DNA from: Phytophthora sp. 'mugwort'
Lineage: Eukaryota > Oomycota > Peronosporomycetes > Peronosporales > Peronosporaceae
NCBI GenBank assembly: GCA_033558025.1
Contig: JAUCEF010000008.1
Span: 3,521,765 to 3,585,764 of the forward strand
Direction: 5' to 3'
Length of the DNA: 64,000 bases
Translations under genes and position numbers: made by a program
Part shown: positions 1 through 64,000 of the stretch, piece by piece
Numbering within the stretch: position 1 is the first letter of the stretch
How the letters are laid out: each line of letters begins with the position of its first letter
The notes under the pieces: model-generated
What the model was told of the DNA's origin: nothing
The model's database searches: none
The model's input: only the letters and a program-made list of their open reading frames with translations

Positions 1-1226
1 TTTTGATCCGGCAGTCGACTGTAGAAACCGGATTCGGGAAGGTTACAGTACATATACCACCATGTCACTTTTACCGGTACAATATGCTGTACTTTACGAT
101 GTCATACTCCGCTAGCAGGAAGGCTTTAGGGAGACTAACTAGACCGTATCGCAGGAAACACTCCGTTTGCTGTCAAATGCATAATTCGCAACCGCTCGCA
201 TGTCACCGAGACACATCATGATCCGGTCGTTGTTGTGCGCCCGGTCTTTGTAGCGTCGGACGCGCATTAATCGGTCGATCACCACGGTTTACGGCTTAAT
301 CCATTTTCGCTAGCTTGTACTTGGCAATATTGTTGTACTACATGTGCCTTCCAAAAGGGTCTCACTACTGTATACTCAAAACAAGCAGACCAGGTCGTGC
401 GCGTTACTTCCTGTATGCGCTCCACCGCCTCGAGCAGGCGATTCGTAAGGGTGCCGAGGCCCGTTATCTTTGTCGCTGTTTGACGCTACAGACGGTACAG
501 TACCGTACGAGCCCGATTTCTGTGTTCGCGGACTTGTGGCGTTGCTGTAGTCGACACCGCTGCACATCGCTATGGCACAGTTGTATCTTGCGCAGCTACG
601 CCGTGCGGGTTGGCGCGTCAATTGCGCGGTGTAGTGGCGCATTGCAACGCTCGGGTCGCTACCAACTCTGTTCTGCTCTGCTCGACTTGAGTTGGCTTGC
701 TCTGCTCGGTAGTGCTGCTGAGTGCCTGCAGCAAAAGACTTGCAGGCTCAGTCCGTGAGCCGCATGCCAACGCACCATTTATCGGCGCATTGCGGCATCC
801 GGCATCCAGGAGAGCGAGCAAGAAGCCCACGTGGTAACATGGATCACAACGGCAGGATTTGAGTGGGGGACTCTGCTCTCTAGCGGTGCGAGTTGCATCG
901 TCGGCCACGCCGCCTGTTTGGGTACGGCCGTGAGTAAGTAGTGAGGCCATGGCATGGCGTAATAGTGAGCGAACACGGCGACGAGAGCCCCCCCCCATTT
1001 GTTGAGACTGAGGGCCAAGACACGAGCGAGTGAGCGCGGTGAAGAGACGGTCCTCGCAGTCTAGTTAAGAGAGATCGGTGTCCCCAGGCGGAGCGCTCTT
1101 CTGCAACAACAGGCTGTTGCCGCTTTGTCTAATAGTCAGCCGCTCGCCATCGTTCAACCTGCTCGATACCACCATGCCACCTCTGCTGTGAAGCCGACCT
1201 CCCCTGGACGATTGGGCCGTCCGAGC

Positions 1227-1252
1227 TCTCTCATTATCCAATTCGTTCTTCC
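1227..1252 (+). promoter_or_regulatory. Oomycete Inr+FPR-like core promoter, lyase copy 1
   Basis: CTCATTAT followed by CCAATTCGTTCTTCC fits the oomycete initiator plus flanking promoter region. It lies 45-70 bp before the ATG, a usual distance. The assignment is by motif only. Confidence 0.55.
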
Positions 1253-1297
1253 CGCAGCAAACAAGCTCCAATCGAAAATCTACTCGTCTTAGCAACC

Positions 1298-2084
1298 ATG
1301 GTCAACGCCTTTTCCGCTGTTGCCGTCGCGCTCGTCGCCACCTCTGCTGTTGCTTCGGCTGCGTCCATGCGTTCCGAGGCTGCCTCGATGCCCACGGGCT
1401 CGTGGCCCTCCAGCAAGGGCGACGTCTACTTCTCGGCGCCTTACACGGTCAAGAAGGGCGAGACCTTCGACGGAGGCATGAAGACGTACCAGCGCAAAGA
1501 TATTAAGTGCGGCGGCCAGAAGGAGAGCGGCTCCAAGACGGCCGTCTTCCTTGTGGAGCCCGGTGCCACGCTCAAGAACGTGATCATCGGCAAGGACCAG
1601 ATGGAGGGCGTGCACTGCGACCAAAGTGGATGCACGATCCAGAACGTGTGGTGGGACGACGTGTGCGAGGACGCGCTGAGCATCAAAGGCGGCTCGGCCA
1701 ACAGCGTCTCCAAGGTGATCGGCGGCGGCGCGCGCTCGGCCGACGACAAGGTCGTGCAGCACAACGGCCTTGGCACGGTGTCCATCGAGGGCTTTTTATG
1801 CGCAGGACTTTGGCAAGCTCTACCGCTCATGCGGTACCTGCGGCGGCAAGTCGCGCAAGGTGACCGTCAAGAACGTGTACGCCGTGAACGGCAAGAAGAG
1901 CATCGTCACGGTGAACAAGAACTGGGGCGACCAAGCCACGATCGAGAACATTAAGATCAAGGGCAAGAAGGTGGACGTGTGCGCGTGGTCACAGGGCTCC
2001 ACGTCGGGTGAGCCGAAAGAGCTGGGGGCCGGTCCGTCGGGCTCGCTCTGCAAGTACTCGACCGGCACCATCCAGTACGTCTAA
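1298..2084 (+). pseudogene. Pectate lyase PL3, copy 1, frameshifted
   Basis: This copy is the same gene as the four intact copies to its right but carries one extra T in the run at about 1793-1797 (ggctttttatg here, ggcttttatg elsewhere). The reading frame breaks near residue 165, just before the conserved [10 protein letters not shown] segment. The rest of the gene continues in another frame to the normal stop at 2084. The signal peptide and the [13 protein letters not shown] segment are intact. A predicted product would run on to 1954 in the wrong frame and would lack the C-terminal third, with several of the disulfide cysteines. A single homopolymer change could also be a sequencing or consensus error, so real loss of function is not certain. 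Confidence 0.85.
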
Positions 2085-3720
2085 AGGAACATACTCCAAC
2101 CGACGTACCCCAACCAAGCAAGCTGCCATGGGCAAACCCCCACAATCTAGTGCATGCATCTCTCGTGATTGAGTGAATGAACGAATGCGTAGCTCTCAAA
2201 GAAGAAACGAAGCAGCCCAGCTAGGAAGAAGCAAGCACACCGTGATTCTGAAAGTGAGCCAGCGGCATAGATGTCGTGTCGTTAATATACAGGTAGAAAA
2301 CAAAGCTGGGTGTCGTTCGCTCTACCCGTGGTGGTTAGGATTGACATATACACTCCCTTTGAGTGTGACCTCCTTGGGGTAATACTGTACGCACTGAGCA
2401 CACGAAATAATGGATTCGTATCTTTTGATCCGGCAGTCGACTGTAGAAACCGGATTCGGGAAGGTTACAGTACATATACCACCATGTCACTTTTACCGGT
2501 ACAATATGCTGTACTTTACGATGTCATACTCCGCTAGCAGGAAGGCTTTAGGGAGACTAACTAGACCGTATCGCAGGAAACACTCCGTTTGCTGTCAAAT
2601 GCATAATTCGCAACCGCTCGCATGTCACCGAGACACATCATGATCCGGTCGTTGTTGTGCGCCCGGTCTTTGTAGCGTCGGACGCGCATTAATCGGTCGA
2701 TCACCACGGTTTACGGCTTAATCCATTTTCGCTAGCTTGTACTTGGCAATATTGTTGTACTACATGTGCCTTCCAAAAGGGTCTCACTACTGTATACTCA
2801 AAACAAGCAGACCAGGTCGTGCGCGTTACTTCCTGTATGCGCTCCACCGCCTCGAGCAGGCGATTCGTAAGGGTGCCGAGGCCCGTTATCTTTGTCGCTG
2901 TTTGACGCTACAGACGGTACAGTACCGTACGAGCCCGATTTCTGTGTTCGCGGACTTGTGGCGTTGCTGTAGTCGACACCGCTGCACATCGCTATGGCAC
3001 AGTTGTATCTTGCGCAGCTACGCCGTGCGGGTTGGCGCGTCAATTGCGCGGTGTAGTGGCGCATTGCAACGCTCGGGTCGCTACCAACTCTGTTCTGCTC
3101 TGCTCGACTTGAGTTGGCTTGCTCTGCTCGGTAGTGCTGCTGAGTGCCTGCAGCAAAAGACTTGCAGGCTCAGTCCGTGAGCCGCATGCCAACGCACCAT
3201 TTATCGGCGCATTGCGGCATCCGGCATCCAGGAGAGCGAGCAAGAAGCCCACGTGGTAACATGGATCACAACGGCAGGATTTGAGTGGGGGACTCTGCTT
3301 TCTAGCGGTGCGAGTTGCATCGTCGGCCACGCCGCCTGTTTGGGTACGGCCGTGAGTAAGTAGTGAGGCCATGGCATGGCGTAATAGTGAGCGAACACGG
3401 CGACGAGAGCGCCCCCCCCATTTGTTGAGGCTGAGGGCCAAGACACGAGCGAGTGAGCGCGGTGAAGAGACGGTCCTCGCAGTCTAGTTAAGAGAGATCG
3501 GTGTCCCCAGGCGGAGCGCTCTTCTGCAACAACAGGCTGTTGCCGCTTTGTCTAATAGTCAGCCGCTCGCCATCGTTCAACCTGCTCGATACCACCATGC
3601 CACCTCTGCTGTGAAGCCGACCTCCCCTGGACGATTGGGCCGTCCGAGCTCTCTCATTATCCAATTCGTTCTTCCCGCAGCAAACAAGCTCCAATCGAAA
3701 ATCTACTCGTCTTAGCAACC
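2085..3720. other. Spacer between lyase copies (representative of all)
   Basis: The 1.6-kb spacer is repeated in each unit (also 4507-6142, 6929-8564, 9351-10986). It holds the 3' flank of one lyase, a long stretch with no recognisable gene, a poly-C run (3412-3419 here) and the promoter of the next lyase. Open frames of 60-147 codons recur in every unit on both strands, but only because the DNA is repeated. None resembles a known protein or shows domain structure. Confidence 0.7.
3650..3675 (+). promoter_or_regulatory. Inr+FPR-like core promoter, lyase copy 2
   Basis: TCATTAT plus CCAATTCGTTCTTCC occurs 46-71 bp before the ATG at 3721 and is identical in all copies. Confidence 0.55.
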
Positions 3721-4506
3721 ATGGTCAACGCCTTTTCCGCTGTTGCCGTCGCGCTCGTCGCCACCTCTGCTGTTGCTTCGGCTGCGTCCATGCGTTCCGA
3801 GGCTGCCTCGATGCCCACGGGCTCGTGGCCCTCCAGCAAGGGCGACGTCTACTTCTCGGCGCCTTACACGGTCAAGAAGGGCGAGACCTTCGACGGAGGC
3901 ATGAAGACGTACCAGCGCAAAGATATTAAGTGCGGCGGCCAGAAGGAGAGCGGCTCCAAGACGGCCGTCTTCCTTGTGGAGCCCGGTGCCACGCTCAAGA
4001 ACGTGATCATCGGCAAGGACCAGATGGAGGGCGTGCACTGCGACCAAAGTGGATGCACGATCCAGAACGTGTGGTGGGACGACGTGTGCGAGGACGCGCT
4101 GAGCATCAAAGGCGGCTCGGCCAACAGCGTCTCCAAGGTGATCGGCGGCGGCGCGCGCTCGGCCGACGACAAGGTCGTGCAGCACAACGGCCTTGGCACG
4201 GTGTCCATCGAGGGCTTTTATGCGCAGGACTTTGGCAAGCTCTACCGCTCATGCGGTACCTGCGGCGGCAAGTCGCGCAAGGTGACCGTCAAGAACGTGT
4301 ACGCCGTGAACGGCAAGAAGAGCATCGTCACGGTGAACAAGAACTGGGGCGACCAAGCCACGATCGAGAACATTAAGATCAAGGGCAAGAAGGTGGACGT
4401 GTGCGCGTGGTCACAGGGCTCCACGTCGGGTGAGCCGAAAGAGCTGGGGGCCGGTCCGTCGGGCTCGCTCTGCAAGTACTCGACCGGCACCATCCAGTAC
4501 GTCTAA
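3721..4506 (+). CDS. Secreted pectate lyase, PL3 family, copy 2
   Basis: The 261-residue product cleaves de-esterified pectin (polygalacturonate) by beta-elimination and should act outside the cell on plant cell walls. Residues 1-21 form a signal peptide ([10 protein letters not shown], alanine-rich, likely cut near AVASA). The mature part has the PL3 hallmarks: [27 protein letters not shown] at 104-130 (split here as one run of conserved segments), [12 protein letters not shown] at 152-163 and [10 protein letters not shown] at 172-181. Eight cysteines (71, 107, 112, 123, 178, 181, 228, 251) could form four disulfides. The acidic pair E124-D125, K130 and R176 fit the calcium-binding and catalytic positions of the family, by inference. 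The length matches single-domain oomycete PL3 enzymes. No intron is seen. Confidence 0.95.
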   Translation: MVNAFSAVAVALVATSAVASAASMRSEAASMPTGSWPSSKGDVYFSAPYTVKKGETFDGGMKTYQRKDIKCGGQKESGSKTAVFLVEPGATLKNVIIGKDQMEGVHCDQSGCTIQNVWWDDVCEDALSIKGGSANSVSKVIGGGARSADDKVVQHNGLGTVSIEGFYAQDFGKLYRSCGTCGGKSRKVTVKNVYAVNGKKSIVTVNKNWGDQATIENIKIKGKKVDVCAWSQGSTSGEPKELGAGPSGSLCKYSTGTIQYV

Positions 4507-6071
4507 AGGAACATACTCCAACCGACGTACCCCAACCAAGCAAGCTGCCATGGGCAAACCCCCACAATCTAGTGCATGCATCTCTCGTGATTGAGTGAAT
4601 GAACGAATGCGTAGCTCTCAAAGAAGAAACGAAGCAGCCCAGCTAGGAAGAAGCAAGCACACCGTGATTCTGAAAGTGAGCCAGCGGCATAGATGTCGTG
4701 TCGTTAATATACAGGTAGAAAACAAAGCTGGGTGTCGTTCGCTCTACCCGTGGTGGTTAGGATTGACATATACACTCCCTTTGAGTGTGACCTCCTTGGG
4801 GTAATACTGTACGCACTGAGCACACGAAATAATGGATTCGTATCTTTTGATCCGGCAGTCGACTGTAGAAACCGGATTCGGGAAGGTTACAGTACATATA
4901 CCACCATGTCACTTTTACCGGTACAATATGCTGTACTTTACGATGTCATACTCCGCTAGCAGGAAGGCTTTAGGGAGACTAACTAGACCGTATCGCAGGA
5001 AACACTCCGTTTGCTGTCAAATGCATAATTCGCAACCGCTCGCATGTCACCGAGACACATCATGATCCGGTCGTTGTTGTGCGCCCGGTCTTTGTAGCGT
5101 CGGACGCGCATTAATCGGTCGATCACCACGGTTTACGGCTTAATCCATTTTCGCTAGCTTGTACTTGGCAATATTGTTGTACTACATGTGCCTTCCAAAA
5201 GGGTCTCACTACTGTATACTCAAAACAAGCAGACCAGGTCGTGCGCGTTACTTCCTGTATGCGCTCCACCGCCTCGAGCAGGCGATTCGTAAGGGTGCCG
5301 AGGCCCGTTATCTTTGTCGCTGTTTGACGCTACAGACGGTACAGTACCGTACGAGCCCGATTTCTGTGTTCGCGGACTTGTGGCGTTGCTGTAGTCGACA
5401 CCGCTGCACATCGCTATGGCACAGTTGTATCTTGCGCAGCTACGCCGTGCGGGTTGGCGCGTCAATTGCGCGGTGTAGTGGCGCATTGCAACGCTCGGGT
5501 CGCTACCAACTCTGTTCTGCTCTGCTCGACTTGAGTTGGCTTGCTCTGCTCGGTAGTGCTGCTGAGTGCCTGCAGCAAAAGACTTGCAGGCTCAGTCCGT
5601 GAGCCGCATGCCAACGCACCATTTATCGGCGCATTGCGGCATCCGGCATCCAGGAGAGCGAGCAAGAAGCCCACGTGGTAACATGGATCACAACGGCAGG
5701 ATTTGAGTGGGGGACTCTGCTTTCTAGCGGTGCGAGTTGCATCGTCGGCCACGCCGCCTGTTTGGGTACGGCCGTGAGTAAGTAGTGAGGCCATGGCATG
5801 GCGTAATAGTGAGCGAACACGGCGACGAGAGCGCCCCCCCCATTTGTTGAGGCTGAGGGCCAAGACACGAGCGAGTGAGCGCGGTGAAGAGACGGTCCTC
5901 GCAGTCTAGTTAAGAGAGATCGGTGTCCCCAGGCGGAGCGCTCTTCTGCAACAACAGGCTGTTGCCGCTTTGTCTAATAGTCAGCCGCTCGCCATCGTTC
6001 AACCTGCTCGATACCACCATGCCACCTCTGCTGTGAAGCCGACCTCCCCTGGACGATTGGGCCGTCCGAGC

Positions 6072-6097
6072 TCTCTCATTATCCAATTCGTTCTTCC
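6072..6097 (+). promoter_or_regulatory. Inr+FPR-like core promoter, lyase copy 3
   Basis: This is the same motif at the same distance as in the other units. The leader of this copy carries the G variant at 6122 (cgaagatct instead of cgaaaatct). Confidence 0.55.
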
Positions 6098-6142
6098 CGC
6101 AGCAAACAAGCTCCAATCGAAGATCTACTCGTCTTAGCAACC

Positions 6143-6928
6143 ATGGTCAACGCCTTTTCCGCTGTTGCCGTCGCGCTCGTCGCCACCTCTGCTGTTGCTT
6201 CGGCTGCGTCCATGCGTTCCGAGGCTGCCTCGATGCCCACGGGCTCGTGGCCCTCCAGCAAGGGCGACGTCTACTTCTCGGCGCCTTACACGGTCAAGAA
6301 GGGCGAGACCTTCGACGGAGGCATGAAGACGTACCAGCGCAAAGATATTAAGTGCGGCGGCCAGAAGGAGAGCGGCTCCAAGACGGCCGTCTTCCTTGTG
6401 GAGCCCGGTGCCACGCTCAAGAACGTGATCATCGGCAAGGACCAGATGGAGGGCGTGCACTGCGACCAAAGTGGATGCACGATCCAGAACGTGTGGTGGG
6501 ACGACGTGTGCGAGGACGCGCTGAGCATCAAAGGCGGCTCGGCCAACAGCGTCTCCAAGGTGATCGGCGGCGGCGCGCGCTCGGCCGACGACAAGGTCGT
6601 ACAGCACAACGGCCTTGGCACGGTGTCCATCGAGGGCTTTTATGCGCAGGACTTTGGCAAGCTCTACCGCTCATGCGGTACCTGCGGCGGCAAGTCGCGC
6701 AAGGTGACCGTCAAGAACGTGTACGCCGTGAACGGCAAGAAGAGCATCGTCACGGTGAACAAGAACTGGGGCGACCAAGCCACGATCGAGAACATTAAGA
6801 TCAAGGGCAAGAAGGTGGACGTGTGCGCGTGGTCACAGGGCTCCACGTCGGGTGAGCCGAAAGAGCTGGGGGCCGGTCCGTCGGGCTCGCTCTGCAAGTA
6901 CTCGACCGGCACCATCCAGTACGTCTAA
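6143..6928 (+). CDS. Secreted pectate lyase, PL3 family, copy 3
   Basis: The protein is identical to copy 2 (261 residues, signal peptide 1-21, catalytic segments at 104-130, 152-163 and 172-181). The one coding difference seen is a silent G to A at 6601 (valine codon 153, GTG to GTA), shared with copy 5 only. Together with the leader variant at 6122 it marks copies 3 and 5 as one subtype. Confidence 0.95.
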   Translation: MVNAFSAVAVALVATSAVASAASMRSEAASMPTGSWPSSKGDVYFSAPYTVKKGETFDGGMKTYQRKDIKCGGQKESGSKTAVFLVEPGATLKNVIIGKDQMEGVHCDQSGCTIQNVWWDDVCEDALSIKGGSANSVSKVIGGGARSADDKVVQHNGLGTVSIEGFYAQDFGKLYRSCGTCGGKSRKVTVKNVYAVNGKKSIVTVNKNWGDQATIENIKIKGKKVDVCAWSQGSTSGEPKELGAGPSGSLCKYSTGTIQYV

Positions 6929-8493
6929 AGGAACATACTCCAACCGACGTACCCCAACCAAGCAAGCTGCCATGGGCAAACCCCCACAATCTAGTGCATG
7001 CATCTCTCGTGATTGAGTGAATGAACGAATGCGTAGCTCTCAAAGAAGAAACGAAGCAGCCCAGCTAGGAAGAAGCAAGCACACCGTGATTCTGAAAGTG
7101 AGCCAGCGGCATAGATGTCGTGTCGTTAATATACAGGTAGAAAACAAAGCTGGGTGTCGTTCGCTCTACCCGTGGTGGTTAGGATTGACATATACACTCC
7201 CTTTGAGTGTGACCTCCTTGGGGTAATACTGTACGCACTGAGCACACGAAATAATGGATTCGTATCTTTTGATCCGGCAGTCGACTGTAGAAACCGGATT
7301 CGGGAAGGTTACAGTACATATACCACCATGTCACTTTTACCGGTACAATATGCTGTACTTTACGATGTCATACTCCGCTAGCAGGAAGGCTTTAGGGAGA
7401 CTAACTAGACCGTATCGCAGGAAACACTCCGTTTGCTGTCAAATGCATAATTCGCAACCGCTCGCATGTCACCGAGACACATCATGATCCGGTCGTTGTT
7501 GTGCGCCCGGTCTTTGTAGCGTCGGACGCGCATTAATCGGTCGATCACCACGGTTTACGGCTTAATCCATTTTCGCTAGCTTGTACTTGGCAATATTGTT
7601 GTACTACATGTGCCTTCCAAAAGGGTCTCACTACTGTATACTCAAAACAAGCAGACCAGGTCGTGCGCGTTACTTCCTGTATGCGCTCCACCGCCTCGAG
7701 CAGGCGATTCGTAAGGGTGCCGAGGCCCGTTATCTTTGTCGCTGTTTGACGCTACAGACGGTACAGTACCGTACGAGCCCGATTTCTGTGTTCGCGGACT
7801 TGTGGCGTTGCTGTAGTCGACACCGCTGCACATCGCTATGGCACAGTTGTATCTTGCGCAGCTACGCCGTGCGGGTTGGCGCGTCAATTGCGCGGTGTAG
7901 TGGCGCATTGCAACGCTCGGGTCGCTACCAACTCTGTTCTGCTCTGCTCGACTTGAGTTGGCTTGCTCTGCTCGGTAGTGCTGCTGAGTGCCTGCAGCAA
8001 AAGACTTGCAGGCTCAGTCCGTGAGCCGCATGCCAACGCACCATTTATCGGCGCATTGCGGCATCCGGCATCCAGGAGAGCGAGCAAGAAGCCCACGTGG
8101 TAACATGGATCACAACGGCAGGATTTGAGTGGGGGACTCTGCTCTCTAGCGGTGCGAGTTGCATCGTCGGCCACGCCGCCTGTTTGGGTACGGCCGTGAG
8201 TAAGTAGTGAGGCCATGGCATGGCGTAATAGTGAGCGAACACGGCGACGAGAGCGCCCCCCCCATTTGTTGAGGCTGAGGGCCAAGACACGAGCGAGTGA
8301 GCGCGGTGAAGAGACGGTCCTCGCAGTCTAGTTAAGAGAGATCGGTGTCCCCAGGCGGAGCGCTCTTCTGCAACAACAGGCTGTTGCCGCTTTGTCTAAT
8401 AGTCAGCCGCTCGCCATCGTTCAACCTGCTCGATACCACCATGCCACCTCTGCTGTGAAGCCGACCTCCCCTGGACGATTGGGCCGTCCGAGC

Positions 8494-8519
8494 TCTCTCA
8501 TTATCCAATTCGTTCTTCC
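8494..8519 (+). promoter_or_regulatory. Inr+FPR-like core promoter, lyase copy 4
   Basis: The motif and spacing are identical to those before the other copies. Confidence 0.55.
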
Positions 8520-8564
8520 CGCAGCAAACAAGCTCCAATCGAAAATCTACTCGTCTTAGCAACC

Positions 8565-9350
8565 ATGGTCAACGCCTTTTCCGCTGTTGCCGTCGCGCTC
8601 GTCGCCACCTCTGCTGTTGCTTCGGCTGCGTCCATGCGTTCCGAGGCTGCCTCGATGCCCACGGGCTCGTGGCCCTCCAGCAAGGGCGACGTCTACTTCT
8701 CGGCGCCTTACACGGTCAAGAAGGGCGAGACCTTCGACGGAGGCATGAAGACGTACCAGCGCAAAGATATTAAGTGCGGCGGCCAGAAGGAGAGCGGCTC
8801 CAAGACGGCCGTCTTCCTTGTGGAGCCCGGTGCCACGCTCAAGAACGTGATCATCGGCAAGGACCAGATGGAGGGCGTGCACTGCGACCAAAGTGGATGC
8901 ACGATCCAGAACGTGTGGTGGGACGACGTGTGCGAGGACGCGCTGAGCATCAAAGGCGGCTCGGCCAACAGCGTCTCCAAGGTGATCGGCGGCGGCGCGC
9001 GCTCGGCCGACGACAAGGTCGTGCAGCACAACGGCCTTGGCACGGTGTCCATCGAGGGCTTTTATGCGCAGGACTTTGGCAAGCTCTACCGCTCATGCGG
9101 TACCTGCGGCGGCAAGTCGCGCAAGGTGACCGTCAAGAACGTGTACGCCGTGAACGGCAAGAAGAGCATCGTCACGGTGAACAAGAACTGGGGCGACCAA
9201 GCCACGATCGAGAACATTAAGATCAAGGGCAAGAAGGTGGACGTGTGCGCGTGGTCACAGGGCTCCACGTCGGGTGAGCCGAAAGAGCTGGGGGCCGGTC
9301 CGTCGGGCTCGCTCTGCAAGTACTCGACCGGCACCATCCAGTACGTCTAA
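8565..9350 (+). CDS. Secreted pectate lyase, PL3 family, copy 4
   Basis: The protein is identical to copy 2. Its linked variants (C at 8144, A at 8544, G at 9023) match those of copy 1 and differ from neighbours 3 and 5, so the subtypes alternate along the array. The gene is intact from ATG to TAA with no intron, and a secreted wall-degrading role is inferred from the signal peptide and PL3 motifs. Confidence 0.95.
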   Translation: MVNAFSAVAVALVATSAVASAASMRSEAASMPTGSWPSSKGDVYFSAPYTVKKGETFDGGMKTYQRKDIKCGGQKESGSKTAVFLVEPGATLKNVIIGKDQMEGVHCDQSGCTIQNVWWDDVCEDALSIKGGSANSVSKVIGGGARSADDKVVQHNGLGTVSIEGFYAQDFGKLYRSCGTCGGKSRKVTVKNVYAVNGKKSIVTVNKNWGDQATIENIKIKGKKVDVCAWSQGSTSGEPKELGAGPSGSLCKYSTGTIQYV

Positions 9351-10915
9351 AGGAACATACTCCAACCGACGTACCCCAACCAAGCAAGCTGCCATGGGCA
9401 AACCCCCACAATCTAGTGCATGCATCTCTCGTGATTGAGTGAATGAACGAATGCGTAGCTCTCAAAGAAGAAACGAAGCAGCCCAGCTAGGAAGAAGCAA
9501 GCACACCGTGATTCTGAAAGTGAGCCAGCGGCATAGATGTCGTGTCGTTAATATACAGGTAGAAAACAAAGCTGGGTGTCGTTCGCTCTACCCGTGGTGG
9601 TTAGGATTGACATATACACTCCCTTTGAGTGTGACCTCCTTGGGGTAATACTGTACGCACTGAGCACACGAAATAATGGATTCGTATCTTTTGATCCGGC
9701 AGTCGACTGTAGAAACCGGATTCGGGAAGGTTACAGTACATATACCACCATGTCACTTTTACCGGTACAATATGCTGTACTTTACGATGTCATACTCCGC
9801 TAGCAGGAAGGCTTTAGGGAGACTAACTAGACCGTATCGCAGGAAACACTCCGTTTGCTGTCAAATGCATAATTCGCAACCGCTCGCATGTCACCGAGAC
9901 ACATCATGATCCGGTCGTTGTTGTGCGCCCGGTCTTTGTAGCGTCGGACGCGCATTAATCGGTCGATCACCACGGTTTACGGCTTAATCCATTTTCGCTA
10001 GCTTGTACTTGGCAATATTGTTGTACTACATGTGCCTTCCAAAAGGGTCTCACTACTGTATACTCAAAACAAGCAGACCAGGTCGTGCGCGTTACTTCCT
10101 GTATGCGCTCCACCGCCTCGAGCAGGCGATTCGTAAGGGTGCCGAGGCCCGTTATCTTTGTCGCTGTTTGACGCTACAGACGGTACAGTACCGTACGAGC
10201 CCGATTTCTGTGTTCGCGGACTTGTGGCGTTGCTGTAGTCGACACCGCTGCACATCGCTATGGCACAGTTGTATCTTGCGCAGCTACGCCGTGCGGGTTG
10301 GCGCGTCAATTGCGCGGTGTAGTGGCGCATTGCAACGCTCGGGTCGCTACCAACTCTGTTCTGCTCTGCTCGACTTGAGTTGGCTTGCTCTGCTCGGTAG
10401 TGCTGCTGAGTGCCTGCAGCAAAAGACTTGCAGGCTCAGTCCGTGAGCCGCATGCCAACGCACCATTTATCGGCGCATTGCGGCATCCGGCATCCAGGAG
10501 AGCGAGCAAGAAGCCCACGTGGTAACATGGATCACAACGGCAGGATTTGAGTGGGGGACTCTGCTTTCTAGCGGTGCGAGTTGCATCGTCGGCCACGCCG
10601 CCTGTTTGGGTACGGCCGTGAGTAAGTAGTGAGGCCATGGCATGGCGTAATAGTGAGCGAACACGGCGACGAGAGCGCCCCCCCCATTTGTTGAGGCTGA
10701 GGGCCAAGACACGAGCGAGTGAGCGCGGTGAAGAGACGGTCCTCGCAGTCTAGTTAAGAGAGATCGGTGTCCCCAGGCGGAGCGCTCTTCTGCAACAACA
10801 GGCTGTTGCCGCTTTGTCTAATAGTCAGCCGCTCGCCATCGTTCAACCTGCTCGATACCACCATGCCACCTCTGCTGTGAAGCCGACCTCCCCTGGACGA
10901 TTGGGCCGTCCGAGC

Positions 10916-10941
10916 TCTCTCATTATCCAATTCGTTCTTCC
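10916..10941 (+). promoter_or_regulatory. Inr+FPR-like core promoter, lyase copy 5
   Basis: The motif and spacing are the same as in the other units. This is the last complete promoter of the array. Confidence 0.55.
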
Positions 10942-10986
10942 CGCAGCAAACAAGCTCCAATCGAAGATCTACTCGTCTTAGCAACC

Positions 10987-11772
10987 ATGGTCAACGCCTT
11001 TTCCGCTGTTGCCGTCGCGCTCGTCGCCACCTCTGCTGTTGCTTCGGCTGCGTCCATGCGTTCCGAGGCTGCCTCGATGCCCACGGGCTCGTGGCCCTCC
11101 AGCAAGGGCGACGTCTACTTCTCGGCGCCTTACACGGTCAAGAAGGGCGAGACCTTCGACGGAGGCATGAAGACGTACCAGCGCAAAGATATTAAGTGCG
11201 GCGGCCAGAAGGAGAGCGGCTCCAAGACGGCCGTCTTCCTTGTGGAGCCCGGTGCCACGCTCAAGAACGTGATCATCGGCAAGGACCAGATGGAGGGCGT
11301 GCACTGCGACCAAAGTGGATGCACGATCCAGAACGTGTGGTGGGACGACGTGTGCGAGGACGCGCTGAGCATCAAAGGCGGCTCGGCCAACAGCGTCTCC
11401 AAGGTGATCGGCGGCGGCGCGCGCTCGGCCGACGACAAGGTCGTACAGCACAACGGCCTTGGCACGGTGTCCATCGAGGGCTTTTATGCGCAGGACTTTG
11501 GCAAGCTCTACCGCTCATGCGGTACCTGCGGCGGCAAGTCGCGCAAGGTGACCGTCAAGAACGTGTACGCCGTGAACGGCAAGAAGAGCATCGTCACGGT
11601 GAACAAGAACTGGGGCGACCAAGCCACGATCGAGAACATTAAGATCAAGGGCAAGAAGGTGGACGTGTGCGCGTGGTCACAGGGCTCCACGTCGGGTGAG
11701 CCGAAAGAGCTGGGGGCCGGTCCGTCGGGCTCGCTCTGCAAGTACTCGACCGGCACCATCCAGTACGTCTAA
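10987..11772 (+). CDS. Secreted pectate lyase, PL3 family, copy 5
   Basis: The protein is identical to copies 2-4. It shares both subtype markers with copy 3 (G at 10966, A at 11445). It is the last complete lyase: the unit that follows (11773-13010) has the spacer but ends about 330 bp before its promoter should begin. Nothing in the coding region suggests relaxed constraint. Confidence 0.95.
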   Translation: MVNAFSAVAVALVATSAVASAASMRSEAASMPTGSWPSSKGDVYFSAPYTVKKGETFDGGMKTYQRKDIKCGGQKESGSKTAVFLVEPGATLKNVIIGKDQMEGVHCDQSGCTIQNVWWDDVCEDALSIKGGSANSVSKVIGGGARSADDKVVQHNGLGTVSIEGFYAQDFGKLYRSCGTCGGKSRKVTVKNVYAVNGKKSIVTVNKNWGDQATIENIKIKGKKVDVCAWSQGSTSGEPKELGAGPSGSLCKYSTGTIQYV

Positions 11773-13010
11773 AGGAACATACTCCAACCGACGTACCCCA
11801 ACCAAGCAAGCTGCCATGGGCAAACCCCCACAATCTAGTGCATGCATCTCTCGTGATTGAGTGAATGAACGAATGCGTAGCTCTCAAAGAAGAAACGAAG
11901 CAGCCCAGCTAGGAAGAAGCAAGCACACCGTGATTCTGAAAGTGAGCCAGCGGCATAGATGTCGTGTCGTTAATATACAGGTAGAAAACAAAGCTGGGTG
12001 TCGTTCGCTCTACCCGTGGTGGTTAGGATTGACATATACACTCCCTTTGAGTGTGACCTCCTTGGGGTAATACTGTACGCACTGAGCACACGAAATAATG
12101 GATTCGTATCTTTTGATCCGGCAGTCGACTGTAGAAACCGGATTCGGGAAGGTTACAGTACATATACCACCATGTCACTTTTACCGGTACAATATGCTGT
12201 ACTTTACGATGTCATACTCCGCTAGCAGGAAGGCTTTAGGGAGACTAACTAGACCGTATCGCAGGAAACACTCCGTTTGCTGTCAAATGCATAATTCGCA
12301 ACCGCTCGCATGTCACCGAGACACATCATGATCCGGTCGTTGTTGTGCGCCCGGTCTTTGTAGCGTCGGACGCGCATTAATCGGTCGATCACCACGGTTT
12401 ACGGCTTAATCCATTTTCGCTAGCTTGTACTTGGCAATATTGTTGTACTACATGTGCCTTCCAAAAGGGTCTCACTACTGTATACTCAAAACAAGCAGAC
12501 CAGGTCGTGCGCGTTACTTCCTGTATGCGCTCCACCGCCTCGAGCAGGCGATTCGTAAGGGTGCCGAGGCCCGTTATCTTTGTCGCTGTTTGACGCTACA
12601 GACGGTACAGTACCGTACGAGCCCGATTTCTGTGTTCGCGGACTTGTGGCGTTGCTGTAGTCGACACCGCTGCACATCGCTATGGCACAGTTGTATCTTG
12701 CGCAGCTACGCCGTGCGGGTTGGCGCGTCAATTGCGCGGTGTAGTGGCGCATTACAACGCTCGGGTCGCTACCAACTCTGTTCTGCTCTGCTCGACTTGA
12801 GTTGGCTTGCTCTGCTCGGTAGTGCTGCTGAGTGCCTGCAGCAAAAGACTTGCAGGCTCAGTCCGTGAGCCGCATGCCAACGCACCATTTATCGGCGCAT
12901 TGCGGCATCCGGCATCCAGGAGAGCGAGCAAGAAGCCCACGTGGTAACATGGATCACAACGGCAGGATTTGAGTGGGGGACTCTGCTCTCTAGCGGTGCG
13001 AGTTGCATCG
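11773..13010. repeat. Truncated sixth array unit (spacer only)
   Basis: The sequence follows the spacer of the other units up to about 13010, with a private change at 12753 (gcattacaacg for gcattgcaacg), then turns into unrelated sequence. Promoter and lyase are absent. The 66 bp between this break and the transposon at 13077 match nothing else here. Confidence 0.9.
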
Positions 13011-13076
13011 TTGGTCAACGTCTCGAATATATGTGTATGTACCTTTGTTTTGGCGCTATTAGAGCTGTGGAGATTA

Positions 13077-13108
13077 CAGTACCGTATCATACTTCAAGCA
13101 TCCGACAA
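13077..13108. repeat. Left terminal inverted repeat of pogo-like element
   Basis: About 28 of 32 positions match the reverse complement of 14896-14927. It ends with the gcatccgac motif that is repeated inward. Confidence 0.75.
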
Positions 13109-13297
13109 CAACTAGCATCCGACGACACGCTTTCAGCCAATAGCATGAACCAAACTGACAAGGGTGTCACTTTTCCGTTGGGTACTTCTTGCATCCGACA
13201 ATCCTTGTCTTGTAACTAGGCTAAAGTCCTCAATAATGTGTTCACATGATATCTGGCACCCATTCTCCTCCAATGCTCGAAGCGCGCCAAAACAGCA

Positions 13298-14803
13298 ATG
13301 GCGCGCAAGCGCCCAGGTCGAAAGCGCGGCGAAAATGGCAAAGGGAAGCACCATCCCCTGTTCAAGCGGAGCTCCAAGACCTACTTTGCGAGGCTGGCAG
13401 CAATCAATCAATATCGTGAGCACCGCAACATGAACGCAACACTCGCTACATTATTTCCTGGCGTGGATGGTGCGTTACGAGACACCAAGCGCAAGTCAAT
13501 CTATTTGTCGGAAAAGAAGCGGGCTAAGATTGAAGCGGCGTGTGAAACTGCGAAGGGGGCCCAGCTGAATGCGTCAGGGATTTGGAGACCACAACGATGC
13601 TATCATCGGCTTGTGAACGTCGAATCGCTCAATGAATAGACGATCTACGTGGAGAAGGCGCACCGGTGTCAGCATTCATGCTCCGCTCTAAAGCGCTCGA
13701 ACTGACAGCTGAGGAAGGGCTGAACAACGACGAGTTTACGGCTTCGTGGACATTCCGGAAGGGAATTTGGCGCCGCCACCTGCTGTCCCTACGACGCCAT
13801 ACGCGGTAGGGTCAGAAGCTTCCATCCGACAGCAATGCGGCGAGGCAGGAGCTCCGCGAGAAAGTACTGCGGTTGATGCAAGAAAATGTTGTTGATCGTG
13901 TTTATAATGCTGACCAGACAGCCGTTTTCTTCGAGTACTTGCCTAAGCGGACAATCTCGGCACGAGGTGCAAAACCTGTATGGGTCCGATGCGCCGGAAG
14001 GAGAACGAGCGGGTGTCTGTAATGCTCCTTGGTGACTCATGTGGAACGCGCTACTCGCCGTTTATTATTGCGAAGTCGAAACCATCTGAGAAGCCAGCTA
14101 TGGCTGCGGAGAACAAAGGAATTCGCCACGGATTCAGCATTTACGTGTGGAAGGAGGTGACTGAGTTACAGGATCGTCTCGATGTCGTTATGTATGGCAA
14201 CAGCAAGGGTTGGTGGAATGGTGAGCTTTCTCTAGCGTTTCTGCGCCATCATTTTGCCAATCGTATTAACCGTGACCAGCCCGTATTGCTTCTCTGGGAC
14301 GATTTTTCTGCTCACTGGACAGCTGACGTTAAGGCATGTGCGGCGGCATAAATGTTGTGCTGGTCCCCGTCTCACCGGGATGCACTAGTATTTGCCAACC
14401 AGCTGGCAGTAGCTGAAATATGCCGTTGAAATCTAGACTGCGAGCTCGCTGGCTGGAAAGCCCAGCTCAGACTGCCTCGACAGACTGGTGTAAAGTTCAA
14501 GCTAGCGGCTCCAAAGCGCAATGATGTGACAGAGTGGGTGGCTGCCGCATGGGAAAGCCTCAGCCAGGCAGTGATCAAGAGTGGATTTTCCTTCATTTTT
14601 ATGCCTATGCTGCAAGTACAACGCAGGCCGACACATTTCCGCCAGTGGAACTCTCCATACGTCAACCGCTGTCGTAAATGAGCTGTCAGAGCTTGGGCAG
14701 CTTGATCTTCGTATGGGGGGAGGTGCAAGATGACAAGGATGTTGTTGAGAACGCCGTGGCTGGTGTGTTTGAGATGCTTGAAGACGATGAGTTGGCAGCT
14801 TAA
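13298..14803 (+). pseudogene. Pogo/Tigger-like DDE transposase, broken
   Basis: The N-terminal part (13298-13639) begins MARKRPGRKRGENGKGKH and holds a basic helix-turn-helix-like region with YLSEKKRAKIEAA. An in-frame TAG then stops it. Further on, other frames carry YNADQTAVFFEYLPKRTISA (first catalytic Asp) at about 13900-13960, then VSVMLLGDSCGTRYSPFIIA, and LLLWDDFSAHW (second Asp) at about 14290-14320. A CTSICQPA segment follows near 14385, where the third acidic residue expected in this family is not readable. The last frame ends VAGVFEMLEDDELAA at 14803, a normal-looking C-terminus. At least three stops or frameshifts separate these parts, so no active enzyme is expected. Confidence 0.8.
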
Positions 14804-14895
14804 CTAAGCCTATGTTGCGTACATAAATTGAGTTTGAGAGAAACTATTGATTTTTCGCTAATTAAGTCAACCCTACACCTCGTGCATTGTCGGGG

Positions 14896-14927
14896 TGTCG
14901 GATGCTGGAAGTATTATACGGTACCGG
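14896..14927. repeat. Right terminal inverted repeat of pogo-like element
   Basis: This is the partner of 13077-13108. It contains gtgtcggatgctggaagtat and then tatacggtacc, followed by TA at 14928. Confidence 0.75.
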
Positions 14928-15028
14928 TACATATGGTGATCAAATCACTTGCTTTCAATAAGAACAATATTAAGTCAAAGTAAAACTAATCCAATGGATA
15001 CAATTTTGGCCTCACGAATCAGACGGAC

Positions 15029-17989
15029 ATGCTGCAGGTTGTGTCGCCGCCGCTGAAGCGACCCAAGCTTCGTTTCCAGAGCGAAGACGCCTCAGAATCA
15101 AGCAGCCAGGTGTACCTCAAGTCCAATTGGGCGACCACATCGCTGCGTCACCCGGCGTTGCGTTTGTTGTGCTGCCTGGCTCACCTGCTCTTGAGCTTCT
15201 TCCTGGGTGTCTCCTCCCCACTGCTGACATCGCTCAAGAGCCCCGCCCGCTTTCCGGTGTATGGGGAGTTGGCTAAGACTGCGACTACATACTTCACGTG
15301 GCAGAAGCTCGTCTTCCAGAGCGTCGTGAGCGTCTTATTGCTGCTGTTTCTGCGGCTTGTGGCGTATCCGCGGCTGGTTCAGCGCCAATGGAACTGGGAA
15401 ACGTCCTACCGCCACGCGACACAGACGTTCTCGAGGCTATCAAGAGGCTCTGGTGCTGCTAGCGCTGGCCAACATCCAACTCAAACTGGAGCAGGAAGTC
15501 GACGAGATGTGATGGCTCTCCACACTGTTGTTGGCGGTGGTGCGCGTGGTACGCCGGCGGTGCAGCTACAAGTGTGGAACGTCGGGTCTTCTCATGGCTC
15601 TTGGACGATCATGGCTGCAACATTCCCATTCTTCTGGGCTACGCTGATGTATGGTATCAGAAAGATTGTCAGTGAGTCCGCACTCGAGGAGTGGCTCTTC
15701 CCGGAAGAAATGAACGAAGCATGGAGTACTTTAAGTCAGCTCGAGTTGCAACAAGCGCTGTCAACTACTTTACTGGCGATGAGCTGCTTGAAGTTCCTAG
15801 TGACACTAGATTGGGTTCTTCAAGACCGGGAATATAATCACGTTCTTTTTGGAGATTGGCTGTCCCCTGTTCGCCGAGTGTATAACGAGTTTCTGGTCGT
15901 GCGCGTCCTCTGGTGTTGGCTTTCCGTGCTCGGACTTGCTATCGGTGGAGTTTACTTTGGCGCAATTTCAATTGTGCAAAATGAATGGATAAAGTGGAAC
16001 CTCGAAAAGGAAGACGACGTTAATGGCTTGGAGCCGTGGTTGAGCAACATTTCTTGGAACACATTGCTCAGCTCGCTTGTCGTGGCTCTGGATCTGCTTT
16101 GGGTTGTGCAAAATTGGGCGTTTCCGAGCTTTGCTACGCCGCTTGGTTCCAGAATATTTGGCTTACACTTGGATCACATCACGTTCCGATTTGCTGGTCG
16201 CTTCAGAGTATCATTGTCTGGTAAATGGGTTGGGGGATTCCTTGTGATAGCCCTGGTATTACCTATCGAATTCTGTCAGTTCCTACAGATTGCTGACTAT
16301 ACTCCAGAAAAGTACGCGCAGCATGTTCATTTGACGTCGTTCCGAGTTCTTCCATTGAACATCACGCACAATAATTTCATCATTCCTGACAGTCTGGATG
16401 CGTCTAACCAGCTGCTCTTGAACACTGGCTCGTTAAGTCGATATTTCCCGTGGTCCGAATGGGATCGCGCACCCGCCTTCGCTATTTTGCTTCTCGCTTC
16501 GGCTACATTGTTTTGGCTTTCGCGGAAAGAACGCTGTAAAATGTGTTTTGCGGTTTTTCTCGGGCTTTCTGGCACTCAGGAAGGGCGTAACAAAGCATTG
16601 GCAGTGTTGAACAAATCGATGCCCGCTAGTATGAAACGGGGTCTGAGCATTCTAGAACGTTTGCGGGAGCTGTACAAGCTGCGAGCTCGAAGCGACAGTC
16701 TCTGTATTGGTTTGGCAGGACTCTCAGTGCTCACAGTGTGGCTGCAATTTCGAGCGATATGGCGCTCATCAGCGACATACCATCGCGATCTACCGTTGCA
16801 AGCGCCAGGAGAAGCATATGCAGCGTTGCTGCTGCTGATTACGGTTATTCTGCTTTATCAAGTTCACTACAGATACTGCTTGAAAATGGAGATCATGGCA
16901 CTGCGGAATCAGATTCCGCCAGATTGTCGCTACTCTCTTTGGAAGTCACCACGCTTGCTGTTTTTTCCATTTCTTGCAGAATTGCTACTCTGTGGTGTTT
17001 TCCTCCCCCCGTTGGTGCATGGACGGGTATATTTTGATGAAGAGCGCTATTCGTTACCACGATCGACACTAGCAGTAGCTCCAGCATGTCCTAGACCTTT
17101 AACGATGACGACTAGCAGGCAGTCCTGTGAGCTTCAGTATTCCTATCCACTGGAGATTATAAATATGATAGTGCTGGTGCGTCTCTACTGGTTCGCGCGC
17201 GTAATTCGCAACCAGCTATTGAAGCGAATGGTTGCGGATAAGACAGTGAGGATGACGCCGGCGACGCTTACCGGAAAAGACTTGCCAGTAGATTCGCTGT
17301 GGTGGAGTTTCCGAATATCGTTCGCTTTGCAACCGTCCAAGGTGCTTCTCACTTTCTTCATGGCGGTTTGGGTGAGCACAGCCGCTGCGGTCTCCATCTT
17401 CGAGCGACCATTTCCGTCCAAACTAGATGGAGAAGGCCACTCGCTTTGGCTCACCCTCGCCACGATGGCGGGGGTAGGATACGGTGATGCATACCCGATC
17501 ACTATGGGAGGTCGTATTTCTATTGTGCTTGGTGCAGTAGTTGGTGGTTTGGCCTTTACATCTCTTATGATGTCCGAATTTCTTGATTCACTGAAGGGCA
17601 CCAAGCGAGAGCACGCGGTTTTATCTGCGATGGACAAGATGAATAGGGAGCGTGCTTTGCGTGAATGTGCTGCAAGACTAATTTGCGCAGCATGGCAGCA
17701 GCACCACATTCTAAGCACAGAGAGCAGTAGCAGCACGAAGCAACGGAGTAAACAGACGATTGATGGAGAACTGTTAAAGGCTGTGCATCAATTCAAAATG
17801 TGCCGCAAACGGAAACCAATGCAATCCGCCAACGCTGCTCACGTATGCCACAAAAACGGGTTTTCAACCTTCAATTCACCCGAGGTAGAAAAATGGATGG
17901 CAGCAAGACGAGCTGAGACGGCAGCACAACTTGATTCGCTAGAGCAACAACTGGATAGCGTGGAGAAATCATTTCGGGAGATGATGTAA
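15029..17989 (+). CDS. SK-type potassium channel with extended N-terminus
   Basis: The single 986-residue frame encodes a multi-pass membrane protein. The last part matches the plan of small-conductance calcium-activated K+ channels. A probable S4 lies near 712-730 (LVRLYWFARVIRN), S5 near 770-790 ending SIFER, the pore filter at 812-820 (TMAGVGYGD), and S6 near 830-852. After S6 comes an amphipathic segment MDKMNRERALRECAARLICA and then AW, placed like the calmodulin-binding region of SK channels. Residues 945-986 look coiled-coil. Unlike animal SK channels, about 550 residues with roughly seven or eight more hydrophobic segments (for example near 44-64, 90-112, 288-310, 398-418) precede the channel core. 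Potassium selectivity is supported by the filter. Calcium control is inference. The ATG at 15029 is the first in frame. No intron is needed. Confidence 0.85.
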   Translation: MLQVVSPPLKRPKLRFQSEDASESSSQVYLKSNWATTSLRHPALRLLCCLAHLLLSFFLGVSSPLLTSLKSPARFPVYGELAKTATTYFTWQKLVFQSVVSVLLLLFLRLVAYPRLVQRQWNWETSYRHATQTFSRLSRGSGAASAGQHPTQTGAGSRRDVMALHTVVGGGARGTPAVQLQVWNVGSSHGSWTIMAATFPFFWATLMYGIRKIVSESALEEWLFPEEMNEAWSTLSQLELQQALSTTLLAMSCLKFLVTLDWVLQDREYNHVLFGDWLSPVRRVYNEFLVVRVLWCWLSVLGLAIGGVYFGAISIVQNEWIKWNLEKEDDVNGLEPWLSNISWNTLLSSLVVALDLLWVVQNWAFPSFATPLGSRIFGLHLDHITFRFAGRFRVSLSGKWVGGFLVIALVLPIEFCQFLQIADYTPEKYAQHVHLTSFRVLPLNITHNNFIIPDSLDASNQLLLNTGSLSRYFPWSEWDRAPAFAILLLASATLFWLSRKERCKMCFAVFLGLSGTQEGRNKALAVLNKSMPASMKRGLSILERLRELYKLRARSDSLCIGLAGLSVLTVWLQFRAIWRSSATYHRDLPLQAPGEAYAALLLLITVILLYQVHYRYCLKMEIMALRNQIPPDCRYSLWKSPRLLFFPFLAELLLCGVFLPPLVHGRVYFDEERYSLPRSTLAVAPACPRPLTMTTSRQSCELQYSYPLEIINMIVLVRLYWFARVIRNQLLKRMVADKTVRMTPATLTGKDLPVDSLWWSFRISFALQPSKVLLTFFMAVWVSTAAAVSIFERPFPSKLDGEGHSLWLTLATMAGVGYGDAYPITMGGRISIVLGAVVGGLAFTSLMMSEFLDSLKGTKREHAVLSAMDKMNRERALRECAARLICAAWQQHHILSTESSSSTKQRSKQTIDGELLKAVHQFKMCRKRKPMQSANAAHVCHKNGFSTFNSPEVEKWMAARRAETAAQLDSLEQQLDSVEKSFREMM

Positions 17990-18183
17990 GTCCGATGAAA
18001 TACAAATGCAACTCTCTACTGGATAAACTTCATCCCGAACGCAATACATCTTGCGCGGGTATCAATAACACGAGGCGTCAATAACGTCAAGACGTACACA
18101 TCAGCTTAAGTTTGCGGGGTAAAAGTGCTTGCTGACCCATTTAACCGAAAATGACGCCAGCACCTCTAGCTTATGCAGTTTGT
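15489..18183 (+). repeat. Forward arm of large inverted duplication
   Basis: From gagcaggaagtcgacgag in the channel gene to gcagtttgt after it, this sequence reappears in reverse complement at 19619-31100, broken by two insertions. The arm contains most of the channel gene, its 3' flank and, on the minus strand, the last codons of a convergent gene (18101-18183). The flank 17990-18183 is identical in the two arms by eye. Beyond 18183 the arms differ (taacagg here, caacaac there). Confidence 0.95.
18101..18183 (-). pseudogene. 3' remnant of convergent neighbour gene
   Basis: The minus strand encodes the end of the protein found complete at 19378-19701 on the plus strand: KLHKLEVLASFSVKW and then VSKHFYPANLS, with the same stop codon. 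The homology stops at 18183, so only some 27 codons remain. It shows that the duplication breakpoint fell inside the neighbour gene. The stop-to-stop distance to the channel gene (111 bp) is the same in both arms. Confidence 0.85.
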
Positions 18184-18660
18184 TAACAGGAACGGGCAGT
18201 AACCGTGAGGAACGGACTCGCGGAGAATCGGCAGTGCATTGTGTTTGACTATCGAGCGGTGTCCCATATGGTGGAGTTGTGGCACTCCGGCGCTCATTCT
18301 GCAATCACACATCGGGGGGGGGGTGGGGGGTGCAGGGATCCAGGACGGGAGGCAGGGCGCCGGTGACTGGCGGCTGCCCGGAAGGGTGAAAGGCGATGCG
18401 TGCGGAAGGAGTGCGCATGGCGTGCAGTGGATGCAAGAACGGAAGACTGTGAACTACGAAGATTGGAGTTTATTACGGTTTGTATGAAGGACAACACGGG
18501 GTGTCACGGATAGGCCCTTGACCTGAGCCTGGCGCGTTGTAGAGCCCTGAAACGCAAGGAAAAAGCGAGCACGGAAGGAAAGAAAGAATCGGGTCAGTCG
18601 TGAATTTACCTTTAAGCTAACAAGTTGAATATTTGTGTATAATCTCGTTGGCTATCTTCC
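18184..18660. other. Spacer at the centre of the inverted repeat
   Basis: No gene is recognised here. It contains a G-rich run (about 18308-18329) and one promoter-like motif at 18292-18310. It is part of the 1,435-bp unique loop between the arms. Confidence 0.6.
18292..18310 (+). promoter_or_regulatory. Possible Inr-like core promoter
   Basis: GCTCATTCTGCAATCACAC fits the oomycete initiator consensus GCTCATTYYNCA well. It precedes the reading frame at 18661 by about 370 bp, so a leader or intron would be needed. This is motif evidence only. Confidence 0.4.
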
Positions 18661-19347
18661 TTGTGGCTTTTGAAGCAACCTCTGCCTCCGTTCCCATACA
18701 ACGCAGGACGGTCCAAAAAAGGACGGTTATCGACACTATTCAGTTCGCCTGAGTACCAGGCGTATTTTAAGAAGCAGGCTGTAAAGCGTTTAGTCGAGGA
18801 GGAGAAACTCGACCTTGTTATCGTGACCAAGGAAGATGTTGAGCGCGGACAGCTGGCCGTCAAGTTGACCTACAGCTCCAAGGTGGACGTGCGCCTGATC
18901 AAGAAGGACGAGGTGATCGAGCGGATCATTGTGCTAGCGAAGGAAGGACCACACGAGCTCGCACCACCCATGATCGAGGACGGACACCTTGTATTCTTCG
19001 TCGACCGCGCCGGCAAGCGCTACCACGTTGAGATGCGCCGTGCGCGCACGATGGAGGGCATCTACTTCAAGGCGAAGGACGTGGGGAAGGTGTTCCAGAG
19101 CGATCGTCCCGTGGATAATATCCTGGACGAGCGGAAATCATACCGCGAATCCGTCGACTACGTCTGGTTTGCGATGCAGCATCACGGCAAAGTCGTGAAC
19201 AAGGAAGGTACCGCGAGTAACATTCCTCAACAAGAACATTCGCGCAATAGCGACATCCTTTACGAATGCGAGAAAAACTCCCCGGCTCTGCCTGCGAGGC
19301 CCTCAAGAACGCGACCATCACCCTCGCGCCACAATCATGCGAGATGA
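18661..19347 (+). pseudogene. Possible Bro-N/MSV199-like domain protein, 5' part
   Basis: This open frame of 228 codons has no ATG near its start (its first in-frame ATG is near 18970), so the true 5' end may lie across an intron or be lost. The segment HVEMRRARTMEGIYFKAKDV and then GKVFQSDRPVDNIL resembles the fold signature of Bro-N/MSV199 domains (FKAKDV followed by an L/I-rich helix). These are known from large DNA viruses and some virus-derived genes in protists. The last 45 residues (PALPARPSRTRPSPSRHNH) look like out-of-frame translation, so a frameshift near 19200 is likely. The gene probably continues into 19378-19701. The family call is tentative, and the alternative is an unknown host gene. 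Confidence 0.4.
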
Positions 19348-19377
19348 AATGAAAGCCAAACTTTTCAACGGACCCAC

Positions 19378-19701
19378 GTGCACTTTAGTGGACTGCCCCC
19401 CCCCCTTCAAGCCCGAATTATCGAGCCAGCAGAGCAAGAAAGCGAGGAGAACGATCTTGTCGTAGTAGAAGACAGGATTCCACTTCCAAACATCTTATTA
19501 AGCAGTGATAAGCTCAAGGACAGTCTACTCCATCAAAAGACCGAAACGACGCTAGGAACATGGTCCGATTACATGAATGAGGGCGAGCTGAACATCGGTT
19601 TTATGGAGGTAGTTGTTGACAAACTGCATAAGCTAGAGGTGCTGGCGTCATTTTCGGTTAAATGGGTCAGCAAGCACTTTTACCCCGCAAACTTAAGCTG
19701 A
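19378..19701 (+). pseudogene. Convergent neighbour gene, 3' part
   Basis: This 107-codon frame starts at GTG, not ATG, and probably continues 18661-19347 after a frame change. It is acidic in the middle (EPAEQESEENDLVVVEDR). It ends with the KLHKLEVLASFSVKW segment that lies within the reverse arm of the duplication from 19619 on. A truncated second copy of that end is at 18101-18183. It is convergent with the reverse channel copy, whose stop lies at 19813. The function is unknown. Confidence 0.5.
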
Positions 19702-20153
19702 TGTGTACGTCTTGACGTTATTGACGCCTCGTGTTATTGATACCCGCGCAAGATGTATTGCGTTCGGGATGAAGTTTATCCAGTAGAGAGTTGCATTTGT
19801 ATTTCATCGGACTTACATCATCTCCCGAAATGATTTCTCCACGCTATCCAGTTGTTGCTCTAGCGAATCAAGTTGTGCTGCCGTCTCAGCTCGTCTTGCT
19901 GCCATCCATTTTTCTACCTCGGGTGAATTGAAGGTTGAAAACCCGTTTTTGTGGCATACGTGAGCAGCGTTGGCGGATTGCATTGGTTTCCGTTTGCGGC
20001 ACATTTTGAATTGATGCACAGCCTTTAACAGTTCTCCATCAATCGTCTGTTTACTCCGTTGCTTCGTGCTGCTACTGCTCTCTGTGCTTAGAATGTGGTG
20101 CTGCTGCCACGCTGCGCAAATTAGTCTTGCAGCACATTCACGCAAAGCACGCT

Positions 20154-20412
20154 TGACACGCCCGTGGCTCGCAGAGGGGCGTTCACGCTGGCTGACTTCT
20201 GTCGGGTAAAATGAGAAGTGAATAAGTTTGTTTAGGAGCTATGCACTAAACGCGCACACTCGAGACATCAGTTTTGCCTACAGTAAACTAGGGTCACCAT
20301 ATGGGTACTGGAGGCGCCCTCGCAGATGCAACGCTGTCGACAGGGTTAAGGACCACTCTCCTGACGACACTTCCTTGAAATCGAGCAGACAGTAGTTTCT
20401 ACCATCTTGTCA
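20154..20412 (-). repeat. 3' LTR of the 4.6-kb retrotransposon
   Basis: TGACACGCCCGTGG ... ATCTTGTCA on the plus strand. It differs from the other LTR at three sites seen by eye (gaataag/gattaag, ccctcgc/cccttgc, gaaatcg/gaagtcg). Confidence 0.93.
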
Positions 20413-20680
20413 ATCGCCCCCATGCTGGATGCTCGACTGGATTAGTATGGAAATAAGCGGCGGATATTATTCGCTGTTTAGTATCTCCGTAGTCCAGAGT
20501 CACTGTTCCATTGTTATGCACCTCAGGGATTGCATAGGGTCCAGTCGCAACCTGACACTGTTTGTTTCCGCGGTCCTTTTTAGCGATACGAATCGTTACA
20601 TGGTTCCCGACGGAGTAGAAGTGATGGAGTCTTTGTCGTTTGTGCGTGTGTTATCGCGGATAATGGCGTCAAGCCTGCGC

Positions 20681-21288
20681 CTAGTCATTTAACTCCAGTT
20701 GGCCTCGTGGAGTTGCCGCGTTACCAAGTCTTGACCGAATATTAGGTGGCGTCGTTTCGAGGATGCTGTGATAACTCGCACGTACTGCGAAGGCGGCATA
20801 CTGAATCACTTGCCGCCAGTCACCTTCCGTGTAGCAACGTATGCTGTTCATCAGCTCAAGATGGACTCGCTCGCAGATAGCATTGGTTTGGAGGTTCTTG
20901 ATCGAGATCGGTTTGGGTTTGATCCCGTAGCTTGCCATCATCTCACGAACTTCGCGGTGTTAAATTCGGTGCCTCGATCAAATACTACCTTGGCGGGACG
21001 CGGGTAGCGACACAGCCAAGTCGCGTCAAAGTTTTCGGCCGTAGTCTGGGCCTGCTTGTTAGGCTGCACAAAGACCTCTAACCATCGCGTCGCTACGTCG
21101 ATCACGGTAAGTGCATAATGCTTCTCGGGTCGATACGGTCCGATAGTGTCCACATGGATAACGTCGAATGGGTCGACTGTGGCCATGTTACGCGGCGGCA
21201 ACTTACCATGAGCTTGGGCACCTTTATGTAGTTTAAAGCGCTTGCAAGTCATGCAGGCTTGCACAAATTCGACGATATTTTGTTCCAT
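20681..21288 (-). pseudogene. Ty3/gypsy integrase remnant
   Basis: Two frames carry integrase. At 20938-21288 a zinc-finger end (CMTCKRFK) is followed by the catalytic core with VIHVDTIGPYR (first Asp) and VVFDRGTEFNT (second Asp). At 20681-20941 comes NAICERVHLELMNSIR, where the catalytic Glu should follow the second Asp, and then a C-terminal tail. A frameshift at about 20940 separates them. This enzyme would insert the cDNA into the genome. Confidence 0.85.
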
Positions 21289-21573
21289 GCATGCCCGACC
21301 AGTAAAAAGTTGGCTTCATGGTGTGGTATTGGCGCTTCCTACCTGGATGGCATTAGTTCATGTGGTACCAATCCACCATGTCCGTACGAAGTTCCTCGGG
21401 AATATCCACACGCTTCTAGTAGGTCAACAGACGCGCACCCATTATGTTGTTGGTTTGGTAATCTGGGTCATTGGTTCCGTGAACACAGGACTCGATTATA
21501 CGCGGGGTACTGCCGTCCCCAGCTTGATGTTCTTTAATATACTGTCCGTCGACTACACATTCGATCAGATCGA

Positions 21574-22624
21574 TTAACAGGGCTTCGATGTCCACGTCGA
21601 CTCATTTCCGGCGAAATTGGCCCCATCATACAGCATCCAGGAAAATGCGTCGTCACCGATGTTGTTCTTGCCTGGAACGTACTCGCACGTTAATCGGTAC
21701 TCTGAAAGCAGAAGTCTCCAGCGCTTCACTCGCAACGAGTTTTCAGTCGGGTATATCAAATTCTTGTGGTCTGTGTGCACCACCACTGGAAACACGATCT
21801 ACATTGTTCAGCATTCCTTTAGTATCTCGACCACCGAGAGTAGTTCCAATTCCATTGCCGTGTAATTCTGCTGCGCTGCCGTCAAGCTCGAGAATAACAG
21901 GCGATAATCTTATCATTCTGCTGGGTGATGCCGCCGAGTTGCTTACCAGTTGCATCTGCAAAGATGTCGAACGGTAGATTGTAGTCCGGGAAGGACAGCA
22001 ATACGGCTTGAGTTAACGCTTTCTTAATCCTTCAAACGCGTTGTTCTCTTCAGAAGTCCAGACGAAGGGAACCTTATTCGACGCCAAATGAATGAGTGGC
22101 TTAAGCAACGCCGACTTATTGCGCTCCATTTCTCGGTAGTAATTGATCATTCCTAGGAATTTTCGCAGCTGTCGCTTGTTCTTGGGCACTGCAAGCTGTT
22201 GGATTGCACGGATTTTCTTCTCCTGGGGCTTGATGCCTTCGGCACTCAAAACGAACCCCAAATACTCGACGTTGTCGTGTAAGACATGACACTTGCGAGC
22301 GTTCAAGGTTATGTTAAACTTGCGTAGTCTCTCGAACACGATCAGCACATGCTCGCGATGGTCATCAATAGTGCGAGAAAAGACAAGAATGTCGTCGAGG
22401 TAAATGATGGCAAAGTTCAAATCTCCAAGGATCTTCATCATGCTGGCCTCGTATTCGTCTGGTGCCGTGGATATGCCGATCGGCAACCGCTTGTCCGGAT
22501 ATTTACCGAATGACAGGCAGAACGCTGTGAGCGGTCGGCTTTCTGGCGCCAGCTCCCGCGCATGGCACCCCATGTTAGCGTCGAAAGTCGAAAAGAACTG
22601 GGATCCTCCGAGTCGTTGCATCAC
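21574..22624 (-). pseudogene. Ty3/gypsy reverse transcriptase and RNase H remnant
   Basis: At 22013-22624 the palm has IYLDDILVFSRTIDDH (catalytic YLDD) and the thumb has LGFVLSAEGIKPQEKKIRAI and then FLGMINYYREMERNK. At 21574-21795 is the end of RNase H (VVVHTDHKNLIY ... YVPGKNNIGDDAFSW). The two parts are in different frames. It would copy the element RNA in cytoplasmic particles. Confidence 0.88.
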
Positions 22625-22743
22625 TTCACGGATGACAGGGACATAATATGGACTGAGCTTTAGAAACTTGTTAAGACCGTGAAAATCGATTAGCAGGCGA
22701 AACTCATGTCTGACTTGGGCAAAAGAATGCTGGAGATGCCATC

Positions 22744-23082
22744 TCAGTCAGAATCGTAAATCTTCTCTAGCACATCGAGGTCGGTGAGACGTTGAATCTC
22801 GGCGCGAACCGCTTGTTCTTGGCTGCGCGCTATTGGATATGGTTTGGCATGCACCGGCTTGTAATTGCCCGCAATGGACAGCACATAATCTGGGAGCTTC
22901 ATCTTGCCAAGGTGGCCGTTGTATAAATCCTGGTACACCGTGAGCAGTTCCACGTACTGCTTCCTTGCCTGTGGGTGTACGTTGGCATCACCCAACAGGT
23001 CGGCTGGGTCAACTGACTTACCGTTGATCTCTTTGAGCTCGTCGAATGGGGTCAACGATTTCGAGGGGCGATCGCTTGGCAC
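22744..23082 (-). pseudogene. Ty3/gypsy reverse transcriptase, N-terminal part
   Basis: The linker and fingers start are readable: LPDYVLSIAGNYKPVHAKPY and then IARSQEQAVRAEIQRLTDLD, a typical Ty3/gypsy pattern. The frame stops at 22744, before the palm resumes near 22690. Confidence 0.8.
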
Positions 23083-23125
23083 CGAGGTTTAGCGTACAAT
23101 TGTTACCTGCCCACTTAATTGTCGC

Positions 23126-23802
23126 TTAACGAAAGTTGACAATCATTCCCGGGGCACTAAGCAGATCACGACCGATAACCATCTCATCCTTGGCATTAGG
23201 TATCACCTCGAAACAGTGCGTGATGAGCGAGGTATCGCTTAACGTCGGGAAACGGAATTTTAACTCTGTCGAGCCGATTCTCTGGACGCTACCGTTGACT
23301 TGATCGAACGTTAACATCGACGCGATTAAGTTTTGACCGAGGCTCTCGTTCACTTCCAGCAGTCTGCCGTTGATGAAGCTGGTGGAGCAGCCGAATCAAT
23401 CAGCGCAAGGTGTTCTCCAGTAGCCTTAGAGACGCGAATTCGTAGATGCATTGGTGGCGGCGGTTTCGGCTGTGCCGACAGCGTATGAGTCACCACCTTG
23501 CACTCTTCATCGCTGTAGGGTAACCAGAGTCGACTTCGTCGACTCTTGTAGCCTCCGCACGTTTTGCTTGACCACGAGCTTGTCGCGCATTGGATCCATT
23601 GTCGATGACTTCTTCTGCAACGTGAAGCACTCGGAGTCGCTGCGGGATGACGTACGATGGAGGTTGTACCATTCGTTGCCATGATCAGTCTTGTTCTATC
23701 TCTTGGCGCCATTACCACGGTTAGTACCGTTATTGTTGTATCCATTCTGTCCAGTACGTCCACCTGATTACCTCTTACCGTTGCTGTTTGACCTAGAGCC
23801 AT
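23126..23802 (-). pseudogene. Ty3/gypsy aspartic protease remnant
   Basis: The end of one frame (23350-23802) reads EHLALIDSAAPPASS, which fits the retroviral-type protease active site, with DSA in place of the usual DSG or DTG. The next frame (23126-23353) continues with VIPNAKDEMVIGRDLLSAPG, the family's C-terminal hallmark (IGRDLL). The frameshift lies at about 23350. It would mature the Gag-Pol polyprotein. The altered active site suggests it is dead. Confidence 0.7.
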
Positions 23803-24280
23803 TGTTGGAGACAGTGTTAACGAGGGTAAGACGTTTCTTGTTTTCCTGACGGAATTCGGAGGACTTTAGCTGTATAAAGTACTGAACGGTTTGCGTCATG
23901 GTGTCGAGGTCAAGTCCACTTACCTCGTAGACGCGCTTCCACTCGTTTGGCATGGCGCGCTTGAAGTACCGTATTTGAGATGACTCGTCTATGTCAAGGG
24001 AGCTCTCTGGTAGGTTGTTGAGCACCCGAACCATCTTCATCATTCAGAGCTGTAGTGATGCGACGGACTCTGTGCGTTTCTTCACCAGCATATAGAGATC
24101 TTCTTCTAATCGCTCGCAGTAGTTACTTGGCACAAATGACAAACCCAGCATCTTCATAGCAAGATTGAATTGATTATCATCATCATCATCCGTGACGCTG
24201 GAGAAGGCGTCTTTATAGGCCTCCAGTGCCTCGTGCTCGAGGACTATGCTGAAATATAGGTTTTTGATTCTAAATCCCAT
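23768..24280 (-). pseudogene. Ty3/gypsy Gag remnant
   Basis: Two frames, 24044-24280 (FSSVTDDDDDNQFNLAMKML) and 23768-24043 (NLPESSLDIDESSQIRYFKR), carry a Gag-like helical region with a retrotransposon-gag pattern (RAMPNEWKRVYEVSGLD). It would form the particle. The start is unclear. Confidence 0.65.
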
Positions 24281-24537
24281 TTCTACAGCTTGTGTTCACA
24301 AGGCGTTCAAACTGCGGCAGCCAATGCAGCTAATTTTTATCTGTGCCGCCTCGGAAGGGGTAGGTTGATGCGGACGAACTCGCGCGGAGACGCAGGCGTA
24401 GTTCCTTGGGCGGCCGTTGCCGCCTTGATCGTGGCCATGAATGTGATTAGACCCCCGTCCTTCGACGTGCTCGCTATCTCGAGCTGTCTTCCATGTTGCT
24501 TCTTCGTAGAGAAGCCACAATTTAAAATTTTTCGAAG

Positions 24538-24796
24538 TGACACGCCCGTGGCTCGCAGAGGGGCGTTCACGCTGGCTGACTTCTGTCGGGTAAAATGAGA
24601 AGTGATTAAGTTTGTTTAGGAGCTATGCACTAAACGCGCACACTCGAGACATCAGTTTTGCCTACAGTAAACTAGGGTCACCATATGGGTACTGGAGGCG
24701 CCCTTGCAGATGCAACGCTGTCGACAGGGTTAAGGACCACTCTCCTGACGACACTTCCTTGAAGTCGAGCAGACAGTAGTTTCTACCATCTTGTCA
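24538..24796 (-). repeat. 5' LTR of the 4.6-kb retrotransposon
   Basis: The pair of 20154-20412. It ends ATCTTGTCA on the plus strand, next to the target repeat cgct. Confidence 0.93.
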
Positions 24797-26728
24797 CGCT
24801 CCCAATTCATATTGTCCATCGCAGATAGAACCGCGTGCTCTCGCTTGGTGCCCTTCAGTGAATCAAGAAATTCGGACATCATAAGAGATGTAAAGGCCAA
24901 ACCACCAACTACTGCACCAAGCACAATAGAAATACGACCTCCCATAGTGATCGGGTATGCATCACCGTATCCTACCCCCGCCATCGTGGCGAGGGTGAGC
25001 CAAAGCGAGTGGCCTTCTCCATCTAGTTTGGACGGAAATGGTCGCTCGAAGATGGAGACCGCAGCGGCTGTGCTCACCCAAACCGCCATGAAGAAAGTGA
25101 GAAGCACCTTGGACGGTTGCAAAGCGAACGATATTCGGAAACTCCACCACAGCGAATCTACTGGCAAGTCTTTTCCGGTAAGCGTCGCCGGCGTCATCCT
25201 CACTGTCTTATCCGCAACCATTCGCTTCAATAGCTGGTTGCGAATTACGCGCGCGAACCAGTAGAGACGCACCAGCACTATCATATTTATAATCTCCAGT
25301 GGATAGGAATACTGAAGCTCACAGGACTGCCTGCTAGTCGTCATCGTTAAAGGTCTAGGACATGCTGGAGCTACTGCTAGTGTCGATCGTGGTAACGAAT
25401 AGCGCTCTTCATCAAAATATACCCGTCCATGCACCAACGGGGGGAGGAAAACACCACAGAGTAGCAATTCTGCAAGAAATGGAAAAAAAACAGCAAGCGT
25501 GGTGACTTCCAAAGAGAGCAGCGACAATCTGGCGGAATCTGATTCCGCAGTGCCATGATCTCCATTTTCAAGCAGTATCTGTAGTGAACTTGATAAAGCA
25601 GAATAACCGTAATCAGCAGCAGCAACGCTGCATATGCTTCTCCTGGCGCTTGCAACGGTAGATCGCGATGGTATGTCGCTGATGAGCGCCATATCGCTCG
25701 AAATTGCAGCCACACTGTGAGCACTGAGAGTCCTGCCAAACCAATACAGAGACTGTCGCTTCGAGCTCGCAGCTTGTACAGCTCCCGCAAACGTTCTAGA
25801 ATGCTCAGACCCCGTTTCATACTAGCGGGCATCGATTTGTTCAACACTGCCAATGCTTTGTTACGCCCTTCCTGAGTGCCAGAAAGCCCGAGAAAAACCG
25901 CAAAACACATTTTACAGCGTTCTTTCCGCGAAAGCCAAAACAATGTAGCCGAAGCGAGAAGCAAAATAGCGAAGGCGGGTGCGCGATCCCATTCGGACCA
26001 CGGGAAATATCGACTTAACGAGCCAGTGTTCAAGAGCAGCTGGTTAGACGCATCCAGACTGTCAGGAATGATGAAATTATTGTGCGTGATGTTCAATGGA
26101 AGAACTCGGAACGACGTCAAATGAACATGCTGCGCGTACTTTTCTGGAGTATAGTCAGCAATCTGTAGGAACTGACAGAATTCGATAGGTAATACCAGGG
26201 CTATCACAAGGAATCCCCCAACCCATTTACCAGACAATGATACTCTGAAGCGACCAGCAAATCGGAACGTGATGTGATCCAAGTGTAAGCCAAATATTCT
26301 GGAACCAAGCGGCGTAGCAAAGCTCGGAAACGCCCAATTTTGCACAACCCAAAGCAGATCCAGAGCCACGACAAGCGAGCTGAGCAATGTGTTCCAAGAA
26401 ATGTTGCTCAACCACGGCTCCAAGCCATTAACGTCGTCTTCCTTTTCGAGGTTCCACTTTATCCATTCATTTTGCACAATTGAAATTGCGCCAAAGTAAA
26501 CTCCACCGATAGCAAGTCCGAGCACGGAAAGCCAACACCAGAGGACGCGCACGACCAGAAACTCGTTATACACTCGGCGAACAGGGGACAGCCAATCTCC
26601 AAAAAGAACGTGATTATATTCCCGGTCTTGAAGAACCCAATCTAGTGTCACTAGGAACTTCAAGCAGCTCATCGCCAGTAAAGTAGTTGGCAGCGCTTGT
26701 TGCAACTCGAGCTGACTTAATGAACAGC

Positions 26729-26752
26729 TTAACGTGGACCGGTCCACGTTAA
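26729..26752. repeat. 24-bp perfect palindrome with TTAA at both ends
   Basis: TTAACGTGGACC is followed directly by its reverse complement. It lies 12 bases inside the left edge of the piggyBac-like insertion. It may be two abutting transposon ends or an excision scar. Confidence 0.85.
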
Positions 26753-28996
26753 ATGTTTTGGACTTAAAGTTTGTATTGACCTTACAAACTCAAGTCAACG
26801 AGGTTTAGGGGAATCCCGTTCCCACCGACCGGTACTACCTTCCTGGTATAGATGGTACATGCTTCAAGTATAAGTTACGATAGGCAATGGCGTCGTGCAC
26901 ACTAATTGACATTAAATTTTGAAGGCTTCAGCCTCCCGCCACCTGTTCTCCCCTCTCAGTTTTAGAATCACCGGCTTGGTCTCAAACGGCCTTCCAGTCG
27001 AGGTGGCGGGAGCTCACCAAGCTCGACTGGAAAGCCAGTAAGCCTACTGGCCTCTCGGGTGACTTCACGTCTTTTGGAAAGACGAAGAAGAATGGCGTTC
27101 GCGATCAAGACTTCTTGTCGGTGAAGAAGAATTTATGAAGCACTTGGACCGGATTGATGTCGGTCAGTTTGGTACCAATCGATTATATCTCCCTGCTACG
27201 AATTTGACCGTAGTGGCCATACGATGTTCAGCGGAGGCGTCACGGAGGCAGCAAGGCACTGATCAGCCTTCAGCGGCTCAACCAAGTATCTCGCAGCTGG
27301 CTTCTGAAGACACTGAGGACATTTCCAGACGGGGGAGTGCACGTGGGCGTTCCGCAAAGAAGAGGGCGAGTCGCACTCGCGTGACTGTTAGACCTGAAAC
27401 GGCTTCTGAAACTACCCCCACTACACCAGGTGTGAAGGCAGAGTATGTACGAGTTTGTACAAGTTTGTCGAAACCTAATCCTGTATTCGTGTGTTATCAT
27501 GTATCGCGGTACTACCGATTCCAGCAGGTGATATGTATAGCACCTGCCACACCCACTTCCTTGTGTCGAACTTCGAGCGCGATTCAAGGTGTATCGCTAC
27601 ACGATACAAGTTTGACGACGCAGGGCTCTGCTCTGGCGACGAGTTTCAAGATGGCACGATCCATGAGAGGATGTATGTACACGTTTCGTAATTCTGTTGA
27701 TTTCTCACTATCCTATATACTTATCTGTAAACGTAGCAGCTTCGCCTCAGACACGAAGAAACCTGGACGACGACTTCGGCGACACTACCAGCGCTGACAC
27801 TAGTGTAGTTGCAGCTACTTCTTCGTGCGCCGATTTGGCTGCACCTGACGAGGAGGAGAGCAAAGAGCAAGATCCATCGGCGAATCAAGGTATGAGTGCC
27901 TTGTATGTACACGATATGACGTCGTCGCTAACTTGTATCTCCTTTCTGGTAATCACTGCAGTCAGTACAGACCCCCCAACCCAGCCTGGAAAGTTTGCAG
28001 GGCTCGAATCACATGGGAAGAACTATGAAGACACAGGCTGAAATGATGAAGAGCTCACTGGAGAAGGCGAACCTCTTTTTGGTCTCGATGAGGATGGACC
28101 GCCGCAACCTGAACTACTCTTTGACGCTCCACTGCTTGAAAACGTGGGTGGTGTTGGTAGTATAGCGGCGGATAGTGTCCCAAAGAATATATTGAGGGGG
28201 ATGGCGAATACAGGGTGGGCGCCGCTTTCCAAGCAGACGCCGTATGAATACCTGATGGAGCCATACGAGCCGCGGTGACAGGATTCGATGCTGACCGATT
28301 ACCCCAGGCTTTACGTCGGTCAGTATGGTCCTACTACTGGAGCACTGAGTGCTGCTACTACGCCGTTGGGTTCTTTCTTATACTTCATGCGGCCAACTCT
28401 ATGGGAAGAAATTGCGATCACTAGCAGCACCTATTTCGTGGAGAAGCTCGATGAACGGATTGAAGGGATGTATAACAAGCAAGTTGCACGTGAGAAGAAG
28501 AACCCCCGGCTTCAAGCGTAAGACTCACGACCAAATTATAGCCGAGCTTGACAGAACGCAAGATATTACCACCCGAGAGTTGTGCAACTTTATCGGCCTG
28601 CTGATCGCCTGCGCCATTGCGCCGAACAAGGAGAAGATAGGAAATCACTGGAAGGCGACGGACGAGGGAGCGATACCACGAGGGTGTTTCGGACAGTTTA
28701 TGGTCCGAGATAGGTTCATGTATCTGTCCAGGAACCTGCACTTCAGCGAAAACGCGGACGAGCAAGCATTGTACAACCGGGCGTGGAAGTTCCGACCAGT
28801 GATAACAGCTTTGCAGCGGCGGTTCCAATCGGGCTACACCCCACCAACAACAATGGCGTTTTATGAAGCTATGCTGCCTTCGCAGTCAAGCTTCAACAGA
28901 ATGTGAGTCTTTATGAAAGACAAGCCGCATCGCTGGGACTCAAAACTATTCATTCTCTGCTGCTCTACCACAACCTATTGTATTCAGCAAGTATCG

Positions 28997-29099
28997 GTAA
29001 GTACTGGGTGGTCCTTCGGGATCGCTCGTTTTTTTTGGCGCCCAATTTCTCTTATCGTAAACCATAGATTGCTGATGTGTTGATTACGTGTATGTACAG
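28997..29099 (+). other. Probable intron in piggyBac-like transposase
   Basis: It begins gtaagt, ends tgtatgtacag and has a T-rich middle. Removing it joins TGT ... CGG reading to FEVYCGK. Length 103 bp, typical for oomycetes. Confidence 0.7.
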
Positions 29100-29655
29100 G
29101 TTCGAGGTATACTGCGGCAAGCAGGAGCAGCCAAATGGAGAGTCTCCGACAGACTACAATTCAGGCCCTGTTGCGGTTGTCCCAAGTTTCCGTGAGGTCT
29201 TCGGTACGACAGGTCCCGGGACTGGTGCTATGCGGCTCATTGTGACAGACCGCTTCTACACGTCACTCCCCTTGGCCATGCAGCTGCTTACGATGGGTTT
29301 CTACACGATCGGTACCGTGCGAACGGATCGACTAGGACTCCTGTATCTATCGTTGGCGAGAAGAAGGAAGGTGAGAAGAAAAAGAAGGCCCCACCCAAGA
29401 ACCGACCAAAATCCTTCGAGAGAGGCATATTTGAGGTGGCCGACCACATTCAGGTGCTGGTCTCCGCGCGCTCCGGTGGTGGGATAACAAGGCAGTCTAC
29501 ATGCTCGACTCCTGAGGTAGCGTAGCGTTGGACCGAGTTGTACGACGTGACAAGCTGACAGGGCAACAAGCAGAAGTTGCATGCCCGCGAGTGCTGAAAG
29601 ATTACCAGACTCTAATGGGCGATGTCGATGTACATGATCAACTGCGCCTACAAAG

Positions 29656-29723
29656 GTAAGTACTGCTATCGTGTATATACATTGCATCACCCTGGCTAAT
29701 CATGTATGTACTGGTTGTGGCAG
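29656..29723 (+). other. Probable intron in piggyBac-like transposase
   Basis: It begins gtaagt and ends ggttgtggcag (68 bp). Splicing joins DQLRLQR to YALHLAIKYKKNY, a sensible reading across the junction. Confidence 0.75.
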
Positions 29724-31100
29724 ATACGCTTTGCATCTAGCGATCAAGTACAAGAAAAATTATTAATTCTTGTTCCTCGGACTGGTCGACCTCGCAGTGA
29801 CCAACGCGTACATCGTGTATAACGCTCACCGTGCTGCTGATGGACAACGCAAGATGAAGCATGTCAAGTTTCTGAAGACTCTGCACTTGCAGCTTTGTCA
29901 GCTGAAGGACGAATACTGGACTGGGTTTCTCAACTATGAAAGCGTCAATGCCATGCCCTCGAAGTCGCGATCGCAATCACAGCAGACGCAGCACACACGG
30001 GTGCAGAACGATGAATGGAGGGCTGGGAACAACCAGACCGGGCGAAAGCGGAGAACTCGCGTTTGCAAGGTCTGCTCTTTGCTAAAAGGCACTGATGATG
30101 TACGCGGTGGTGACTCATCTATCTACTGTAGCGACTGCAAATTGACGATGTCGTCGAAGGGACCAAAGGCGTTAAGAGTCTTCCTTTGCGATAAGCCCCA
30201 TCGTGGACACAAGGTGATCCCGATTACGTGCTTCGATCTGTGGCATAAAGGCCGACGCAACGGGACATTGCTTCCGAGCGAGGCACGCAAACGGAAGATT
30301 TGTGCGCGGATGCCAGCAAAGGGGCCTCGCACCGAGAGCGGGGAAGATGAAAGTGTAGCGTCTTGCCAGGACGCGAGCGATGCCAATGCATCGGGCGAGA
30401 AATCTACGGCAGTGGGACAGCACGAACCGAATCGAGGGCGTGTAGCCGAGACTGAGGACTAAGCAGTTGTCCCACTGCAATCTTGTTTTTTGTTATAATA
30501 TAGCTGTGCTCATCACGTCAACTTGGCTGCTATCATATGTATTTGGCTGTATCGACTATGACTTTGCTGGCACGACTCTGATACTCATTGACAAATCTTT
30601 ATCCCACGGTTGGACTGGTTTTGCCCAAGCATATACATGTTTTGGCGGTAACGCGTCATTTCAACCAGTATTCATCTCCACTATCATGGAGCTACACGAT
30701 TAGCGAGGAGCCAGATTGCAAGGTGTAGGTTATTGACGTGCCTATCCACGATTCATGTTACCAGAACATCTAAAGTTTTGTAGGCAAACCCTTACCCGAA
30801 GATACAGGTTTTCTTAGTCCGATGGTGGCGCTGGAGGACAATCGCGTTCAAGGGGTAAAGTACTCCATGCTTCGTTCATTTCTTCCGGGAAGAGACACTC
30901 CTCGAGTGCGGACCCACTCACAATCTTTCTGATACCATACATCAGCATAGCCCAGAAGAATGGGAATGTTGCAGCCATGAACGTCCAAGAGCCATGAGAA
31001 GACCCGACGTTCCACTCTTGTAGCTGCACCGCTGGCGTACCACGCGCATCACCGCCAACAACAGTGCGGAGAGCCATCAGATCTCGTCGACTGCCTGCTC

Positions 31101-31245
31101 TAAACCCTAAACCCTACACACAAAATCCTAAATCCTAGAACCTAGGCTATAAACCCTAAAATATAAATCCTAGTCCTAAACCCTAAACTCTAAATCTTAA
31201 GCCTTAAACCCTAAACAGTTAGCCCTAAACCTTAAACCCTAAACC
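31101..31245. repeat. Interstitial telomere-like tract, (CCCTAAA)n, degenerate
   Basis: About six perfect CCCTAAA units are mixed with variants (atcctaa, tataaaccctaaaa, cttaaaccctaaac). The C-rich strand is on top, the opposite of the terminal tract at 63324-64000. It starts at the exact end of the inverted duplication. It would be the normal orientation for a left chromosome end. Confidence 0.92.
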
Positions 31246-33255
31246 AGTACGCAGAAGTCAGCTGAGCTGACTGGCTCTGGCTCTGATATCCCATCTCCCC
31301 CCCTAATGAGCGAACGACGGCGCGTTAGCGCTTTGACGGGTCGCCGAGAGCAACGGCTTCTTGGCTAGAAAGGTTACGGTACCCAGGCTGTACGGCGTAC
31401 TAACCCGCCGAGTTCGGCTGGACTTGTTGCTTCGCGCTTGGTGAGACACGCCCTTTCCCGGGCCGACCTAGTTCTCTTGGCGCTACCAGTCAAGACCCTA
31501 GAAACTATGCCTCTCGGATGTCGACGGTGACCAAAATCCAGCCCGTGTAGGACTTACCGGATAGTGTACACTTGTCTTGGACTTTCAAAAAGTTACTTTG
31601 TTATTTATTTATCTCCCCAAATGGCTCCTCCTATTGCTAAGCATGTTCTTATACAAATATCAAGTTAAATGAAGTGTGGTAGGCCTTCGACCGACTCCTC
31701 GCAAAGATCGCATTGTAGCCACCCATACTCAAGGACCGGCTGAGTTCATCCAGTCGAGTAGCCAAGTTGTCAGCTGACTCCATACTCAGCGGCTAGTACC
31801 GCGGTTGCTGATTAAGTGAGATGTGTGAACCACTTCGTCTGGCGTTTACTACACCACTACCGTCCCGCCCATCCTACGAGCCGAGCTGGCGAGTGACTTG
31901 GCCCAACTGGTGTGTCGGCATCTGCTAAGATTACTGCATTCACTCTCGACCTTTCCGACGCTCAGCCTCCAACTCTTCCCACCTTACGAACCGCGTCGCC
32001 GACTTGACGCCCTCTCTACGAACTGGTAAGCTCGGCTGGTTTACTTACTCGACTCTACTTCCTGCTGGCTTGCATCTGCATGTGTTGGCTATCCAGATGG
32101 ATAAGAAGACTTCTCCTGCTCCACCAGAGCTCGCAACTTCAGGCGGTCGCCTATTCTTTCCCTGGGAGAGACTTCGCGGGTACCTCCTAGCTCACTAGCG
32201 GCTCAAGGCAACCACCAAGCGACAGTACTGCTGGAAAGACGCCGAGCGCTGCTCAAACGCTTGCTGGGATGCCTGGTGGATTCTCCATTACTGTCGCAGC
32301 CGGTCCTCAGTTCCCTGGAGCTCGCCTCCTCGAGAAACCAGAGGATCTTGGCGACTTCTTCGAGGCGGTATGCCAAACGTTTTGTCGCCGAAGGATCGAT
32401 CATCGGACCCTCGCCCACGGCCAGTTCGCCACAAGCTAACGCCCAAATCAATTATTCGGGGTCGAGACGGCGACGATTCGGTTTTTCCTCTCGCCGAGTC
32501 TCCTCCTCCTCGCCAACACCGGAGTGAAGATCCAGCATTGAAACCGATTCCACCGAGCTTGGACTCGTTGATCTCAGCGGTCTCCTAGTATGTTCCCGCG
32601 GACAACGACATTTATTCGCCACATTCGTCGCCTCCGCCGAGTCTTCCACGTGGAGCGAGACCGCTACTGACAGGCACGCCTCTCAGCCGAATTCCTCCAA
32701 GGGCGCTCGACTCCTCCGGTAAGCCCAACTCCTAGATCGTTGAGTTCGCTGAGTTCAGTTAATAGACACGCATCCATTCTGTCTACAGGATGAACCTCCC
32801 TGATTTTCCTACTCGGTAGACAAACTGAGAGGGCCACTACGCAGCCGGGTTTTCGCCGGGACGGACTCCTCCTGAGATATCTCGATCCCATCAGCTGAGT
32901 TATCACGGACTCAGCTTGGATCTCATTCTCGTCGACAAGGAATCTCAGGGGACACATGAGAATCAGCGGCGTCCCTTACGTTGAGCTCGAGAACTCAGCT
33001 GACGAACAAGTTCCGACTCCAGCCACTCTAGCTGAACTGAGGATGCTGCTTCAAGACCGGGAACGTATTCGTTCTGCTGAAGATCTCGAGCGGACTCAGC
33101 TGATGGAGTACACGCTTCTTCGGCTTCCGCTTCCTGGTAATTGGCGTCACCGAAGTAATATCTTGTCTGAGAGTTCATCAGCCGAGATGCTGCCATTGCT
33201 CCGAGTTAGTTCTTCCGCTCAGCCGAGTTCTTCTGAAGAGCTAGCTCAGCTTCGG
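31246..33255. other. No clear gene; decayed Gag-like, CTCAGCTGA-rich DNA
   Basis: The six-frame reading gives only short serine/proline-rich frames (for example 32004-32588), which resemble degraded retroelement Gag but show no motif. The words CTCAGC, CAGCTGA and GCTGAG recur at least ten times (31260, 31738, 31770, 32570, 32750, 32893, 32995, 33034, 33096, 33218). No promoter, tRNA or paired LTR was found. Confidence 0.45.
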
Positions 33256-33645
33256 TGTAACAGGGTTACATGATGGTAACACAAGTGTAGCCGTGCTACA
33301 TGTCAACTTGCAGTAAGTGGTACTTGGTACCATTTGGGTTAACGGGATTTCAGTATGCGGCCACAGGGCCACTCGATATGCATTCGACCAGGTTAAACTA
33401 TGGTAGATAGTTAGAGTCATACATTTACACCACAGACGGCTTTGCCGCAGATAAGCAAACAAATAATAGTTCAGTTTTAGCATTAGATAGAATATCGTCC
33501 TAGGTTTATAAATACTGACTCTTTGAGTCTTTAATGGTATAACTAGAGGGATATAAGCCTCCGCGGAGACCTTAGAAGTTAGGACGTAAGGCTCGGAGGG
33601 TCATACGTCTTCCTCTGACGCACTACGATACGCAGCCCCGCTACA
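33256..33645 (+). repeat. LTR of a Ty3/gypsy element (5' LTR)
   Basis: A 390-bp segment begins with the near palindrome TGTAACAGGGTTACA and ends CTACA. A TATAAATA box sits at 33507-33514. It is followed after two bases by the primer-site candidate TGGTAGCACTTGT at 33648. No matching 3' LTR was found in the window. Confidence 0.7.
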
Positions 33646-33704
33646 CCTGGTAGCACTTGTAGTCAATCCCGCACCTGAGGCCTAGGACTATTCCTCGGTG
33701 AGGA

Positions 33705-35090
33705 TGGAGCAGTCAGCATTTTACAACCTAACCCAGAGCCAGCAAGACGCGCTGAAGAACCGTATGTGATTGCTCGGCCCTGAGGGTATCGCGCATCTTG
33801 CTTCGCAAGGACCGGGCGCGGTGAACGCGCGTCATGAGAAGTTCTCAAGCTACGGAAATGATCTGTTGGAGGACCTTCAGCAGGGGATGTCTGCGTCTGC
33901 AACGATGACGGTGTCGACTGCAGTGCAGGATGGGTCTCCCGGCCTAAACCGCTCATCGTGAGCGTTAAGACTTTCGAAGGAAAGGAGGGGGAGAACCTCA
34001 TGTTGTGGATTCGTGAGATCGAAACGTGATGGATCGGCCATGCTCCGTACTGTGCAACAGCGCGTGGCGCTAGCGATCGCGAGCGCGGTGGCCGAGCGCG
34101 AGAATGGGCACTCACGTGCGGCACGACGGGGGACGCTGCCTTTTCGAGCTGGGGGGAGCTGAGACTTTAGCTTTTTCGCGAGTGTTTGCTCCGCCTAACC
34201 AGGCGTACCGCGTGAGGCCATCCTTCCTGAGTACCCGCCAGGGTAAGAGGTGGACTTCGTCCAGGAGTTGCAAACTCTGATCGCCGGTATGGCGACCGAC
34301 CCTCTGCAAGAAGGAGTGACTGTGGTAGTCTTTATGGAAGGCCTCCGCGCTGGCGTGACCAGGACGGAAGTCTTCCGCACTCACCCTTTATCTTTGGAAA
34401 AGGCCGTGAACGTGGCTTTGAAAACCGAGTTTCAACTGTAAGTCGTCTCAACTTGGCTGGGGCGTTGCTAACGCTATTCTGCCTGACGGACCGGTTCCTA
34501 TGGGCCTCAGCTACGCTGAAGATGAGGAAGCTGAGCTTCACGCTACCGATTAACATATGGGTGTTGGCGGTGCTTCATCTGCCAAAGACCACCCATTTGA
34601 AGCTAACCAGCCCCTCGCGCAGGTCGCGTCAAACTCCTACGAGCTTTCGCTCCGCATCGAGCCCGCCCATCGGCTCGTCGCGGGGAAACGGCGACACTCA
34701 GTAGGAGCGGGGCGCCCTGCTGGGGAAGAACTGAGTTCTGTTGAGCCTCATGGAGATGGAGGGCAACAGGGCCCAACCCCGGAGAGAGCCGTACTCTCTA
34801 ACACGGAACGTGTACGCAAGCCGGGCTTGCTCGTCGTCGAGGCGACGGTAAAAAAAAAGGGCTTTGCGAACGTCGAGCGTAGTTGCCCGATTCCGGAGCG
34901 TCCGGCAACTATGCTCAACGCTCCACGATGGAAGGCAGTCAGCGGTTAGCAGTACGCTGAGGCGATCGGAGAGCGCAGGGGTGGCATCGTCACTGTTCGC
35001 CTAGCGACCGGGACCCGTGTCGCGGTGTCAAAGGTTCCTGTGAACGTTGGTGTGAAGTTTCTCGACTTTGATAGCGTGTAATGCTACTTA
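33705..35090 (+). pseudogene. Gag-like region of Ty3/gypsy element
   Basis: Fragments in several frames include MEQSAFYNLTQSQQDALKN (about 33703) and FVQELQTLIAGMATDPLQEG (34258), then VVFMEGLRAGVTRTEVFRTH, which fits the retrotransposon-gag helical domain. No zinc knuckle could be read. The role would be RNA packaging. Confidence 0.55.
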
Positions 35091-35838
35091 GGCCTCGATC
35101 TGGATTCAAGGTACGACTTCACCAAGGGCATGGCATGGGTGAAACGTCATGAGCCATGGATTGATTGGAGGTCGAAGACCTTGGGCACAACGCGCTTTAC
35201 TCTTGGTGGAGCTTTGGTGAGCCATGAACACACCTCTACTAGGAAGAAAAAGCGTTTTTCCCGCGATCACTGGACCGAGTCGGTAAATAGTACTGGACAT
35301 AGGAGTATCCGAGCTTGTAGACACAGGATGTGTCGAGGACAAAAGTCCCGAGCAGTGCTCGTGGGTTGTGACTGGGATGGCAGGTAATCCGCTGGGTGAC
35401 ACAGGTGCCATGTGTCACGACAACGATACTCGTCCCGATGACGGTGTGTCGTTACACGCCATGCGTAGCGTGGCCGGCAGTATCCCCGAGGCATCAAGAC
35501 CGCGGGCCTCAGGATGCAAGTGATGCGGCAGGCAATCCGCTGGGTGGAGACGGTGAGTATTGCACCTCTACGACGGTTATCGACCGAGACGTACCAGTCT
35601 CGGGTGAGACGAACACGGTGCGAGCGTCTGGAGACGCAGCTAATGTGACTGTTAGGACCTCTCCGAGGCAAACAGTCTCAGCGGGGAGAAGGCTACGACA
35701 TCAATCGTCAGTCATGAGACGCAGGGCGTCTGATGCGTCTAGCATGACGAGTGAAAACACTCCTGGTGATAGCGAGCAGCTATATACCCTCGTCAACAGA
35801 GTGACAGGGGAAATCGATGGCGGCATCATTCTAGAGAT

Positions 35839-37160
35839 ATGCCCCATGCGGACACTCTGTTGGAGCTGGACGAGATTTCCATTGCTGAGTTCGGCGACGC
35901 CTTGAAGGCCCGTGAGTTAGCCGAGTTGGTCATTCTACGACCTGAGGAGAAGTTAAACTCGTCGTCATTTTTGGATAAAGCAGTCCCCGTGGACACCAAG
36001 AAGGCGTTGAATGCAGGGGCATGGTCCCCGATCCTCAAGGACCCCTCGGACCCGTACTTCCCTTTGGTGAAGGAATATCAAGACGTGGTCTCGAAGGAAC
36101 CTCCCACGAGGCTACCTCCGGATCGAGGTGTACGTCATGAGATTGACGTGGTTCCTGGAACCAAATACTGCGTGATAAGACAGTGACCTTTGCCACGAGA
36201 ACAGTATGACGTCAGTGACGCGTCTTCCGTGCTAAGCACAAGGCGGATATAGTGCGCGAGAGTAAGTCTCCGCACACAACGCCTACGTTCTGTGTCAGAA
36301 AGCTGAATGTCGAGTGGCGAATCGTTCATGATTTTAACAAGCTTAACGCGGTCACCATTCAGGTGCAGACGCCTATTCCTAAGAAGGACGTTCTCCAGAA
36401 CAACGTGGAGAGGTGTACAGTGCCCTCGAATTGTTCGATGGATACTATCAATTGCTCATGAGAGTAAGCGATATTCGCTTACGGCGGTCAGCACTCCCAG
36501 CGGTATGCTCTAGAAGTGGCTAGTAATACCCAAGGGCTGCCGAACGCGCCTGGGACGTTTAATCGCCTTATGACGCAGCTGTTCAGTCCCCACAGGGCGT
36601 ATGCTCAGACATACTTCGACGACATATTCGTCCACAGTCGTGAGGAGCTCGGAAAGACTGATGTGGAGAACCACATTGAGCACGTATGAACGGTGCTCGA
36701 GTGCATGCGCACACACAAGTTGTATGCCAATATTGACAAGTGTGTCCTCAGCGCCGAATAGATCCCCTCTCTGGGATGCTTCATTTGGAAGCGAGGCATT
36801 CGAGCGGATCCCGCTAAGGTCAAGTCCGTTGTAGACTGGCCGGTTCCAAAGAACCAGAAAGACTTACGGAAGTGGCTTGGTCTGGCCAATTACTTGCACA
36901 AGTACAGCAAGAATTATGCTGAGGTGGCAATGCCACTGTCCAATCGCCTTATGAAGGATGTGGACTGGCGTTGGGACACCGGACATCAAGCGGTCCTTCA
37001 GCCGATCGTGGCGCTGCCAGATTCCGATCATCCCTTCAACGTCGTCTGTGATGCGTCGGGCTTCGCCATCGGCAGTGCTTTAATGCAAGCAAACACCGAA
37101 GAGCGTGAACGCCTGGTCGCGTTTGAATCTCGCCAGCTTAAGGTATCCAGTTCATGACAC
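35839..37160 (+). pseudogene. Ty3/gypsy reverse transcriptase remnant
   Basis: The linker (KDPSDPYFPLVKEYQDVVSK, 36036-36095) leads to fingers with FCVRKLNVEWRIVHDFNKLN (36288-36350), then palm with AYAQTYFDDIFVHSREELG (FDD at about 36615), and thumb with KDLRKWLGLANYLHKYSKNY. RNase H begins FNVVCDASGFAIGSALMQA (37036-37090). Stops interrupt these at 36184, 36456 and 36688. Confidence 0.88.
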
Positions 37161-37288
37161 AGATTTACTTGCGATGAAGTATGCACTCGTCCAATTTAGG
37201 TTCACCTGGTCAGCTCGACCCCGTTTGTGATCTACACTGATCATGCGTCGCTACCCATGCGACGCAGCCGTCTCATCTCCCTCAGAGA

Positions 37289-38500
37289 ATGGCCCGTTGG
37301 CTCTCTTTCTGTGCGGAGTACAACTTCGAGGTGAAGTACAAGCCTGGCAGGCAGAACGTCTTGGCCGATGCGTTCTCACGCAGGCCAGACTATGAGATCG
37401 CTCACGTCACGACGGTGACTTCGTCTGTGACAGACTTGATCCGCGCTGCGTACGCGCGTGATGAGTCCTACGTAGCGCTGCTACATGCGCTAGGAAGCGC
37501 GGAGTTTGCTAACTCAGACATTAAGCTGTCAGCGCGGTTGCGCGCGAGGCTACATCGATACACTCTCGATGATGGTATATTGTACTACGGTAATGGTCCA
37601 TAAGACTCTACACGCGTCGTGGTTCCTCACGAAGAGGATCTCGAGTATCCTATCCTCTATGAGGCACATGATACCCCACTTGGCGGCCATCTTAGCCGAG
37701 AAAAGACCTACAGCTCGGTGAGCCCCCACTACTGGTGGCCTAAGCTTTACCCCCAAGTGGGTCAATACGTATATGCGCATGTGTGAGACGTTCAACGGGT
37801 TAAACCCTCGCCACTTTCGGCTGCGCGTTGACCAGCTTGCCTGTAACCACGGGGTGTTGGCGATCCATGAGTATGGACTTTCTGCTCGGCCTGCCGCCGG
37901 ATGCGGCCGGCAACACGGGCATCGTGGGCTTTGTCGGCCGGTTAAGCAAGATGGCTCATTTAGCGGCGGTGCCGGACTTCATTGATGTAGAAGGAACAGC
38001 CACGCTGTTCATGAATGTGTCGTTCGACAGCATGTTCTGACGGAGGCAATGTCTCGAACCGAGACCCCCGTTTCAAGGGTAAGTTTTGGACGTCGGTCTT
38101 CGAGGTGCTCGGCACTCGACTCGACATGTCCACAAAGGACACCCGCAGACCGATGGTCAGACGGAACGCGTGAATCGCGTTGTCGAAGACATGCTTCGGA
38201 GTGTCTCTGCGGACAGACCCAAGCAACGGAGCGCCATGCTCCCACTCGTTGAGATTGAACAATGCGGTGCATGCCTCGACAGGCTTCACTCCGTTCTACT
38301 TGAACGCCCTCACATACTCTCGCGTCCCACTGGCGCCACAACTCCGTGGTTCTGGGCTTTGTGGGGAGGGATAGCCGATGGGCTACCTGATATCAGCCCA
38401 GCTGCAGTATTCGCAAGTAAATTGACACATTCGTGTCTACGCGTTTGAGAGTCTTACGACAAGTACGCGAAGCGATGGATGAAAGCCAAGATGTTAGAAG
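37289..38500 (+). pseudogene. Ty3/gypsy RNase H end and integrase remnant
   Basis: FEVKYKPGRQNVLADAFSRR (37326-37385) is the RNase H end. Integrase follows with HDTPLGGHLSREKTY (zinc-binding His region, about 37670-37715), MDFLLGLPPDAAGNTGIVGF (first Asp, about 37870) and, in another frame, TDGQTERVNRVVEDMLRSV (about 38150-38205, catalytic Glu in QTERVNR). The C-terminal part near 38520-38700 reads VFKAGDIVLLNAKNPT. No chromodomain is recognised. Confidence 0.82.
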
Positions 38501-39107
38501 GAACAGGTTAATGCAAAGGGCAGAAGCAACATTGAAGTGTTTAAGGCCGGTGACATAGTTTTATTAAATGCTAAAAACCCTACCTACGCGTGCAGTGTCT
38601 GCGGTCATAAAGACTAAATTGCGCCCGCGCTTCATCGGACCTTTTAAGGTCGTGGCCAGGAAGGGTCTTGCGTACACGTTCAGTCTTCCGAAGATGATGC
38701 GTACACACCCCGTGTTACGTAAGGTTCCTTAAGCCGTATCGGGAACCAGAGTGGCAATGGCAGCCGCACGACGTCGTAAACGCCACGAAGCTTCCGTGCC
38801 AGGCCCCGTGGGTTCGCTGAGCGATGAGTCGAGCGACGAGGATGACGATGAGGTCAATCCGAACCTCGTTCATCCTGACGAGGACATGCCTAGCAAGGCT
38901 ACGTCCGCCTAGAAGGCGAATACGCTTGTGTCTGCGAGGAGCTTGGCTCCGCCGAGCACACCGTCCACCAAAGCGGCCCCGCCGACCAGCGCACCTGAGG
39001 CAACCACGGACCCGAAGAAGGATATAGCCAAGGACGTGTGCGTCGATGACTCAATCCTTGGTACCCTTTATCGACGAGAATAGCCCACTCCTTCGGGTAG
39101 GTTTCAT

Positions 39108-40037
39108 TCAGCCTGCCGTCGTCGCGCAGGTTGGCGTCCTCGGCGTGTTACGCAGAGCTTGTGAATGAAAGGCAGCGTTACCTCGGAAGATCTCAGCATG
39201 TATGCTGCCTCCCGTATGGTCCGTACAGTTGATCGCGATTCCGTTCGGAAGCACCGATACTTCAATTTTGAAGCCGTATAGGTGATGTTTATCACTATAG
39301 CAGCGCAGGGTCTCACTCATATTTCCGCTAGGTTTGTTAGATTGCTGGAACGTAACGTCCGTAGAGTAGCGTGCGTACGGAAAGTTATGGAACGCATATC
39401 CGGAACGGACAATCCTGCCCAGCGTCCACCGATCGTTCGTCGCCTCCACGAACGTCTCGTATAGGAACGGCGAGGCGACATCCATGAACTTTCGGACCAT
39501 TTTCTGGAAGGTAGATGGCGGGATCTTGAAAACGCGGGCGACAGTGTCCCATTTACCGAGGTGTTTCAGCGAGCTGAGTGTCATAAAAAGACATCTCGAG
39601 CAGCGTAGCGGCGCTTCTTACCGCGACCCACGTTCCAGTGTCCCTTGACGTGAAGACTCACGGTCTGCCAAAGCCGCTCGAACCCTTCGGGGGTAAAATT
39701 GGTAAATTTGACGACCCCGTCTGGGCCCTGGCTCGCACGCACAGCTCGTAGATAGACGCCACGGTTCCCGCGGCGGTGCCATCCTCGTCGTCGGCGTCGT
39801 TTCGGTTGTAGTGACGACAACTTGGGCGATCTTGGCCTTGCGTCGTTCGTCGCGCTCGAAAAGATCAGCGGTTGAAGCACGAAAGTCTGCTTCGTCGAGT
39901 GCTTCGGGGTTAGAGTCTTGGCGGCTTGTGATGACTCGTGAGATGTCGAGCTTGTAGTGTATGCAGCAATATTCGAAATGGCCCCCGCAACTGGTTAAAA
40001 CCTCCTCCACTAGTTCAGCTAGCGCCAGGGCGTACAA
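39108..40037 (-). pseudogene. PIF/Harbinger-like transposase (DDE_Tnp_4) fragment
   Basis: On the minus strand, the frame at 39581-39880 (FTPEGFERLWQTVSLHVKGH and then RRYAARDVF) runs into 39108-39584 (KMVRKFMDVASPFLYETF; YSTDVTFQQSNKPSGNM, first Asp; LYGFKIEVSVLPNGIAINC). A frame change at about 39582 separates them. The C-terminal half with the remaining catalytic residues is missing, cut where the gypsy body ends. Terminal repeats were not found. Confidence 0.72.
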
Positions 40038-40110
40038 TGACGACCACTTTTACATGCAATACATGGATATGTATGGACTGCAAATCATAATATAGGTGCT
40101 ATGCCAGCCT

Positions 40111-40589
40111 CTAATGCAACATCTCGAATTTTCTGCCGTGCTTCTCGTATTCTAGAAGGGCATGCGTAAGCATACCCCGTACGTTTTCCTCAGCTCTATT
40201 GTAGTACCGCTTCTGAAACTCACTGCGCTGCTCTCTATAATTATCATATTCGAGTCTGTTGTGGGCACGCTTTTATTCTTAAACGGATCTTCTAGCTGAG
40301 ATGCCTTTGGAAATTAACCGGTGTGTTGGGTTTTATCAATTACCAATTGCTCAAACTCACACAACTATCGCTGGTCCGTGATTTCATGCTCACTGAACTT
40401 TTCAATTTGAAAGTTTACAATACCGTGGGATTCAAAGTATTGGTAAATTCAGCAACCTACTCGTTCGTCGATCCTGCGTTATATTTATATTTATGTTCAG
40501 CCCAACGAGTGCAAAGATTCTGTGTAGCCGAGCCACTGTACACGATAGTCTCATCTGCATTGGGCAATCTTATATACATATCCAATCAT
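40111..40589 (-). pseudogene. GIY-YIG endonuclease-like gene, PLV cluster, broken
   Basis: From ATG at 40589 the minus strand reads MIGYVYKIAQ, then after a frame change NADETIVYSGSATQNLCTRW, then IYQYFESHGIVNFQIEKFSE and EHEITDQR, a stop, LCEFEQLVIDKT, and finally an acidic-basic tail EYDNYREQRSEFQKRYYNRA ending at 40111. The GYVYKI and VYSG segments fit the GIY and YIG strands (IVYSG in place of IVYIG), and the CTRWAEH segment the catalytic Arg. Such nucleases are common in PLVs and giant viruses. About three lesions are present. Confidence 0.65.
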
Positions 40590-40659
40590 ACCTATATAAA
40601 GTTATTATCTTTATCAGCGCTTATCGCTCACAAATATGATCTTATGAATATAGCTTACA

Positions 40660-41526
40660 ATGGGTGCGAGTTTTATCAAACTCGATTCCACGAACCTCGT
40701 TCAAGATGGGTACAGCTCAACTTGGCGATACAGTTTACCGGGTTCTGCTGACTATTTTCGCGATGTTGTTTGTGCCGTTCAATCAATGAGCATGTACAAC
40801 TCCGAATACAATATCGATGCGACTCAGTTCTGGAACAACACTTTCGAAATCGAAGTACCTACGGGTACTACAACATCCATTGTGAGTATCAATCTCTCGG
40901 ATGATATTTTCACGTATGCCGATATCAATCGAAGCATCCAGACTGCTCTCGTTGATGCTGGAGCCTATCTCAGTGATCCATCTGGAAATAATGTTTTTTA
41001 CATCCAATTATCGGAAAATAGCGTATATTATGCTGCTCAGTTTAATTTTAGCGCTAACCCAACGACACTACCTACTGTTGGAGGTACCTAGACTAAACCT
41101 ACTACTGGCCTATATAGCTCCGGCAGTTCTGGTTTGCCTACTACTACGCGCGTTCCGCGCCTGATCATCGATAATGCTGAGTTTGGAAAGGTCGTTGGAT
41201 TGACTGTTGGAACATACTCATCACCCCCTGCAACGGTTGCAAGCGCTCAACGTCCGGATACGATCCATCAGATCCACCCTACTTGTTCATTCATCGTACG
41301 ATGCGATCTAATTAAGAATGAAGACGTTGCGAGTGGCGATACTCTGAGTGCATTCGATCGAGGTGCTGCATCGGTTGGACAGCCAATTAGCTATAAACCG
41401 AGTCAATATGCTTGGATGAACTGCCACAACGGTGCTCGCACGACGATTACGATCTCCATTTACAATCAGACTGATCAGAAGGTTAATTTTCGAGATACTT
41501 CGGTCTCGATCATGCTATTGTTTTGA
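40660..41526 (+). pseudogene. PLV penton-like minor capsid protein, one internal stop
   Basis: A 288-codon frame starts MGASFIKLDSTNLVQDGYS and ends DTSVSIMLLF. It is broken only by an in-frame TAG at 41089-41091 within GGT-stop-TKPTTGLYSSGSSGLP. Beta-strand-rich sequence with FEIEVPTGTTTSIVSINLSD and ADINRSIQTALVD in the middle fits the penton (minor capsid) proteins found beside the MCP in PLVs and Polintons. It would sit at capsid vertices. The single lesion suggests recent decay or read error. Confidence 0.6.
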
Positions 41527-41701
41527 CAAAAAAATAAAGCCATTGCTTGTGTATTTCTTAGCGTAATGAGGCGGAAGTTACAATCTAAAGCTCCCCGCTA
41601 CCATAGGCTTCTTCTTCATGGCACGGAGCTTAGCCATATGATCGCGAGCTTCCTGAGAACCTTTTGTAATCTCTTAGCCTTTGTCTTTGGTTTGCCAACA
41701 C

Positions 41702-42330
41702 CTACTCTATATCGACGGCGGACCCACCTCGAAGGGATTTGATGAGGTCTTCATGTTCAGGTTTGGTAGCCTTGGAAAGCAGAAACTTCTCTCCGGCATC
41801 GACCGCATCAGAAATATTTCCCTTGCGCTTTGTGTAAGCGAGAGCACGTTTGGCCCCCTTCTTCACATCACTGATAGTTAGGCGTCCTCCTTCCTTATCG
41901 CTATCATAACCCCCGATACCCGTCATGGATTGGATAGCAGCTCTCGCTGGAATAGCGCCCTGGGGAGCACCGAGTGCAGTTGGGAGAGCGGTAACAGTAG
42001 CATCTGCTGCTCCGCTAAGAATGCCAGAGTCTTTAGCAAATTTGAATGCCTTTTTGATACCACTCCATATCTTAGACCAAATACTGGCTCCATGCATACT
42101 TTCATATGCTTGAAAGGATATCCAATCTCTTTATTCGTGATTGCCAAACGCGTTCCTTTACCTGATTTGCGAGCTCGAAGATCTTTAGCATACGATTCAG
42201 GATGAAGATGGAGCGTAGCACCAGAACCACGCAACTTATCTTTAGTCAATGAGAGGGTACTAGATTTAAATACCCTCTTGAGCTTTGCCTCTGGGATTGA
42301 CGATGGAACTGGTAACTCTTTGAACGCCAT
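41702..42330 (-). pseudogene. Probable PLV small virion protein, frameshifted
   Basis: ATG at 42330 opens MAFKELPVPSSIPEAKLKRV. After a one-base shift near 42103 the frame continues SMHGASIWSKIWSGIKKAFK and runs glycine/alanine-rich to 41702 (AIQSMTGIGGY, SLRGGSAVDIE). The segment GASIWSKIWSGIKKAFKFA is a strong amphipathic helix, like membrane-active internal virion proteins of adenovirus-like viruses. That comparison is inference from composition and context. It lies 26 bp after the protease stop. Confidence 0.5.
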
Positions 42331-42355
42331 GATTATATTTCATGACTGATTTTAT

Positions 42356-42734
42356 TTATAGAGTGATTAAATTTAGGTCTTCGAGTCGATCTAATAGATG
42401 CATTTTATTTTTTTGTTTGCAGTATACCCAAAGCATGCACCATATACCACAATAATTACCGTTTGCTCCTTGATATTGTTTAGGGTTGTATCTACCGATT
42501 CCATACTTTGTCGGAGCTGCTTGGCCCATCGAGTCGAAAAATTCGCCATCGTGTACCGCTTACCAGTGTCCTACATCAAGGTTAGGAGGCCTCAATAAGA
42601 CCAAGTACGTACCTTCCTTTCGGATCGGTTTCGACATTTCACTCGATTCGAATATTATCCAGACGGACTCCTAATCGATCCGCAAGTTCAATAAGATCAT
42701 GATCGCTTGTGATTGGCTTAATGAGATGAGCCAT
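42356..42734 (-). pseudogene. PLV adenain-like cysteine protease, broken
   Basis: ATG at 42734 opens MAHLIKPITSDHDLIELADR and LGVRLDNIRIE, followed by a stop. Further frames read a GHW-like segment (ggacactggt, catalytic His region), EFFDSMGQAAPTKYGIGRYN, then QYQGANGNYCGIWCMLWVYC (Gln and Cys region) and LEDLNLITL to the stop at 42356. The order His, Asp/Ser-rich, Gln, Cys with CGxWC fits the Ulp1/adenain fold that matures capsid proteins in PLVs and virophages. At least one stop and one frame change break it. It starts 49 bp from the divergent capsid gene. Confidence 0.68.
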
Positions 42735-42782
42735 AATATTTAATATCGATGAAAGTATATTAGAATCCGTATAGATTCAACG

Positions 42783-44490
42783 ATGGGCGAAACTCAACTA
42801 TACGACCAATATTTGTACCAGAGCTCGCTCAAGAGCAACCCGAAGATCAAGGTATCTTCGGGTAAGCAAGTACCCTTCGTAATCGATCTCAATAAGGGAT
42901 CGTATCAGAATGGTGTCATTACTATCGATGCGACTGCCGAGCTGAATGATAGTGAAGGATTCGCTTGTCTTCGCGATGCCTACATCGTGCTGCCGTACAA
43001 GGTCACGATGAAGAAGGGTAGTACTGCCCAGACAGCTGCTGCAAATCGTTTTTGTTCTACGCCCAAGAATGGCAACTGGAATGTAATCGATAGCATGTCG
43101 CTTGAACCCAACGGGAAGACAGTTGCCAGTATGGCTGACTACGACCTGTTTTGGAACAACATTCGCGCTCAGACAAGCTACCGTCCTCCCTATGTTGAGA
43201 AGCATGGAGCTGAGTCGTTCCTTTATCCGGATGTCGCTCAGTCATCTTTGTATAGTTCTGCTACATCATCTACTACGGGAGATGGTTACACTAATACTAC
43301 TGCCTTCTCATCTTCGTTTGCTATACTGGGCCATCTGGTGGTTGCTAATGACGGTCTTGTAAAGCGTATCTTGTCGAATCCTCCTAACGCTGAATCTGAT
43401 TTCTCCACGTCGTGGTCTTCACTTGGTGCGGCTGCAGCTTCTACTACAATTTCAAATCAATTGGCGCGTGGTGCCTTCGTAGCTGGTGCTACTACTACTA
43501 ACGCGATCATGGGAACGTGGAACTATATGCTCAAGATCAAGCTAACTGATCTACATCCTATCTTCAAGGAGCTAAACCTCATGACGGACCCTCAGATTTG
43601 CCTACGCTTCCGTGTCAACCAGGTACTTCCGCCATTGTTGCTGACGCATCGAAAGGTATGTCTCTCACCAGCACTACTCTCGTAAGTGGCAATACCTGTC
43701 CGGTGATGGTTTCTGCTTCATCGACCGGTAGTCCCATGGATGGTATCCTTGCTGCTTTTTCCGGGTTCAGTATTGCTTGGGGTGCTGTCGTCAATGCCCT
43801 TGAACCTTCAATTGGTGGTATTTATATGCCTTTCACCATTTCTCGTCTTTATATACCGTTCGTTTATATTGAGAACCCTCAGGCAATCATTTCCAAGCCT
43901 GTGAAGAAAGTCCGCTTTAATGATTGCTACGCGCAATGGTTCTATCAGCGAGCTGGTCTAGGAAAGCAATCAACTCAACACAATGCTGCTTTCGATCTAC
44001 AGTTATCAGCTTCTGTTAAGAATGCTAAATATATCATTCACCTCCTTTTCGCCGAGCAGACTGGTAATTTCGCTTCTGCTGCTGTACAGGACGTTCAAAG
44101 TTCTTTTGATTCGGCTCCTGGATACTTGACCCTGGTTCGAGTATCCGCAACTTCAATGTTCGCATTGGCTCCCACCAAATCTTCGACACCAGTCATGACT
44201 ATGATTTTCACCACTTCATAAACGAGATTCCGAAAATCGCTTCAATTAACGGTGATCTGACTCCTGAGCTCGTGTATGGTCATCTTGATTACCAGGCATG
44301 GTCGCTGACTAACCGCGCTCTCACTACTGCCGTTAGCCGCCTAACGGAGCGTGATGTTCCGCAGGCGATTCAGGTCCAGGGCACGAACGCTGGATGCCAG
44401 GGCACCAATATGTTGGTCCTTGTGGTGAGCGAGCAGGAGCTACGCTATGATCGTCTTACAGGGGAAGTAATCGATTATATCACCGCTTAG
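42783..44490 (+). pseudogene. PLV major capsid protein (double jelly roll), frameshifted
   Basis: The first 280 codons (MGETQLYDQYLYQSSLKSNP onward) stay in one frame to about 43620. The next part (43620-44165, with IYMPFTISRLYIPFVYIENP) is in a second frame, and the end (about 44165-44490, ELVYGHLDYQAWSLTNRALT) in a third. Read through, it would be about 570 residues, the usual length of PLV capsid proteins. VPFVIDLNKGSYQNGVITID, the early SMSLEPNGKTVA strand and the C-terminal AIQVQGTNAGCQGTNMLVLV match this family in my recall. It would form the icosahedral shell. Confidence 0.75.
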
Positions 44491-44505
44491 AAAAAACCCA
44501 ATAGC

Positions 44506-44807
44506 TTAGTTCAATTCTTGAAGTAGTTTAGGACACTTCTCAATAACAAATTGACTCTTACGAAGCCAATCGATATAGTTCGAATCAATTCTACTAATCT
44601 GCTTGAGGGTCTTACCCGATATTTGGCCCCAATTCATCATATATGAGTTACCATCGTTAAGAAACTTGGAGTGGAGGAATATCTTGATATCCTCACTACT
44701 ATTAGACTGGGCTGGTTGAATAGCCATCGACGATAACCAGGATCGGAAGCATATACTTCTTCGATTTTGGCGCCCTTGAATTTTCCAAAAGTTACTTCGC
44801 TCAACAT
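44506..44807 (-). pseudogene. DUF3820-like tandem-domain protein, PLV cluster
   Basis: From ATG at 44807: TFGKFKGAKIEEVYASDPGY and RRWLFNQPS, then after a frame change near 44710 the frame at 44506-44727 with SYMMNWGQISGKTLKQISRI and DSNYIDWLRKSQFVIEKCP. Both halves have the pattern FGK(F)KG...DPxYxxWL, typical of DUF3820-like domains seen in phage and eukaryotic DNA viruses. Its role is unknown. Confidence 0.55.
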
Positions 44808-44985
44808 GTTATCAGTTCGGTCTATCTATATATAGGCCCTTAATATTGAGAAAAAAATATAATTATGAAAATCAGAGGAATCCTGCGAAATTCATAAACT
44901 GTTTCTGAAACTCATAAATTGTCATGAAATTCAGAATTGTTAGCTTAATCACTTCGAGTTAAATAATTTTGGTGCTTCTTTGTCA

Positions 44986-45386
44986 TTAAATGCTTACCCT
45001 TATTGTATCGACTATATATCGAGCCGCATTCACATGGAGTCTTTCTTCTCGGGTCGTACTTTTCTGAGAGGTTGAGCTTCTCTCCCCAGCTCGAAATGAA
45101 TGCTCGCGGTTGTTTATGCATTTGGTATTGTTTATAGTCACTTGCTTATGCTCATAGATATCGATACTGTTTGTGATCTCATGCTCGCTGATCAATTTAT
45201 ATCAAAACTATCGACTCCACCATTCTTAAAATGTTCATAAATTGTACGAAACGACTTGCCAGTTCTTAACCATGCTGTGTAATTACCTATAACATCATTC
45301 CAGTGTAACTGTTGTGGTTTGGTTGACTTCCCAATGAAGACGATAGAATAGTCTTTGTTCAAAATCTCATATATAAATCCTTTCAT
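44986..45386 (-). pseudogene. Second GIY-YIG endonuclease-like gene, frameshifted
   Basis: ATG at 45386 opens MKGFIYEILNKDYSIVFIGK (GIY and YIG strands as FIY and FIG), then IYEHFKNGGVDSFDI. A frame change at about 45190 leads to LISEHEITNSIDIYEHKQVT, then NNTKCINNREHSF, ending at 44986. The EHEIT and TKCIN segments also occur in the first GIY-YIG copy, so the two genes are paralogues. They flank the structural genes. Confidence 0.65.
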
Positions 45387-45665
45387 TATATTTATACATT
45401 TGTATTTATCTATTAGGATGGAACGTCTTTATGTTTCTTTTATCCTGATAGTTGTATAGATCCATATATGCAAAGTATTGATTCTTTATATTCACAACAT
45501 GATGCATCTTTACATATTTCGCTATCAGGACCTTTTGAGAACAAAAATATGCCCCTTTGCATATTGGCTATCGACAGGGGCTGCCTAAATTATATAGGTT
45601 TTTATCCCTTTGCTAATTGATGGGTTAAATATTGTGTTAGTACATCCTGATGGAATTATAAAAAA
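45387..45665. other. AT-rich non-coding end of the PLV island
   Basis: No reading frame or motif was seen. It may hold the PLV terminus, but no inverted repeat to 40040-40110 was found. Confidence 0.5.
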
Positions 45666-45669
45666 TCAG

Positions 45670-46004
45670 CCCCAATTGTGTACTGTCAACCACTGTTGCT
45701 GAAGCAGAAGGACGTGGTGTTTCGCTGGGACGAAGACTGTGCTGCAGCTTTCGTGCAGTTGCAACACAGGCTAGTTCGACCGCCCATACTGGTCTACCCG
45801 GACTTTTCTAAGCGATTTAAGTTGTATGTGGACTCGTTCACACCTGTCTGTGGGCGCGTGTCTCATGCTAAAAGCGAACGGTCGCGATTGCGCCATTGCG
45901 TACGCGAGCAAGATGCTGGTTGGGTCTCAGAGGAACTGGATCAACAAGACGGACGGAACTATGGAGATTTAATATTGGGGAATTGTCTGGTCGAACCCAC
46001 ATAG
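45670..46004 (+). pseudogene. Ty3/gypsy pol fragment (RT end and RNase H start)
   Basis: LLLKQKDVVFRWDEDCAAAF and VQLQHRLVRPPILVYPDFSK (about 45695-45810) are the junction of reverse transcriptase thumb and RNase H, with LYVDSFTPVCG near the first RNase H Asp. Another frame then continues NGRDCAIAYASKMLVGSQRN. The fragment has no partner gag or LTR in this orientation. Confidence 0.72.
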
Positions 46005-46059
46005 GGACACTGCGACATCAATCTTGGGACATCAATTTCTGAGTCCCACAAAAAAGCAG

Positions 46060-48386
46060 TTAGTACTGCGGCGGAATTGACGCCCTCCACCCTTCCAACT
46101 GCCACATTCCCTTGGGTGCGACCGCCACAATGCATAGAGTAGTGTCCCATTTTGCGACACCGGTTACACTTGCCCGTAGCTCGAGGACAAGTGGCCCGAC
46201 ATCAGTTGATGCAAAGGAAGCGATCACAGATAATCTCACCTTCCGTCGTGGGCGTGGCGGGTCCAATCGAATGCGTGGGGACACACGTGTCTCCGCTACC
46301 GACACAGGCGTACGGGTGGTCGTAAGCGGTGACACCGTGCTAGCCAACGAGGGCGCGATAGCGTTCACTTTGGATTGACCTCGCGGAGAAGTGGAGGCGT
46401 CGCCAACTCTCTTTGTTGCTGCTGCAACATTAACAAGTTTATTTGATCCACTTGCTGCTACACCTGCGACTGCGTCGAATCCCCTTGAAACCCCCTACAT
46501 TCGGCATGCCTTCCACGAATTTGTATTCTTCCCTCACAGGAAGGTGCAAATTCTTGTATAGCAAGAGCACGCACGCTTGCGGGATCGAGGTCACCATGCT
46601 TGAGTCTAACGTGGCCTTGATCTTCTTGTTCCGGATGCATTCGTGGAAGAACGCGTACCTCATGCGCGGATCGATGTAGTTCAACGCGTCGCACATCGTT
46701 GAAATGCGATCTCCCCACTCCTCGGCAGACCCCTCGATTCCGATTAGCCACTTTCAGACGGCTCCACAATTGGGCCGGCGACTGACAAATGAACCGGTTG
46801 TGGAACCGTACCCGTAATTCTTTAAAGTCCTCGATTCGAGCATTGTACCACCATTCTTGCCCAGATTTGCCCCTTAGGCACTGCTCGAACGCAGCCTCAT
46901 GGCACTGTCCGACCCGTTCGTGCACTTCTCGAACGACCGCCAGAATACCGCGGCCCACTCGCAAAACGCCGTGTCTGAGTGGAACGGAACGATGGCCTTG
47001 ACAGCGTTCTGCAACTCGGTAGGGATGCCCACGTATGCGTGAGGGGTAGGAGCAGGTGCACGACTCGTAGCTGGAGGAGCTTCATACTCCTTCTGGGAGT
47101 ATCCGCTCCGACTGGCGCTTGTCTGTGCTGGTGATAGCCTCTATACGCAGCACTTTCCGGCGGATATGCATACCCACCCTGCCCCGGTGCAGGCATCTCC
47201 CATATCGGCGTAGGTATCATTGTCGATTGGAACGGATGGTAGCACGCGTACGGTGTCTGTAAGCCGTCCGTAGCTCCCCCCGATCCAAAGGGCGTTCCCG
47301 CGATTGAGACTCCGCTGTAGAAGGGAATCGCCGCCAAGGGCAAACCCACGGACGGAGTCACCGTCATCGCCGCTTGTGAGGTCGGCGCTCTTGTCGTAGA
47401 CCTTAACGCCTCCGTCGGCCACGGTGACGGCGCTGCTTGTGACATCCTCTCCCTTCGTGGGGCTGGCACCGGCAGAGTAGACTAGGCCTCACTCGCTGTA
47501 GCCGGCTCGTGCGCATCCGTCGGGACGGGCGTAGCCGTCTCAATCGATCTCGCCGCATACAACTGCAACGTTTGCCTCATCGTCCGAGTCAGGTATCCAT
47601 TCAACGCGGCATCAAGCGTCCTGGCCGTCGGGCTGGTCCTTGGCCAATCGGCAATTTGCGTCGAACTGACCGTTTGCACCTGAGCTTTTTGAATGCGGGG
47701 CCAAGCAGCGACCGGTCGACTAAAATGCATCCCTTTGCTCTGTGACGTCCACGTCGCACCCGATATAGCTGTCCCACACGTAGTTGCAGAAGCACTTGAA
47801 GCCCCCACCGAGTACGGCTGTTCCCGGGCCGCTAGCGTTGTCAGCGGGCGTCGCGGCCCGCCGTGTCGGCGAGCCGCGACTCCAGCTGGTGACCAGAAGA
47901 CAGTGTCCTGTAGTCCCTCGCGTCCGGCGACTTAGAGGGTGCCTGTTGACCTGACAGTGCCTCGACCTCGGCAGTAGCAGACTCGGCTAGCGTTCCCAGC
48001 CCCGTACGACCCTCTGTCGCACGTTCCTCTCCTCTCGTGCCCAACTGGTTAAGCAGACCTTGCAGCGCCTGTCGCCCTTCAGGGGTCTCGAGCATGGACG
48101 GCCGGTGATCCGAAGCCACGATCTCCACCGGGAGAGAGGTCGAAATTACCGCCCCTTTTCCGTCAAGCGTTCCATACTCATTCAGAGGCTCACTAGCGTC
48201 TTCACAGTCTTCGTCTTAGGGAAGCCGTTCGCCCCCAGCCTCATAGCGACCTTCCACACGGCTAGGCTCACCTTCGGAGTAATACCCCCCCCCCCCCGAC
48301 CGGCGCGAAAAAAAACGCAATCTCGATCGGCCAGCCGCCTAGATCCTCGCCTGGCCCTTCCCCAGGCATGTTGTGATCACTCATAG
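46060..48386 (-). pseudogene. Gag remnant of a second Ty3/gypsy family (minus strand)
   Basis: The minus strand has a zinc knuckle GKCNRCRKMGHYSMHCGG (CX2CX4HX4C, about 46120-46180) after a helical gag-like domain (46439-46964, YIDPRMRYAFFHECIRNKKI and VREEYKFVEGMPNVGG) and a Pro/Gly-rich N-terminal region (46897-47469). Upstream frames (47482-48386) are Ser/Gly-rich. Several frameshifts break it. No pol follows on this strand, since the part at 45670-46004 is on the other strand. Confidence 0.65.
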
Positions 48387-49263
48387 CGTTTCCCACGACT
48401 TGCCCTCTTCACAGTAATGCGTGTTGCAGCACCTCTTAATCGTTCCACAGCCGCTTATCCTCGCAGCCGGACCATGCAAGATTCCCCAGTCCTTTGAATC
48501 GCCGCACCCGTGCTCTCTGAGAGTCACCTCTTTTCGCAAGTAGATACCCTGCTTCTCCACCAAGTTGCCGCGATCTATCCTCGTCAGGGTCATGAGTACC
48601 TTTGACCTAAAGGGTGATTTGTAGCTTAACGGAAAGAGAACGGGAACTTAATAACAAGCTTTTGGTTTCTTGGTTCATTCTGTTCAACGAGATAGTTTCA
48701 TGATTGTCTTCTTCGAGGCGTGCCGGCAGCTATCCTGCTGGTACGTCACACCTGTCTTCATCTTGCGTTTCTGAGCGTCCTTCAAGCGCTCGCACATACA
48801 CCCCTCCTCCGTAGTTATACTCATTACCTTTGACCTGCCAAGTGCCCCCGCACAAGAGTTCCCTCGTCCCGGTGGGAATACCAACACTGGTCTCTTCAAG
48901 CTTGGTTACACCCTCCTCATGAAGAGATTCCGCGGCCCGACGACGGGACGCCTCTGCACACGCGTGGCTGCGGCAGTCCACGAGGAGTATCGACCGGTCA
49001 TCCTAGAGCGGATCGTGACAGTTCTGAGGTCATTGTACCATATGTGTGGTACCAATCCGTGACGTCATTACCGTGACATCATAGTGATGTTGGCTACATC
49101 ACTAGGGATACTTGAGTACACCATTCTGAAAAGCGCCTTGACACTCTTCATGTAACCCCGTTACATCCTCCTCCACATAGGTTCGGTTCACCGACCATCG
49201 AGGACGAGTGAAAGGAAGTCGCCGCCTTTCACTCTTCTTCTCGGCTTCCACAGCAGCCTCAGT
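48387..49263. other. LTR-like and untranslated region between two Gag remnants
   Basis: A near-palindromic TGTAACCCCGTTACA (49151-49165) resembles the LTR tip at 33256 and may start an LTR reading left. Short frames at 48684-48981 (KLEETSVGIPTGTRELLCGG) are not recognised. No matching second LTR was found. Confidence 0.4.
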
Positions 49264-50800
49264 ATGACCAAGACTCGGTCTGGTAGCGGCGCGAAAGCGC
49301 CTGCTAAGCCTGTTGCTTCCAAGCAGCAGGCTAAGAGCTTTAAGCCGTCTGACAAAGGCTCTGCCACTAAGAGATCCACCAAGGTGGTATCCAAGGTGAC
49401 TCCTATGGCGCCTGAGCCGCCTGCGAAGAAACCTGAGCTTCTCGTGGGCAATGAGAAGGACTAGGACAAGCCTCCTACACCCTGTGGTGACAATGACCTT
49501 GAGGTCCCGGGTCTGACGGTGTCCCGGGTCAGCCCGACTTGGGTCTCGTACCCTGCTATCCATCCCCCATGGAAAGGATAGCGACGAGCCTAAGGCGCTT
49601 GAAATTCAGGGAAGCGGTAGCTCACCAAAGGAGGACGAAGCGAACCCTCGTTCTCTGGTCAAGACCTTGACGTTCGCCGAGGCGTCTACCCGCGTCAAGG
49701 CAGCCTCGGAAGTCAGCCGTAAGAGACGTGCTGCTTCCCGGTCTCCACTCCGTGAAGAGTTGAGGACCATCACTTACACGAATATGGGCCTCTTTTGCTC
49801 TTCTTCTGGCGAGGAGAAGAGGGACAAATCGGCCGAGATCTATCTAACGATCTCGACGAGCAGTAGGCAGAATTCGAGGCTGCTCGTCGAAAGGGAGTGC
49901 GCGTCCCGGCGACCCAGTCACCTGCGAAGACGTATCTGTCTCCTCGCCATGGGGAGTGGGGGGGGGGCTTACGCTCCCGGTACTTCCCTCCTGAGGCGTC
50001 AGGCCCACGGAGCTGATGCCTACCTGGGTCAACTCCAGCTGTCTCATGTTCTCGTTGACGACCGCACTTCTCAGGGCGCATATGAGCTTCAGCTGGTCGG
50101 CAAGCAAGCATCCCCTGCCCAACCGGACTTGTGTGCTGCTGGGTGCGTGCTCCTGGCACCGCACCATATTCCTTAAGTGTTCGCGAGCCAGCGAAAGAAG
50201 CTAGAGCTCCGGTCGGGACTTCGACCTGTATGGGGCTGCGCATCAGTGATGCCCCAACACTGTGGCTCTTTCCAGGAGGCCGAGACCGTGTTCTGGAAAT
50301 GGGCAGCTACGCGTTGCTCACAAGAACAACTTGATCCGGTGAGATATGACGTTGGAGGGCATTCTCGCCCTCCGAGATCTCCGCATTTGGTTTGCCCGTG
50401 TTGTAGGCAAGCGGCAGGTTTCTAAAAAAACTGCAGAAGACATCCTGCTTCTAGCGCTCATGATGAGCGCGGGTATGATCTTAGCTCCGCGATCACCCTC
50501 CCTTCGGGCAAGAAAGGTCGAAGTACTACGACGCCGTCGTCAACTATGTCCCCAGAATGCGACAGCCCGAACGCATTGAGCCGTTCAATCGGATCCCAGG
50601 AGATCTCAGCCTCGGAGTACCCCTTCCATTCACCCGGAGCTGTCGCTTCCCGTGAACGCGCCGCTCCTGAAGCACGCGCTCCACGTAATGGGTGGGTCTC
50701 TCCATTACGGTCGAGGAGAGGCGGCGGAGCCCTCATCCGAGTACGAGTATGAGGCACCGCCCATACGGTCCGACTCATGACCTCCACTTCGACGGAGTGA
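49264..50800 (+). pseudogene. Third Gag-like remnant (plus strand), low complexity
   Basis: The frame at 49264-49464 starts MTKTRSGSGAKAPAKPVASK, a lysine/proline-rich N-terminus like Phytophthora gypsy Gag. Later frames (49667-50176, 50346-50760) are arginine/serine-rich with FAEASTRVKAASEVSRKRR. Many stops occur. No zinc knuckle or pol is visible, so the call rests on composition. Confidence 0.4.
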
Positions 50801-50845
50801 CGGGTGAGTGCCTTGACTCATTCATCCCTCCTACCTTGTTAGCGG

Positions 50846-52330
50846 TTAATATGTTCGATTCGTCGGGGTGACATTTGTCAGCGTCACTTCGTCGGAGTGG
50901 TATTTGCCACGTACCACTTCAACACCCAAACCGTAGTCGCCGGCGAAAGGTCCCTTCGTCCTTTGGATTACTTCATTTGTTGAAGGAAGCGTGGAATCAC
51001 ACTCACTGCCATCCATGGATTCGTCTTCAATCAGTTGTGGCGTCTGTATCTGCATCTCGTTTCATGCCGTATGAAATGCTTTCCAACGAAGTACTTCGTG
51101 AAACAGAGCCACCGCCTCCTTCAAAGTGTCGTTAAAACTCCTCAGTGTGCTTCCAGCATTTTCAAATATACAACAGTACAATTTCGGCTCATAATGGCAG
51201 CAATTCGACGCCCAACGTCAGGCACCAAACCAAACTCGTTAGTATCATTCAGTACGTTGTGACGCGAGGCCAATAGCGGCGAGCCCTTCACTCGAAATGA
51301 AGAACATGACTTCTCGGCAGCAGAGTACTCTTCCTTGTCGGCAGGAATGTCTATCGGCGATTCCAGACACCAGCGCTGATGATTATGCTTCATCGGAATG
51401 TGGCTTTTGTTGGAAATATTTTCCGCTAAATCGCATGGCGACACGGCAAATGCTCCGCCCGCACAAAACACCTCGAAGAAATGACGCATTTACGCTGTCT
51501 GGAACGTGATCGTCTGCGCCCAACTTCTCTTCGTCCACGTAGACCGTGACTGTGGTACATTTCCGACCCCAAACTGTTGCAGGCATGCCTCCAGCTGGAT
51601 TCAACTGTCGTATCCCCACGGCGCGCTGCTTTCAACCTGGCCACAAGGTTGTGCACGTCGCGCAAAGCCACTTGTTTCCATAAACGTACATACGACAGTT
51701 AGTACCAAAGTTGTAACACACAACAACTGTACCCGTACCCGTGCGCCGTCTCAAAACACCATGATGAGCTTCTTCTTGGGTCCAGTAGCTTGCAGCTCGT
51801 CAACGAGGTTGATGCTCTCATGTTCATTAATACGGCGATTAACTAGACGATTGTCATACGTACGCTGACCCAGTGAATGCTTGTGAGCTGTTAACTGCTG
51901 AGAAACTTCATTGTGAAAGACCAAATCACGCGCCCACACCACCGTAAGAGCAAAATGACAAATGTGCTTCACACTGCGTGGATTTGCGAAGCAGTTATCA
52001 GGATTGCCTGCCTGTGGATCGACTTGCCCGCCCAACTGTGCATACAAATCAACCTCCGGTAGTAATTGCCAAACGAAGGAGGGACTTCTGTTGTAGGCGT
52101 CAGTGTGCTACGCTCAGCAAGGTCTTTGTTTCTTGCTTCTGAAGTGGTAGATGTTCTCTTGCGGAAGGCTTGATGCGTCGCGACTTAATAACATTCAGGT
52201 AATCGAAAAAGGCAACCCAGGAGGCGAAGTAGCGCTTCTCCAGCGGCGGCGTGTGGAAAGAGTCGTCGGTGCATGCGGGTATACGCGGACCAGGTGTCTT
52301 GGGCTTTTATGGGCTAACAGTTGACTTCGA
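50846..52330 (-). pseudogene. MULE/FAR1-like transposase remnant
   Basis: The minus strand gives, in changing frames, FHTPPLEKRYFASWVAFFDY (about 52195-52255), SVKHICHFALTVVWARDLVF (about 51930-51990), INLVDELQATGPKKKLIMVF (51751-51810), LRDVHNLVARLKAARRG (about 51615-51670), TVTVYVDEEKLGAD and TITFQTA with MRHFFEVF near 51490-51560. The order and words (DVHNLV.KLK, YVDE.KLAQ.TFQT) are those of a Phytophthora Mutator-like transposase family known to me. The DDE core after MRHFFEVF is missing or unreadable. The end (50846-51055) is acidic. Confidence 0.55.
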
Positions 52331-52365
52331 ACAGCGCGGCAGCAGCCAGCCTCCCATGCTCATGT

Positions 52366-52617
52366 TCACAAAATGGTGCTCTTCGGTTCAGGCGGGAAGT
52401 CTGAAATGAAAGGCGCATAATGAGTTGGGGGGGGGGCTATGAAATCTGAAGCGTATGAAATTTGGAGAATGTTTAAATAGCGTACTATGTTATGCTTTCC
52501 ATAGTGTGACTTTATCCACTTCCAATTAATATTGTTTTCCCTTATGATTGCTGACTTGTCAGCGATAACCAAGCTCATTTCGCGCTTACGATCCTGGTAC
52601 TTGCTTTGCTGCATCAT
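52366..52617 (-). pseudogene. Unrecognised short frame beside MULE remnant
   Basis: An 83-codon frame from ATG at 52617 reads MMQQSKYQDRKREMSLVIAD. It resembles no family I know. It may belong to the MULE remnant or be chance. The 52620-52850 stretch after it shows nothing. Confidence 0.3.
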
Positions 52618-52907
52618 AATGATTTAATGTACACCACATGGTTCTGGTGAGAGAGAATATTGATAAATTCGTATAGCTTCTCCGAACGGCGATGTTTTCA
52701 CCGCTTCCTGAGTCAGCGTCCACCATATAGACTTTGAGAGCAGTCGAAAGCAATCATCAACGCCATCGAGCTGTAGGAGATCAATAGGTATACATTTTTC
52801 GGAACAAGACCAGATTATCGCTAACCATTTAGAAAGGTCAATACACTTGGATGACCCCTGAGCTGAGCCCGCTTTCTACCTGGATCCTTCTCAGGTTCAT
52901 GTGTTGA

Positions 52908-53050
52908 ATGCAACTATATCTGAAAGCGTATGAGTTTGGGAAAGGGCGTCTACAATCAGAGTGAGCCGTTCCCCGCAGTTCGGGCAGATGGAGGTCACGT
53001 GGCCCCCGAAACCGCCGTACGTCTGCTTTATTTAGATTCACTATATTATA
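52908..53050 (-). repeat. Left LTR-like repeat of chromovirus
   Basis: Aligned to 58872-59015 with many changes. The internal part is followed at right by unrelated sequence. Confidence 0.6.
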
Positions 53051-53926
53051 CTAGTTAGATATTGTTCTAAATCCGCATCCTATTGACTACCTTTATAGCC
53101 AATTCACATACACTCCCTCTCCCTCAGGCCAATCGCGTCCCTTCAGCCAGTCAGCATTCCCGAAGAACTCGCTCTGAGTTGTGGCGTTGCTGTTTCGATT
53201 AGTCCGACCCTCTCGTCTCTCGCTGCCTTGCGGTGGCGTGATTCCTGGGTAGTTGAATAAGGCTTGTGCTGGTGATGGTGCTTCTCCCTGCGCTATCTCT
53301 CGGTGGAATGCCTTCGCCTTGTAACGCTGTCGCTGAGGCTCCTGCTCCTTCTCAGCCATCGAGTATGCCTTCGTCGTCGCTTCCTGCACCACACGCGCGT
53401 ACAGGTCCACCTGTAGTCTTGTCTACCTCGTCGGAGTCGGACGGCTCGAGGGGTAGCTCGCCTGGGAGCTCTGTAATCCCTGCGAAGTCGCTCGGGGAGC
53501 TGATCTTTGGGATCCTCGAATGAACTTCAGGCGTACAATCCGATTCAGATTCAGAATCCGGTGCAGCGCCGACATGGCTACATCCGCGGTTGGTTTCGGG
53601 CCTCATAGACAACAGCGATGACGAGGATGTTCCAGCTCATCCGCAGTGCACTCGCTTGCGTCGTGGTGATGAAACTGCAAGACGCTTGAGGCTGGTGCCT
53701 ACTTCGTGAGCGCTGGTGAAGACGGACTTGGGCACTGTTTCTTCGTGATCTCCCACGGTACTGGCAAGCGACTCATCTCGATCGATGACTACGACACCGA
53801 GAACGACCCGCCGATGGTTGACATGCCTCTTCGCTATCAGGAACGGATCAAGCACGTGACGTGGATCTGCCCCGTCGAACTGCAGCCGGGGTACCAACGT
53901 CGCCATGGAATACGCAAGTCGAAGAC

Positions 53927-54445
53927 TCAGCGCAAGCGGGAGAAGTGTTTTAAGGCAGCGGCAACAGCATTATGGGTTGTAGTTCGGGAATACATGTGGT
54001 CTCTGATCCCCCCTCGCTTCACCGTCTTCACCGCTTTGTTTTCCGGGTTGCCTCGAAGTCCCACAATGAGGTATGGAATTTGCGAGAGATTATCCACTGG
54101 TTCCCATGTTGGCTTTTCCTCTCGCATCCACCTCACAAGGAATTGCGTACGCCGTTTGTGACGACGCTTTTCCAAAAGACGCTTGACAATCTGACCGGCA
54201 CTATCGTCTGCCAGAATCACGTCACCTGGTCGAGATAATTGAGTTGACTCTCTTTACGGTTCAACAATCCTGTGTTGAAGACGGGTTAATTTGTTTCCGG
54301 CCTGGATGCTGAGCCCGTAGACGTGGTTGTGCACCTTCTGCGCTACCGTGTACGGACCAATCCACTTCGGTCCAAACTTCGTGGAATTCGGTTGGCCAGA
54401 GTGCTTTGGCTCGAGGGTGCTTTGCCCCAGTACACTTGGTCCCAA
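53927..54445 (-). pseudogene. Integrase C-terminus with chromodomain
   Basis: GPKWIGPYTVAQKVHNHVYG (about 54310-54370) is the GPY/F module. In the next frame VKRLLEKRRHKRRTQFLVRW and then MREEKPTWEPVDNLSQIPYL (about 54085-54190) is a chromodomain, which in chromoviruses directs insertion to marked chromatin. The two are separated by one frame change and a stop near 54240. Confidence 0.8.
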
Positions 54446-54565
54446 ACTTCGAAGACTTGCTCCTCATGGTTCGGGTCGTAGACATCGCGCATTCGTTCTT
54501 GTGCTTCAGCTAACGCTTCGCGACAGCGTAGCAGAATTGCTGCTTGACGTTCGTGGAACTCGGTG

Positions 54566-55432
54566 CTATGACGACACTTGGGTATCCGTAAAAGTTGCAT
54601 CGCCGTGAATTGAAGGGATCAACGAAATGTAACCCAGACCCGCTTTGGACGGCGTAAGTTTCGTGCTGGAGTTAACCGTCGAGTTAATAACAAACTCAGC
54701 GTTGGCCAAATGAACGTCCCAGACATCCTGCAGCGGTACGAAGCAGTGGAGATGCTCCTCCAGCGTACGGTTCATTCGCTCTGTTTCTCCATCACCTTAC
54801 GCTCAGTGTACTACGGTCATGCTCAGCTTCGTTTCGATTGAAGACGTGCTGCCAGACGTTAGACACAAACTTCCTATCGCGATTAGACACGATGTTGGAT
54901 GGCATGCCGTGCAGCTTCCAGATGTTGCCGATGGAAAGTCGAGCAACACCTTCAGCTGTCGCCCGTTTTGATTGTAGGTACGAAGTGGCAAACGCTTGGT
55001 CAACCGATTAACGACGACTCAGATGGAATCGACTGTCTCTCTTCTTTCGAAGTAGATCTGTTGTGAAATCCATGGAGATCGATCGCCATCGCTCATCCGG
55101 AACGCTTAGTGGTTCGAGCAATTCTGGAGATTTCGTCAACCGTGGCTTGTTGCTTCGACAAGGACCACATTCTGCATCTTAGACCAGTACCAACGACGTG
55201 CAAGTATCAAGTACGTCCGTTTAGCACTGGGGTGACCGCCGTAGATGGTGTCGGGGCACTCGCTGAGGATCATCTGCCGCAACTTCATATTGTTGGGCCC
55301 GACAATGCGATGCACGCCATCGGCAAGTGTTTGAAACTGCAGCAATCCATCCGCTTCAGAATTGCAGCAATACTTCTTGTGATGTTGCCGTACACGCTTC
55401 GGTTTTGAACCAGCTGTACGTCGCTTGATCAC
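54566..55432 (-). pseudogene. Chromovirus integrase core remnant
   Basis: A zinc-finger end is readable at 55136-55240 (PDTIYGGHPSAKRTYLILAR and RWYW). Segments around 54803-55003 and 54566-54775 (EEHLHCFVPLQDVWDVHLAN) represent the core and the following helix. The catalytic residues are scattered over frames and not all visible. Confidence 0.65.
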
Positions 55433-55555
55433 CGAGAAGATTGCTTGGACTCACGGTCCTTCTTGTACGCCTTCTTGATGCTTGAGATCAATTCGAGTTG
55501 GTAGTCACTTCGCGGATCGCCAAGCTGAAAGAGGTATCATCGAAACTTGTCACGG

Positions 55556-57064
55556 TCAAGTCAAGGAAATCTTCGTCTCCGGTTGCAAGTCGGGCCTTCG
55601 GCTCAGTGCATCCGCGGTGCCGTTCTTCGCTCCGGACAGATAGAGAAGGTTAACCGGTGCTCCGAGTGGATGTCGTACTAGCGCGGTAGTTGTCGATTGG
55701 TCATCGTCTGCGTGAAGTAGGCCTTTAAGGCTCTTGTGATCTGTATCGACATTTGGAGGCCTGTCTAAAGACAAGCTGTAGATCTTTAACGCAGCCAGAG
55801 CATGAACAAACGCAAGAAGTTCCTGCTGCTGGGTTGGGTAGTTAAGCTCCGCTGACTTCATTTTCCTACTGGTGTAAGCAATAGGACGCTAAACAACATC
55901 GACGACCTGAAAGCCTATTCCACCCACAGCGAGATTGCTCGCATCCGTCCGGAGGTGCATAGGCTGGTTGAAGTCTAGAGGTACAGTATCGGTGGGTTGC
56001 ACAAACCGCCGCTTCAAATATTTGTGTTCTTCAACTGATCGTCATTGAAGTGGGTCTTCGCATTGCGCTTGTTCTGCTTCTTCAAGTGAGCGAACGTGGT
56101 CGCAGTTACTGAAGCGTACTCCGGGCAGAAACGCTGGATGTAGCCGGCCTAGCCATTGAAACTGTGAATCTCCTCTTGAGTTCGACGTACGAGCCAGTCC
56201 TTGATTGTCTGGACCTTATCGGAATCCATCGGTTCTCCATCTCTTCCAACGAAGTCACATAAGCACGGGTTCTCGTCAGCACAGGGTAAACACTTGTCAA
56301 GCTTCACGTAAAGCTTTTTGTCCGCAAGCGTTCCAATGTCTCCCGCAACGCTTCGATGTGTTCTTCAATGCTCTGGGACTTCGTGAAGATGTGATATCGT
56401 CGTAAGACTTCGTGTTCTCCAAACCACAAAACAGCTTCGATGTCAAACGATGCATCGTCACAGGTGCGCTACAGACTTCCATGGGTAGTACCAGGTACTC
56501 CAAGAGTCAATTGGGTGCCTGGAACGCGGTGAACTTGATGTTCTCTTCGCGTATACGACCGTGGTAGTAGGCGGATATCAGGTCTATCGTCGAAACCAGT
56601 AGGCACCCGACATGGCGTCCAATATGTCTTCTTGTTCCTTGTAATTGGAATACTTTGGCGCATAGCGTTCGAGTTCATGTACCGGTAATCGTGAACAATT
56701 CTCCATCCGACTGGCTTGCATACGCAGAATATTGGCACAGCTTGTGGACTGATGCTTGGACGGATGAACTTTTTCTTTGCCATGTCTTCGACCCAGCGCA
56801 TGATTTCGCGCTGCTGTTCGGGTGATAGTCTCCACCGCTGTCGATATATCGCAATATTCGGATCCTTCACGTCGATCCGATGCTCGATGTCGCGTTTGTC
56901 AGGCAAGCTTTCGAGAGTTCAGGACGGAATACACTGTCCGTATACTCCATGAGTAGATGAAACGCAGGGTTGTCTTCGAAGCTACCCAGTCCGTCTCCAG
57001 ATATAGTTGTGCTTCGCACTTCCGACGTTGTCGGGTTGATCTCGTCGTTGCAATGATTGAGCAA
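55556..57064 (-). pseudogene. Chromovirus reverse transcriptase and RNase H remnant
   Basis: The fingers read MPDKRDIEHRIDVKDPNIAI and CVCKPVGWRIVHDYRYMNSN (56700-56906). The palm is frame-broken, with an SYDD core near 56400. RNase H reads KSAELNYPTQQQELLAFVHA (55800-55861) and DTDHKSLKGLLHADDD. At least five lesions occur. Confidence 0.82.
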
Positions 57065-57632
57065 CTTGCTTGATTGTCTCGATCGACAGGACCATCATGA
57101 AATCGGGTTCGTCGATCGACTTGGTCTTAATTCTCGGGAACCTCCGCAACTTCTTTTGAATGATGTACTTGGTCTCCACATCAGTGTCATCTACAAAGAC
57201 AATTGTGAACATCTTCTCCACAAAGATATCTCCCCCTAGACACTGCTTTTCCCATGAGTCTCTCCTGCAGTACACTCGCTTTTTGGCGACTTAAAGTCGC
57301 GCTATTCTACCGAACCTCTGCCGGTTAACACGTCTTCTTGCTGTTCGCGGACCAACACTTGTGGTCTCGTTTTGCACTGTGTCGCGATCCGAGACTTCAC
57401 ATCCGTTTCCAGCGCGGCACCTCGACAGGAATCGTGTCTTTTCGCCGACAGGCGTTTCGCCTCGACAGATTTCTGAAGCCCGTAGGCAATCACCGGTCCG
57501 CCCTCCCTCGATCAGTCCACAGGTGGTACTTGACCGCTCCAAACGCAGAGTCTTCACTCCTGTTCCTTGAATACGTCGACCCTCCAGTCGATTTGTGGGA
57601 CATCCTCAAAGAATGGGATTCCAAGGATGTAG

Positions 57633-58385
57633 TCAAATTCGTCGGGTATCGCGTAGACTACCGCAACGCACTTGTGCCTCGTTTAACCCCGACACTTGGA
57701 TCTCGAGAAGAAGAACTGCCAGTCCCGCTTCCACGATTTGGTTGTCTCCAAGCTTGACGCGGATATTCTTGTCACCGAACTTGTTGTCTGAAGCTGACGT
57801 TTCGCGCCCCAGTGCTTTGACACGTAAATCGTGGTCACCCCGCAGTCCAGCAAGGCATATTTCGCGTTGATATGTTCTTGCCAGCCGCGTGTATCTCACC
57901 AGAAACGGAGAACAGTGGCCGGGCCTTGTAGACAAGAGGTGTTTCATTCAGAACGTTGAGGCTGATATTCTCAATCTTAGTCGTTCTGGTTAAACTCGGC
58001 CACGCCGGGACCCTCATTCACTGACGTGGGTACTCGTTTCCTGGTTGGCTTGTTCCTTCGTCCACGCAAAGCTGTTAGCCCTGATATGACTTGGCTTCTT
58101 GCAAAAGAAAGAGGTATGATATTCCGCGTGCTTGGTGTCCGACTTCAGCTTGAAGCGATCCTTCCCGCGAAACGACTTCCCCTTGAAGGGTTTGCCATGG
58201 TATTGGGACTGGCCAGACGAAGACGATCTCTTGTCTCTATCCGGATGACGCTCTTGCAATTTTTCGACGAACTGATTCACCTCGTACTTGACGGCTAAGT
58301 CGATAGCTTCATTTAGCCTCTCGGGGTTCTCGAGCTTGACGCAGCTGTGCGTGCGAGGCTTGAGCCCGTTCGCATAACACAGCAC
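57633..58385 (-). pseudogene. Chromovirus protease and Gag zinc-finger region
   Basis: The frame at 58014-58385 ends Gag with FKGKSFRGKDRFKLKSDTKH and FFCKKPSHIRANSF, a CCHC knuckle in which some cysteines are Phe or Ser. Protease follows with a readable ALLDCGVTT (DCG for DSG/DTG) near 57830-57870 and YILGIPFFEDV near 57600. Confidence 0.65.
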
Positions 58386-58836
58386 CTGGTCGAGTGGCTC
58401 ATGCCTTCCACGCTGAAGATGAGAGCTGAGTACTCGCCGTTAATACATCTCGATGTCCGCCGTCTGCTTGAGTCGCTGGAGCTTCTCGCGCTGGACGGCC
58501 TGATAGTTCGACGCGTTAAAGTGTTGGAACACATGCTGACGGAAGATCCCCTCATGTGTGCTCCTCGCTTCTCGTCGTCGAAGACCAGAGCAGGAACCAT
58601 TACGAGGCCAGTTTCTCCATTGCCGACCCGGCGATTCCCGGTAGTCTCGTGTCTCGTGCTCGTGTCTTCGATCAGGATACCGTTAATGCGACACGCGTTC
58701 TAGATCTGGAACAGCCATTCGCGCACACACACCCTCTCTTCCCGATGAACTTGGGCACTTTGTTGGGCAACGTGCATTCTGCCATCGCTTGGTTCAGCCA
58801 GTCAATCTCGGTCATTAGTTCGGCGATGGTCGGCAT
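58300..58836 (-). pseudogene. Chromovirus Gag N-terminal region
   Basis: ATG at 58836 opens MPTIAELMTEIDWLNQAMAE and CTLPNKVPKFIGKR. The rest runs over three frames to 58313 and fits a helical Gag domain. It begins about 45 bases inside the right LTR-like repeat. Confidence 0.6.
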
Positions 58837-58871
58837 GAACCCCTTCTGGTCAGGTTGATGGGAGCAACAAG

Positions 58872-59015
58872 TACTACCAGTATATCTGAAAACGTATGAG
58901 TTTGGGGGAGAGCGGCTAGGACCAGAGTTAGCCGTCCCTCGCAGTTCGGGCGGATGGGGGCCACATGGGCCCCGCAAGCGCCGTACGTCTGATTCATATT
59001 AGTTTCACTATTGTC
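58872..59015 (-). repeat. Right LTR-like repeat of chromovirus
   Basis: Partner of 52908-53050. On the minus strand it ends cagatatac followed by TGGTAGTACTTGT. Confidence 0.6.
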
Positions 59016-60139
59016 CCTTTCACTGATTTGCCGCTCTACAAGGACTTCGTTATCGGACTTTGGATATTTTAAGACTCATGCTAAACCCAGATTACTATTT
59101 CGTAAAACGGACGTCAGCTGCACGTATTATTAGCCAGATCTCTAGACCATTGCTATTTTTAATTGTGTCATCGAGATGCAAAAACTCGAAGCGTTGTTTT
59201 TCTATGGTGCGTTGCTGCTTAACAATTAAGAAAGGCGAGGCACAAGGCAAATGCCGTGACAAGGGACGAGTGGTTTGGTTTGACTACACAGTAAGAGGCA
59301 GGGAGTACAGTACTACGGGCGAAGGTCGCATCCAAATTCGAGTCTGTGGGGAAACCTCTCGGCCCAGGTTCGATTGTTTACTTAAAACCGAGTAGGAATG
59401 ACTCCCAAAAGCTTTTCAACCCGTTGCAAAAGTCGATTAAGCCCTGACACAGCAATCGAGATGGTGTGTCGGCGCGCACGACTTCGTAAACGTGGTTACT
59501 CTGCCTTTGAGTTGGAGTTGTTTGTATACATATAGCGTCCAGTCGCTCTCACGACAATAACACGTGCGACGCAGTCACGAATTCGGGAGCAGATTCCGCG
59601 GGTAGCTGAGTTCTTGCGTGAGAGACAAGTTTCGGCCGGGCCCGCTACAACCCGTATATAGCTACAACTCAAGCACGACAACCATTGGATACACTTCTTC
59701 AAATTCCTACAAATACGACATTTCAGCAACTCCGATATATTTATGAAAACGCGGCAGCAGTGGTAGACATGCACAGCAATTCATACCCGCTTATCCATAT
59801 CATGCTACACGTCATTGAAGTTCCTGTTCAAGTGAACGTCCGCGACTTACGCAGCATACTATGAATTCCCTACTGGAATTTGCGCGCCCCATTTCGTGCA
59901 CCCAGTCGTGATCCTGTTGGGCCTCCATTATCCGATAGTGCCGATATTGATGATGAGGAACATAAATAGGATGATGATTTTCTATGTGAATGTAAAATTT
60001 TAATCACTGTAGCCACAGTGTCTATAAAGATTAATTCCTACATAATCTTGTCTTTTGGTACACATATCCCTAGCTACTGGTAACCCAACCAAGTGATTCC
60101 CCCGAAATACCATATTCGCATACTTTTGTATCCATCGTT
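59016..60139. other. No recognised gene
   Basis: Frames at 59060-59395 (+) and 59496-59774 (-) have no family likeness. The stretch is AT-moderate and may be the outer flank of the Tc1-like element that follows. Confidence 0.4.
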
Positions 60140-60660
60140 TTAGAAGTGAAATTGCACCTCAATTGGGTTGAGCTCGGGTGAATATGGTTTAAAATAAAAG
60201 TGCGCCCGTCGAATGCACAAGTTCTTCAATCTCACGATACATATGTATTTGGGCATTATCCAAAATAAGGATCGAACGGGGAAGTGGACAAGGACCCCAA
60301 AAAAGGGTAGAATTTTAGAGCTCAAAATTTCATGAAAAGTTGCTCCGGTGAAAGTGTCATCAACATGGTTCCAAGCTAAAAATAACCCTGTGACAGCAGT
60401 CGCGGCGAGCAGCAAGACACGTAAAAGGAAGCGAGGCAATTGCATGTTGCCCGCGAGATGCTCAAGCTGTTGTCGCAACATAGATCGTCCGTCTTTTGTA
60501 GTCTAGTCTAAAAAAAAGCTGGTCGGGGCACGAATAAATGGGAGCTAACCGTGCGAGATATTGTCTCCGTTCCTCCGGAACACTTTCTCGTGCGCGCTTG
60601 GTTAACTCTTTCCTGGATAAGTCCAGATTAAATCGAAGCGCCCGGCACACAGTGGCGTTC
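60140..60660 (-). pseudogene. Tc1/mariner-like transposase remnant
   Basis: NLDLSRKELTKRARESVPEE (60560-60640) is the end of the helix-turn-helix region. YSCPDQLFF precedes a DETTKDGRS-like segment in another frame. SILILDNAQIHMYREIEELV (about 60210-60270) holds the second catalytic Asp. YFKPYSPELNPIE (about 60155-60195) is the family hallmark near the third residue. Frames change at about 60490 and 60280. The N-terminus is missing. Confidence 0.72.
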
Positions 60661-61750
60661 GAAATGTTCTCTAAATGGGGAAATTTTCAGTAATCGCAGC
60701 TTTAATTTCCTCAAAATAAAACACGGGTGAGTTTTTCACAGAGTGGACAAGTATCCACTGTTGGCGTCGATTGCTCAGTGGAATTTCACAATTCCGACCT
60801 CGTCGGAGCGCTCATGGAGTATTTCAAGTTTATCCAAATGGCACGCAGAAATCGCTTGTGCAACAGCACTGTGATAAAGTTGGCACTATATATTTATCCT
60901 AACCAAGGCCGAAGGATGCACTTGAACCTATCGTCTTCGATACTGTAGCAGATCTAATTGCTGAAGACAAGTGAATCGCTGATTCGTGCGCCAGAGAACC
61001 CCATTGATGCTGACTTTCTGGCTCAGATTCGCCAGCTCGAGATTACTATGGACAACTCGGACCAGATCCGTGTTGGTGAGTGGGACTTGGATGGTGCTCA
61101 CTGGGATGACGATGAGCATATTCCGAAAGACGTCAGCTCGCAGCAAACCGAGTACGTTTTTTTGTTAACGGCTTCGATTGTGACGTTAGCATCTAGACCT
61201 CCGTCTTTAATGAGTTCTCCTTCTATTTAATTATTTGAAGTAACTGCATGGAGTGGGTTAACTTTCCCTAATAGTATTGAGGGTTGCCGCGTTTTGGTAC
61301 TGTGTACCAGTAACCGGTTAACCCGACCGGTCCAACACGATCCCGCGATGTTTACGGCACGTTGTTTACGCAACCGATGATTAGACGAGTAGGATGATTG
61401 GACGAGTGCGGAGTGTTGGTGATTGGATGCACCAAATGATTGGATGCAGGGCTACATATCTATGTGGTGGACTAGGTAGTGCAAGCTCCGATAAATCAAT
61501 CACTTTCGAATCTTCCTTCTTCAGCTCAAGTGGTCTTCACTCCGGTCCCCGCACCCAAGTGCAGAACTCCCTCCGCTCAACCCAAGCCTCGCTTCTAGAC
61601 CTCAACACCTTTAACAAATAGCTCTTCATAACGTAGCGTTTCGACTAGCAGCAGAAAGTTTTGGCTTAAGTAAAGTTAATGTTCAAAAGCCCGGGAAATC
61701 CAGAGCTGTTGAAGTGGCACCACTCTTGCACGGTTCACGAACATATGTAG
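60661..61750. other. Unrecognised plus-strand frames and spacer
   Basis: Frames at 60727-60948 (LVGALMEYFKFIQMARRNRL) and 60958-61230 (IDADFLAQIRQLEITMDNSD, VGEWDLDGAHWDDDEHIPKD) may be parts of one decayed protein. I know no family for them. 61250-61750 shows no gene. Confidence 0.35.
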
Positions 61751-61758
61751 ACCGAGGG

Positions 61759-61783
61759 AACGGTTCGAGATGAACCGTTCCCG
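61759..61783. repeat. Short inverted repeat (hairpin) near chromosome end
   Basis: ggaacggttc and gaaccgttcc are separated by gagat. It could form a 10-bp stem. The role is unknown. Confidence 0.7.
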
Positions 61784-61816
61784 GATTGGTTGATCACTCT
61801 TGGGTGGTTCGGAGGG

Positions 61817-61886
61817 TTTGTGTCTTGAGACTGAGGCTTGACGCGACAAAAACAGTTGTATTTGGTTGTCCAAAGGGTCGGGAGGT
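61817..61886. repeat. 70-bp repeat, internal copy
   Basis: Identical by eye to 63254-63323: tttgtgtcttgagactgagg ... gggtcgggaggt. It continues here into cggcctctcc, whereas the other copy runs straight into the telomere. Confidence 0.93.
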
Positions 61887-62106
61887 CGGCCTCTCCGGTG
61901 GTCCTTTCGCTTGGGCTTCTTCAGTGGACGGCAAATTGAGAAGTGAGCGTCCAGCTGAAGCTGTTCTGCTACTGCTAGCTACTCACTACACATGTAAGAT
62001 TCATGCATCTTGGTTTCTCGAATCTTCAACTTGCGTGCGTGGGTGCACTTGAATCTTCGAGAAGTGGGTGTGGGTTAAAACTAGATTTGTTGGGTGAATG
62101 TACCCC

Positions 62107-62160
62107 GAAAATCCAGTTCTGTACCCAGAGAATCCAATTGTGTACCCAGAGAATCCAGCT
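62107..62160. repeat. Short tandem repeat, about 21-22 bp unit
   Basis: The unit agaatccaRttYtgtaccca occurs two and a half times. Nothing else is known of it. Confidence 0.65.
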
Positions 62161-62257
62161 GGGAATTTTCGCAGTGCGAATCTTCAACCGTGTAGAATTT
62201 TCCCGCTGGGAATCTTCAACATCACGGATGCTGGTTGTGACGCGCCACCGTGTCAAA

Positions 62258-62271
62258 GGGTTTAGGGTTTA
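62258..62271. repeat. Short interstitial telomere repeat, proximal to RT
   Basis: gggtttagggttta, two units in the same orientation as the chromosome end. It touches the 3' end of the reverse transcriptase frame. Confidence 0.85.
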
Positions 62272-63167
62272 CCCCCCGTCCTCTGTACAGACCGATCGCT
62301 TCCGCTTTCTTGATCGAAGTGCGAGGCGGTCTGCAGGAGACGGGGAGAATGTCGGTGGTAGTCTTGTTGGGCACAGCTTGCGCTTGAGAGTCGGAGGCTT
62401 CAGATAGCACAGGCTGACTTGGTCGATCCCGAATTTCTTTGTTTCGGTTTCGAGTGCTTGGACGTCAAGGAGTCTCTTCAGTTCCGCGCCGGACGGTCCA
62501 TTCGGATCGTAGGGAACTTTAAAGAAGACCTTGGATGTCCGCGGCCTTGGTGCTCTTGTTTCCTCCAGCGCAGCTCGGAAGATTGGTAGCAGTTTGGTGG
62601 CTCGATAGCCACGACTTTGCAGTCGTTGCAGAAGCAGATTAACGACCGACTTGAAGTCGTTCGCGTCTGGGTTCTGCATTGCGTACTTCTTCACGAGTCC
62701 GTAGATCAACCCTTTGAGCACGCCAGGCGGATGTGCGCTGGCAGCTGGAAGGTAGAGGTACAGATTTAGCGCTTTTTGGTGCGTCTTGGTTCGAAGTCTG
62801 TTTTCGGTCTTGATGATCCAGAGATCGAGAAACGGCGCTTCGGTCAGACTCTGTTCGTGTGTGAACTTGAGTCTTGACAGACGCGTGAACTTGGCGAAGA
62901 ACCTTTGGAGTGCAAAAGGATCTTCCGTTCTTGGGCGCCAGATGATCAATCCATCATCGATGTATCGACGGAAGTACACGAGGGATTCTTGGAACTCTGG
63001 TGTCAGCTGGCTCTCAAAGTGCGCAAGGTAGAGTGAGGCAAAAGCTGGTGCAACCGGAGTACCCATTGCGGTACCTGTGATTTGGTGCCACATCGTGTCG
63101 CCGAACTGGAAGTAGTTGAACCTCAGAATGAGGTGTAGTCCTTCCAGGATGGCAGTCTTCCATCGAT
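62269..63167 (-). pseudogene. Penelope-like reverse transcriptase, 5'-truncated
   Basis: The minus-strand frame is open from the telomere repeat at 63168 to a TAA at 62269-62271, about 299 codons; the first ATG is at 63093. Motifs in order: LHLILRFNYFQFGD, then GTAMGTPVAPAFASLYLAHF (RT motif with GTPVAP), YFRRYIDDGLIIW (catalytic YIDD), LKFTHEQSLTEAPFLDLWI (primer grip region), and LNLYLYLPAASAHPPGVLKG (typical of Penelope-like elements). The upstream RT part with the first catalytic Asp, and any N-terminal domain, are missing. No GIY-YIG nuclease domain follows; the C-terminus is basic (RLALRSRKRKRSVCTEDGG). The frame is intact otherwise, so the insertion is young. This suits an endonuclease-deficient, telomere-attached element (Athena/Coprina type). 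Against that, only one copy is seen. Confidence 0.85.
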
Positions 63168-63187
63168 GGGTTTAGGGTTTAGGGTTG
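63168..63187. repeat. Short interstitial telomere repeat, distal to RT
   Basis: gggtttagggtttagggttg, nearly three units. It replaces the 5' part of the reverse transcriptase gene at the exact break. Confidence 0.9.
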
Positions 63188-63253
63188 TGAAACGAACGAA
63201 GGCGAAGCCGGAGTGAGTGCAAACGCGAGGCAGCGCGAAGCCGTGGCGAGCGC
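63188..63253. other. Unique segment between telomere repeats
   Basis: 66 bases, tgaaacgaacgaaggcgaag ... gtggcgagcg, with no match elsewhere in the window. With the next 70 bases it forms a second insertion between telomere stretches. Confidence 0.6.
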
Positions 63254-63323
63254 TTTGTGTCTTGAGACTGAGGCTTGACGCGACAAAAACAGTTGTATTT
63301 GGTTGTCCAAAGGGTCGGGAGGT
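63254..63323. repeat. 70-bp repeat, terminal copy
   Basis: The same 70 bases as 61817-61886, ending gggaggt at the first telomere repeat. Confidence 0.93.
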
Positions 63324-64000
63324 TTAAGGTTTAAGGTTTAGGGTTTAGGGTTTAGGGTTTAGGGTTTAGGGTTTAGGGTTTAGGGTTTAGGGTTTAGGGT
63401 TTAGGGTTTAGGGTTTAGGGTTTAGGGTTTAGGGTTTAGGGTTTAGGGTTTAGGGTTTAGGGTTTAGGGTTTAGGGTTTAGGGTTTAGGGTTTAGGGTTT
63501 AGGGTTTAGGGTTTAGGGTTTAGGGTTTAGGGTTTAGGGTTTAGGGTTTAGGGTTTAGGGTTTAGGGTTTAGGGTTTAGGGTTTAGGGTTTAGGGTTTAG
63601 GGTTTAGGGTTTAGGGTTTAGGGTTTAGGGTTTAGGGTTTAGGGTTTAGGGTTTAGGGTTTAGGGTTTAGGGTTTAGGGTTTAGGGTTTAGGGTTTAGGG
63701 TTTAGGGTTTAGGGTTTAGGGTTTAGGGTTTAGGGTTTAGGGTTTAGGGTTTAGGGTTTAGGGTTTAGGGTTTAGGGTTTAGGGTTTAGGGTTTAGGGTT
63801 TAGGGTTTAGGGTTTAGGGTTTAGGGTTTAGGGTTTAGGGTTTAGGGTTTAGGGTTTAGGGTTTAGGGTTTAGGGTTTAGGGTTTAGGGTTTAGGGTTTA
63901 GGGTTTAGGGTTTAGGGTTTAGGGTTTAGGGTTTAGGGTTTAGGGTTTAGGGTTTAGGGTTTAGGGTTTAGGGTTTAGGGTTTAGGGTTTAGGGTTTAGG
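63324..64000. repeat. Terminal telomere, (TTTAGGG)n
   Basis: About 95 perfect TTTAGGG units from 63337, after two TTTAAGG variants at 63323-63336, run to the window end. The G-rich strand points outward, so this is the right end of a chromosome or contig. TTTAGGG is the repeat reported for oomycetes and plants. Confidence 0.99.

Follow-up and report, generated by a model that had tools for sequence, protein, structure and literature searches.

Telomerase and Penelope-like reverse transcriptases (RTs) are described as having a common ancestry (PMC3846280, in the sections cited). The closest systems to the one reported here are the Athena-type endonuclease-deficient (EN-deficient) telomeric elements of bdelloid rotifers, with their fungal and protist relatives. 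According to the cited parts of PMC3846280 and PMC6431247, these elements resemble ours in having no GIY-YIG found, two ORFs, a telomeric location, telomere-capped 5' truncations and reverse-complement telomeric repeats near the 3' end. Terminons, which are giant Athena-type elements, likewise show a 3' reverse-complement telomeric stretch, 5' truncation capped by short repeats and head-to-tail arrays (PMC6431247, in part). The EN-containing Penelope and Poseidon elements with pseudo-LTRs are similar in their terminal direct repeats with Inr-like sequence and their partial tandems, but they carry GIY-YIG and may have target-site duplications (sections of PMC3846280 and PMC11167929). The protist and fungal EN-deficient elements are said not to share the terminal-repeat organisation of the animal Penelope elements in the cited part of PMC3846280, and the steps of Penelope-like mobilisation still await experimental proof according to that of PMC11167929. 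Drosophila HeT-A/TAHRE work alike in forming head-to-tail arrays at chromosome ends with a 3'-region promoter serving the next copy (PMC5537684, in part), but they are non-LTR elements of a host without telomerase.

Here we describe family A, found in an oomycete, Phytophthora sp. 'mugwort'. Assigned by the features of the element rather than by placement in a tree, family A is probably an EN-deficient, telomere-attaching Penelope-like retroelement, and this identity is well supported. Unlike Athena-type elements, it has direct terminal repeats with telomere-like borders on both sides and a putative host-type core promoter, and it occurs at nearly every chromosome end; unlike HeT-A/TAHRE, of which it is not a member, it has a telomerase-type RT and a host with a telomerase gene match. 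In the titles and abstract openings searched, which covered few subscription papers, we found no oomycete telomeric Penelope-like element, and the word 'Penelope' has 0 occurrences in the main texts of the oomycete genome papers checked. The abstract of Gladyshev and Arkhipova from 2007 reportedly names stramenopiles. This conflicts with the cited part of PMC12477816, in which Penelope-like elements are called previously unreported in its supergroup. Telomeric Penelope-like elements are a known kind, and the arrangement of family A is new in the sense that we did not find it described.

The window copy and its reverse transcriptase

The window, which is the whole stretch of 64,000 nucleotides that was analysed, forms the right end of contig C8 (3,585,764 bases) in an assembly of 86.26 Mb and 154 contigs. 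Its terminal features are listed in Table 1, where U is the terminal repeat and O the body of family A.

Table 1. Features at the right end of contig C8, in window positions
Feature	Position	Strand	Remarks
Terminal telomere (TTTAGGG)n	63324..64000	+	inner edge with two TTTAAGG variants; extends to contig end
U 372-508, 3' piece of terminal repeat	63187..63323	-	97.8% identity to reference U
Telomeric stub, 19 nt	63168..63187	.	joins the 137-bp addition to the truncated RT copy
Body O 1983-2893, 5'-truncated; C-terminal half of ORF2	62258..63168	-	
Internal telomere-like stretch holding the ORF2 stop codon (62269-62271)	62257..62271	-	15 nt
3' terminal repeat U 1-447	61812..62257	-	final ~61 bp absent; joined to non-telomeric DNA
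INR + 2 nt + FPR core-promoter match TCACTTCTCAATTTGC in U	61931..61946	-	predicted start U314

An open frame of 300 aa runs on the minus strand from 62269 to 63171, and this RT frame and both TTTAGGG stretches are found where a reading made from the letters of the window (the sequence-only reading) had placed them. The frame is half an RT that starts past the first catalytic motif, and it reaches from before GTAMGTPVAP, via YIDD and the thumb, to the C-terminal domain. In shuffled sequence, a 14-base double TTTAGGG repeat with at most one mismatch has an expected count of 0.01 per window. The telomere-like stretch at the stop codon mostly measures 15 or 22 nt in the other copies. By its layout, the window copy is a remnant of a family A element, and the 137 bp between the stub and the telomere, which the sequence-only reading had overlooked, are a separate, strongly 5'-truncated addition. 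The block U372 - 19 nt - O1983 of the window (C8R) is found again inside C10R, so this block was also moved by exchange between ends. Over 885 bases, the window RT has 5-7 changes in 13 of the 17 comparisons with other copies, while three further copies have 10-15 changes and one is out of register.

Searched alone against Pfam, the window frame gives a weak RVT_1 match (E 0.0066) under the curated cut-off, and so does a longer family A copy with the Pfam RT model (E 4.2e-05); the RT relative P0001 clears the curated cut-off. The closest fold to the family A RT is telomerase, and the RT is of the telomerase/Penelope kind. The first organism-named relative among the matches listed is from Pythium oligandrum (49% over 96%), no labelled Penelope-like references (Athena, Coprina) are among the 120 relatives listed, and no relatives were confirmed in IMG/VR. 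An LTR retrotransposon was considered and rejected, as gag, protease, RNase H and integrase were not reported by Pfam in a 952-aa frame (E up to 10).

The EN-deficient, telomere-attaching character that had been proposed for the RT holds at the level of the family, in which GIY-YIG was not found, the location is terminal and the 5' ends point outward. No linked GIY-YIG was found in longer copies: the domain is absent from the one full family A frame scanned with Pfam and from 42 of 42 scanned relatives. Genome-wide there are 27 GIY-YIG matches; of those listed, the one closest to an RT copy is ~34 kb away (C11), and no RT-like frame was seen by eye at the GIY-YIG loci L079-L082, taken as possible EN-containing outgroups.

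For dN/dS we used the C-terminal 885 bases of 24 copies and dropped three without text anchor and three with in-frame stops, so that 18 copies and 153 pairs were left. Among these pairs, 7 were identical, 17 involved C17L, which is out of register, and 1 had no usable value. In the 128 pairs used, the mean dN is 0.0053 and the mean dS 0.0191 (ratio 0.28), and by this measure the family A RT is under purifying selection, although exchange between ends makes pairs of RT copies non-independent.

Elsewhere in the window there is a potassium-channel-like gene at 15029-17989 (+) with a shorter inverted copy at 25377-26672 (-), and the best protein matches of a gene in the window are from Phytophthora (P. 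pseudosyringae, 74% over 100%), which with the Pythium relative of the RT places the host among oomycetes close to Phytophthora. Positions 31098-31243 hold an interstitial tract of degenerate telomere-like repeats (CCCTAAA on the + strand). The segment 61350-61617 is 97-98% identical to many internal clustered copies (C18 1.25-1.30 Mb, C12 2.07-2.10 Mb, C14 2.89-2.93 Mb and others), and possibly it is the LTR of a centromere-clustered Copia-like element lying near a telomere, judging from PMC7082073.

Families A and B at the chromosome ends

A full family A copy consists of U (~510 bp), 18 nt of telomeric repeat, the body O (2,893 bp in the reference), a stop codon within a telomeric stretch, a second U and a short telomeric tail. 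All 22 joints that a text pattern classed as U-to-body have 18 nt of telomeric repeat, and a 23rd, at C12L, which was classed apart, has 15 nt. In 13 of 14 near-full bodies, ORF1 and the longer RT frame (ORF2) lie in different, overlapping frames, and the remaining one (C16L) has one single frame of 952 aa; C7L and C7R have an interrupted RT frame. A coiled coil is possible for ORF1, for which weak structure matches to bZIP (E 0.017 and worse) are the sole hint.

Family B comprises 4 RT copies that are 56% identical to the RT of the window. The one copy translated (C13R) has two frames, and in this family as well the stop codon is within a telomeric stretch, followed by a 147-bp tail. A second tail copy on the 5' side at C5R suggests that family B too has a terminal repeat. 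At C13 right, tRNA matches spaced ~736 bases apart (L050 1-47, 711-783 and 1447-1519) lie immediately internal to the element.

Unlike terminons, family A has a U-O-U unit below 4 kb, and no accessory genes were seen in it. For the hammerhead ribozyme that terminons have ahead of the 3' telomeric stretch, Rfam reported no match in the 5 loci searched at E up to 1 or the 4 loci searched at E up to 5. A hammerhead-like string in the family B tail (for example C13R 3316-3462) is at best a doubtful candidate, being a hand-pattern match with a stem II that is poor by eye and not an Rfam hit; with a looser core, the hand pattern has one match each in U and O. Close to the string in the B tail there is also an INR match.

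When the RT was searched as protein against the genome, at least 41 matches were obtained (fragments of one copy counted separately). The copies are not mostly internal, in agreement with what the sequence-only reading had implied: a single match of the 41 is farther than 12 kb from a contig end, and in 39 of the other 40 the 5' end points outward. One of the 39 is on C25 (101 kb), where the left stretch has no telomere at its start and is masked in part. The match far from an end, C2:2655294 (locus L052, C2:2652500-2658500), is 556 kb from the end, rearranged and with inverted O pieces, and the one in reversed orientation, C18:4914780, is 7.4 kb from the end. All 58 exact occurrences of the U head are at most 12 kb from contig ends, as are 51 of 53 exact occurrences of the U tail; the other two are the C2 copy and a solo 3' U piece on C11. 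The solo piece (L103, C11:18660-18840) ends in a short telomeric tail, and the DNA 5' of it is not telomeric, a layout that would be expected from break repair.

Of the 34 ends of the 17 large contigs, 32 bear a telomere tract; C10 left starts masked and C13 left has none. At 31 of the 32 telomere-bearing ends, A or B is the first module inside the tract. At four of these ends, over 30 nt separate the measured tract from the first module; the intervening sequence consists of variant telomere-like repeats at C2R, C3R and C14R, and of variant repeats plus a family B leader at C11R. C8 left has nothing but a short rearranged element piece. C18 right alone departs from this, its first module being reversed and ~6.2 kb further inward. 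In the last 11 kb of C18 (L067, L010, L068), near the right end, there are telomere-like repeats together with a full U-O-U that is oriented as at a left end; fusion, inversion or misassembly are candidate causes. No telomere was shown at the left ends of 12 further small contigs, four of them wholly masked. A partial match to the telomerase RNA-binding domain (L104, C7:8589210-8589377) indicates that the host seems to have a telomerase gene.

Junctions with telomeric DNA and a putative promoter in U

At 33 joints other than those from U to body, the perfect telomeric stubs have a median of 19 nt (the 15-nt variant at C12L left out). The stub at C9L has 191 nt, a break and then 87 more, the other stubs have 9 to 41 nt, and certain stubs continue as imperfect repeats. 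The terminal telomere tracts are 426-995 nt long. If intact telomeres were the usual primer, long inner stubs would be expected, so the short stubs suggest addition onto eroded or broken ends; later shrinkage of the inner tracts is an alternative.

Of the 22 innermost joints in the stretches compared, 11 extend to U508, the canonical 3' end, and the other 11, that of the window included, fall short of it. In the latter group, C5L shows the U tail again past an internal gap, C7R meets a telomeric stub, and C17R and others may be internal deletions. The inner flanks are similar in 7 of 231 pairs (37-403 bp, 75-90%), those of the window and C9R among them. Complete U ends are followed by at least 9 nt of telomeric repeat, of which the text pattern itself requires AACCC, and all printed complete U ends have telomeric repeat after them. 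CTAAACCC precedes all 56 listed U1 boundaries in one phase; one more string in the list, the 57th, matches by chance within C2. The telomere register was rejected as proof of template-encoded seeds: truncated telomere-capped ends also favour few registers, so a preference of telomerase could explain the phase, and the seed stays putative. Solo U copies were rejected as proof of stopping at the telomere-like stretch, because recombination between two U's gives the same result.

The oomycete core-promoter elements INR (YCAYTYY), FPR (MWTTTNC) and DPEP and the 2-nt spacing were taken from the cited sections of PMC3599244. An exact INR, 2 nt and FPR occur at U312-327, with DPEP matches at U336 and U21. 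The combined INR+FPR pattern is found 3 times in the window vs 0.14 expected, and is kept in 49 of the 51 mapped U copies spanning the site. U thus carries a putative oomycete INR+FPR core promoter with a predicted start at ~U314. From the map we compiled by hand those unit 5' ends that fall within U next to telomeric DNA, leaving out U293 at C10R, the C11 solo piece (non-telomeric on its 5' side) and ends at U1. At or after U314 lie 14 of these 16 ends, three of them at U315, and two are upstream (U6, U101); the binomial P is 8e-5, or 0.004 for 11 distinct sites, with some ends sharing ancestry.

Proposed replication cycle and its alternatives

Our preferred account is a life cycle at chromosome ends, for which we infer the transcription start, the strand transfer and the use of short ends from these patterns. 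A fuller version, somewhat less likely than not, combines telomerase-style priming with LTR-style replication. Transcription would begin at the INR in U, at ~U314, and the 3' tail of the RNA (...CACAACCCUAAACCC), with 3' ends expected within CACAACCCTAAACCC, would pair with a chromosome 3' end left by telomere erosion or by breakage. From this end the telomerase-like RT would copy outward and halt early, giving a 5' truncation, or at the RNA 5' end in U. Alternatively, the first strand would switch into another U, the 3' U, and U313 to U1 would be copied, ending at the telomere-like stretch of the stop codon. The new end would be extended by telomerase or receive a further element. In the fuller version, the element itself would provide the telomere seed for telomerase, and nearly every chromosome end would be maintained or repaired in this way. 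The window copy, from O 1983 onward, would have been capped by the 19-nt stub, the second addition of 137 bp and then the telomere; its inner 3' end may reflect an internal RNA site primed on a non-telomeric end, or trimming by later recombination.

Three sets of observations count against this account: half of the innermost joints fall short of the canonical 3' end; recombination clearly also moves pieces, such as the block shared with C10R and four full copies with identical U's; and some copies deviate, namely the interstitial RT match on C2, the reversed one on C18, and the solo U on C11 without telomere on its 5' side.

A complete 5' U could instead come from read-through RNA of tandem copies with internal RT initiation and no strand transfer, as proposed for the anole Poseidon. 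This we consider rather unlikely; it is compatible with the preferred account except for the strand-transfer step. Tandem arrays with one common U (C3R) and 3'-truncated U pieces on telomeric stubs (C7R, C16R) fit it, and internal initiation is reported in vitro for an EN-containing Penelope-like element (PMC11167929, in the part cited). The two readings differ in what they predict for the two U's of one copy. Transfer at the RNA start would regenerate the 5' U from the 3' U and should leave own U's alike in U1-313 and not in U314-508, whereas tandem RNA does not predict a likeness confined to the upstream part. The split at U314 was fixed from the promoter ahead of testing, and two C3R copies share one U.

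In the 11 full copies, the divergence in U1-313 is 0.0073 between own U's vs 0.0185 between others (p 5e-5), and in U314-447 it is 0.0110 vs 0.0122 (p 0.15). With 8 de-duplicated copies (three identical to a fourth dropped), the values are 0.0100 vs 0.0200 (p 0.0001) and 0.0151 vs 0.0155 (p 0.43). When all four identical-U copies are dropped, p is 0.0016 and 0.64, respectively. Adding truncated copies (n=10) gives p 0.0001 for U1-313 and 0.0097 vs 0.0124 (p 0.20) for U314-508, and p 0.085 for U380-447 (n=11). In 90-base windows the own-U signal fades at ~U300-390, and an earlier window, U151-240, is also non-significant (p 0.13). A likeness limited to the upstream side of the predicted start speaks for transfer rather than plain read-through and suggests an LTR-like regeneration of U, but the number of copies is small, and conversion between ends might produce a similar pattern.

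It is improbable that family A is a subtelomeric repeat spread by recombination, that is, an old element moved by break-induced replication and gene conversion without current reverse transcription. Yeast Y' elements show comparable spread between chromosome ends by recombination. The truncation junction common to C8R and C10R, the tandem U duplicates in C2R, the identical U pairs at C5R, C9L (two) and C10R and the lack of the canonical 3' end at half of the innermost joints speak for such spread. Against it are the differing 5' truncation points adjoining telomeric DNA, the 11 complete 3' ends, whose inner flanks mostly bear no similarity to one another, the purifying selection on the RT, and the fading of own-U likeness near the predicted RNA start. 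Very improbable is an assembly artefact in which repeats were misjoined at contig ends: C18R and the interstitial C2 copy do appear rearranged, but a common grammar, orientation and spacing hold at 31 of 32 ends, and the inner flanks mostly differ across the 22 joints compared. That the window copy itself was primed on the telomere at 62258, the exact version of the sequence-only reading, has a negligible probability, for although a TTTAGGG stretch adjoins the 3' side of the frame, every mapped copy reaching the stop codon has a like stretch after ORF2 and then U, so the stretch is an internal feature and not the 3' edge of the element.

The mechanism of that reading nevertheless fits the family, where 5' truncations are capped by telomeric repeats (C1L, C2L, C9R, C17R and others) and telomeric repeats follow complete 3' ends, and it is misplaced for the window copy. 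The 3' end of this copy is truncated and joined to non-telomeric DNA, so the telomere need not have primed it.

Telomerase and an EN-deficient relative appear to act on the same oomycete chromosome ends, and in dozens of copies the sequence bears marks of priming, truncation and capping, and possibly of strand transfer. The families also give a name to the telomere-adjacent repeat in oomycete genome projects, and with the short inner stubs, the rescue of eroded or broken ends by such elements becomes testable.
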